From Parcubacteria group bacterium Athens0714_12 (GTDB lineage Bacteria; Patescibacteriota; Patescibacteriia; UBA2591; VMGY01): 35,599 nt of DNA. Both the position numbers and the translations under genes were made by a program. Under the pieces are notes generated by a model. That model was not told the origin of the DNA. It worked only from the letters and a program-made list of their open reading frames with translations, and ran no database searches. The DNA is taken from contig VMGY01000006.1 in NCBI GenBank assembly GCA_007378955.1, forward strand, positions 1 through 35,599, given 5' to 3'. Within the stretch, counting starts at the first letter, position 1. Each line of letters begins with the position of its first letter. Shown in pieces: positions 1 through 35,599 of the stretch.

Positions 1-2
1 TC

Positions 3-95
3 GACGCTAAATTAAATCAAGATCAAACTCGAAAAATTAATTTAAAACCTCACAAATTAGAATTAATTAAGTGTCAATTATGTTCGTGGACTTGA
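3..95 (+). CDS. C-terminal fragment of an unidentified protein (left-truncated)
   Basis: An open frame enters from the left edge and stops at TGA 93-95. The last residues read HKLELIKCQLCSWT, with a C-x2-C pair near the very end. The terminal Cys pair resembles a zinc-binding or HNH-type tail, but 30 residues are too few to name a family. A possible terminator follows at 114-142. It may be a real gene end, or a gene truncated by the rearranged DNA of element E1 just downstream. Confidence 0.3.
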   Translation, partial: DAKLNQDQTRKINLKPHKLELIKCQLCSWT

Positions 96-113
96 ACAGC
101 CCAACGATATAAC

Positions 114-142
114 AAAAAAGACCGCTACTTCGGGCCTCTTTT
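114..142 (+). terminator. possible rho-independent terminator
   Basis: An A-run/T-run hairpin with a short imperfect GC core (AAAAGACCG against CGGGCCTCTTTT) follows the open frame that ends at 95. The stem is bulged, so support is modest. Confidence 0.35.
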
Positions 143-153
143 CAGGAACTTTC

Positions 154-322
154 TTGATTAAAAGTTTTTCTTTTCTTCTTTCCGTTAAAACATGGTTCGA
201 GCCGATTGTTTTTCCGGGCTCTTTGGCGGTTTTGAAATCTTGCGGCGAAGCCGCTCCGAATTCGCGGGGGGTTCCTCGCCGCCGCAGGCGGCGAAATGCG
301 TTCGGACTAATTCAAGAATACT
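154..322 (-). repeat. scrambled, inverted fragments of a serine recombinase
   Basis: Read on the minus strand, this stretch joins pieces found elsewhere in recombinase genes. Around 210-230 is a block from the N-terminal domain (codons for TAKEPG). It is fused to a C-terminal block at 187-211 (codons for KTIGSNHVL), then to a copy of the A-rich recombinase leader at 154-186. The part at about 245-320 matches 21060-21130, downstream of the recombinase remnant. It is decayed, rearranged recombinase DNA lying head-to-head with the intact gene at 456. No functional gene is seen; short frames here on either strand are incidental. Confidence 0.7.
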
Positions 323-420
323 GCACCATTTCGGAAATAGCAAGCCAGAGGAAGCCGCCTCGCTTCGCTCGGCGGCCAGTTTGTATTGGATTTTCGGGGC
401 AAAAACGAATTGGCGATTTT
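323..420 (+). repeat. E1 left terminal inverted repeat (98 bp)
   Basis: This is an exact reverse complement of 1819-1916. It begins GCACCATTTCGGAAATAG and ends just before the A-rich leader of the recombinase gene. It contains the short GC hairpin that corresponds to the AERSEA codons of the recombinase C-terminus. Confidence 0.9.
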
Positions 421-455
421 GAAAGAAGAAAAGAAAAATTTTTAATCAAAATCAT

Positions 456-2021
456 ATGAAATACATACTTTACGCTCGCAAAAGCACTGAGGAGGATGAT
501 AGGCAGGTTTTAAGTATTGAAGCGCAGCTCGTAGAGCTGCAAGAGTATGCCGCCAAAGAAAAATTAGAAATTGTTGCCTCGCTGTGCGAGGCCAAAACCG
601 CCAAAGAGCCCGGCCGAATAAAATTCGCAGAAATGTTGTCATTGATTGAAAAAGGCAAAGCAGACGGAATAATCGCATGGCATCCAGATAGATTAGCTCG
701 TAACAGCGTTGATGGCGGAAAGATCATCCACCTTGTAGATCGCGGCTTGATTAAGTCCCTCAAATTTCCGACATTCTGGTTCGAAACGACACCGCAAGGG
801 TTGTTCATGCTCAACATTGCTTTCGGCCAATCAAAATATTTTGTAGACAATTTGCGAGAGAATGTAAAAAGAGGTTTGCGACAAAAGATACGAAACGGGG
901 TATGGCCTGGTTGGGCTCCGGTGGGCTATCTCAACAATCTTAAGACGAGAGGAGTAGATGTTGACCTTGAAAAATCTCGGTTGGTGAGAAAAGTTTTTGA
1001 ACTCTACGCCACCGGAGCATATCCACTCCACTCTCTCGCAAATTGGTGCGTTGAACACAAGCTCAAGGGCAACAAGAATAACAAAATATCCATAAGCAGT
1101 TTGCAAAAGATTCTACAAAATATTTTCTACATAGGACTCATGAAATTTAAGGGAGAAGTTTTTAAAGGAACTCATGAGCCGTTAATTTCAAAGAAACTTT
1201 TTGATACTTGTCAGGAAGTGATGGCTAAACGCGGCAAAAAGAAAGACATCCGCAAACATTATTTTGCTTTTCTCGGCCTAATGAAATGTGCTTCATGCGG
1301 CTGTGCCATCACCGCAGAAATCCAGAAAGGCCATCATTACTATCACTGCACGAAAAAGAAAGGGCCGTGCCAAGAAAAGCACTTTTTGCGAGAGGAAGCA
1401 CTAACCGAGCAAATCAAAAACTTCCTTCAAAAAATTTCTTTGTCGAGCCAAGACACCGAAAAAGTTTTGGCGGCGTTGGATAGCGAACAGGATAAAGCGC
1501 GAGAGGACGTACAAGCCGAAGTTAGCATTTTGAAAAAACAATTATCGCAGGTTGAGACAAAACTCCAAAAACTACTTGATGTCTATTTAGCTGATGCTTT
1601 ATCCACAGAAGAATACGCCGCCAAAAAACAGAGTTTGCTTTCCGAAAAATTGTCGTTGAGTGAGAAAATTACTGACTTTGAGCAAAATGGGTTGTCTTGG
1701 CTCGAACCGGCCCGTGAGTTCGTTTTGACCTTAAATCAAGCCGTTAAATTAGTTGAGAGTGAAAACAAAGAGGAAATGACAACATTTCTGAAAACAATCG
1801 GCTCGAACCATGTTTTAGAAAATCGCCAATTCGTTTTTGCCCCGAAAATCCAATACAAACTGGCCGCCGAGCGAAGCGAGGCGGCTTCCTCTGGCTTGCT
1901 ATTTCCGAAATGGTGCGGACGGTGGGAGTTGAACCCACAAGCCTTGCGGCACAAGATCCTAAGTCTTGCGCGTATTCCAGTTCCGCCACGTCCGCTTATG
2001 CTTGATTTAAAATTAGTTTAA
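456..2021 (+). CDS. large serine recombinase (E1), reading through antisense tRNA-Leu
   Basis: This is a site-specific large serine recombinase of 521 residues. The resolvase-type catalytic domain (about 1-145) has YARKS with nucleophile Ser10, Arg8, and DRLARN with Arg79 and Arg82. A recombinase domain follows (about 147-255), then a zinc ribbon (Cys278, Cys281, Cys298, Cys305) and a coiled coil (about 335-410). Residues about 455-486 are encoded by the right inverted repeat. Residues about 486-513 are the antisense translation of tRNA-Leu, so the natural protein probably has no meaningful sequence beyond about 485. The ATG at 456 aligns with the starts of its paralogues at 22986 and 25174. 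No Shine-Dalgarno is seen; the A-rich leader is shared with E3. It is very similar to E3 and more distant from E2. Confidence 0.93.
   Translation: MKYILYARKSTEEDDRQVLSIEAQLVELQEYAAKEKLEIVASLCEAKTAKEPGRIKFAEMLSLIEKGKADGIIAWHPDRLARNSVDGGKIIHLVDRGLIKSLKFPTFWFETTPQGLFMLNIAFGQSKYFVDNLRENVKRGLRQKIRNGVWPGWAPVGYLNNLKTRGVDVDLEKSRLVRKVFELYATGAYPLHSLANWCVEHKLKGNKNNKISISSLQKILQNIFYIGLMKFKGEVFKGTHEPLISKKLFDTCQEVMAKRGKKKDIRKHYFAFLGLMKCASCGCAITAEIQKGHHYYHCTKKKGPCQEKHFLREEALTEQIKNFLQKISLSSQDTEKVLAALDSEQDKAREDVQAEVSILKKQLSQVETKLQKLLDVYLADALSTEEYAAKKQSLLSEKLSLSEKITDFEQNGLSWLEPAREFVLTLNQAVKLVESENKEEMTTFLKTIGSNHVLENRQFVFAPKIQYKLAAERSEAASSGLLFPKWCGRWELNPQALRHKILSLARIPVPPRPLMLDLKLV
1819..1916 (+). repeat. E1 right terminal inverted repeat (98 bp), inside the recombinase gene
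   Basis: This exact reverse complement of 323-420 is also coding sequence for recombinase residues about 455-486. It ends in TGGTGC over the 3' end of tRNA-Leu. Confidence 0.9.
1911..1995 (-). tRNA. tRNA-Leu (anticodon TAG), CCA encoded
   Basis: The minus strand folds as a class II tRNA. The acceptor GCGGACG pairs with CGTCCGC, the anticodon stem CAAGA/TCTTG encloses loop CTTAGGA (anticodon TAG, reading CUA), a long variable arm is present, and the T-arm carries TTCAACTC. Discriminator A and a genomic CCA are present. The 3' end is overlapped antisense by the E1 recombinase frame. A consensus-like promoter lies just upstream at 2010-2038. Confidence 0.97.
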
Positions 2022-2038
2022 ATTTGAGACATTGTCAA
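2010..2038 (-). promoter_or_regulatory. sigma70-type promoter for tRNA-Leu
   Basis: Minus strand: TTGACA (2038-2033), a 17-bp spacer, then TAATTT (2015-2010), about 15 nt upstream of the tRNA 5' end. The -35 box overlaps the -35 box of the opposing promoter at 2032-2059. Confidence 0.6.
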
Positions 2039-2059
2039 ACTATTGATTTGTAGTATAAT
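2032..2059 (+). promoter_or_regulatory. sigma70-type promoter for the 2129 gene
   Basis: TTGTCA (2032-2037), a 16-bp spacer and a perfect TATAAT (2054-2059) precede the gene starting at 2129. It shares its -35 region with the tRNA-Leu promoter on the other strand. Confidence 0.6.
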
Positions 2060-2128
2060 TAAATTATCTTTGGATTACGAAATAGCGATCTTCAAGAAAA
2101 ATATATAAATATTCTAACTTACTAAAAA

Positions 2129-2683
2129 ATGAACGAGGTTGAATTTCTTCTACAATATTTTGGCATTACTGCCGACAAACTTTTTCCCATTGCCATAATT
2201 TTAGGTCTTGGATTGTTTTTATTATTTAAATATTTTCTTAAGCCGAATTTTAATTTTCTTAAAAAATCTATAAAAAATATTGATGATGATTTAACTAAGG
2301 TTAATAATGCCACTACTGAAATTCAATCCTATTTTACAAAACAAGGATTTACAATGCTGCACCAATTAACTATGCGGCCGGGTAGTCCTTTTGTTTTAAC
2401 TGAATATGGTGAAAAATTGGTTAATGAAAGCGGCTTCCCGGAAATTTTCCGACAAAACCGTGAAAAAATAATTAATACTGTTAAATCTTATAACCCGCAA
2501 ACTAATTATGATATTCAAGAATATTCTAAAAAAGTATTATTAGAAAATTTTCTTAACGACCCAATAATGAAACCAGTTAAAGATTATGCTTTTCAAAATA
2601 GCATTAAAATTGAAATTATTTTAGAAGCGGCAACTCTCTTGGTTCGCGATGAAGTTATGAAAGAATTAAAATTTGATAATTAG
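2129..2683 (+). CDS. hypothetical membrane-anchored protein
   Basis: I do not recognise a family for this 184-residue protein. The N-terminus carries one hydrophobic segment (about residues 14-34, rich in I/L/G/F). A charged, helix-rich soluble part follows with no metal-binding or nucleotide-binding motif. A short stretch around residues 75-100 (tyrosine- and glycine-containing, TEYGEKLVNESGFPEIF) could be a small winged-helix-like fold, but this is a guess. The ATG at 2129 is the first start downstream of a good promoter (2032-2059). The gene lies 37 nt upstream of the SIMPL protein on the same strand and may be cotranscribed with it. Base composition is AT-rich, like the host genes. Confidence 0.75.
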   Translation: MNEVEFLLQYFGITADKLFPIAIILGLGLFLLFKYFLKPNFNFLKKSIKNIDDDLTKVNNATTEIQSYFTKQGFTMLHQLTMRPGSPFVLTEYGEKLVNESGFPEIFRQNREKIINTVKSYNPQTNYDIQEYSKKVLLENFLNDPIMKPVKDYAFQNSIKIEIILEAATLLVRDEVMKELKFDN

Positions 2684-2720
2684 TTCATAAAATTAATTTT
2701 AATCCTTTAAATCTAAAATT

Positions 2721-3494
2721 ATGTTTCCATTAAACCCATTTGAATCAATGAAGAAAAAATTTTATTTAAGCATTCTGCTCATCGCCTCCGCTTTCCTTCT
2801 TATCAGCTTGCTGCCGGCAATTTTTGATTTGTCGGGAATTAAACAGACAAAGCAAATACAAGAGCCGGCGCACATTTTAACTGTAAGCGCCGAAGGAAAA
2901 GTAAGAATGGTTCCGGATTTGGCGATTATTCAGGCCGGCGTGGAAACTATCAAGCCGACGGCCAGTGAATCGCAAAAAGAAAATGCCCAAAAAATGAACG
3001 CGGTCATTAACGTTATAAAGAATAAAGGCGTTGAAAAAGAAGATATTCAAACCACAAATTACAATCTTCAAGCCCTTTATGACTGGACGGAAAAAGGGAG
3101 AGTTTTTAAAGGCTATCAAACCACCCAAAATGTGACCGTCAGAATTAAAGAGCTGGATAAAATCGGCGAAATTTTGGAAGCTGTAAATACCGCCGGCGCC
3201 AACCAAATCGGCGGAATTCAATTTACTTTTGACGACCCGGAAAATTTCAAAAAACAAGCCAGTCAACAAGCTATCACCCGCGCAAAAGAGAGAGCGGATG
3301 TTTTAGCCCAATCAGCAGGCATTAAATTGGGAAAATTAATTTCTTTGAGCGAGTATTCTTATGAAGCAATTCCTTCCGCCTATTATGCTTTGGATAAGGA
3401 GGGAATGGGAGGCGGAGCTGAAACAACGCCGAATATTGAAGCGGGCGAATCAGAAATAACGGCGCAAGTAACTTTAATCTTTGAAATAAAATAA
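2721..3494 (+). CDS. SIMPL domain (DUF541, YggE-like) exported protein
   Basis: A 257-residue protein with a hydrophobic signal or anchor at about residues 12-35, followed by a full SIMPL/DUF541 domain. It opens with the typical LTVSAEGKVRMVPDLA strand, has the TTNYNLQALYDW region near the middle and ends with the characteristic ITAQVTLIFEIK strand. Family members are periplasmic or surface oligomeric proteins linked to stress; the biochemical activity is not established. The second Met at residue 10 (MKKKF) would give a more classical signal-peptide start. A strong terminator follows directly, so transcription of this unit ends here. Confidence 0.88.
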   Translation: MFPLNPFESMKKKFYLSILLIASAFLLISLLPAIFDLSGIKQTKQIQEPAHILTVSAEGKVRMVPDLAIIQAGVETIKPTASESQKENAQKMNAVINVIKNKGVEKEDIQTTNYNLQALYDWTEKGRVFKGYQTTQNVTVRIKELDKIGEILEAVNTAGANQIGGIQFTFDDPENFKKQASQQAITRAKERADVLAQSAGIKLGKLISLSEYSYEAIPSAYYALDKEGMGGGAETTPNIEAGESEITAQVTLIFEIK

Positions 3495-3510
3495 CAATTT
3501 AAAATAATCT

Positions 3511-3541
3511 GGGCGGAAATAAAACTTCCGCCTCTTTTTTT
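3511..3541 (+). terminator. rho-independent terminator
   Basis: A perfect 7-bp GGCGGAA/TTCCGCC stem with a short A-rich loop, followed by TCTTTTTTT. It lies 16 nt after the SIMPL gene. Confidence 0.88.
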
Positions 3542-3552
3542 AATTTAAACTT

Positions 3553-6519
3553 ATGCCCAAAAAATTATTTCTTTCTAAAACCTTAATAAAAATTTGCCTT
3601 CCCGTTCTATGTTTAACGGGATTTTTTATTTTTATCCCGAAAATAAAAGCAACGGCATCCGACGATTTGATAATCAGCGAAATACAAATCACCGGCGGCG
3701 CGGGACAAACTAATAATGATTTTATTGAATTATATAATCCATCGCCCGCGCCCATTAATTTGAAAGGATACAGATTGGTAAAACGGACAAAAACCGGCAT
3801 TCAAGACACCAATATTAAATCATGGACTAATGATGAATTTATTCCCGCTTATGGCTTTTATTTATGGGCTAACAGCGACTATCTTCCCATTCCCGCTTTG
3901 CCTGACGCCACTACCACAGCTTCTTTAGCCAATGACAATGGCATCGCTATTCGTTTTGGCAAAGCGGATGAAGGAGAGATTATTGACGCCTTGGCGTGGG
4001 GCGAAGCGAAAAATATTTTTATTGAAACAGCGCTTTTCCCTGATAATCCGTCGGCTAATCAAAGCATAGAAAGGGATTTGGAAACTGGAATTTTTGCCTT
4101 GCAAACAAGCCCAACCCCTCGAAACTCCCGATCTTCTGATAGCCCACCTTCCGTAGAAATACCGCCGGAAACAGAAACTATTATTAAAAACAAATCTCTA
4201 CCCTCGGGAGCTTCTTCCGGCTCATCAACTCAATCTTTTTATAAACCTTCTGACGTGGCAATCAATGAATTTGTTTCCGACCCGGCTGATGAAGAAATAG
4301 AATGGATTGAACTTTATAATAAAACTTCAAGAACGATTGACCTTAACTACTGGACAATTGAAGACGGGACGGAAAAGCCTAAAAAATTAGAGGGATTATC
4401 AATAGAACCGAATAATTTTTTAGTTTTAAATAAAGGCGAAAATTTTACTTTCAGCTTAAACAACGCCGGCGACATTATTATTCTCAAAGATTTTAGCGGA
4501 AAAATTATTGATCAAGTCAGCTACGGCAATTTTGATGATGGAGAAATAAGCGATAACGCGCCTTTTGCCATTGACCCTTGTTCTTTGGCAAGAATTTCCG
4601 ATGGCCATGACACTGATAATGATTTTAACGACTTTCAATTAACTGACGCGCCGACAAAAAGCGAATCTAATTTTATCAGTCAAGAAAAAAATGAAATTTT
4701 TCCTTCATCCGTGATTATCAATGAAATTTTTCCTAATCCGGCCTGTCATGACAATGAAAAAGAATTTATTGAATTAAAAAATATTAGCAACCAAGAAATT
4801 GATTTATTGGATTGGCAAATAGGCGACAGCGGCAAAAGAATTTATGTTATTAATAAAAATGATTTTAAATCAACAATCATTTCGGCGCAAGGATTTTTTC
4901 TTTTATCGCGGAAACAAACAAAAATCGCTTTAAATAATGGGGGTGATCAAATTAAACTTTATTGGCCTGACGATAAAATCGCTGATTTTTTTGAATATTC
5001 CGAACCAGCCAAAGAAAACCAATCTTATGGCCGCAACCAAAAGGGCAAATGGTTATGGAGCATTGAACCAACGCCTGGACAAGAAAATATCATCAGCCAG
5101 CCAAATCAAACGCCGAAAGCGATAATTGAAGCGCCCCTGAAAGCAAGTATCGGGGAAGAAGTGATTTTTGACGCTTGTGATTCTTACGACCCTGACGGCG
5201 ACGAGCTTTCTTATTTTTGGGTTTTTGACAATGGCCTGACTGACGACCGCCTTGTCGCGAGGCATATTTTTAAAAAAGCCGGCATTTATCAAATCAGCTT
5301 AAAAGTTAAAGACTCTAAAAACGCGGAAGATGAAACAAAAATCAGCATTGCCATTGAAGAAAAAAGCGAAAAAATGAAAAAAAGCGACGAAAAAATTTCT
5401 AAAGAAACAATTAGAGGAATTGAGATTAATGAATTTTTGCCCAATCCTGTCGGTGCTGAGGAAGAAGAATGGATTGAAATTTATAATGCCAATGACGATG
5501 AAATTAATCTTTTAAATTGGGTTTTAGACGACCAAGAAGGCGGCAGCCATCCTTATAAAATTTCTCAAAATCTGATAATCGCGCCCCAAGAATATCTGAT
5601 TTTTAAAAGAAAAGAAACTAAAATCGCTTTAAATAATGATGTCGACCAAGTCAGATTATTCAACGCTCAGGGAGAGCTTGTTTCCCAAGCCAGCTATCAA
5701 AAAAGCCAAGAAAATTGTTCTTACGCTTTGGATAAAAACAAAAAATGGCGATTGACTGAAATTTTGACGCCTTTGAAGGAAAATATAATTTTTTTAAGCG
5801 ATGAAACGCCGGAAATAGAAAAAATCATTAAATTAGACACGGAAGAGATAAAAAATTCAGAGATCAACGACTTAGTTGAAACTCAAGGCATTGTTGCCGT
5901 AGAGCCGGGAATTTTAGGCAGCCAAATTTTTTACCTTGATGGCGGCGCCCAAATTTATTGCTATAAAAAAGATTTTCCCGATTTGAAATTAGGCGACTTG
6001 ATAAAAGTAAAAGGGGAAATTTCCCAAAGCCAAGCCGAGAAACGGATTAAAATAAAAACACAAAATGATATTATAATTTTAGAGCGGGGGGAACCGCCAT
6101 TAGTTAAAGAAGTCGCGATTGAAGAAATCGGAGAGGAATTAAAAGGATGTTTAGTAAAAATCAACGGGCAATTAATTGAAAAAACAGGCGACAATCTTTA
6201 TTTGGATAATGGCAATGAAGAAATTAAAGTTTATATTAAAAAATCCACTGGAATAAAAATTCCGCAAGAAATAAAAGAAGGGGACTATTTGGAAGTTTCT
6301 GGAATAGTCAACGAGATAAAATCAGAATGGCGGCTATTGCCTCGTTATCAAAATGATATTATAATAACTAAAAGAATTGAACTTCAAGAATATCTGCCCG
6401 CGGGCATTGCCAATATCCCGAAAATTCAAAATCAAATCGCGACGAAATACATAATTTTAACAATAACAGCTTTGGCAATAATTATTGCTGGTTTTGTTTT
6501 TAAAAGTAAAATCGCTTAA
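3553..6519 (+). CDS. large surface protein with four lamin-tail domains, a PKD domain and OB-like region
   Basis: A 988-residue exported mosaic protein. A signal peptide or anchor occupies residues about 10-30. Lamin-tail (LTD) repeats, recognisable by (I)NE(I/F)...NP...E(W/F)IE(L/I)YN, start near residues 38, 232, 386 and 619. A PKD-like beta domain lies at about 520-600 (DSYDPDGDELSYFW). The region about 770-950 looks like two OB-fold nucleic-acid-binding modules (GIVAVEPG...LKLGDLIKVKGEI; GCLVKINGQL). A single transmembrane segment (about 966-984) precedes a short Lys tail. LTD proteins of this kind are often cell-surface or extracellular-nuclease associated; no nuclease catalytic domain is visible. 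It is followed 17 nt later by a pilin-like gene. Confidence 0.88.
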   Translation: MPKKLFLSKTLIKICLPVLCLTGFFIFIPKIKATASDDLIISEIQITGGAGQTNNDFIELYNPSPAPINLKGYRLVKRTKTGIQDTNIKSWTNDEFIPAYGFYLWANSDYLPIPALPDATTTASLANDNGIAIRFGKADEGEIIDALAWGEAKNIFIETALFPDNPSANQSIERDLETGIFALQTSPTPRNSRSSDSPPSVEIPPETETIIKNKSLPSGASSGSSTQSFYKPSDVAINEFVSDPADEEIEWIELYNKTSRTIDLNYWTIEDGTEKPKKLEGLSIEPNNFLVLNKGENFTFSLNNAGDIIILKDFSGKIIDQVSYGNFDDGEISDNAPFAIDPCSLARISDGHDTDNDFNDFQLTDAPTKSESNFISQEKNEIFPSSVIINEIFPNPACHDNEKEFIELKNISNQEIDLLDWQIGDSGKRIYVINKNDFKSTIISAQGFFLLSRKQTKIALNNGGDQIKLYWPDDKIADFFEYSEPAKENQSYGRNQKGKWLWSIEPTPGQENIISQPNQTPKAIIEAPLKASIGEEVIFDACDSYDPDGDELSYFWVFDNGLTDDRLVARHIFKKAGIYQISLKVKDSKNAEDETKISIAIEEKSEKMKKSDEKISKETIRGIEINEFLPNPVGAEEEEWIEIYNANDDEINLLNWVLDDQEGGSHPYKISQNLIIAPQEYLIFKRKETKIALNNDVDQVRLFNAQGELVSQASYQKSQENCSYALDKNKKWRLTEILTPLKENIIFLSDETPEIEKIIKLDTEEIKNSEINDLVETQGIVAVEPGILGSQIFYLDGGAQIYCYKKDFPDLKLGDLIKVKGEISQSQAEKRIKIKTQNDIIILERGEPPLVKEVAIEEIGEELKGCLVKINGQLIEKTGDNLYLDNGNEEIKVYIKKSTGIKIPQEIKEGDYLEVSGIVNEIKSEWRLLPRYQNDIIITKRIELQEYLPAGIANIPKIQNQIATKYIILTITALAIIIAGFVFKSKIA

Positions 6520-6536
6520 TAATTTAAATTTAAAAT

Positions 6537-7025
6537 GTGACAAAATCAAACAAAAAAGGATTTACCCTAATTGAACTTTTAATTGTTATTGCCATCATTG
6601 GGCTGATTTCTGTTTTGGCTGTCACGGCTTTAAAAAATGCCAAAGAGAAAACCAGAAACGCCAAAAGAAAATATGACTTGAAGCAAATTCATACTGCTCT
6701 GGAATTGTATTATGATAATCGTCGGACTTATCCGTCAGAAGATTGGTGTGATTCAAGCAAAGGGTCTTGCGCTACTGCCTGCCCTTGCGCTGGCAGTGAT
6801 TGGAATTACGCGGCAACCCGCATTGCTGGCTCTTTAAGAAATGATAATTTAATGCAAAATCTACCTAAAGATCCTTTGAATAATACAACTTATTATTATT
6901 GGTACGAACCTGATTGCAACCAAGGTACTTGCGTTGGGCAAGGTTGTTGCTATTATGAAATCGGCGTTAGTTTGGAAGGGAGCGGCTCATTTAGATTACA
7001 GGGCGGTAAAAATGTAACCAATTAA
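6537..7025 (+). CDS. type IV pilin-like / pseudopilin protein
   Basis: A 162-residue prepilin-like protein. It has a short charged leader, then the class III prepilin peptidase motif G-FTLIELLIVIAIIG with Glu at +5 and a hydrophobic helix. The alpha-helical stem KNAKEKTRNAKRKYDLKQI matches the type II secretion/type IV pilin N-domain. The globular part is rich in Cys (WCDSSKGSCATACPC and a later CCYYE), suggesting disulfide cross-links outside the cell. It starts at GTG 6537; the ATG two bases earlier is out of frame and meets an immediate stop. Its distance to the preceding surface-protein gene suggests joint expression. Confidence 0.92.
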   Translation: MTKSNKKGFTLIELLIVIAIIGLISVLAVTALKNAKEKTRNAKRKYDLKQIHTALELYYDNRRTYPSEDWCDSSKGSCATACPCAGSDWNYAATRIAGSLRNDNLMQNLPKDPLNNTTYYYWYEPDCNQGTCVGQGCCYYEIGVSLEGSGSFRLQGGKNVTN

Positions 7026-7047
7026 TTCTAAGTTTATCAGTTCCATG

Positions 7048-7325
7048 ACTTACGCATTTGATAATAATCCACACGCTGTCATTGCGAGGAGGAGCAGCAA
7101 CGACGACGCGGCAATCCCGTTGTCTGTCGCGTCTCGCCACACTTCCTCCTCCGCTTCCTCTTCCGCTGAAGCTACGGGGGATAAGAAAACTACGAAGGAT
7201 AAGTCGCTCGCGGCTAAAGACCAGGCCTCTCCTTGCCCTGTTAAATAAAAAACTTTTGATTTTTAATTCGCTATGCGAATTATTTAACAGGGCGAGCAAT
7301 GACAAGAAAGTTGAAACGCGTAAGT
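7048..7325. repeat. MITE-like intergenic repeat with nested inverted repeats
   Basis: No gene lies between 7026 and 7353. The stretch holds three nested inverted pairs: ACTTACGC (7048-7055) with GCGTAAGT (7318-7325); TGTCATTGC (7077-7085) with GCAATGACA (7296-7304); and CCCTGTTAAATAA with TTATTTAACAGGG (about 7228-7292). The left part resembles the widespread GTCATTGCGAGGAG-type dispersed repeat of other bacteria. The sequence is more GC-rich than its surroundings. Small open frames inside it look incidental. Confidence 0.6.
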
Positions 7326-7353
7326 TCTAAATTCAAAAAAATATAATGAAATT

Positions 7354-7680
7354 ATGCCTGAATTCATTTTCACCGACCAAAATTTTAAAGATGAAGTTTT
7401 AAATTACAAAGGCGTGGTTTTGGTTGATTTTGGCGCTGAATACTGCCCTGGTTGCAAAATAATTACCCCGATTATGGAAAATTTAACTAAAGAATACCAA
7501 AATAAAATCAAAATAGGAAAAATGGATATCGCGGAAAATCCCAAAACAACGGCTGAATACGGAGTAATGTCCATCCCTGTTTTAATTATTTTTAAAGAAG
7601 GAAAAATAGTTAAACAAATGATGGGCGTGCGGCCAAAATTAAAAATTAAAGAAATGATAGATGCTGTTTTGTCAAAATAA
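7354..7680 (+). CDS. thioredoxin-like protein with CPGC active site
   Basis: A 108-residue single-domain thioredoxin fold. Asp25 is buried in VLVDFGA, the redox motif is Cys31-Pro-Gly-Cys34 (YCPGC), and cis-Pro75 sits in the SIPVL loop. Length and secondary structure match bacterial thioredoxins. The active site differs from the usual WCGPC: Trp is replaced by Tyr and the two central residues are swapped, which should change redox potential and partner choice. Its 3' end overlaps the RNase HII gene by 20 nt, so the two are probably translationally linked. It begins a four-gene plus-strand run ending with tyrS. Confidence 0.92.
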   Translation: MPEFIFTDQNFKDEVLNYKGVVLVDFGAEYCPGCKIITPIMENLTKEYQNKIKIGKMDIAENPKTTAEYGVMSIPVLIIFKEGKIVKQMMGVRPKLKIKEMIDAVLSK

Positions 7681-8317
7681 GCCATCTTTGCCTGATTTTA
7701 GTTACGAAACAAAGCTTCTAAAAAAAGGCTTTAAAAATATCGCCGGCTTAGATGAAGTGGGCCGCGGAAGTTTGGCAGGTCCGATTGTCGCCGGAGCGGT
7801 GATTTTAAATTCTAAACAATACATAAAAATAAAAAATAAAAATTTAAAATATTCGATCAAGGATTCAAAAAAATTATCGCCAAAACAAAGGGAAAAATTA
7901 TTTGAAATTATTACTTCGCGAGTTTCGGCTTGGGCGATAGGCGCGATAAATGAAAAAATAATTGATAAAATAGGAATTGCCAAAGCCAACGCTCTGGTTA
8001 TTAAAAAAGCAGCTAAAAATTTAAACGTTAAACCGGATTTTCTTTTAATTGACGGTAATTTAAAGATTGATAAAATAGTAATTCCCAATTATAATGTAAT
8101 TAAAGGCGATGAAAAAATTTTTTCCTGCGCCTGCGCCTCTATCCTTGCCAAGGTCTACCGCGACCGATTAATGAAAGAAAAATTCCATAAAAAATACCAA
8201 TTATACGGCTTTGACAAACATAAAGGATATGGAACTAAGTATCATTTAGAAATGATAGAAAGGCACGGACTCTGCCCTTTGCACAGAAAATCATTCAAAA
8301 TTAAAATTAACAAATAA
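7661..8317 (+). CDS. rnhB: ribonuclease HII
   Basis: This endonuclease cleaves RNA in RNA-DNA hybrids and removes misincorporated ribonucleotides. At 218 residues it has the family signatures GLDEVGRGSLAGP (Asp31, Glu32), LLIDGN (Asp131), the CACASILAKVYRD block (Asp168), and the C-terminal YGFDKHKGYGT and HR(K/R)SF elements. The start at 7661 overlaps the thioredoxin gene; a TTG at 7688 would be an alternative just upstream of the conserved domain. It is followed closely by a methyltransferase gene. Confidence 0.96.
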   Translation: MLFCQNKPSLPDFSYETKLLKKGFKNIAGLDEVGRGSLAGPIVAGAVILNSKQYIKIKNKNLKYSIKDSKKLSPKQREKLFEIITSRVSAWAIGAINEKIIDKIGIAKANALVIKKAAKNLNVKPDFLLIDGNLKIDKIVIPNYNVIKGDEKIFSCACASILAKVYRDRLMKEKFHKKYQLYGFDKHKGYGTKYHLEMIERHGLCPLHRKSFKIKINK

Positions 8318-8342
8318 ATTTTATTAATTGAATAATAAAAAT

Positions 8343-8909
8343 ATGTCTATTCTCACCACAAAAATTCCCGGCGGCAACGAATTAATGGATGCCAAAAAGG
8401 TTTTAGAAAAAATCGGCGTTAAGGAAGGCGACAGAGTTTGCGACTTGGGCTGCGGAAGCAAGGGTTATTTTAGCTTGCAGGCGGCTAAATTAGTCGGCAA
8501 TAAAGGCATGGTTTACGCGGTGGATATTTTAAAATCTGTTTTAAAAAATGTAGAAAAAGAGGCTAAACACGAAGGCCTTTTTAATCTTAAAACTGTTTGG
8601 TCCGACTTAGAGATCGCGGCCGCGACTAAGATAGAGCCTTTGGATTTGGATTTCTGCTTATTAATCAATCTTCTTTTCCAGACTAAAAAACATTTTGAAG
8701 TAATGAAAGAAGCGAGCAGATTATTAAAAAAAGACAATGGCAAATTGGCAATAATTGATTGGAAAAAAATCAACTCGCCTTTTGGCCCGCCCGTAGGAAT
8801 CAGAATTTCTCCGGAAGAAATTGAAAATTTCGCCCAACAGCTCGGCTTAAAAAAAGATTTCGCCTTTGAAGCGGGTAATTTTCATTTTGGGATAGTTTTT
8901 AAAAAATGA
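8343..8909 (+). CDS. class I SAM-dependent methyltransferase
   Basis: A 188-residue Rossmann-fold methyltransferase. Motif I is VCDLGCGSKGYFS, the acidic end of strand 2 is VYAVDI, and later come the LLINLLFQ and LAIIDWKK strands. The fold is closest to the UbiE/COQ5-like group of small methyltransferases; the substrate cannot be read from the sequence. ATG 8343 is preferred; an upstream in-frame TTG at 8328 would add five residues. The stop overlaps the tyrS start by 4 nt (ATGA), which suggests translational coupling. Confidence 0.88.
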   Translation: MSILTTKIPGGNELMDAKKVLEKIGVKEGDRVCDLGCGSKGYFSLQAAKLVGNKGMVYAVDILKSVLKNVEKEAKHEGLFNLKTVWSDLEIAAATKIEPLDLDFCLLINLLFQTKKHFEVMKEASRLLKKDNGKLAIIDWKKINSPFGPPVGIRISPEEIENFAQQLGLKKDFAFEAGNFHFGIVFKK

Positions 8910-10102
8910 CATTTAATAAATTTATGATAAAAAATAAAGAACTTTTAGAAAGAGGGATGATAGGAATTATTTCTAAAGAAAGTTTAGAAAAAAAATTAAA
9001 TTCGGGAAAAAAATTAAGAATAAAATACGGCGCTGACCCTACGGCTCCTGATTTGCATCTTGGGCATAGTGTCTGCTTGAAAAAATTAAAAGAATTCCAA
9101 AATTTAGGCCATCAAATCGTTTTCATTATCGGCGACTTCACCGCTAAAATCGGCGATCCTTCCGGAAAATCAAAAACCAGGCCAATGCTCTCTGACGCGG
9201 AAATAGAAAAAAATACTAAAACTTATTTCCAGCAAGTCGGTAAAATTTTAGATTTAAAAAAAATTGAAATTCATCGCAATAGCGAATGGTTTAAAAAAAT
9301 GAATTTAAAAGAAATTTTAAATTTAATGTCTGATTTTACCGTGGCAAGAATCTTGGAAAGAGACGACTTTACTAAAAGATTAAAAGCAGGCGAAGAAATC
9401 AGCCTTCATGAAATTTTATATCCGGTCATGCAAGCTTATGACTCTATTATACTTAAAGCGGACGTGGAAATCGGGGGTAATGACCAAATTTTTAATATGC
9501 TCGCCGGCAGAGACTTACAAAGAAAAATGAATCAACCGGAGCAGGATATTATCACTCTTCCCCTTCTTATCGGTTTGGACGGCAAAGAAAAAATGAGCAA
9601 GGGCTTGGGAAATTATGTGGGCGTCGCGGAAGCGCCTCAAGAGCAATTTGGAAAAATAATGTCTATTCCCGACCATTTAATAATAGATTATTTTAAATTA
9701 ACAACTAACATTTCTTTAAAAGAAATTAATCAAATGGAAAAAGAAATGAGGAACGGGGCCAATCCGCGCGGCTTTAAAGCAATGTTAGCCAGAGAAATTA
9801 TCACTTTATATCACAATAAAAAATCTGCCTTAATCGCGGAAAAAGAATTTGATCATATTTTCAAAGAAAAAAAACAGCCGTCTGATATTCCGGCCATAAA
9901 ATTAAAAAATAAAAATTATAAAATCATTGATTTGCTTACTGAAACAAAATTAGTCAAAAGCAAGGGTGAGGCGAGGCGATTAATTGAACAAGGCGGCGTA
10001 AAAATAGATAATAAATTAATTAAAGATTGGCAAAAAGAAATAAAAATAAAACAAGGAATGATTGTCCAAATCGGCAAAAGAAAATTTGTGAAAATAAATT
10101 AG
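8906..10102 (+). CDS. tyrS: tyrosyl-tRNA synthetase
   Basis: This enzyme charges tRNA-Tyr with tyrosine. At 398 residues it is a class I synthetase. The HIGH-type motif is HLGHS (residues 51-55) after KYGADPTAPDL. The tyrosine-site helix is YPVMQAYDSIILKADVEIGG, followed by DQ. The KMSKS loop is KMSKG (229-233). A C-terminal S4 RNA-binding domain lies at about 335-396 (TKLVKSKGEARRLIEQGGV). It overlaps the methyltransferase by 4 nt and is the last gene of the run; a long perfect hairpin follows at 10126-10196. Confidence 0.96.
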   Translation: MTFNKFMIKNKELLERGMIGIISKESLEKKLNSGKKLRIKYGADPTAPDLHLGHSVCLKKLKEFQNLGHQIVFIIGDFTAKIGDPSGKSKTRPMLSDAEIEKNTKTYFQQVGKILDLKKIEIHRNSEWFKKMNLKEILNLMSDFTVARILERDDFTKRLKAGEEISLHEILYPVMQAYDSIILKADVEIGGNDQIFNMLAGRDLQRKMNQPEQDIITLPLLIGLDGKEKMSKGLGNYVGVAEAPQEQFGKIMSIPDHLIIDYFKLTTNISLKEINQMEKEMRNGANPRGFKAMLAREIITLYHNKKSALIAEKEFDHIFKEKKQPSDIPAIKLKNKNYKIIDLLTETKLVKSKGEARRLIEQGGVKIDNKLIKDWQKEIKIKQGMIVQIGKRKFVKIN

Positions 10103-10125
10103 ATTAAACTACAAAATCTATAATT

Positions 10126-10196
10126 AAAGGGTGAAGGCGTCTTTTTTGCAGACGCGGCGATTAGTCCGCAGCGCAAAAAAGACGCCTTCACCCTTT
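10126..10196. terminator. 24-bp perfect inverted repeat, probable bidirectional terminator
   Basis: Arms 10126-10149 and 10173-10196 are perfect complements (AAAGGGTGAAGGCGTC...), with a 23-nt loop that can itself pair partly. It sits exactly between the convergent tyrS (+) and galT (-) genes and ends in CCCTTTT on both strands. It is longer than an ordinary terminator stem, so it could also be a repeat-derived element. Confidence 0.75.
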
Positions 10197-10209
10197 TCAA
10201 TTCAATGTT

Positions 10210-11124
10210 TTATTCTCTATAAAATTTAGCCGCTTTTTCCGGCAGGACGGAATTAACCACCATGCCGGAGCCAAGTTCAACGCCGCCCCAAATGCTGTCG
10301 CGCGGCTGAATTTTTAAATAAAAATGCTGGTCGGTATCTTTGATGACTTGATGGAGAAAAAAATTATAAGAAATATCCAAAGAATTTAATTTGACCAAAA
10401 TTTTTTTCAACGCCTCGGCAAATCCCGTTATCTCTTTTTTATTCAAAGAGGTGATATTATCCAAATGGCGGCGAGGAAAAATCCACGCTTCATAATGAAA
10501 AGCGGAAGCATAAGGACAAAAAGCAACGACTTCTTTATTGCTAAAGATTTTTCTTGGGCTTTTTTCTTCTTTTTTAATAATTTCGCAATAAGGGCAAGCG
10601 CCTTTTTCTGTTTGGTAATTATGCATTTGCTGAAGTTCGCTTAAAACATCCGGCGGCAAAACTTGGGAAGCAAAAATCTGAGAATGGGCGTGAAAAATTG
10701 AAGCGCCTGCTTTACCGCCGTCATTTTTAAAAACTAAAATATACTCGATTTTTTTATCATTACCAATCACTTTAGTTCTATCAATATAAACTTCTACAAT
10801 TCTTTTTATTTGCGAGATGGAAAGGTCGGCAAATTCCAAGCCATGTTTTGGCGTCTCAATAATCACTTCTTGCTTGCCGTACGCTTCAGAATTATCTTCA
10901 ATGACAACCGGAAATTTATTTCTTAAAACCTTGGCTAAAAAATTCTTTCCGCCATTGTATGTTTTAATCAATAATTCTTTTTCCACGCCTTCCTCGCAAA
11001 AAGGGCAGGGTACTTTTGGCTCAAGAATACTTTCCTCTTTTAAATCGCGCGGCCTCTTTGCTCTTTGTGGAGTGATAATTACATATTTATTCAAAAAATA
11101 ATCTTTTCTAATTTCTGATTTCAT
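10210..11124 (-). CDS. galT: galactose-1-phosphate uridylyltransferase family protein
   Basis: A HIT-superfamily nucleotidyltransferase that would exchange UMP or AMP between a sugar phosphate and a nucleotide sugar. It opens with the typical EIRKDYFLNKYVIITPQRA and has two zinc-type Cys pairs (CPFC, CPYC). The catalytic segment is ASIFHAHSQIFA, corresponding to the HPHxQ motif with Ala for Pro, and a late HFYLKIQPRD block is present. I chose ATG 11124 because homologues begin just there. The ORF extends to ATG 11157, but that start lies inside a dispersed repeat. It is the last gene of the minus-strand alpha-glucan cluster. The true substrate could be glucose-1-P (ADP/UDP-glucose supply) rather than galactose-1-P. 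Confidence 0.9.
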   Translation of the reverse strand: MKSEIRKDYFLNKYVIITPQRAKRPRDLKEESILEPKVPCPFCEEGVEKELLIKTYNGGKNFLAKVLRNKFPVVIEDNSEAYGKQEVIIETPKHGLEFADLSISQIKRIVEVYIDRTKVIGNDKKIEYILVFKNDGGKAGASIFHAHSQIFASQVLPPDVLSELQQMHNYQTEKGACPYCEIIKKEEKSPRKIFSNKEVVAFCPYASAFHYEAWIFPRRHLDNITSLNKKEITGFAEALKKILVKLNSLDISYNFFLHQVIKDTDQHFYLKIQPRDSIWGGVELGSGMVVNSVLPEKAAKFYRE

Positions 11125-11153
11125 AATTTTTAGAGTGTTAATGATAATTATTG

Positions 11154-11219
11154 TCATTTTAAGCTGTAGGCGAAGAATCCCATTATTCTATGAGATACTT
11201 CGGCTTCGCCTCAGGATGA
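11154..11219. repeat. short dispersed palindromic repeat
   Basis: The ends are TCAT/ATGA, with inner arms AGGCGAAG (11168-11175) and CTTCGCCT (11204-11211). It resembles the common ATCCTGAGGCGAAG-type bacterial dispersed repeat. It supplies the TGA stop (11211-11213) of the neighbouring glgA gene. Confidence 0.55.
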
Positions 11220-12695
11220 AAGTGTTGAATAATTATTCAACACTTTCAATTTTTCGTAAACTTTGATATATTCTTTGGCTGATTTCTGCCAAGAAAAATT
11301 TTGACTCATGCCATTAATTTGCATCTTGCGCCAAATTTTTTTATTTTTAAAAATTAGCAGCGCTTTTTTGATAGTCTTTAATAATTCCCGGTGGTCATAT
11401 TTTTCAAAAACAAATCCCGTTGATTGAATATTGAATATTGAAAATTGAAAATTTTTCACGCTATCTTTCAAACCGCCCGTCGCCCTCACCAGAGGAATAG
11501 TGCCATAGCGCATAGAAATCATTTGTCCCAAACCACAGGGCTCAAAACGGGAAGGCATTAAAAAAATATCGCAACCGGCGTAAATTTCCTGCGCTAACTT
11601 GGCGTCAAATTTTATAAAAACTTTAATTTTTTCAGGATATTTTTTTTCAGCCCCTCTTAATGCGTTTTCATATTTTGATTCCCCTGTCCCCAAAAAAACC
11701 ATTTGGCAATTCAGATTCGTGGCTTCGTCCATAATTTCACTGATTAAGTCAATCCCTTTTTGTTCGGCTAATCTTCCTACTAATCCAAAAAGAGGAATTT
11801 TTGAATCTTGCTTTAAACCGCAAATTTCCTGCAAATATAATTTATTTTTTTCTTTTATTTCTAAATTTTTAATTGAATAATTATATTTGATTTTCGGGTC
11901 GTTTTCCGGATTGAAAATTTCCGTATCAATGCCGTTTAAAATTCCGCGAAGTTCGTTTTTTCTTTTTTGCAAAACATCTTCCAGTCCCGCGCCATATTCT
12001 TTGGTTAAAATTTCTTTAGCGTAATTAGGGCTGACCGTATTAATAAAGTCGCTATTCACAAGTCCGCTTTTCAAAAAATTAATTTTTTTATTTTGGTCAA
12101 TATTTTTTTCAGGAATAGGCAAGTCTAACATTTCGGAAATGTCTTTAGCTTCGTAATGGCCTTGGTATTCTAAATTATGGACCGTAAAAAGAGCGGCGAT
12201 TTTTTTATACCTTTTATCTTTCAACGACAAGCTTTTCAATAAAAATGGCAAAATGCCGACATGCCAATCATGGCAATGAATAACATTCGGCCACCAATTT
12301 AATGGTTCAAAAATTTCTAAAACCGACCGAGCAAAGAAAGTAAATCTTTTTGCTTCCCTTAAACTATCCTCCGGCATCGCGGATTTTTCAAAATAAATGC
12401 CGTTATCCCCCAAATATTTTTGGTGGTCAATAAAATAAACAGGGACTTCGCTTGCCGGCAAAAGACATTGATAAAGATCGAATTTTTCATCTTTGTTGTA
12501 AAAATTAATTTTAATTCCCTCGGCAATTTTTTCAAGCTGATATTTTTCTTCGTCAACAATTCCATATTTAGGAATGGCAATTCTAACATCAATGCCCAAT
12601 TTTTTTAAAGTTTTTGGCAAAGCGCCGATGACATCGGCCAAGCCGCCGATCTTAGCGATTGGATTCAATTCCGAGGCGACAAATAAAATTTTCAT
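11211..12695 (-). CDS. glgA: glycogen/starch synthase (GT5), copy 1
   Basis: This enzyme transfers glucose from ADP- or UDP-glucose to the end of an alpha-1,4-glucan. At 494 residues it has the GT5 N-terminal domain with KIGGLADV (from residue 15), CHDWHVG and TVHNLEYQG, then the GT-B C-terminal domain with LVGRLAEQKG and SRFEPCGLGQMISMRYG (acceptor/phosphate loop). Its start overlaps the GT4 gene by 4 nt. The last codons and the TGA stop come from the dispersed repeat at 11154-11219, so the original C-terminus has probably been altered slightly. A paralogue lies at 16163-17638. Confidence 0.95.
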   Translation of the reverse strand: MKILFVASELNPIAKIGGLADVIGALPKTLKKLGIDVRIAIPKYGIVDEEKYQLEKIAEGIKINFYNKDEKFDLYQCLLPASEVPVYFIDHQKYLGDNGIYFEKSAMPEDSLREAKRFTFFARSVLEIFEPLNWWPNVIHCHDWHVGILPFLLKSLSLKDKRYKKIAALFTVHNLEYQGHYEAKDISEMLDLPIPEKNIDQNKKINFLKSGLVNSDFINTVSPNYAKEILTKEYGAGLEDVLQKRKNELRGILNGIDTEIFNPENDPKIKYNYSIKNLEIKEKNKLYLQEICGLKQDSKIPLFGLVGRLAEQKGIDLISEIMDEATNLNCQMVFLGTGESKYENALRGAEKKYPEKIKVFIKFDAKLAQEIYAGCDIFLMPSRFEPCGLGQMISMRYGTIPLVRATGGLKDSVKNFQFSIFNIQSTGFVFEKYDHRELLKTIKKALLIFKNKKIWRKMQINGMSQNFSWQKSAKEYIKVYEKLKVLNNYSTLSS

Positions 12696-13759
12696 ATATT
12701 TTTTTTATATTTTTTGATTACTTCCCTATAGATTTTTTCATAACCATCAACCATTTTTTCCACGGTAAAATTTTTTTCTACCCATTGGCGACATTTTTTG
12801 CGATCAATGGTTTTAATTTTTTCAATCGCACCCACCATTTCTTTTAAATTATTAACTGCAAAACCCGTTACCCCATCTTTAATAATCTCAGGTGCGGAGC
12901 CTTTATTAAAAGCAATTACTGGCGTGCCGCAGGCCATGGCTTCAATCATCACCAATCCAAACGGTTCCTCCCATTTAATGGGAACTAAAAGACAATAAGC
13001 ATTTTTTAAATATTTAATTTTTTCTTTGGTAGATAAAAAACCTAAAAATTTTATATTTTTGTTTTCTCTGATTTCCTTTTTTACTTTCTCCATATAATCT
13101 TTGTGATCGGGATGAAAATAGCCAGCGATAAAAAGTTTCTTTTTTGTTTCTTTTGCCACTTTTATCGCTTCTAAAGTTCCCTTTTCAGGGGAAATTCTTC
13201 CTAACCAAAAAAGATAATCTTGAGGTTTTTTATTAAAAGAATAAAGCTGTAACGGCGTGCCATTATAAACTTTCCCTATAAAATTAAAATTGGGATTATT
13301 TTCTATTTGTCTTTGAGAAATCCCTACAAACATTATTTTAGAAAGTCTTTTTTTATTTTCATCATAAAATTTAGGATTATGAAAAGTGGCAATTACCGGA
13401 GTTTTAATATTTTTTGAAAATTCAAATAATCCCCAAAAACGATCTATGGCGGGGTCATGAACGTGTATAATATCAAATTTATGAGATTGCTTAACTACAT
13501 TTTCACAATATTTTTTAAATAATTCATAACCTTTTTTATTATTTATATCTAAATGTTTATCAACAGAAGACATCCAGCCGGAAGCAAGTTTGGCCGAAGT
13601 TTTAGAATCTGTCGGGGCAAAAACGGTCACCTCATGACCTCTTTTCACTAGTTCTTCACTTAGAAGATAAGAAATATTCGTAACACTGCTGGGTGAAGAA
13701 AGTAATTCCGGCGAAAAAGGTATTAAGCCGCCGGGGACTTGGGCGATTTTTAATTTCAT
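12692..13759 (-). CDS. GT4 family glycosyltransferase
   Basis: A 355-residue GT-B retaining glycosyltransferase. The N-terminal acceptor domain has GGLIPFSPELLSSPSS and HEVTVFAP, and DIIHVHDPA and VIATFHNP are typical. The C-terminal GT1-type domain has FWLGRISPEKGTLEAI and the E-x7-E motif in EEPFGLVMIEAMACGTPVIA. It overlaps glgA copy 1 by 4 nt and the kinase-like gene by 4 nt, so it belongs to the alpha-glucan operon. By context it may be an alpha-glucan or trehalose/sucrose-type transferase; the sequence alone does not give donor or acceptor. Confidence 0.92.
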   Translation of the reverse strand: MKLKIAQVPGGLIPFSPELLSSPSSVTNISYLLSEELVKRGHEVTVFAPTDSKTSAKLASGWMSSVDKHLDINNKKGYELFKKYCENVVKQSHKFDIIHVHDPAIDRFWGLFEFSKNIKTPVIATFHNPKFYDENKKRLSKIMFVGISQRQIENNPNFNFIGKVYNGTPLQLYSFNKKPQDYLFWLGRISPEKGTLEAIKVAKETKKKLFIAGYFHPDHKDYMEKVKKEIRENKNIKFLGFLSTKEKIKYLKNAYCLLVPIKWEEPFGLVMIEAMACGTPVIAFNKGSAPEIIKDGVTGFAVNNLKEMVGAIEKIKTIDRKKCRQWVEKNFTVEKMVDGYEKIYREVIKKYKKNI

Positions 13760-14763
13760 AAATTTAATAATTTAGATTGTTTGCTTAAAAATTGTTTTAT
13801 TTTCTTAGCAACAGGCACTCTTTCTCCCCATATTTTTCCTAAAATTACATATTGAATCATTTGCGCTTTATAAATATCTAAATCTAATTGATAGCCATTT
13901 TTATCAAAAGTTGGGCGTTGATTAAAATAGTTTATAATAAATAAATTTTCCAATTCATTAATTTGTCGGGATGAAAAAATTCCATTCTCTTTTAAGAAAT
14001 AATCTAATTGGAATAAAAATCTTCCCAAGTCTCTCAAGGGATTTCCTATTTCCATAGTATCAAAATCAGTGAGATAAAATGAATTATTTTTTTTAATAAA
14101 ATTAGCGGGTTGGAAATCGCCATGAATCAAACAAGCTTTATTTTTTTTCTCTATTGTTTCCGTTTTTTTAATAAGAACTCGCAAATTTCTTTTAATTAAT
14201 GGCGTTAAAGATTCAATATTCGGCTTAATAAATTCTATGGTTCTATTTAAGATTATTTCTTCTATTTTTTGATTTAATTTTTTAAATAGAAATTTATTGG
14301 ATTTTTTTATTTTTAAATTATGGAGATCGGCCAGCCATTGAGAAAATTTTTCTATTATTTTTTTTGTTTGATTAAAATTTAAATTTTTTTTTGAGAGGAT
14401 ATCAACAAAAAAATCTCCTTTAATATATTCCCTGATTATTATTTTTAATTTGGCTAAAAATCCATAAAGAACAGCGATTTTAAATTTTTTTATTTTTTTT
14501 AATTCTTTTAAGGCGAATAAATTTCTATCGAAATAATCTTCATTATCATGAATTTCTAAAATAATTTTATCGGGCAAATTTTTTTCTAAAGTTAATAAGG
14601 CGGTAATTTTATACTGTTCATTGATAATTAATTTATCTTTTAATAATTTTATTTCTTTAATCAAAAGATTTTTATTTTTAAATATTTTAATAAGTTCTTT
14701 TTGAATTTCTTGTGGGTTATTTTTTAAAAAATAAAAAATTTCAATTGCTTTTTGGTTTGCCAT
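13756..14763 (-). CDS. APH/choline-kinase-like phosphotransferase
   Basis: A 335-residue protein kinase-like fold phosphotransferase. The catalytic loop is IHGDFQPANF (Asp216, Asn221), and the Mg-binding loop is LTDFDTMEIGNPLRDL (Asp233/Asp235). These are the hallmarks of the aminoglycoside phosphotransferase/maltokinase/homoserine kinase superfamily. The N-lobe is divergent. Antibiotic resistance is unlikely because the gene lies with 4-nt overlap inside a glucan biosynthesis cluster. Phosphorylation of a sugar (for example maltose or glucose, as in the GlgE/maltokinase routes) is a reasonable inference, not proven. It is very A/T-rich and Lys/Ile-rich, like the host. Confidence 0.85.
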   Translation of the reverse strand: MANQKAIEIFYFLKNNPQEIQKELIKIFKNKNLLIKEIKLLKDKLIINEQYKITALLTLEKNLPDKIILEIHDNEDYFDRNLFALKELKKIKKFKIAVLYGFLAKLKIIIREYIKGDFFVDILSKKNLNFNQTKKIIEKFSQWLADLHNLKIKKSNKFLFKKLNQKIEEIILNRTIEFIKPNIESLTPLIKRNLRVLIKKTETIEKKNKACLIHGDFQPANFIKKNNSFYLTDFDTMEIGNPLRDLGRFLFQLDYFLKENGIFSSRQINELENLFIINYFNQRPTFDKNGYQLDLDIYKAQMIQYVILGKIWGERVPVAKKIKQFLSKQSKLLNL

Positions 14764-14778
14764 ATTTTTTGATTATTT

Positions 14779-16143
14779 TTATTTTCTCGTCACTTCTTCG
14801 CGTTTTTTAACAAGTTCTTGAATTCTATTTCTAAATTGAGCCGCCCTTTCATATTCTTCAACTTTAGCCGCTTCAAGCATTTGTTTTTTTAAATGCTCGA
14901 TTATTTTATTAAACTCTTCAGGCGGAATATACGGGGCGGTGGTATCAAGTCTCATTGAAACTTCCTCGTCATAATGCTCTTTTACCAAATCTTCAACTAT
15001 GCCTTGTCTTTGCCAATCCAAAGCGGTAAAAACAATATTTTTATAAAGTTCTATAGCCATTTCTTTGTTTTTTTTACTTGCGCCAGGTGTGATTAAAACT
15101 GTTTCTTCTAATTCTTTCGCTCCTTTTTCTAAAATTTCTAAACTCCACCATGGCTTGGCCGATGCCCACCAATATTGATCAGAATGTAAAGCGAAATCAA
15201 GCATTTCTCTTGCTTTTTTATATTCTTTCACTTTAGGATTACTTTTATTAACAACTTCTATCGCTAAATAAGTCAGCTTCCATTGCATTTGATGAATTTT
15301 ATTTTTTGGTTCATCCCATCTGGAGAAAGGGATCTTTCTCGCCATATCTTTATGCATCAATGTCCAGGTGGAAGGAACCGGGTTGCAAACATCTTCTTTA
15401 AAATATTTATAAAGTTCAGAAATAGTGACTGTCGGCAACTCATTTGATTGATAAATATCTATTAAAAGTTTTTCCAACCCTAATCGGTGGTGGCCAAAAG
15501 TTTCGCCATCCATAGCAGTCAATAAATATTCATGTTTTTTTAATCTTTCTCCTAAATCGCGCAATAAAACATTGCCGCTTTCTAATTGAGCGGATAAAAT
15601 TTTAAAAGAAAAGGCCCTTTCTCTGAAAAAAATTCTAAAATCATCTAATCCTTTTATTTTATAAATTTTTGAATAGTCTGGATCACCTCCAGGAAAAGAT
15701 GCTTCGTCGGCAATAATCCACTTATAACCTAAATTTTTGACTATTTTCGCTAAATCTTTAGTAAAGGCCATCTCAGGAGGGAAGAAACCGGTTGGCTTAT
15801 AGACATTTCCAAAATATTTTCTATTAGTTAAATAATTAAGTTCTATTTGGCGCAAAATTTCTTCTTTTGGCAACTTAGGCAAAAGGGCGTGATATTTCGC
15901 GCTTCCCGTCAATTCAATTTGCCCTGCCTCAGTTAACTTTCTAATATCATCAATAACATCTTTAAAACCATTTTTATAAAAAAGCTCTGTCAAACAAGCA
16001 TTTATATTTAAAGTAACCTTTGCTTTAGGTGACATTTTTAGTCCCGCGAGAATTTTTCGATAACTTTCATTTACGACTTTTTCTAAAATTCTTTTTTTTT
16101 GATTAGCGGGTTGATAAATGTGCAAAAAATTTGCCCAATACAT
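14779..16143 (-). CDS. GH57 glycoside hydrolase with C-terminal UVR motif
   Basis: A 454-residue GH57 family alpha-glucan-active enzyme. The N-terminal FLHIYQP corresponds to the first conserved GH57 region. GSAKYHALLP follows, then GFFPPEMAF with the presumed nucleophile Glu124 and LLTAMDGETFGHHR with the presumed acid Asp212. Activity could be alpha-amylase-like, branching or 4-alpha-glucanotransferase. The last 45 residues (about 410-447, HLKKQMLEAAKVEEYERAAQFRNRIQ) match the UVR motif pattern known from UvrB/UvrC and ClpC/McsA-type proteins, an unusual tail for a hydrolase. It lies 19 nt after glgA copy 2 and 15 nt before the kinase gene. Confidence 0.92.
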   Translation of the reverse strand: MYWANFLHIYQPANQKKRILEKVVNESYRKILAGLKMSPKAKVTLNINACLTELFYKNGFKDVIDDIRKLTEAGQIELTGSAKYHALLPKLPKEEILRQIELNYLTNRKYFGNVYKPTGFFPPEMAFTKDLAKIVKNLGYKWIIADEASFPGGDPDYSKIYKIKGLDDFRIFFRERAFSFKILSAQLESGNVLLRDLGERLKKHEYLLTAMDGETFGHHRLGLEKLLIDIYQSNELPTVTISELYKYFKEDVCNPVPSTWTLMHKDMARKIPFSRWDEPKNKIHQMQWKLTYLAIEVVNKSNPKVKEYKKAREMLDFALHSDQYWWASAKPWWSLEILEKGAKELEETVLITPGASKKNKEMAIELYKNIVFTALDWQRQGIVEDLVKEHYDEEVSMRLDTTAPYIPPEEFNKIIEHLKKQMLEAAKVEEYERAAQFRNRIQELVKKREEVTRK

Positions 16144-16162
16144 AATTTTATAATTTAAATAA

Positions 16163-17638
16163 TTAATTTTGTTCGTGATGGCGCAATATTCGGCGATAAA
16201 GAAGAACGTATTTCTTTGCCGGAATTTCCCATGAATATGATTTTCTCATTCCCCTTCTGACTAATTTATTCCATACTTCCGGATATTTATAAGTTTCCAA
16301 GGCGCGGGTAATAGCGACTAAAAAATCTTTAGCGTCGTAAGTTTTAGCGACAAAACCATTGCCTTTATCTGTTTTAGGATTAAAGTCGGTAATCGTGTCG
16401 AATAACCCTCCTGTACCGTGAACAACGGGAACTGCTCCATACCTCAAGCTAATTAATTGCCCCAAGCCGCAGGGCTCAAAACGGGAAGGCATTAAAAAAA
16501 TATCACAGCCGGCGTAAATTTTAGTCGCGTCTATGGTATTAAATTCCAAAAGCGCGGCGATTTTTTTTGAATGCCTCTGAGAAATTTTTCTAAAAAACTT
16601 TTCATACCTTTTTTCGCCCGCGCCAAGCAAAACAAGCTGGACATCCAAATGCAAAAGCTGGTCAATAATTTCAATAATCAAATCAAATCCTTTTTGTTCG
16701 GCAATTCGAGAAACCATTCCCATTAAAGGCACATGGGAATCTTCTTCCAACTTAAACCATTTCTGTAAATAAATTTTATTTTTATTTTTATTATCCAAAG
16801 AATCAACGCTGTACTTTTGGATCAAACCAGGGTCAGTCGCCGGATTAAATTCTTTCTGGTCTATGCCGTTTATCACGCCGAATAATTTATATTTTCTCGC
16901 CTGCAAACTTTTGCTTAGTCCTTGCCCGTTATTTTCTTCTAAAATTTCTCTAGCGTATTCTTCGGAAACAGTATTAATAATATCACTATGAATAATCGCT
17001 CGTTTGGTAAAATTTATTTTTTCAATTTTATCTTTTTCATTAAAAAAGGGTAGAGTGGCATGACCGCTGTCTCTTTCATTTTCAGGAAATTCCCACCAAT
17101 TGCTGCCTAATTGGAAAATAAGATTATGAATTGTAAAAATAGTTTTGGTATTTTTAAATAAAGAATCTTTTTTATGTCTTTCTTTTAAAAATTGCGGGAT
17201 TAAACCGGTATGCCAATCATGGCAATGAATAATATCCGGCTTAAAATTCAAATGCTCCAACAATTTAAAACAAGCTAAATCAAAAACTAAAAATTTTTGG
17301 TTTTCATATTTAGTTTTATAAATGCCATTGGCGCCGTTAGAAAAAAAATCTGGCGACTCAATAAAATAAACCGGAAAATTTAATAATTTTTTATTCAGCC
17401 AAAAATTTATTTTTATCTTCGTGGTTTTATCAATGGTTAATTTAATATTAGAAGCGATTTTTTCCAATTCAAATTCTTCTTTATCAATCGCGGCATAAAG
17501 CGGGGTGGCAGCGATCGCTTTATGGCCTAATTTAGTTAATGCTTTGGGCAAAGCGGAGGCAACATCAGCTAAACCGCCTGTTTTGGAAAAAGGCGAAATT
17601 TCAGAAGAAATAGAAACTATTTTAATTTGTTTTGGCAT
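16163..17638 (-). CDS. glgA: glycogen/starch synthase (GT5), copy 2
   Basis: A second GT5 synthase of 491 residues with the same architecture as copy 1: KTGGLADV near residue 19, CHDWHTGL, TIHNLIFQLG, MVSRIAEQKGFD, and SRFEPCGLGQLISLRYG. The two copies share most motifs but diverge clearly elsewhere, so they are old paralogues with possibly different acceptors or donors. It is the first gene of the glucan part of the minus-strand cluster. Its ATG (17636-17638) lies within the CATA target duplication of a MITE-like insertion, so its leader and promoter context have been remodelled. Confidence 0.95.
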   Translation of the reverse strand: MPKQIKIVSISSEISPFSKTGGLADVASALPKALTKLGHKAIAATPLYAAIDKEEFELEKIASNIKLTIDKTTKIKINFWLNKKLLNFPVYFIESPDFFSNGANGIYKTKYENQKFLVFDLACFKLLEHLNFKPDIIHCHDWHTGLIPQFLKERHKKDSLFKNTKTIFTIHNLIFQLGSNWWEFPENERDSGHATLPFFNEKDKIEKINFTKRAIIHSDIINTVSEEYAREILEENNGQGLSKSLQARKYKLFGVINGIDQKEFNPATDPGLIQKYSVDSLDNKNKNKIYLQKWFKLEEDSHVPLMGMVSRIAEQKGFDLIIEIIDQLLHLDVQLVLLGAGEKRYEKFFRKISQRHSKKIAALLEFNTIDATKIYAGCDIFLMPSRFEPCGLGQLISLRYGAVPVVHGTGGLFDTITDFNPKTDKGNGFVAKTYDAKDFLVAITRALETYKYPEVWNKLVRRGMRKSYSWEIPAKKYVLLYRRILRHHEQN

Positions 17639-17639
17639 A

Positions 17640-17742
17640 CCCGGTAGTACAACTTTGAGAATATTTAAATTCTAAAAGTTATAATTAATGATAAATAATT
17701 TATTATGCCGACAGCGCAAACTGTCAAAGTTGTACTACCGGG
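17640..17742. mobile_element. 103-bp MITE-like element with 19-bp terminal inverted repeats
   Basis: Perfect 19-bp inverted ends CCCGGTAGTACAACTTTGA (17640-17658 and 17724-17742) are flanked by a direct CATA repeat (17636-17639 and 17743-17746) that looks like a target-site duplication. An inner hairpin (GACAG...CTGTC) lies by the right end. The element separates ruvC from glgA copy 2, supplies the stop codon of ruvC and abuts the glgA start codon. It could equally act as a strong transcript hairpin. No coding capacity. Confidence 0.7.
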
Positions 17743-18220
17743 CATAATTATTTTTTATAATCCTGCTGGCGCAAATAGCAATCGCTAAAGCGTCGGCCGC
17801 GTCGTCAGGCTGGGGAATTTTATCTAAATTTAAAAATTTAGCCACCATTTTTTGCAACTGCCGTTTTGGCGCTTGGCCATAATTTGTTAATCCCTGCTTT
17901 ACTTGAAGCGGCGTGAACTCATACAAAGGAATATCCAACTGAATAACCGTTAATAAAATCACGCCTCTCGCTTCCGCTACTTTAATGGCTGTTTTGCTAT
18001 TCTTGGCAAAAAAAATATCTTCTACCGCGACAGCGGAAGGTTTGCAATTTTTAATAATTTTTTTTAATTCTTGATGAATTTTTTTTAATCTTTCTGAAAA
18101 ATCATTTTTAGCTTCGGTTTTTATACAGCCGTAATCTATTAATTTAATTCCATTTCTATCTTGCTCTATTATACCATAGCCAGTGGTGGCAATCCCAGGA
18201 TCAATGCCTAAAATAATCAT
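17735..18220 (-). CDS. ruvC: Holliday junction resolvase RuvC
   Basis: This endonuclease resolves Holliday junctions together with RuvAB. At 161 residues it has catalytic Asp7 (ILGIDPG), Glu67 (AVEDIFFAKN), and Asp140/Asp143 (PDDAADALAIA). The PLQVKQGLTNYGQAPKRQLQKMV block is family-typical. The last residues (about NYAR) and the TAG stop (17737-17735) lie in the MITE-like element, so the native C-terminal tail was replaced on insertion; the catalytic core is complete. It lies 9 nt downstream of the yebC-family gene, a common bacterial pairing. Confidence 0.96.
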   Translation of the reverse strand: MIILGIDPGIATTGYGIIEQDRNGIKLIDYGCIKTEAKNDFSERLKKIHQELKKIIKNCKPSAVAVEDIFFAKNSKTAIKVAEARGVILLTVIQLDIPLYEFTPLQVKQGLTNYGQAPKRQLQKMVAKFLNLDKIPQPDDAADALAIAICASRIIKNNYAR

Positions 18221-18229
18221 ATAATAATA

Positions 18230-18958
18230 TTACTCCGAATTCGTATAATAATCATTAATATCTTCCAATTCATCTAATTCATTGCAAAAATTTTCAATTT
18301 TTTCTTTTAATTTCAAATTGTCAACTTTTATTTTATTTTTCGCGTCCAATTCCACTTCGGCATAATCTAAATTAATGTTTTTATTTTCTAAATGCTCTCT
18401 TACTTTCTGCAAATCCTCAGGCTTGGTGCAAATAGTCAATTCTCCGCCTTCTTCTTGGATATCTTCAGCTCCCTTTTCTATTAAATCCAATTCAAATTGC
18501 TCCAAATCTTTTATTTTATCTTTATAATTAATAATTTTAATAATGCCTCTTTTTTCAAACATCCACGCCACAGAATTAGTTCCGCCTAAATTAACATTAT
18601 ATTTATGTAAAACCCTTCTTAAATCTCCTATTGTTCTATTTTTATTATCAGTTAAAGCATTAATAATGAAAACAATGCCCGCGGGCGCGAATGCCTCATA
18701 AATAATTTCTTCAATTATTTCGCCTTTTAATTCGCCGGTTCCCCGCTTAATCGCCCTTTCAATATTCTCTTTGGGCATATTAGATTTCTTCGCGTTTTCA
18801 ATGCACAATCTTAATTTAAAATTAGCTCCGGTATCTCCGCCCCCTTCTTTGGCGGCAATAGTTATTAAATGCCCTAATTTGGTAAAAATCATTCCTCTCT
18901 TATTGTCCGTTATTCCTTTTTGCCGTTTGATTTGTGACCACTTGGAATGTCCGCTCAT
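18230..18958 (-). CDS. yebC: YebC/PmpR family regulator (TACO1-like)
   Basis: A 242-residue protein starting with the invariant MSGHSKWSQIKRQKG. NMPKENIERAIKRGTGE and a three-domain layout follow, through EEGGELTICTKPEDL in the C-terminal part. The family was first described as transcriptional regulators; recent work links it to translation of proline-rich stretches. It is probably the first gene of the minus-strand unit with ruvC. The region between it and the divergent gene at 19098 is 139 bp and holds at least one clear promoter on the plus strand. Confidence 0.95.
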   Translation of the reverse strand: MSGHSKWSQIKRQKGITDNKRGMIFTKLGHLITIAAKEGGGDTGANFKLRLCIENAKKSNMPKENIERAIKRGTGELKGEIIEEIIYEAFAPAGIVFIINALTDNKNRTIGDLRRVLHKYNVNLGGTNSVAWMFEKRGIIKIINYKDKIKDLEQFELDLIEKGAEDIQEEGGELTICTKPEDLQKVREHLENKNINLDYAEVELDAKNKIKVDNLKLKEKIENFCNELDELEDINDYYTNSE

Positions 18959-19032
18959 AATCTTATTAACAAAAATATTCTATAAAATATTAATTAAATA
19001 TTAACAAATTCTCAACAAACTGGCAATAGCTT

Positions 19033-19061
19033 TTAAATTATTTTTTATGTTGTGGTATAAT
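19033..19061 (+). promoter_or_regulatory. extended -10 promoter for the sugar isomerase gene
   Basis: TGGTATAAT at 19053-19061 is a perfect extended -10 (TGn then TATAAT). The -35 position (TTAAAT, 19033-19038) is weak. It lies about 37 nt before the ATG at 19098. Confidence 0.6.
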
Positions 19062-19097
19062 AAATAATATAAATTTATTTTAATTATAAATATCATT

Positions 19098-20141
19098 ATG
19101 ATTACTATTTTAGATGAATCAAAAAAGATTAAAAAAATAGACTTCGACGAAATGGCGAAAAAATTAGAGGAAATGCCGAAAGAATATCAAAAAGCTTGGC
19201 AGGAATCGGAAAAAATAAAATTGCCGAAGGATTATCAAAATTTTCAGCAAATAATCGTTTGCGGTATGGGAGCTTCGGCCATAGGAGGAGATTTAGCTAA
19301 AAACTTTTCTAAAATGCCCATTTTTGTCAATCGCGACTATATTTTGCCTAAATTTGCCAATAAAAAATCATTAATTGTTTTAATTAGTTATTCAGGAAAC
19401 ACGGAAGAAACTTTAAATTGCTTAGAAGAAGCAAAAAAGAACAAAAATAAGGTGTTTATTATCACTTCCAATGGAAATTTGTTAAAAAACGCCCAAAAAC
19501 TCAAACTGCCTTTTTATAAAATAGAATATTCTTCAGTTCCAAGATTAGCCTTGCCTTACCTTTTTACGCCTTTATTAAAAATCTTAGAAAAGCTTAATTT
19601 TCTAAAAAATACGATTAATTTTGAAAAAGCTTTTAGTTCGCTTTCTTCATTTAACGATAAAAACAGCTTAAAAACTGCTGAAAAAAATAATTTTGCCAAA
19701 CAATTAAGCCAAAAAATCCATAATCGTCTTCCAATAATAATCTCATCCGGTGATTTAAAGGGGATAGCGAGAAGATGGAAAACGCAATTTAATGAAAATG
19801 CCAAAAATTGCAGTTTTTTTGATACTTTGCCGGAATTAAAGCACAATACCATAGAAGGCCTTATTTTTCCAAGGCAAATTAAAAATAATTTAATATTTCT
19901 GCTTATCCAAAGTAATTTTGACAATACCCAAATAAAAAATTCTTTTCCATTATTAAAAGAATTTCTAAAAAAAGAAAAATTGTCCTTTGAAGTTGTTAAT
20001 ATCCAAGAAAATGACTTATTTTCTCAAAATTTATCATTACTTTGCTTGGGGGATTGGTTAAGTTTCTATTTATCTATTTTAAATCAAATAAATCCGTCTC
20101 CTGTAAAAAAAATAGATTGGCTTAAAAACTTAAAACAATAA
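19098..20141 (+). CDS. bifunctional phosphoglucose/phosphomannose isomerase family protein
   Basis: A 347-residue SIS-domain isomerase that would interconvert glucose-6-P or mannose-6-P with fructose-6-P. The first SIS domain has IIVCGMGASAIGGDLAKN and LIVLISYSGNTEETLNC. The second has the PIIISSGDLKGIARRWKTQ strand, FNENAKNCSFFDTLPELKHN with the catalytic Glu/His region, and a C-terminal helix (LGDWLSFYLSILNQINP). The layout is that of archaeal and CPR PGI/PMI enzymes. It is divergent from the yebC-ruvC-glucan cluster, and supplies hexose phosphates relevant to it. Confidence 0.92.
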   Translation: MITILDESKKIKKIDFDEMAKKLEEMPKEYQKAWQESEKIKLPKDYQNFQQIIVCGMGASAIGGDLAKNFSKMPIFVNRDYILPKFANKKSLIVLISYSGNTEETLNCLEEAKKNKNKVFIITSNGNLLKNAQKLKLPFYKIEYSSVPRLALPYLFTPLLKILEKLNFLKNTINFEKAFSSLSSFNDKNSLKTAEKNNFAKQLSQKIHNRLPIIISSGDLKGIARRWKTQFNENAKNCSFFDTLPELKHNTIEGLIFPRQIKNNLIFLLIQSNFDNTQIKNSFPLLKEFLKKEKLSFEVVNIQENDLFSQNLSLLCLGDWLSFYLSILNQINPSPVKKIDWLKNLKQ

Positions 20142-20184
20142 AACCTGTTGAAAAGCTGTGCATAATTTATTTATTTTAAAATTT

Positions 20185-20318
20185 GTCTACATTAGTGTAG
20201 ACATTAATGTATAGTCTTGTCTGGACATGTCCAGAATAATCCAGACAAAAAAATTAATAATCAAAAAATGTGTAGTCCTGTCTTGACATGTCCAGACAGG
20301 ACTACACATTTTTTGATT
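20185..20318. repeat. cluster of palindromes and direct repeats
   Basis: Within 134 bp there are three palindromes: GTCTACA/TGTAGAC (20185-20202), TCTGGACATGTCCAGA (20220-20235), and one with 25-bp perfect arms (20259-20283 and 20294-20318). A roughly 24-bp unit (TAGTCyTGTCTkGACATGTC...) occurs twice in direct orientation, from 20213 and from 20273. The large hairpin ends in T-rich DNA and could terminate the isomerase transcript; the GGACATGTCC cores also look like dimeric protein-binding sites. Small frames across this region are not credible genes. Nothing else is seen up to about 20600. Confidence 0.65.
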
Positions 20319-20610
20319 AAAACAAATCAATCAATTAGCTCAAAAATTTTTAGAAATACTTACGATAAATCACTGCGCACTCCTTTGCATAGCATCGCAA
20401 CCTTGACAAAATTTTATCATATTTTTGTTTTAAAAAATTTTACTCCGTAGATTAAATTTATGTTATTTCCTCCATCCATTAACAAGCTCGGCGCATCCCG
20501 CCAAAAATAATAAAAAAATAATTTTTTTCGAGTTTACTAATAAACGATTTTTGGCTTAGATAAAGGCCAAAATCAATATTTTCTATTTTAAAAAATCATC
20601 AATATTTATC

Positions 20611-20645
20611 AAAAAAATAAAGAGTTTTTTGGCTCTTTATTTTAT
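20611..20645. terminator. AT-rich hairpin, possible terminator
   Basis: Arms AAATAAAGAG and CTCTTTATTT form 10 bp with a T-rich loop and A- and T-runs outside, so it could terminate in either direction. There is no adjacent gene end, so its role is unclear. Confidence 0.4.
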
Positions 20646-20707
20646 ATAAATAACATTTTTGCTTAAAATTTTTTGATTAAATTTTTAACTCTGTAAGATT
20701 AAAACCA

Positions 20708-21133
20708 TTGCCCTTATCTTGGCAAGTTACCTGTCTAAATTTTCCTATGCTTTGGCAGGATATTATATTGTTTCGCGAATTAACGCACGACTTCAAAGCA
20801 GGGAAGAATTGGCTCCAACCCTTGCGGACGTGGATTTTAGAGACGAAAAAAGCCAAAAAATTGGCTTCTTCCGAAAACTACGAGAAAATGAAGCGGTTTG
20901 TTCAAAAACACGGAACGAACCCCAAATTTTTGGACAAATCTATTTCCTTTTCTTTTTGCCCGCCGTGGGATTTTGTGGCTTTGCGCCTTGCGCAAAGCCC
21001 GAATGCCGAGCGGCGAAGCCGCGAGGCAATCCTTTCATCAAACGGCGAAAGTTGCGATTGGTGGACTATTCTTAAGATAGTTCGGACGCATTTCGCCGCC
21101 TGCGGCGACGAGAAACCCCCCGCGAAATTCTGA
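20708..21133 (+). pseudogene. decayed 3' remnant of a serine recombinase
   Basis: The frame encodes a recognisable recombinase C-terminus (WLQPLRTWILETKKAKKLAS, then ENYEKMKRFVQKHGTNPKFL). It matches the WLEPAREFVL...ENKEEMTTFLKTIGSNHVL region of the genes at 456 and 22986. No catalytic domain or zinc ribbon is present upstream. After the recombinase part comes the conserved GC hairpin (about 21007-21025), a TGGTGGAC junction, and a trailing sequence also present inverted at about 245-320. This is a 5'-deleted element that apparently had inserted at a non-tRNA site. Confidence 0.75.
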
Positions 21134-21214
21134 AAAGGCGGCGGAGCCGCATCGATGACAATCTTCCCGATTTCATCAAAATCTTTAATTTTGTTTGAAT
21201 GAAAATTAAAAAAT

Positions 21215-21248
21215 AAAAAAGGTTGTTATTTTTAATAACAACCTTTTT
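21215..21248. terminator. bidirectional rho-independent terminator
   Basis: A 10-bp perfect stem GGTTGTTATT/AATAACAACC with a 3-nt loop and T-runs on both strands. It lies downstream of the minus-strand 96-aa gene and of the plus-strand recombinase remnant. Confidence 0.85.
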
Positions 21249-21369
21249 GATGCATCATAACTCTTGACTATGATCTGTCCCAGTTATTCCATGCTCCATA
21301 GTCAGACCACCGTTGGTAGTCCTTCTTTGACTTTATTTGATTTAGGAGGAATGTTAAAATTTTCCATCT
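21249..21369 (-). other. intergenic stretch with a protein-like minus-strand frame
   Basis: Between the 96-aa gene and its terminator, an in-frame minus-strand reading after the stop gives ILTFLLNQIKSKKDYQRW and then SDYGAWNNWDRS before a TAG. A second frame starts MENFNIPPKSNKVKEG just after the stop; a single-base shift would join the two. This may be a very small frameshifted gene or a worn C-terminal extension. Evidence is thin. Confidence 0.2.
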
Positions 21370-21660
21370 TTATTTAGGAAAATGTATATATACATCATCC
21401 ATTGTAAGCCAAAAAGGATCTTCAGAATAAATGTTAAATGGTATCTCCTTTAAAGCTCGAGAGTTGATTAATTCGGGCATAAAAGGGAAGTTGTAAAAAC
21501 GCCAAACATCTTCATACCATTGTCCATTTTGAGAATAATACTTTTTTCTTAAAAACCCCTTCCCTCTTATAAATGGTTTTCCACCATTCAGAAAGGGAAT
21601 TATTTCGTAATCTTCCCCCTCAATACAACCATCTTCATCTTTCCAGTAACCTGATGCCAT
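21370..21660 (-). CDS. small hypothetical protein, aromatic-rich
   Basis: I do not recognise a family for this 96-residue protein. It is rich in Trp, Tyr and Phe and acidic residues (starts MASGYWKDEDG, ends DDVYIHFPK), has no signal peptide or transmembrane segment, and no Cys motif beyond a single Cys. It is almost certainly expressed: a strong Shine-Dalgarno (GGAGG, 6 nt before ATG) and a near-consensus promoter at 21749-21777 precede it, and a good terminator follows at 21215-21248. It is isolated between a recombinase remnant and an IS element, so it is probably accessory cargo. Confidence 0.75.
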   Translation of the reverse strand: MASGYWKDEDGCIEGEDYEIIPFLNGGKPFIRGKGFLRKKYYSQNGQWYEDVWRFYNFPFMPELINSRALKEIPFNIYSEDPFWLTMDDVYIHFPK

Positions 21661-21748
21661 ATTACACCTCCTTCATTTTTATTTTTATTATTAAGGTACG
21701 AAAATCACACCCATTTCAACTAAAAACATTATTTCTATATCTCAAAAG

Positions 21749-21777
21749 AGTATATTATATCACAACATAAATGTCAA
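21749..21777 (-). promoter_or_regulatory. near-consensus sigma70 promoter
   Basis: Minus strand: TTGACA (21777-21772), a 17-bp spacer and TATACT (21754-21749), about 90 nt upstream of the 96-aa gene. The -35 box includes the TGA stop of the IS481 transposase frame. Confidence 0.7.
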
Positions 21778-22823
21778 GAGTTTGTACTCGTCCAGCACAT
21801 TTGAGACTCTGCGGCGGGTAATTTATTCATAATATATCGCAAAGGAGAAATAAGTCCAATCGACCAGTGTGGCCTCCTCGTGTTGTACCATAGGAGCCAA
21901 TCCATAAGTTTTTTGTTGAATGCCCCAATATCATAAGCGAGCAAATGCCTGTTTCTTGAAATGAACGCTTCTGAAAGAGTGCGGTTGAAACGCTCAATTT
22001 CACTTTGCATTTTTGGCGTTCGGGGATAGGCATGAAAATGAACAATATTTTCTTGGTTGCAATATATTTCAAAATGATCGGCGAATTCGCTTCCATTATC
22101 CGTTTGCACGTAAGCCAAAGAAAGAGGGGCGACTCCTTTGAAGGCATTCATAAAATCAACGGCTGTTTTTGAAGAATGCGAAGCATACGCATAAGCAAAT
22201 GCGAATTCGCTTTCACAATCAATACCGGTCAGGATATAGCGTTTGATGCCATTGGTGAATCTGATAATGGTATCGGCTTTGGCAAGTTGCCCCCGGTGTC
22301 CCACGCTGCGTAATTTCTTTTTATATTGCTTGGGTTTTCTCTCTATGAGATTGCCTGTTTTTCCAGACAAAGAATATCTGACCGGCTGAGGCAGCTTGCC
22401 TTGCTTCTTCAAGTCAACGAGCATACGGCCGACCGTTGAGGATGAATAGACGCCAATCTGATCTTCTTTCAATAGGACTGCGAGTTTTTCTTTGCCTATC
22501 TTTTCATGGGAGCGTTCTTCAAAAATCAGATTCTTCACTTCTTCGGGGATGGCGCGCGTTCGCCTTGTTTTGGGCGCGGTACTTTTGGGGTTCAAGGCTT
22601 CCAGCTTGCCATTGCCCTGATTCAGGATTTTCTGCCATCGGAAGAGAGTGGCTCGGGATACTTTGAACGCCTCTTTGGTCGCCGCCTCTCCATATTTATT
22701 CCAGAATGTGAGGATGCGGACGCGTTCTTGCGCTTTTTGGGTAATCATATCCCGAAAGCGTAGCGCGTCATTATATACTCCCACAATACCCCAGATACCT
22801 TTTGTTATATTATATTGTTGCAT
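21774..22823 (-). CDS. IS481-like DDE transposase
   Basis: A 349-residue transposase with N-terminal helix-turn-helix (GEAATKEAFKVSRATLFRW and the KSTAPKTRRTRAI linker) and an rve-type catalytic core. The acidic triad is readable as LTGIDCESEF, VQTDNGSEF and MQSEIERFNRT; the WYNTRRPHWSIGLISP signature follows. It belongs to the IS481/IS3-related group. It appears intact. The last about six codons and the TGA stop extend past the putative left end of the IS (about 21793), so termination uses flanking DNA. Its GC content is much higher than that of the neighbouring 96-aa gene, consistent with recent arrival. Confidence 0.93.
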   Translation of the reverse strand: MQQYNITKGIWGIVGVYNDALRFRDMITQKAQERVRILTFWNKYGEAATKEAFKVSRATLFRWQKILNQGNGKLEALNPKSTAPKTRRTRAIPEEVKNLIFEERSHEKIGKEKLAVLLKEDQIGVYSSSTVGRMLVDLKKQGKLPQPVRYSLSGKTGNLIERKPKQYKKKLRSVGHRGQLAKADTIIRFTNGIKRYILTGIDCESEFAFAYAYASHSSKTAVDFMNAFKGVAPLSLAYVQTDNGSEFADHFEIYCNQENIVHFHAYPRTPKMQSEIERFNRTLSEAFISRNRHLLAYDIGAFNKKLMDWLLWYNTRRPHWSIGLISPLRYIMNKLPAAESQMCWTSTNS

Positions 22824-22860
22824 GACTTTTCGATGTGCCGAAAAGTCTCATATGTATCTG
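21793..22860 (-). mobile_element. IS481-type insertion sequence
   Basis: Imperfect terminal inverted repeats, with cores ACATTTGAGACT (left, near 21797-21808) and ACATATGAGACT when the right end (22844-22860) is complemented, flank the transposase. A further inverted pair (ACTTTTCG/CGAAAAGT) lies inside the right end. The right end stops about 9 bp short of the inverted repeat of element E2, whose outer tip is missing, so the IS probably inserted into or deleted the E2 end. No clear target duplication is visible. Confidence 0.8.
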
Positions 22861-22869
22861 AACTTATGC

Positions 22870-22950
22870 AGCTTTCCGCCTCGCCGCTTCGCGGCTCGGC
22901 GGCGAAATTGAACGGAGTTTTGAAAGAAAAAATCAATTTTTGGTTTTGTA
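22870..22950 (+). repeat. E2 left terminal inverted repeat (81 bp)
   Basis: Exact reverse complement of 24358-24438. It begins AGCTTTCCGCCTCGCCGC and lies immediately upstream of the recombinase leader. Confidence 0.9.
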
Positions 22951-22985
22951 GATAAAAGAAAATTTTTTATTCAATATACAAACCT

Positions 22986-24524
22986 ATGAAATACATAATT
23001 TACGCTCGAAAATCAACAGAGGACGAAAACCATCAAGTTCTTTCTATTGAATCGCAACTCGCAGAGTTGCGGGAATTTGCCGCCAAAGAAAAACTTGAAA
23101 TTGTCGGTCCGACTTTCATCGAGACCAAAACTGCCAAAGAACCGGGGCGAACGAAGTTCGCCGAAATATTAAAACAAATAGAACAAAGTAGGGCCGATGG
23201 TATTTTATCTTGGCATCCGGACAGACTAGCTCGTAATTCCATTGACGGCGGTAAAATAATCCACATGGTAGATCGTGGCTTGATTAAATCTCTTAAATTC
23301 CCTACTTTCTGGTTTGAACCAACGCCGCAGGGATTATTTATGCTCCAAATTGCTTTTGGCCAGAGTAAATACTATGTAGATAATTTGAGAGAAAATGTAA
23401 TGAGAGGTATGAGGCAAAAAATAAGGAATGGAGTCTGGCCGCTTTGGGCACCGCTGGGATATCTGAATAATCCAACCACCAGAGGAACAGATGTTAATGA
23501 GAAAAAAATGACCTTGGTTAAAAAAATGTTTAAAGTTTATGCCACCGGCAATTACACTCTCAAAGAAATGTCTGAATGGTCTAAAAAGGTAGGACTCAAA
23601 AGCAATTTGGGAAATAATATTTCACCGGGCCAAGTTCAGACAACGCTTCAAAACATTTTTTACATTGGCTTGATGAAATACAAAGGAGAAGTTTTTGAAG
23701 GGAAACATAAACCTTTAATATCAAAGAAACTTTTTGATAGGGTTCAGGAAGTTTTGAAAGAGCGGGGCAAACCGCAGAAAATAAAACACAATTTTGCTTT
23801 TCTTAGGTTGATGAAATGTCCTTGTTCCGCCGCAATCACTGCTGAAAAGAAAATAAAACCAAGCGGCAGAGAGTATATTTATTATCGCTGTACTAAAAAG
23901 AAAGGGCCTTGTCTGGAAAAGCATTTTCTCCGAGAGGAAGCTCTTATTGAACAAATCAAAACCCATCTTCAAAAAGTTTCTTTGTCGAGCCAAGATACAG
24001 AAAAGGTTTTAGCTGAACTTGGAAAAGACGAACTGAAAGCCAAAGAACAAACGAAAATCATTGTTCAAAATCTCAAACAAGAATTAACGGAAATTGAAAT
24101 AAAGCTGGAAAAACTTTTGGATGTTTATCTGGCAGAAGTAATTTCTACCGAAGAATACACTGCCCGAAAACAAAAAATCCTAACTCGGAAGTTAGAATTA
24201 CAGGAGAAAATAAGAGATTTTGAGCAAAAGGGATTGTCTTGGCTCGAACCAGCTCGGGAATTTGTTTTGAAGCTGAATTATGCGGAAAAATTGAGGCGGT
24301 CGGAAAATTATCAAGAAATGAAGACATTTCTGAAAAATATCGGCTCGAACCACATTTTACAAAACCAAAAATTGATTTTTTCTTTCAAAACTCCGTTCAA
24401 TTTCGCCGCCGAGCCGCGAAGCGGCGAGGCGGAAAGCTTGACATATCCGAAAGTGTGGACTCAGAGGGATTCGAACCCTCGGCCTCAGCAATGCGAATGC
24501 TGCGCTCTACCAACTGAGCTATGA
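22986..24524 (+). CDS. large serine recombinase (E2), ending inside antisense tRNA-Ala
   Basis: A 512-residue paralogue of the gene at 456. The catalytic domain has YARKS (Ser10), HPDRLARNSIDGG and NGVWPLWAPLGYLNN. A recombinase domain, zinc ribbon and coiled coil follow. The first zinc pair reads KCPCSAAI (C-x-C) where E1 has C-x2-C, a one-residue deletion that may weaken metal binding; the second pair (YYRCTKKKGPC) is intact. Residues from about 491 (RDSNPRPQQCECCALPTEL) are antisense tRNA-Ala, including the stop. The full catalytic domain makes it the other complete copy beside E1. There is no Shine-Dalgarno; the start aligns with its paralogues. Confidence 0.94.
   Translation: MKYIIYARKSTEDENHQVLSIESQLAELREFAAKEKLEIVGPTFIETKTAKEPGRTKFAEILKQIEQSRADGILSWHPDRLARNSIDGGKIIHMVDRGLIKSLKFPTFWFEPTPQGLFMLQIAFGQSKYYVDNLRENVMRGMRQKIRNGVWPLWAPLGYLNNPTTRGTDVNEKKMTLVKKMFKVYATGNYTLKEMSEWSKKVGLKSNLGNNISPGQVQTTLQNIFYIGLMKYKGEVFEGKHKPLISKKLFDRVQEVLKERGKPQKIKHNFAFLRLMKCPCSAAITAEKKIKPSGREYIYYRCTKKKGPCLEKHFLREEALIEQIKTHLQKVSLSSQDTEKVLAELGKDELKAKEQTKIIVQNLKQELTEIEIKLEKLLDVYLAEVISTEEYTARKQKILTRKLELQEKIRDFEQKGLSWLEPAREFVLKLNYAEKLRRSENYQEMKTFLKNIGSNHILQNQKLIFSFKTPFNFAAEPRSGEAESLTYPKVWTQRDSNPRPQQCECCALPTEL
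24358..24438 (+). repeat. E2 right terminal inverted repeat (81 bp), inside the recombinase gene
   Basis: Exact reverse complement of 22870-22950; it codes for the recombinase segment beginning LQNQKLIFSFKTPFNF. Confidence 0.9.
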
Positions 24525-24528
24525 GCCC
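24456..24528 (-). tRNA. tRNA-Ala (anticodon CGC), CCA not encoded
   Basis: The minus strand gives acceptor GGGCTCA/TGAGTCC (one G-T pair), a D-arm with AGCTCAGTTGGTAGAGC, the anticodon stem CAGCA/TGCTG with loop TTCGCAT (anticodon CGC, reading GCG), and T-arm GAGGGTTCGAATCCCTC. Discriminator A is followed by CAC rather than CCA, unlike the Leu and Arg tRNAs here. Element E2 lies directly at this 3' end. A TATAAT box on the minus strand (24572-24567) may be its promoter. Confidence 0.96.
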
Positions 24529-24680
24529 AAAAATCCATAAAATTTGGACGGGTGAACGAATATTGTATTATATCAACCAAGTTACGAATCCATTGATTAT
24601 AAAATATAACTTTATTTTTATAGATAAGGGATTTATTATGTTAAATATAACTTATTTAAAACAATTTTGCAAATATAAAA

Positions 24681-24712
24681 CCCAGTTTAATAAATATTAC
24701 TAACTGGGCTTT
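24681..24712. terminator. bidirectional hairpin terminator
   Basis: Stem CCCAGTT (24681-24687) with AACTGGG (24702-24708) and A/T runs outside. On the minus strand it directly ends the truncated Cys-rich gene, whose TAG stop is part of the stem. Confidence 0.6.
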
Positions 24713-25077
24713 AAATTTTTTTGCTTTTTAACAATCTTTTTGATTGTTTTTGCTAATTTTTTGTACTTTTTTCTATGAAAATCATACCTAAAATTTAACA
24801 CTTCTCCGCAAATTGGACACTTTCCTCCTGTTTTTTCAGCGCATTTATGGCAAATGACAAATTTATTATGAAATATATGGTGTTTATGCCATTTTATACC
24901 TGACGCAAACCCATCTTTAATTCTTCTTTTCCAATAATTTTCAATTTTATCATTTTCCGCGCGAATATCTCCTAATAACTTCTCTTTTATAAACTTTTCT
25001 TGTTTTGAAGCGCTTGGACATTCAAGAGGTGCCCTTAAAAAGAAAGATAAATAACAAATACACCTATCACAAATCGC
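24700..25077 (-). pseudogene. 5'-truncated gene for a Cys-rich, basic protein
   Basis: A continuous minus-strand frame of about 125 codons without any ATG runs from the junction with element E3 (about 25077) to TAG 24702-24700. It reads CDRCICYLSFFLRAPLECPS, then a charged helical region (EKLLGDIRAENDKIENYWKR), then CHKCAEKTGGKCPICGEVLN and a Lys-rich tail. The CxxC...CxxC spacing indicates a zinc ribbon or treble-clef. Codon use matches the host. The N-terminus seems to have been replaced when E3 inserted or rearranged. I do not recognise the family; nucleic-acid binding is a guess from the zinc motif and basic tail. The rest of 24529-24699 shows no gene. Confidence 0.7.
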
Positions 25078-26307
25078 TCGGCGACTAATTCGTATTCAAT
25101 TTTGGGGGTAAAAACGAATTGGCGATTTTGAAAGAAGAAAAGAAAAATTTTTAATCATTAACCCAACAAAACTATGAAATACATACTTTACGCAAGAAAA
25201 AGCACCGAGGAAGACGATAGACAAGTTTTAAGCATTGAAGCGCAACTCGTAGAGTTGCAAGAGTATGCCGCCAAAGAAAAATTAGAAATGGCGTATGGCC
25301 CGGCTGGGCTCCGGTAGGATATCTTAATAATGCAAAGACGCGAGGAGTGGGTATTGACCCTGAAAAATCTCCGTTGGTAAAGAAAGTTTTTGAACTTTAC
25401 GCCACTGGAAATTATCCGCTCCATTCTCTCGCAAATTGGTGCGTTGAGCATAATCTTAAAGGCAACAAGAACAATAAAATTTCAATCAGTAGTTTGCAGA
25501 AGATACTACAAAATATTTTCTACATTGGATTGATGAAATTTAAGGGAGAGGTTTTTGAGGCAACTCACGAGCCGTTAATTTCAAAGAAACTTTTTGATAC
25601 GGTTCAGGAAGTCATGGCGAAGCGTGGAAAGAAGAAAGACATCAGAAAACATCATTTTGCTTTTCTTGGCTTATTAAGCTGCGGATATTGCGGTTGTGCC
25701 ATTACTGCTGAAATTCAAAAAGGCCATCACTACTACCACTGTACAAAAAAGAAAGGGCCGTGCCAAGAAAAGCATTATTTACGAGAGGAACAATTAACCG
25801 AACAAATTAAAAACTTTCTTCAAAAAGTTTCTTTGTCGAGCCAAGATACAGGGAAAGTTTTGGCGGCGTTGGATAGCGAACAAGAACAAGCTAAACAACA
25901 AGCAAAAGTTAAAGTTGAAAATTTAAAAAAGCAGTTAAGCCAAGTGGAAACAAAATTAGCAAAACTACTCGATGTGTTTTTGGCAGATGCTTTATCCACA
26001 GAAGAATACGCCGCCAAAAAGCAAGAATTTATAACGCAAAAAGTTAGTTTGAAAGAGGAAATCACCGACTTTGAACAAAAAGGGTTGTCTTGGCTCGAAC
26101 CGGCTCGTGAGTTCGTTTTATCCCTTAATCAAGCCTCAAAATTGGTAGAAACGGAAAACAAGGAAGAAATGACAACGTTTCTAAAAAACATCGGCTCGAA
26201 CCATATTTTACGAAATCGCCAACTGATTTTTTCGCCCAAAATTCCGTTCAATTTGGTTGCCGAGCGAAGCGAGGCGAGCCACCAAAATTTGACTTTTCCT
26301 TACTGGT
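25074..26307 (+). mobile_element. E3: decayed serine-recombinase element at tRNA-Arg
   Basis: It has the same plan as E1 but is damaged. The left part (25074-25133) is a shortened inverted repeat clearly related to the E1 left repeat (shared GGCGATTTTGAAAGAAGAAA). The recombinase has an internal deletion, and its 3' end abuts tRNA-Arg. The inverted partner inside the gene (about 26208-26270) is only partly matching, so the repeat pair has diverged or been exchanged. Confidence 0.6.
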
Positions 26308-26333
26308 GCCCTCGAGAGGAGTCGAACCTCTAA
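25174..26333 (+). pseudogene. serine recombinase (E3) with internal deletion and frameshift
   Basis: The ATG at 25174 begins MKYILYARKSTEEDDRQVLS exactly as in E1. At about 25285, however, the sequence jumps from KEKLE to the NGVWPGWAPVGYLNN region. About 325 nt of the catalytic domain are missing, including the DRLARN arginines, and the frame shifts by one. Short AGAAAT-type homology at the joint suggests slippage or end-joining. The remainder is open from the recombinase domain through an intact zinc ribbon (CGYCGC, HCTKKKGPC), the coiled coil and the C-terminus, ending in antisense tRNA-Arg. It could give a DNA-binding protein lacking catalysis if translated from the ATG at 25347. Confidence 0.85.
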
Positions 26334-26379
26334 TCTTCTCCTTAGGACGGAGTTGCTTTATCCATTAAGCCACGAGGGC
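26304..26379 (-). tRNA. tRNA-Arg (anticodon CCT), CCA encoded
   Basis: The minus strand gives acceptor GCCCTCG/CGAGGGC, a D-arm with GGCTTAATGGATAAAGC, anticodon loop GTCCTAA (anticodon CCT, reading AGG), a T-arm with GAGGTTCGACTCCTC, discriminator A and genomic CCA. The outermost anticodon-stem pair is a mismatch. Element E3's recombinase frame enters it antisense. A promoter is at 26422-26450. Confidence 0.96.
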
Positions 26380-26421
26380 TAAATAAAAATTACGTTTAAA
26401 TTGTTTTATTTTACTTCTTTA

Positions 26422-26450
26422 AAGATATTAAAATTTTACCCTTTGGTCAA
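26422..26450 (-). promoter_or_regulatory. sigma70-type promoter for tRNA-Arg
   Basis: Minus strand: TTGACC (26450-26445), a 17-bp spacer and TATCTT (26427-26422), about 42 nt upstream of the tRNA. Confidence 0.55.
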
Positions 26451-26481
26451 GCAAATATTTTATCGCGCGAAAATAATTTTA

Positions 26482-26512
26482 ATAAAAAAGGGGCGGATAT
26501 TATCTCGCCCCT
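26482..26512 (-). terminator. rho-independent terminator
   Basis: On the minus strand an AGGGGCG/CGCCCCT-type stem is followed by a T-run. It lies 16 nt downstream of the 48-aa gene's stop. Confidence 0.8.
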
Positions 26513-26527
26513 GCCCCTTGGTTAATT

Positions 26528-26674
26528 TTAGTTCTCTTTTTTTTCTATTGCTTCGGCGTTTTTTCTCCCTGCCGCCAAAGCCCCACTGATTTCTTCGACT
26601 GAAATATTAAAAAAATTCTTTAATTTTTCAGCCGCCCTTTTTTCATTTTCTAAAATTTCTAAAACTTCAACCAT
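26528..26674 (-). CDS. small helical protein (48 aa), unknown function
   Basis: A short acidic, alanine/glutamate-rich helical protein (MVEVLEILENEKRAAEKLKN, later VEEISGALAAGRKNAEAIEKK). The start at 26674 is set by a strong Shine-Dalgarno (GGAGG, 5 nt before ATG); the longer frame from 26734 overlaps the promoter and is unlikely. It has its own divergent promoter (26724-26753) and a terminator (26482-26512), so it is a complete monocistronic gene. I recognise no family; the amphipathic helices suggest a small coiled-coil or DNA/protein-binding adaptor. Confidence 0.7.
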   Translation of the reverse strand: MVEVLEILENEKRAAEKLKNFFNISVEEISGALAAGRKNAEAIEKKEN

Positions 26675-26723
26675 TTTTACCTCCTTGTTTTTTTTGGTTT
26701 TTATTGAAATTTTATTCTTACTT

Positions 26724-26753
26724 ATTATTATCATATTTAAAACTTTTTGTCAA
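26724..26753 (-). promoter_or_regulatory. promoter for the 48-aa gene
   Basis: Minus strand: TTGACA (26753-26748), an 18-bp spacer, AATAAT (26729-26724). It is back-to-back with the bactofilin promoter: the two -35 boxes form TGTCAA-TT-TTGACA. Confidence 0.6.
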
Positions 26754-26755
26754 TT

Positions 26756-26784
26756 TTGACATTTTAAAAAATTTAGACTATTCT
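26756..26784 (+). promoter_or_regulatory. promoter for bactofilin
   Basis: TTGACA (26756-26761), a 17-bp spacer, TATTCT (26779-26784), about 36 nt upstream of the ATG at 26820. Confidence 0.6.
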
Positions 26785-26819
26785 TAAAATAAATATTTTT
26801 TAATTTTTAACTGTTTTGT

Positions 26820-27200
26820 ATGTTTAAAAAAACCGAATCTTCAAATCAAGAAATTATCACTTTAGTGGGCAAAATGGTCAAAGTGGAGGGAAAATTTTAT
26901 GGTCAGGGAAATATGATTATTGAGGGCATTGTCGATGGTAGTATAAAAACAGAAAATGATTTAAGAATAGAGCAAGGAGCTGTGGTAAAAGCGAGCATAA
27001 AAGCAAAAAATATTTACATTGCTGGAATAGTTGAAGGAAATATAAAAGCCCAGGAAAGCATAGAATTGGCAAGCAGCGCGAAAGTTTTTGGCGACATAGA
27101 AACAAAATTATTATCCATAGAAAAAGGTTCGCTCTTTTATGGCAATTGCAAAATGGGGGAGATCGCGCCGGAAAAAAAAGAAAAGGAAAAAGAAAAATAA
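26820..27200 (+). CDS. bactofilin (polymer-forming cytoskeletal protein)
   Basis: A 126-residue bactofilin: a short N-terminal tail, then a right-handed beta-helix built from hydrophobic repeats (GKFYGQGNMIIEGIVDGSI, LRIEQGAVVKASIKAKNIYI, GIVEGNIKAQESIELA), and a Lys/Glu-rich C-terminal tail. Bactofilins form nucleotide-free filaments that scaffold cell-shape or polar functions at the membrane. It starts at ATG 26820 behind a consensus-like promoter. The transcript probably ends in the hairpin at 27211-27237. Confidence 0.93.
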   Translation: MFKKTESSNQEIITLVGKMVKVEGKFYGQGNMIIEGIVDGSIKTENDLRIEQGAVVKASIKAKNIYIAGIVEGNIKAQESIELASSAKVFGDIETKLLSIEKGSLFYGNCKMGEIAPEKKEKEKEK

Positions 27201-27210
27201 TATTAAAAAA

Positions 27211-27237
27211 TTAGCACTCTCCTATTGAGAGTGCTAA
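27211..27237 (+). promoter_or_regulatory. perfect CIRCE-like inverted repeat / terminator hairpin
   Basis: TTAGCACTC-N9-GAGTGCTAA is an exact match to the consensus CIRCE operator bound by the heat-shock repressor HrcA. It lies between bactofilin and the kinase-like gene, 22 nt before the latter's ATG. The pairing extends to 11 bp and is followed by TTCTCTTTTTT, so it may instead, or also, terminate the bactofilin transcript. Confidence 0.55.
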
Positions 27238-27259
27238 TTCTCTTTTTTAATTATCTATT

Positions 27260-27997
27260 ATGTATTTTTATCTTTTTGATTCTTTCCTTTCAAATAAAAA
27301 ATATGAAAAAATTTTGACGAAGGTTGAAAGAAGAATCGTTGATTTGGGCATTGAAGGAAAATTTGAATGTTTGACTGCTTTAAAAAATCTTGAGGAACTT
27401 ATTAAGGGAGCGATTAAAAAGGGAATTAAAACTATTGTCGCGGCAGGCGATGACCAAACAGTGGCACGGGTTATTAATGCCATTGCCGACAGCGACGTAG
27501 TTTTAGGAATTATCCCTTTTGGAAATAATAAAACCGCCCAGCTTTTAGGCATCCCGAAAGGGGAATTGGCCTGCGATGTAATCTCCAATCGCCTGATAGA
27601 AAAAGTTGATTTAGGCCAAATAAACCATCATTATTTTTTAACTTCTTTAAAAATTACCAATCATCAAGTTTCTTTGGAATGCGATGATAGTTATATAATT
27701 ACTCCCTCGCCCTCCCAAGAAATAAACATCTCCAATTTAGATTATAAAAATGATAAAATTTTTAATCCTCAAGATGGATTTTTAGAAACGCATTTAAGCC
27801 CCTCTCGCGGCTGGGGTCGGTTTTCAAAAAATGACGGCACTTTATTCCCTATAAAAAAAATAAGGGTTTTGGAATCAAATAAAGAAAAGCCGGCAACGAT
27901 TATCGCCGACGGCTTAAAAGTTTTAAAAAGGCCTTTGACTATTCAAGTGGCTCCACAAAAATTAAAAATCATTGTCGGCAAAGAACGGAAGTTTTAA
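27260..27997 (+). CDS. diacylglycerol kinase catalytic-domain-like protein
   Basis: A 245-residue protein with the DAGK/sphingosine-kinase N-terminal fold. KTIVAAGDDQTVARVINAI takes the place of the GGDGT nucleotide loop, and GIIPFGNNKTAQLLGIP takes the place of the PxGTxND block. The C-terminal beta domain ends RPLTIQVAPQKLKIIV. Both glycine-rich signatures are altered (GDDQT; GNNKTA), so ordinary lipid-kinase activity is uncertain. The C-terminal domain is shorter than usual, as in several CPR homologues. It starts at ATG 27260 just after the CIRCE-like hairpin. Confidence 0.75.
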   Translation: MYFYLFDSFLSNKKYEKILTKVERRIVDLGIEGKFECLTALKNLEELIKGAIKKGIKTIVAAGDDQTVARVINAIADSDVVLGIIPFGNNKTAQLLGIPKGELACDVISNRLIEKVDLGQINHHYFLTSLKITNHQVSLECDDSYIITPSPSQEINISNLDYKNDKIFNPQDGFLETHLSPSRGWGRFSKNDGTLFPIKKIRVLESNKEKPATIIADGLKVLKRPLTIQVAPQKLKIIVGKERKF

Positions 27998-28020
27998 TCA
28001 CCCTTTTCGTATAAAAACCA

Positions 28021-28119
28021 GTTAGCTGATGTATTCCTTTTCTTTTTTGGGCTATCGTCCAATTGTTTTAAAAAATTTTCAAATTTCTTTTTCTTTAATT
28101 ATAGAGGGGTATAAGGTGT
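28021..28119. repeat. left inverted repeat flanking the restriction-modification genes
   Basis: Imperfectly complementary to 30228-30329. Matching blocks are GTTAGCTGATGTATTCC against the complemented GTTAGCTAATGTATTCC, a block around ATTGTTTTAAAAAATTTT, and a shorter AGAGGGGT block. No gene lies in 27998-28203. Confidence 0.7.
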
Positions 28120-28162
28120 TTTCTCCGCGGAGTTTACCCCGCACTCGATGCGGGGCTACGAA
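28120..28162. repeat. short GC-rich palindromic repeat
   Basis: ACCCCGC-actcgat-GCGGGG forms a strong hairpin inside a longer imperfect pairing of TTTTC...GAAAA. It looks like a dispersed intergenic repeat and lies just upstream of the methyltransferase gene, where it could affect that gene's leader. Confidence 0.5.
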
Positions 28163-28203
28163 AACGATTTATTAATTATTACTTTTTAATGTAGTATGAG
28201 ATT

Positions 28204-29517
28204 ATGACAACAAATAACATAAAAACTAATCATAAAATAATACGAGGCGATTCAAGGCGAATGAAAGAATTAACAAATAATTCAACTCATTTGGTCATAA
28301 CCTCGCCACCTTATTGGCAATTAAAAGACTATGGCACCGCTAATCAAATTGGTTATCATGACAGTTATGAGAATTACATAAACAATCTAAATTTAGTTTG
28401 GCAAGAATGCTATCGGGTTTTAGAAAACGGCTGTCGTTTATGTATTAATATTGGAGATCAGTTCGCTCGCTCGGTTTATTATGGGCGATACAAGGTCATA
28501 CCGATAAGAACCGAGATTATTAGATTTTGCGAAACCATCGGCTTTGATTATATGGGATCCGTTATCTGGCAAAAATCTACTACCATGAACACAACGGGCG
28601 GAGCAACAATAATGGGATCATTCCCCTATCCTCGAAATGGAATAATTAAACTTGACTATGAATTTATTTTAATATTTAAAAAAAATGGGGAACCGCAAAA
28701 ATTAAATAAAGAATTGAAAGAATTATCAAAACTCACCAAAGAAGAATGGAATTTATATTTTCAAGGTCATTGGCACTTTAATGGAGTAAGACAAGACGAC
28801 CATATCGCAATGTTTCCAGAGGAATTGCCAAAAAGATTGATAAAAATGTTTTCTTTCGTCGGTGATACAATAATTGATCCGTTTATGGGCAGCGGCACAA
28901 CATCATTAGCCGCAAAAAATTTAAATCGTAATTCGGTCGGCTATGAAATAAATCCAAAATTTATAGATACAATCAAACAAAAATTAGAAGTTGACACTAA
29001 TAAAATGTTTGATAATTCAACTGTAAATTTTGTGGATCAAGGAAATACAAAAAATGATTACAGCGAAGAAATTTCTAACTTGCCTTATATTTTTAAAGAC
29101 CCCATTAAACTTGATAAAAAAATAGACCCGAAAAAATTGCAATTTGGATCGAAAATAGATGGTAGTAAAACACAAAGAATAGACTTTTTTACCGTAAAAG
29201 AAATAATAGATCCAAAAACAATTAAATTGAGCAACGATTTGGTTGTTAAATTATTAGGTATAAAAATTAATCCTAAAAAAATCGATGATGCTAAAAAATA
29301 TTTATTAAATAAAACCAACAAACAAAGAGTTTTTTTAAGGTTTGATAATTTAAAATACGATAAAGAAAATAATTTATTATGTTATTTATATCTACAAAAT
29401 AAAACTTTTATTAACGCTCATTTGATTAAAGAAGGTTATGCTTTTGTTAATAATGAAATGGATTACAAATATAAAGAAAAATTTATTAATTTATCTCAAA
29501 ATAATTATGAAAAATAA
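28204..29517 (+). CDS. DNA methyltransferase (N4-C/N6-A class) with SNase-like C-terminal domain
   Basis: A 437-residue protein. The amino-methyltransferase domain (about 10-262) has the catalytic motif TSPPYW (33-38) and, later, the SAM-binding motif DPFMGSGTT (225-233). That order is typical of beta-class N4-cytosine or N6-adenine DNA methyltransferases. Residues about 328-432 form a second domain resembling a staphylococcal-nuclease fold: VKEIIDPKTIKLSNDLVVKL, then LGI, LLCYLYLQNK and LIKEGYAF. The SNase catalytic Asp/Glu/Arg residues are not recognisable, so it is probably a binding module. Its stop overlaps the following endonuclease gene by 11 nt. It presumably protects host DNA from that enzyme. 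Confidence 0.92.
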   Translation: MTTNNIKTNHKIIRGDSRRMKELTNNSTHLVITSPPYWQLKDYGTANQIGYHDSYENYINNLNLVWQECYRVLENGCRLCINIGDQFARSVYYGRYKVIPIRTEIIRFCETIGFDYMGSVIWQKSTTMNTTGGATIMGSFPYPRNGIIKLDYEFILIFKKNGEPQKLNKELKELSKLTKEEWNLYFQGHWHFNGVRQDDHIAMFPEELPKRLIKMFSFVGDTIIDPFMGSGTTSLAAKNLNRNSVGYEINPKFIDTIKQKLEVDTNKMFDNSTVNFVDQGNTKNDYSEEISNLPYIFKDPIKLDKKIDPKKLQFGSKIDGSKTQRIDFFTVKEIIDPKTIKLSNDLVVKLLGIKINPKKIDDAKKYLLNKTNKQRVFLRFDNLKYDKENNLLCYLYLQNKTFINAHLIKEGYAFVNNEMDYKYKEKFINLSQNNYEK

Positions 29518-30205
29518 AACTTCAAAAAAATTTTCAACTGATTTTGGCAAAAAGGAAAAGGTATTAAATTATGCTTGCCAAACTTATCAATTGTCTCGAC
29601 CAAATAAAGTCGGTGCGGTAATGGCGTTAATAAGAGAATGCCAACCCAAAACAATCGACGAGTGGGAAAAATGGTATTTTGAAAAAGCATTTACTGAAAG
29701 TAAAGAACCCATAAAGATAACATCAGAAATTTTGGAAGAGTTGGGCGAGCGCTTGCATGAAAAAATTACCGGGGTTGTCATACCGGAATGGCAAGCTGCC
29801 TTCAGCGAATTATCACTACAAGATTGCAAAGATTATATTTATAACCTAACAATAAATCGTACTTACGATGGTTTTGTTCGTGAAAAATCTGTTGTCAACG
29901 ATGGGCTGGCAAAACATTTTCCAGAAGTAAAATTTATTGAGAGCGACAATGATCTTGATCATGCTGGTGATATAGATTATTTAGGATTTGTAGGCGAAAA
30001 AGCTTTTGGCATACAAATCAAACCAATAACTGCAAAAGCAAATTTTGGTAATTATTCCACATCCGAAAGGATGAAGGCAAACTTTCTTGATTTTGAGAAA
30101 AAATATCAAGGCAAGGTGTTTATTGTTTTTAGTTTAGACGGAGAAATTGAAAATAAAGAAGTGATTAAAAAAATTGAAGCAGAAATAAAAAGATTGAAAA
30201 AATAA
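29507..30205 (+). CDS. type II restriction endonuclease, possibly MjaI-like
   Basis: A 232-residue protein partnered with the upstream methyltransferase (11-nt overlap). The likely nuclease core is HAGDIDYLGFVGEKAFGIQIKP: an Asp (155/157) followed by Gln170-x-Lys172, a PD-(D/E)xK variant with Gln in place of Glu. The helical N-terminal part (QPKTIDEWEKWYFEKAF) recalls MjaI-type enzymes, which cut CTAG and are paired with m4C methyltransferases; this assignment is from memory of the family and is moderate. ATG 29507 is preferred over an upstream ATG at 29438 deep inside the methyltransferase gene. Confidence 0.75.
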   Translation: MKNKTSKKFSTDFGKKEKVLNYACQTYQLSRPNKVGAVMALIRECQPKTIDEWEKWYFEKAFTESKEPIKITSEILEELGERLHEKITGVVIPEWQAAFSELSLQDCKDYIYNLTINRTYDGFVREKSVVNDGLAKHFPEVKFIESDNDLDHAGDIDYLGFVGEKAFGIQIKPITAKANFGNYSTSERMKANFLDFEKKYQGKVFIVFSLDGEIENKEVIKKIEAEIKRLKK

Positions 30206-30227
30206 GGAGTTTTTGATTTTGGGCATT

Positions 30228-30329
30228 CACCTCTAACCCCTCTGCCCAAAATCCAAAACGGAAAAAATTTTAAAATTTTTTAAAACAATCTCGACTGCTA
30301 TCGGGAAAAAAAGGAATACATTAGCTAAC
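30228..30329. repeat. right inverted repeat flanking the restriction-modification genes
   Basis: Imperfect complement of 28021-28119; it includes GGAATACATTAGCTAAC at 30313-30329. It begins just after the endonuclease stop. Confidence 0.7.
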
Positions 30330-30330
30330 A

Positions 30331-30398
30331 CGGCATATCTGGTTACGGCTTTTTACAAAAGCCTCCGCCCAAATTGCTACGCAACTTCAGATATGCCG
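30331..30398. repeat. inverted repeat CGGCATATCTG/CAGATATGCCG
   Basis: Perfect 11-bp arms (30331-30341 and 30388-30398) with a 46-nt, partly self-pairing loop. It directly adjoins the right repeat of the restriction cassette and precedes the lipoprotein gene. It could be a separate MITE-like unit or the outer half of a larger one. Confidence 0.55.
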
Positions 30399-30420
30399 AT
30401 ACGTTGTGCAAAATAAATTT

Positions 30421-30861
30421 ATGAAACGAAAAATCATTTTGATTAGTTTTATTTTTTTATTGCTCTTTTCTTTAATCGGCTGCAAAAAAATAGAGCAAAA
30501 TAAAGTTTGTTTTAAAGATAATTGTTTTTATGTTGAGCTGGCAAAAACGCGCGCGGAACAAACGCGAGGGTTGATGCTTAGAAAAAATTTAGATTCAAAC
30601 AGGGGAATGCTCTTTATTTTTGAAGAAGAAAAAAATCATTCTTTCTGGATGAAAAATACTTTAATCACCTTGGACATCATTTGGCTGGATAAAGATAAAA
30701 AAGTTATTTTTATAAAAAAAGACGCTCAACCTTGCGGGACAGATAAATGCTTTACTATCACTCCTGACGACAAAGCGCTTTATGTTCTGGAATTAAACAG
30801 CGGCGCGGCGGATAAAATAGATTTGTCACTTGAAGACAAAATGACTTTTGACTTAAAATAA
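30421..30861 (+). CDS. DUF192 lipoprotein
   Basis: A 146-residue lipoprotein. The signal peptide ends in a lipobox (FSLIGC, acylated Cys at about residue 21), followed by a complete DUF192 domain: FYVELAKTRAEQTRGLMLRK, the GMLFIF strand, the FWMKNTLITLDIIWLD core and ALYVLELNSG near the end. DUF192 proteins are small beta-barrels of unknown biochemical role, often exported. I chose ATG 30421, which gives a clean signal peptide; an upstream GTG at 30406 would add five residues and lies next to a repeat. Confidence 0.92.
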   Translation: MKRKIILISFIFLLLFSLIGCKKIEQNKVCFKDNCFYVELAKTRAEQTRGLMLRKNLDSNRGMLFIFEEEKNHSFWMKNTLITLDIIWLDKDKKVIFIKKDAQPCGTDKCFTITPDDKALYVLELNSGAADKIDLSLEDKMTFDLK

Positions 30862-30897
30862 TTTGATTTAAAAACGAATAATTTGCCTCTCTTCCGC

Positions 30898-30926
30898 TTG
30901 ACAAGTCATTTCTAATAATATACAAT
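30898..30926 (+). promoter_or_regulatory. promoter of the abiE-type operon, with an overlapping palindrome
   Basis: TTGACA (30898-30903), a 17-bp spacer and TACAAT (30921-30926). The -10 end is only 11 nt from the ATG at 30938, so the mRNA is expected to be leaderless or nearly so. A palindrome with CTAAT...ATTAG ends (about 30912-30931) covers the -10 and would suit autorepression by the antitoxin. Confidence 0.65.
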
Positions 30927-30937
30927 ATTAGTATACT

Positions 30938-31585
30938 ATGAGAAACGAGTTTAATTCAAAAATTGAAAAGATTATTGCTTTAAGCAAGGGATTGCCCTAT
31001 TTTACTTTTGACGCTTTTTCTACGATTGAAAAAAATAAAACTTACCTCAAAATTCTTTTGTCCCGTTATGAAAAAAATAATAAATTGATTAGATTAAAAA
31101 AGGGGATTTATGTAAATAAAGAATACTTTGACCAAATCCAAAAAAATAATACTTTTAATTTTTATTCGGAATTTTTAAGCAATATTCTTTATCAGCCATC
31201 TTATTTAAGTTTAGATTATGTTCTTTATCAGCATAATCTTTTAACTGAACTACCGGTTAATTTTACTTCTATCAGCAAAAATAAAACCGCTGTCTTTTCC
31301 AATAAAATAGGGAATTTTATTTACCATAAAGTAAAAAACGAATTATTCTGCGGTTTTAAGATAATTAAAAATGGTGATTTTATTATTTCCAAAGCGAGCA
31401 AAGCTAAGGCTCTTTTTGATTTTCTTTACTTAAGAAAAAATATTTTAATCAATAAAAAAGCAGTTGAAGAATTAAGATTGAATTTAGGCGATTTTAACAA
31501 AGGTGATTTAAGGGAATTTAAAAAGTATCTTAAAATTGAAAAATCAAAAAAAATGAAAGAAATTTCTGGCTATCTTTTTAAATAA
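30938..31585 (+). CDS. AbiEi-like antitoxin (type IV TA system)
   Basis: A 215-residue protein. The N-terminal winged-helix region (about 1-65: FTFDAFSTIEKN, then LSRYEKNNKLIRLKKGIYVN) matches the AbiEi antitoxin domain. The C-terminal part (YLSLDYVLYQHNLL, then SKAKALFDFLYLRK) matches the larger AbiEi/transcriptional-regulator domain. In AbiE systems this protein represses its own promoter and neutralises the nucleotidyltransferase toxin. It is followed after 2 nt by the AbiEii-like gene. The nearly leaderless promoter and the palindrome at the -10 fit autoregulation. Confidence 0.85.
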   Translation: MRNEFNSKIEKIIALSKGLPYFTFDAFSTIEKNKTYLKILLSRYEKNNKLIRLKKGIYVNKEYFDQIQKNNTFNFYSEFLSNILYQPSYLSLDYVLYQHNLLTELPVNFTSISKNKTAVFSNKIGNFIYHKVKNELFCGFKIIKNGDFIISKASKAKALFDFLYLRKNILINKKAVEELRLNLGDFNKGDLREFKKYLKIEKSKKMKEISGYLFK

Positions 31586-31587
31586 TT

Positions 31588-32418
31588 ATGGAAACAATAA
31601 AAATATTTCTAAAAAATTTAATAAGCAAATCAACCGCGAAAAACAAACTTTTAAAAAGAAATTTAGCCAAAGAATATCTACAAATATTGGTTTTGGACTT
31701 TATTTATTCTCATCCAAAATACAGTCAGTTGGTTTTTTACGGTGGTTCCAGTCTCGCTCATTGTTTTGGCTTGCCACGGCTTTCCGAAGACCTTGATTTT
31801 ATTGATTTAAGAAAAAAAATAAATCTTCGGGAATTAGCCGCGGATTTAGAAATTTTTTTCAAAAAAAACACTGATTTGGATTTAATCGCCACTGTCCAAA
31901 AATTCAGAATATACTTAAAATTTCCGCTTCTTTGGGAATTAAAATTAAGCGAAAAAAACGAGTCAAACCTGCTTTTTTTAAAAATTGAGATTTTCAAAGG
32001 ATTTAATTTTTGCCGGAATTATAAAACTGAAATTATTCCTTTATTTAAATTCAACAAATCAATTTTGGTTAAAACTCTTGACCTGCCCAGTTTAATGGCG
32101 ACAAAAATCAGGGCCGTTTTATACCGAAAATGGGAAAAAACCGACAAAAAAGGAAATATTTTAATTAAAGTTAAGGGCAGGGATTATTTTGATTTAATGT
32201 GGTATTTACAAAAAGGAATTGAGCCGAATATTAAATGCATTGAAAAAATTAAAAACGTGAAAGAATTAAAAGAAAAACTTTTAAAAATTATTTCTAAAAT
32301 TGATTCAAAAAGCATTCAATTAGATTTAGAATCATTAATAGAAGATAAAAAATTCGTCAAAAACCTCGGTAAAAATATGAAAGAAATTTTAAAAAGAGAA
32401 ATAAAGACGGGGTTATAA
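31588..32418 (+). CDS. AbiEii-like nucleotidyltransferase toxin
   Basis: A 276-residue nucleotidyltransferase-fold protein. The active-site block FYGGSSLAHCFGLPRLSEDL, then DFIDL (GGSS at 52-55, Arg64, Ser66, Asp68, Asp70) is typical of AbiEii/AbiGii toxins (formerly DUF1814). A later Lys/Arg helix (TKIRAVLYRKWEKTDKKG) and GRDYFDLMWYL complete the family pattern. Such toxins modify tRNA or related substrates and provide phage-abortive defence or stability. It is cotranscribed with the antitoxin 2 nt upstream. Its position near a restriction-modification cassette suggests a small defence island. Confidence 0.88.
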   Translation: METIKIFLKNLISKSTAKNKLLKRNLAKEYLQILVLDFIYSHPKYSQLVFYGGSSLAHCFGLPRLSEDLDFIDLRKKINLRELAADLEIFFKKNTDLDLIATVQKFRIYLKFPLLWELKLSEKNESNLLFLKIEIFKGFNFCRNYKTEIIPLFKFNKSILVKTLDLPSLMATKIRAVLYRKWEKTDKKGNILIKVKGRDYFDLMWYLQKGIEPNIKCIEKIKNVKELKEKLLKIISKIDSKSIQLDLESLIEDKKFVKNLGKNMKEILKREIKTGL

Positions 32419-32431
32419 AATAGAAAGAAAA

Positions 32432-32461
32432 AGGCCGAAAAGTTTTAAAACTTTTCGGCCT
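32432..32461. terminator. 30-bp perfect palindrome after the toxin gene
   Basis: AGGCCGAAAAGTTT and its mirror form a perfect palindrome. On the plus strand it is followed by TAAAAATG rather than T's; on the minus strand it is followed by a T-run. It is thus a better terminator for transcription coming from the right, although it may also stop the toxin transcript. Confidence 0.6.
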
Positions 32462-32468
32462 AAAAATG

Positions 32469-32516
32469 ATTAACCCTGTCTTGAATCACCCTCTTTAACG
32501 GGCGAGCGCCGAAAAT
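32469..32516 (-). repeat. 48-bp exact copy of a clp gene segment
   Basis: Identical, in the same orientation, to 34142-34189 inside the Clp ATPase gene, where the minus strand encodes IFGARPLKRVIQDRVN. The surrounding bases differ, and no other Clp homology is seen here. It may be a relic of a lost clp copy, a recombination scar, or a segment whose plus-strand transcript would be antisense to clp mRNA. Confidence 0.85.
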
Positions 32517-32574
32517 CAATTTATCTCTTGATGATGAAATAATTTTTGATTTAGAATAAAATATTCCGTATTAT

Positions 32575-32603
32575 TTGACAAACATGATTATCCGTATTAA
32601 GTT
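32575..32603 (+). promoter_or_regulatory. possible promoter for ugd
   Basis: TTGACA (32575-32580) with a 17-bp spacer to TAAGTT (32598-32603), a weak -10. It lies about 60 nt before the ATG. Confidence 0.45.
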
Positions 32604-32663
32604 CTTATTATCTGAAAAGTTCTTTACAAACCATAAAACAAATAAAAAAGGAGGGTGATAAAA

Positions 32664-33959
32664 ATGAAAGTGTATATTATTGGTGTTGGTTATGTTGGTC
32701 TTGTCGCGGCGGCGTATTTAGCTGAACTCGGTCATAAAGTATGCGGAGTTGATATTAATCCGCAAAAAATCGAAATGCTCAAAAACGGAGAATCTCCGAT
32801 TTATGAACCGGGATTGAAAAAATTATTAAAAAAGAATATCGCTAAGAAAAAATTAATCTTCCGCGTTAACATTGACGAGGAGGTTAATAAATATGATTTA
32901 GCCATTATCGCCGTAGGAACGCCCGAACGGGAAAAAGACGGACAAGCAGATCTTTTTTATGTTGGTGAAACAGCCAAACAAATCGCCCAGCATGTAAATT
33001 TAAAAGAATTTATTGTAGTGGGAAAATCAACTGTTCCCATAGGAACAGCGCAACAAATAAGAGAATCTTTGGCCCACTATAATAAATCCGGCACAATATT
33101 TCATGTGGGTTCCAATCCGGAAACTCTTAGGGAAGGATGCGCTGTCCAAGATTTTATGAATCCGGACAGAATTATTATCGGGGGAGATGAAAAAGTGCGT
33201 AAAATTCTTTTGCGCCTTTATTCTAAAATTAAATGCCTGAAAATATTAACCGACACGGAAAGCGCCGAACTGACAAAACTCGCCTCAAATTTCATCCTCG
33301 CGGAAAGAATTTCCACCGCGAATATCCTTTCCCGGATATGCGATATGACGGGCGCTGACATTGAAAGGGTTATGGAAGGGGTTGGACTTGACGCCCGTAT
33401 CGGCCGGCATTTCTTAAAGGCAGGCGTGGGTTATGGCGGTTCATGTTTCCCTAAGGACACAAAAAGCATCCGTTCAATCGCTGAACATTACCGGCTTGAT
33501 ACAAATCTCTTTGACGCGGTAATTGAGATTAATGAAAGCCAAAAAAATTGGTTTATGAAAAAAGTGAAACAAATGGCGATATTAACTCTCAGAAAAAGAT
33601 TAATCGCTGTGTGGGGGTTGGCATTCAAACCAAATACCGATGATACCAGAGAAGCGCCGTCTGTAAAAATTATTCGCGAATTATTGGAAGAAAAAGCTCA
33701 GGTAAGAGTATATGACCCGGTGGCAAATTTAAAAAAAGAATTCGAGAATAACATTGTTCATTGTTCGGATATGTACGAGGCGGTTAAAGGAGCGGAAATC
33801 CTTTTAATTGTCACTGAATGGGACTGCTTTAAAGAAGCTGACTTAAAAAAAGTGAAATCATTAATGACCACTCCAAAAATCGTGGATGGCCGGAATATTT
33901 ACAACCCTTCTGATGTCAGGGCTCTCGGATTTATATACGCTTCAATGGGAAGACCTTAA
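32664..33959 (+). CDS. ugd: UDP-glucose 6-dehydrogenase
   Basis: This enzyme oxidises UDP-glucose to UDP-glucuronate with two NAD+. At 431 residues it has an N-terminal Rossmann domain with GVGYVG (7-12), VGKSTVPIGT, and the SNPETLREG block (Thr where Phe is usual). The central domain has Lys205 and Asn209, catalytic Cys261 in GVGYGGSCFPKD and Asp265. The C-terminal UDP-binding domain has WGLAFKPNTDDTREAPS. ATG 32664 is set by a strong Shine-Dalgarno (GGAGG, 8 nt before ATG); the GTG at 32655 lies inside that spacing. It is monocistronic, ending in a clear terminator. It is likely used for capsule or surface polysaccharide precursors. GDP-mannose dehydrogenase is a less likely alternative. 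Confidence 0.94.
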   Translation: MKVYIIGVGYVGLVAAAYLAELGHKVCGVDINPQKIEMLKNGESPIYEPGLKKLLKKNIAKKKLIFRVNIDEEVNKYDLAIIAVGTPEREKDGQADLFYVGETAKQIAQHVNLKEFIVVGKSTVPIGTAQQIRESLAHYNKSGTIFHVGSNPETLREGCAVQDFMNPDRIIIGGDEKVRKILLRLYSKIKCLKILTDTESAELTKLASNFILAERISTANILSRICDMTGADIERVMEGVGLDARIGRHFLKAGVGYGGSCFPKDTKSIRSIAEHYRLDTNLFDAVIEINESQKNWFMKKVKQMAILTLRKRLIAVWGLAFKPNTDDTREAPSVKIIRELLEEKAQVRVYDPVANLKKEFENNIVHCSDMYEAVKGAEILLIVTEWDCFKEADLKKVKSLMTTPKIVDGRNIYNPSDVRALGFIYASMGRP

Positions 33960-33966
33960 TAATTTT

Positions 33967-33996
33967 AAAAGCTCCGATGCAACATCGGAGCTTTTT
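33967..33996 (+). terminator. rho-independent terminator
   Basis: GCTCCGAT/ATCGGAGC, an 8-bp perfect stem with a 5-nt loop, extended by A/T pairs and followed by TTTTT. It lies directly after ugd and could also serve the convergent clp gene. Confidence 0.9.
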
Positions 33997-34036
33997 AATA
34001 TAAAAATTGCCTTTTTAATCTTAAATTCTTTTTAAA

Positions 34037-35599
34037 TCAAAGTTCTTTTCCCTTAACCACCCTAATCTCCCCGCCTTTTTCCAAAACAGCAATATCCCTT
34101 CTTTTAAGTTCGCCTTTTAAGAGATAATCCGCCAAAGAATTATTAACCCTGTCTTGAATCACCCTCTTTAACGGGCGAGCGCCGAAAATAGGGTCATAAC
34201 CCAATTCAACCAATTCTTCTATCGCTTCATCCGTGGCGCGCAAACTGATGCCTTTTTTATCCAATTGCTTTTGAAGTTTAATTAAAAGCAGATGGGCGAT
34301 TTGTTTTATTTCTTCTTTAATTAAAGGCTTAAAAACTATTATTTCATCAAAACGATTTAAAAATTCAGGCAGAAAATAAGATTTCAATTCTTGATTTAGG
34401 AGGTCTTTTTTTATTTCAATAATATCTTTATTATTTCTGATTTCTTCTTGGATAAAATTAGAGCAGGCGTTAGAAGTGCCGATTAAAATAATATTGGTAA
34501 AATCAACTGTTTTGCCGGAGCTGTCGGTTAATCGGCCGTCTTCCATTACTTGCAAAAATAAATTTAAAATATCAGGATGAGCTTTTTCAATTTCATCAAG
34601 CAGGAGCAGGGAAAAGGGTTGTTTTTTTACCGCTTCGGTTAAATAGCCGCCCATCTCCGAACCACGATAGCTGATGGGCGCGCCGAGCATCCGGTCAATT
34701 GAAGATTTTTCCTGGTATTCGCTCATATCTAAACGAATCATATTTTTTTCAGAGCCGAAATAAATTTCGCCGATGGCTTTTGCCAATTCCGTCTTTCCCA
34801 CGCCAGTCGGGCCTAAAAATAATAAATTGGCAATCGGCCTCTTTAATTCCCTTAATTCCGTTCTCGCTCTTCTCAAGGCGGCGCTGACCGCTATTACTGC
34901 TTCTTCCTGGCCAATAATTCTTTGGTGGATTCTTTTTTCCAAATTAAGCAATTTTTCACTTTCTTTTTCCGTAATTTTAGTCAAAGGAATTTTTGTTTTT
35001 CTTGAAACCAAATAAGCGGCATCTTCTTCTTTAATTAAAGAGTTCTTGCCTTTTGCCTGATTAACATAAACCGAAGCCTCTTCTAAAAGCGAAATTCCTT
35101 TTTCCGGCAAATTCTGGTCTGGCAAATAACGGGAAGTTAATTCCACTATCTGCTCAATCGCTTTATAAGAAAAATAAATCTGATGGCGCGCTTCTAAAGC
35201 GCCGACCTTTGATTCCAATATCTGAATCGCCTGATTTTTTTTCGGCTCTTCTATAACGTTTTTTTCTAAAAAATTGCCTAAAGCGGAATTTTTTAAAACT
35301 CTCTGGTAATCGGCTGCTGAGCAAGTGCTGAATAAAATTAAATATTTATTATTCAAATAAGAATAAATAATATCAGCGACATCAAGTTCGCCGCTCCTGC
35401 TTTTTACTCCCACGATATTGGAAATATCTTCAATAAATAAAATAATATTTCCCGCTCTGGCAACTTCATTGATTATCGCCTTTAATTTTGTTTCAATGGT
35501 CGTGCTTTCGCCGCCTGCCAAACTGCCTATATCCAAACTAATTAAACGTTTGTCTTTTAAAATTTCCGGCACTTCTTCTTCCACCATTAATTGGGCGAT
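34037..35599 (-). CDS. clpC: Clp/Hsp100 AAA+ ATPase (ClpC/ClpB type), 5' end outside the window
   Basis: The C-terminal about 520 residues of a two-ring AAA+ unfoldase; the frame remains open to the right edge. The end of AAA-1 is present, with an atypical Walker B (IILFIEDISN). AAA-2 has Walker A GPTGVGKT, Walker B LLLLDEIEKAHPD, sensor 1 IILIGTSNA and the C-terminal YDPIFGARPLKRVIQ sensor-2 motif. The linker between the rings is short, without the long ClpB coiled coil, favouring ClpC/ClpA. A clear (I/L)GF ClpP-binding loop is not visible, however, so partnership with ClpP is unsure. Forty-eight bases of the sensor-2 region are duplicated at 32469-32516. Confidence 0.9.
   Translation of the reverse strand: MAQLMVEEEVPEILKDKRLISLDIGSLAGGESTTIETKLKAIINEVARAGNIILFIEDISNIVGVKSRSGELDVADIIYSYLNNKYLILFSTCSAADYQRVLKNSALGNFLEKNVIEEPKKNQAIQILESKVGALEARHQIYFSYKAIEQIVELTSRYLPDQNLPEKGISLLEEASVYVNQAKGKNSLIKEEDAAYLVSRKTKIPLTKITEKESEKLLNLEKRIHQRIIGQEEAVIAVSAALRRARTELRELKRPIANLLFLGPTGVGKTELAKAIGEIYFGSEKNMIRLDMSEYQEKSSIDRMLGAPISYRGSEMGGYLTEAVKKQPFSLLLLDEIEKAHPDILNLFLQVMEDGRLTDSSGKTVDFTNIILIGTSNACSNFIQEEIRNNKDIIEIKKDLLNQELKSYFLPEFLNRFDEIIVFKPLIKEEIKQIAHLLLIKLQKQLDKKGISLRATDEAIEELVELGYDPIFGARPLKRVIQDRVNNSLADYLLKGELKRRDIAVLEKGGEIRVVKGKEL

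Follow-up and report, generated by a model that had tools for sequence, protein, structure and literature searches.

A small element directed to tRNA genes in Patescibacteria, moved by a large serine recombinase and carrying an internal inverted attP

The window analysed here is the whole stretch of 35,599 nucleotides of contig VMGY01000006.1 from Parcubacteria group bacterium Athens0714_12. Close to its start lies a unit, U1, in which a recombinase gene is enclosed by two inverted arms and its reading frame continues through the right arm into a tRNA gene (Table 1). The 98 nt at 323-420 were found to be an exact inverted copy of 1819-1916 (100% complementary, spacing 1398 nt), which is far beyond chance. 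The right copy is read in the frame of the recombinase ORF (456-2021), and the minus-strand tRNA-Leu gene has its 3' end in the final 6 nt of that copy (1911-1916, TGGTGC). The initial annotation had reported a perfect 98-bp inverted repeat built from the recombinase 3' end and the tRNA end, and both statements were borne out. The U1 protein displayed the Pfam domains Resolvase, Recombinase and Zn_ribbon_recom (E 8e-22, 2e-14 and 3e-7), and its closest PDB chains were the A118 integrase and SPbeta YokA. These matches identify the predicted protein as a large serine recombinase, as had been proposed; the accompanying comment that serine integrases do not usually come with long inverted repeats was also right. 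The codon signature in the B arm was weak (differences by codon position 0.27/0.22/0.32; first 100 codons, 0.14/0.06/0.41), which is consistent with constraint at the DNA level.

Upstream of 323-420, inverted pieces of the recombinase gene are followed by a cargo module. The left end of U1 was located on another contig of the same genome, C8, at 91404 (L113:2401), at the tail of that contig; contig C8 and the window thus meet inside the U1 cargo module. The interval L113:2401-2522 holds X' together with a copy of recombinase nt ~93-120. The U1 cargo ORF (L113:2627-3256, minus strand) encodes 209 aa, and the Pfam comparison gave no match for it. The X arm at 235-322 includes the T-loop mimic GTTCGGACTAATTCAAGAATACT.

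Table 1. Features of U1 and of the two further units in the window.
Feature	Position	Strand	Remarks
5' part of U1 cargo module (M1)	1-153	-	Remainder and left end X' at C8:91404-92514 (L113:2401-3515)
Inverted copy of recombinase leader C (421-449)	154-182	-	97% complementary
Inverted copy of recombinase segment A (1791-1817)	186-212	-	100% complementary; present in nearly all relatives
Inverted copy of recombinase segment H2 (about 588-607)	214-234	-	Inverted-repeat comparison
X arm, middle site of U1	235-322	+	94 nt at 98.9% to L113:2401-2494 (left end X', contig C8)
GC core of internal inverted attP, U1	323-324		Compared with filled and empty sites, L013 and L064
Left B arm (rcB), U1	323-420	+	Exact inverted pair with 1819-1916
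Leader C with purine-rich ribosome-binding stretch	421-449	+	Also in cargo module
Large serine recombinase (predicted), U1	456-2021	+	521 aa; frame continues through B into tRNA
Segment A (CGGCTCGAACC, T-arm-like)	1791-1817	+	
Right B arm, U1	1819-1916	+	C-terminal recombinase codons and last 6 tRNA nt; inverted-repeat comparison
tRNA-Leu(TAG), U1 target	1911-1995	-	
GC crossover core, U1 right junction (attL)	1915-1916		At tRNA acceptor end
Older recombinase C-terminus remnant	20762-20965	+	Directly before U2 left end; 33% to aa 399-464
Left end X', U2	21059-21126	+	87% complementary to 261-328
Left B arm, U2	22870-22950	+	Perfect 81-nt pair with 24358-24438
Recombinase, U2	22986-24524	+	512 aa
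Right B arm, U2	24358-24438	+	Perfect 81-nt pair with 22870-22950
tRNA-Ala(CGC), U2 target	24455-24528	-	
Decayed left B arm, U3	25074-25129	+	86% to U1 arm
Recombinase, U3, internally deleted	25174-26333	+	
tRNA-Arg(CCT), U3 target	26304-26379	-	

The extent of the mobile unit became apparent from the alignment of near-identical elements, which match back to about -300, diverge, and realign over ~100-130 nt at -900 to -1200. This far block repeats, in inverted form, the stretch that directly precedes the left B arm (88/88 in L019). The recombinase is therefore flanked by the inverted B arms and the cargo gene by a second inverted pair, X, often 80-270 bp long. An X pair ending at the core was observed in 30 of the 49 loci having at least 1.5 kb upstream, the longest being 273 bp at 99.3% (L148), and none was seen in some relatives. 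By a motif scan, most complete elements have a single X- and a single X+ with equal numbers of changes, and the overlap between B and X arms was confined to the core (4-7 nt in the loci compared). The X and B pairs meet at the GC core, so that the middle site forms an intact attP, in the orientation opposite to that of the junctions. Its X half resembles the T-arm half of a tRNA, GTTCG lying about 20 nt away from the core, and the likeness extends to distant members; GTTCG, as a T-loop mimic, was present at nearly all loci.

The left outer end (X') and the right one (B) are unlike each other, and the order of parts read from the alignments is D.X'-[cargo gene]-rcX'.GC.rcB-[recombinase]-B.GC.tRNA. 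The whole constitutes an integrative element of ~3 kb moved by the large serine recombinase, and the reported 98-nt repeat is the B pair of U1. The outer part of the right arm 1819-1916 is the attL half-site. The left arm 323-420, judged by its position in the aligned elements, lies mid-element as part of the internal attP and is not an outer end. The proposal of a transposon-like unit ending in duplicated sequence thus failed, because the outer ends differ as expected for attL and attR. A single-unit inverted-repeat transposon was ruled out on the same grounds, and because each repeat pair lies half inside.

The crossover could be located at L013 and L064, where a tandem duplication of the target has left a filled and an empty site side by side. 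At L013 the empty site reads ...cattaaacatGC.GCCTAGAGGG, the left junction ...cattaaacatGC.AGTATTC and the right junction ...CCTAAATGGTGC.GCCTAGAGGG. At L064 the corresponding sequences are ...ctctgggcGC.CCCTGGCAGG, ...ctctgggcGC.AGTATTC and ...tttctggtGC.CCCTGGCAGG. In both cases attL and attR are each half element and half target, and GC alone is common to the empty, left and right sites, which indicates a 2-bp core, as in serine integrases. The bases shared before X' at left ends are (T)GC, and other targets differ at this position (TGGCTC at Asn, TGGCGG at Ser). Insertion therefore takes place by a 2-bp crossover, usually GC, at the tRNA acceptor end, and the element provides a new ACCA 3' end. 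Outside tRNA genes, the right flanks of L012, L022, L045 and L057 carry a conserved (C/G)GAACCTAT(T) motif, and to judge from this motif these sites form a second target class.

Relatives were drawn from a scan of a genome-contig collection, from members of the same order and from a sample of 380 genomes across the phylum, 64 of which contained a U1-type recombinase at E 1e-120 or better. The counted set comprised 87 distinct complete genes with at least 40% recombinase identity and enough flank, duplicates being removed. Inverted B arms were found in 77 of these 87, perfect in 43, with a median identity of 100%, and they persist down to about 42% recombinase identity. In a first survey with looser scoring the median arm identity within an element was 98%, and that between elements was far lower. 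By these comparisons the arms are near-identical inside each element while diverging between elements, and the initial suggestion that homogenisation or selection for pairing underlies their identity was judged sound. Its inference of recent formation did not survive the survey, which also rules out a recent local duplication.

The arrangement, which the initial annotation had advised looking for in related genomes, is conserved in dozens of them. The 3' end of a tRNA gene abuts the right arm in 60 relatives and represents 16 isotypes, the usual overlap being six bases. All 60 tRNAs are convergent with the recombinase, and no inverted isomer, for which the initial annotation had also advised looking, was seen among the surveyed relatives; phase inversion of an invertible segment was ruled out by this count (0 against 60). 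At L047, from position 1632 onward, the abutting tRNA looks interrupted, perhaps by an intron. Three relatives with less than 40% identity adjoin tRNAs and lack doubled arms, so tRNA targeting appears to predate arm doubling. Close to the core the arms of some elements are not perfectly matched (L013 90/101, L024 85/97), and the L013 arms are mosaic, the inner 71 nt being identical and the outer 30 nt different. The hosts, according to their records, are mostly Patescibacteria; other labels belong to MAGs of Omnitrophota, Deltaproteobacteria, Nitrospira, Thermodesulfovibrionales and Marinimicrobia, each of which may be mis-binned. In the single-contig genome G192 one locus (L146, G192:C1:390000-403500) holds two complete elements facing each other at neighbouring tRNA clusters. 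A search for a vehicle identified none: it gave one weak match in viral contigs, and the plasmid and phage matches were all below 60% identity.

Most elements carry a single main cargo frame, on the strand opposite to the recombinase. Cargo matches included a sodium:solute symporter, a Na/Ca exchanger, SAICAR synthetase (PurC), HisG, methyltransferases and PD40, and most cargo was unmatched. A recurrent N-terminus, MNQKGF(A/I/V)NI..., which from its residues looks prepilin- or signal-anchor-like, was found in the cargo of L013, L017, L022, L025, L027, L073 and L089 in front of unrelated C-termini. In the pairs L017/L018 and L019/L041 the flanks are 93-97% identical and the cargo is unrelated; exchange of cargo by recombination between the flanks of resident elements is plausible. 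L037 has no cargo, and only the X-X' hairpin is left. No conserved second gene or excision factor was detected among the elements compared, the cargo being variable, and the annotated cargo yielded no replication gene. An integron-like array was ruled out, since most loci have one X-/X+ pair per element, each element has one cargo module and the recombinase is of the serine type. In the cargo 3' end of L014, L019, L029 and L059 a shared hairpin block (CTGAAATTC...GAATTTCAG) lies between the cargo and H1, and is perhaps a terminator or an older insertion.

The cargo modules of the U1-like clade also contain short inverted copies of recombinase nt ~94-120, ~138-157 and 1334-1360 and of the leader, with sharp and fixed limits. 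The segments H1, H2, A and C are 95-98% identical within an element against 68-86% between elements. Such co-variation would be compatible with base pairing within one strand; shared protein binding is another possible account. As a universal feature the J/H segments were ruled out, being absent in the loci L146, L148 and L149 (45-50%), all of which have cargo.

Besides U1, the window carries two further arm-bearing units, U2 at a tRNA-Ala and a decayed U3 at a tRNA-Arg. An rve-domain transposase gene (21774-22823) sits within U2, and the insertion sequence to which it belongs has probably cut into the left B arm and the X arm. The recombinase remnant at 20762-20965 beside U2 reads as the trace of serial insertion at a single tRNA. 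The left arm of U3 now matches the right arm of that unit imperfectly, and over just 31 nt. A fourth unit, at the start of contig C8, has a perfect 99-nt pair around a recombinase that is 46% identical. On the same contig, at C8:77588-77759 (L112:2089-2260), a tRNA-Arg(GCG) is followed by a solo X half-site with a displaced ACCA, the X remnant and this ACCA falling in C8:77588-77740, an arrangement that marks it as the likely scar of a lost element. Elsewhere in the window, palindromes with hairpins of 31 nt cluster around TGTCTGGACATGTCCAGA at 20206-20319, two gene stretches (11494-11632 and 16428-16566, in ORFs 11211-12695 and 16163-17638) are 72% similar, and a 62-nt direct repeat, 94% identical, occurs at 32455-32516 and 34128-34189.

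The recombinase and the crossover place these elements among the large serine integrase elements of the phage A118, SPbeta and phiC31 type, with which they share the catalytic, recombinase and zinc-ribbon domains, the 2-bp core and the unlike attL and attR; the anatomy is apparently new. They differ in being only ~3 kb long, in using many tRNA 3' ends, in carrying usually one cargo gene, and in possessing an intact inverted attP inside together with two long inverted-repeat pairs. An integrated copy of a serine-integrase element is usually left without an intact attP, although this is not strictly defining; contrary to this, the integrated elements described here keep the attP-like rcX'.GC.rcB. 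The yeast 2-micron plasmid likewise is a small molecule on which a recombinase gene lies between inverted repeats that hold two identical recombination sites; its recombinase is a tyrosine recombinase and it forms inversion isomers, whereas the present elements are integrated and no isomers were seen.

A different resemblance is that to CTXphi and integron cassettes, in which inverted att copies could fold into one double-stranded site: here the X and B inverted att copies, meeting at the core, are able to form one duplex site. The recombinase, in contrast, is of the serine and not the tyrosine type (XerC exchanges one strand pair in CTXphi), phage and replication genes and a cassette array are absent, and the single-strand stage is a proposal. 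The att copies of CTXphi also remain on the chromosome (PMC3089051). SE-6945 and SE-6283, strand-biased circularizing elements with tyrosine recombinases (PMC9345347), are likewise small and integrative, with a possible importance of one strand, and differ from the present ones by their recombinase. Islander genomic islands at tRNA genes mostly use tyrosine integrases and long direct repeats (PMC4383910); they too target the tRNA 3' end, which the element restores, but the core is 2 bp here. Full-text searches of the open-access literature returned no description of elements with the present anatomy, and this small mobile element, widespread in Patescibacteria, is apparently undescribed. The element, its tRNA target, the crossover and the internal attP are considered correct as described with a probability of roughly 0.75, a figure that excludes the folding step discussed next.

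The existence of the arms is best, though tentatively, explained if the element passes through a single-stranded stage and folds into a duplex attP, for which we would give clearly less than even odds. That a serine recombinase element actually travels as one strand, as a dumbbell with an attP stem and with cargo and recombinase loops, is slightly more doubtful. According to this proposal, a single-stranded stage would occur, for example upon uptake by transformation, and one strand would fold, X' pairing with rcX' and rcB with B. The X and B stems would then stack at the core to give a double-stranded attP, leaving the cargo and recombinase genes as loops, and a step exchanging or copying one strand only would follow. 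Such a step would account for the survival of the middle attP, the need for matching arms and the single orientation found. The serine recombinases known so far act on duplex DNA and cleave both strands of each partner, four in all. The folded-strand route would therefore need an extra replication or recombination step, and four-strand cutting of a folded single strand would generate hairpin-capped chromosome ends unless such a step follows. We know of no serine recombinase acting on folded ssDNA. The imperfect arms near the core of L013 and L024 also argue against folding, as perfect pairing is not always kept, so do the relatives in which no X pair was seen, and gene conversion, which could be an alternative cause of arm likeness, counts against it as well. 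A precedent for folding is provided by CTXphi, whose inverted attP1 and attP2 form a double-stranded site in ssDNA (PMC3089051).

Alternatively, a double-stranded circle would contain two inverted attP sites, the rejoined and the middle one; as either could integrate, insertions would arise in two orientations. Those facing away from the tRNA would be transcribed from its promoter, be hot and re-excise, and the convergent ones would be quiet and persist; the repeat would act as an orientation latch, or as an amplification device as in the 2-micron plasmid. This explanation requires only ordinary serine-integrase chemistry, both attP copies are sequence-identical in many elements, and in the unseen orientation the tRNA would indeed transcribe into the recombinase. 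However, with identical sites both orientations should occur unless selection acts strongly against one of them, and the 60 abutting tRNAs all show the same one; moreover, the orientation of the cargo module was constant in all M1s scanned, and the lack of a conserved excision factor and of a replication gene among annotated cargo speaks against a circle, which we consider unlikely. Passive duplication, with arms homogenised by gene conversion or fork template-switching and a middle attP without a role of its own, would fit the mosaic arms of L013, which resemble conversion tracts, and the lost arm identity of the decayed U3. Against it, arms are retained by 77 of the 87 relatives, even where recombinase identity falls to about 42%, which implies strong maintenance, and the 20-29-nt matches of H1, H2, A and C inside unrelated sequence are not easily produced by conversion, so that this account appears quite unlikely. 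A regulatory role, either through complementary 5' UTR and 3' ends of the recombinase and cargo mRNAs (a panhandle RNA) or through repression of both genes by the recombinase bound at the middle attP, is suggested by the position of that site between the two divergent genes and by the leader C common to both, but it leaves unexplained why the tips of the arms fall on the GC core and at the end of the tRNA, and no convincing promoter was seen at the middle site; it must be rated as improbable. Finally, several contigs, including C8 of the U1 genome, start or end within an arm, as an assembly or amplification artefact might produce. The chance of this, a worry also raised in the initial annotation, is negligible, as the same structure was found in four single-contig genomes (G030, G132, with short arms of 33 nt, G161 and G192) and in many independent assemblies from many assemblers.

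In Patescibacteria, whose genomes are tiny, few ways of acquiring genes have been described, and the element is a compact carrier of single swappable genes. Its tRNA-directed recombinases, with natural attB and attP at hand, are of value as tools. The internal attP and the two matched inverted-repeat pairs raise the question of whether a serine recombinase uses folded ssDNA. If this is true, the single-strand route would be a mechanism new for serine recombinases, and the element would stand beside integron attC and CTXphi integration as their equivalent among serine recombinases and would capture genes in Patescibacteria.
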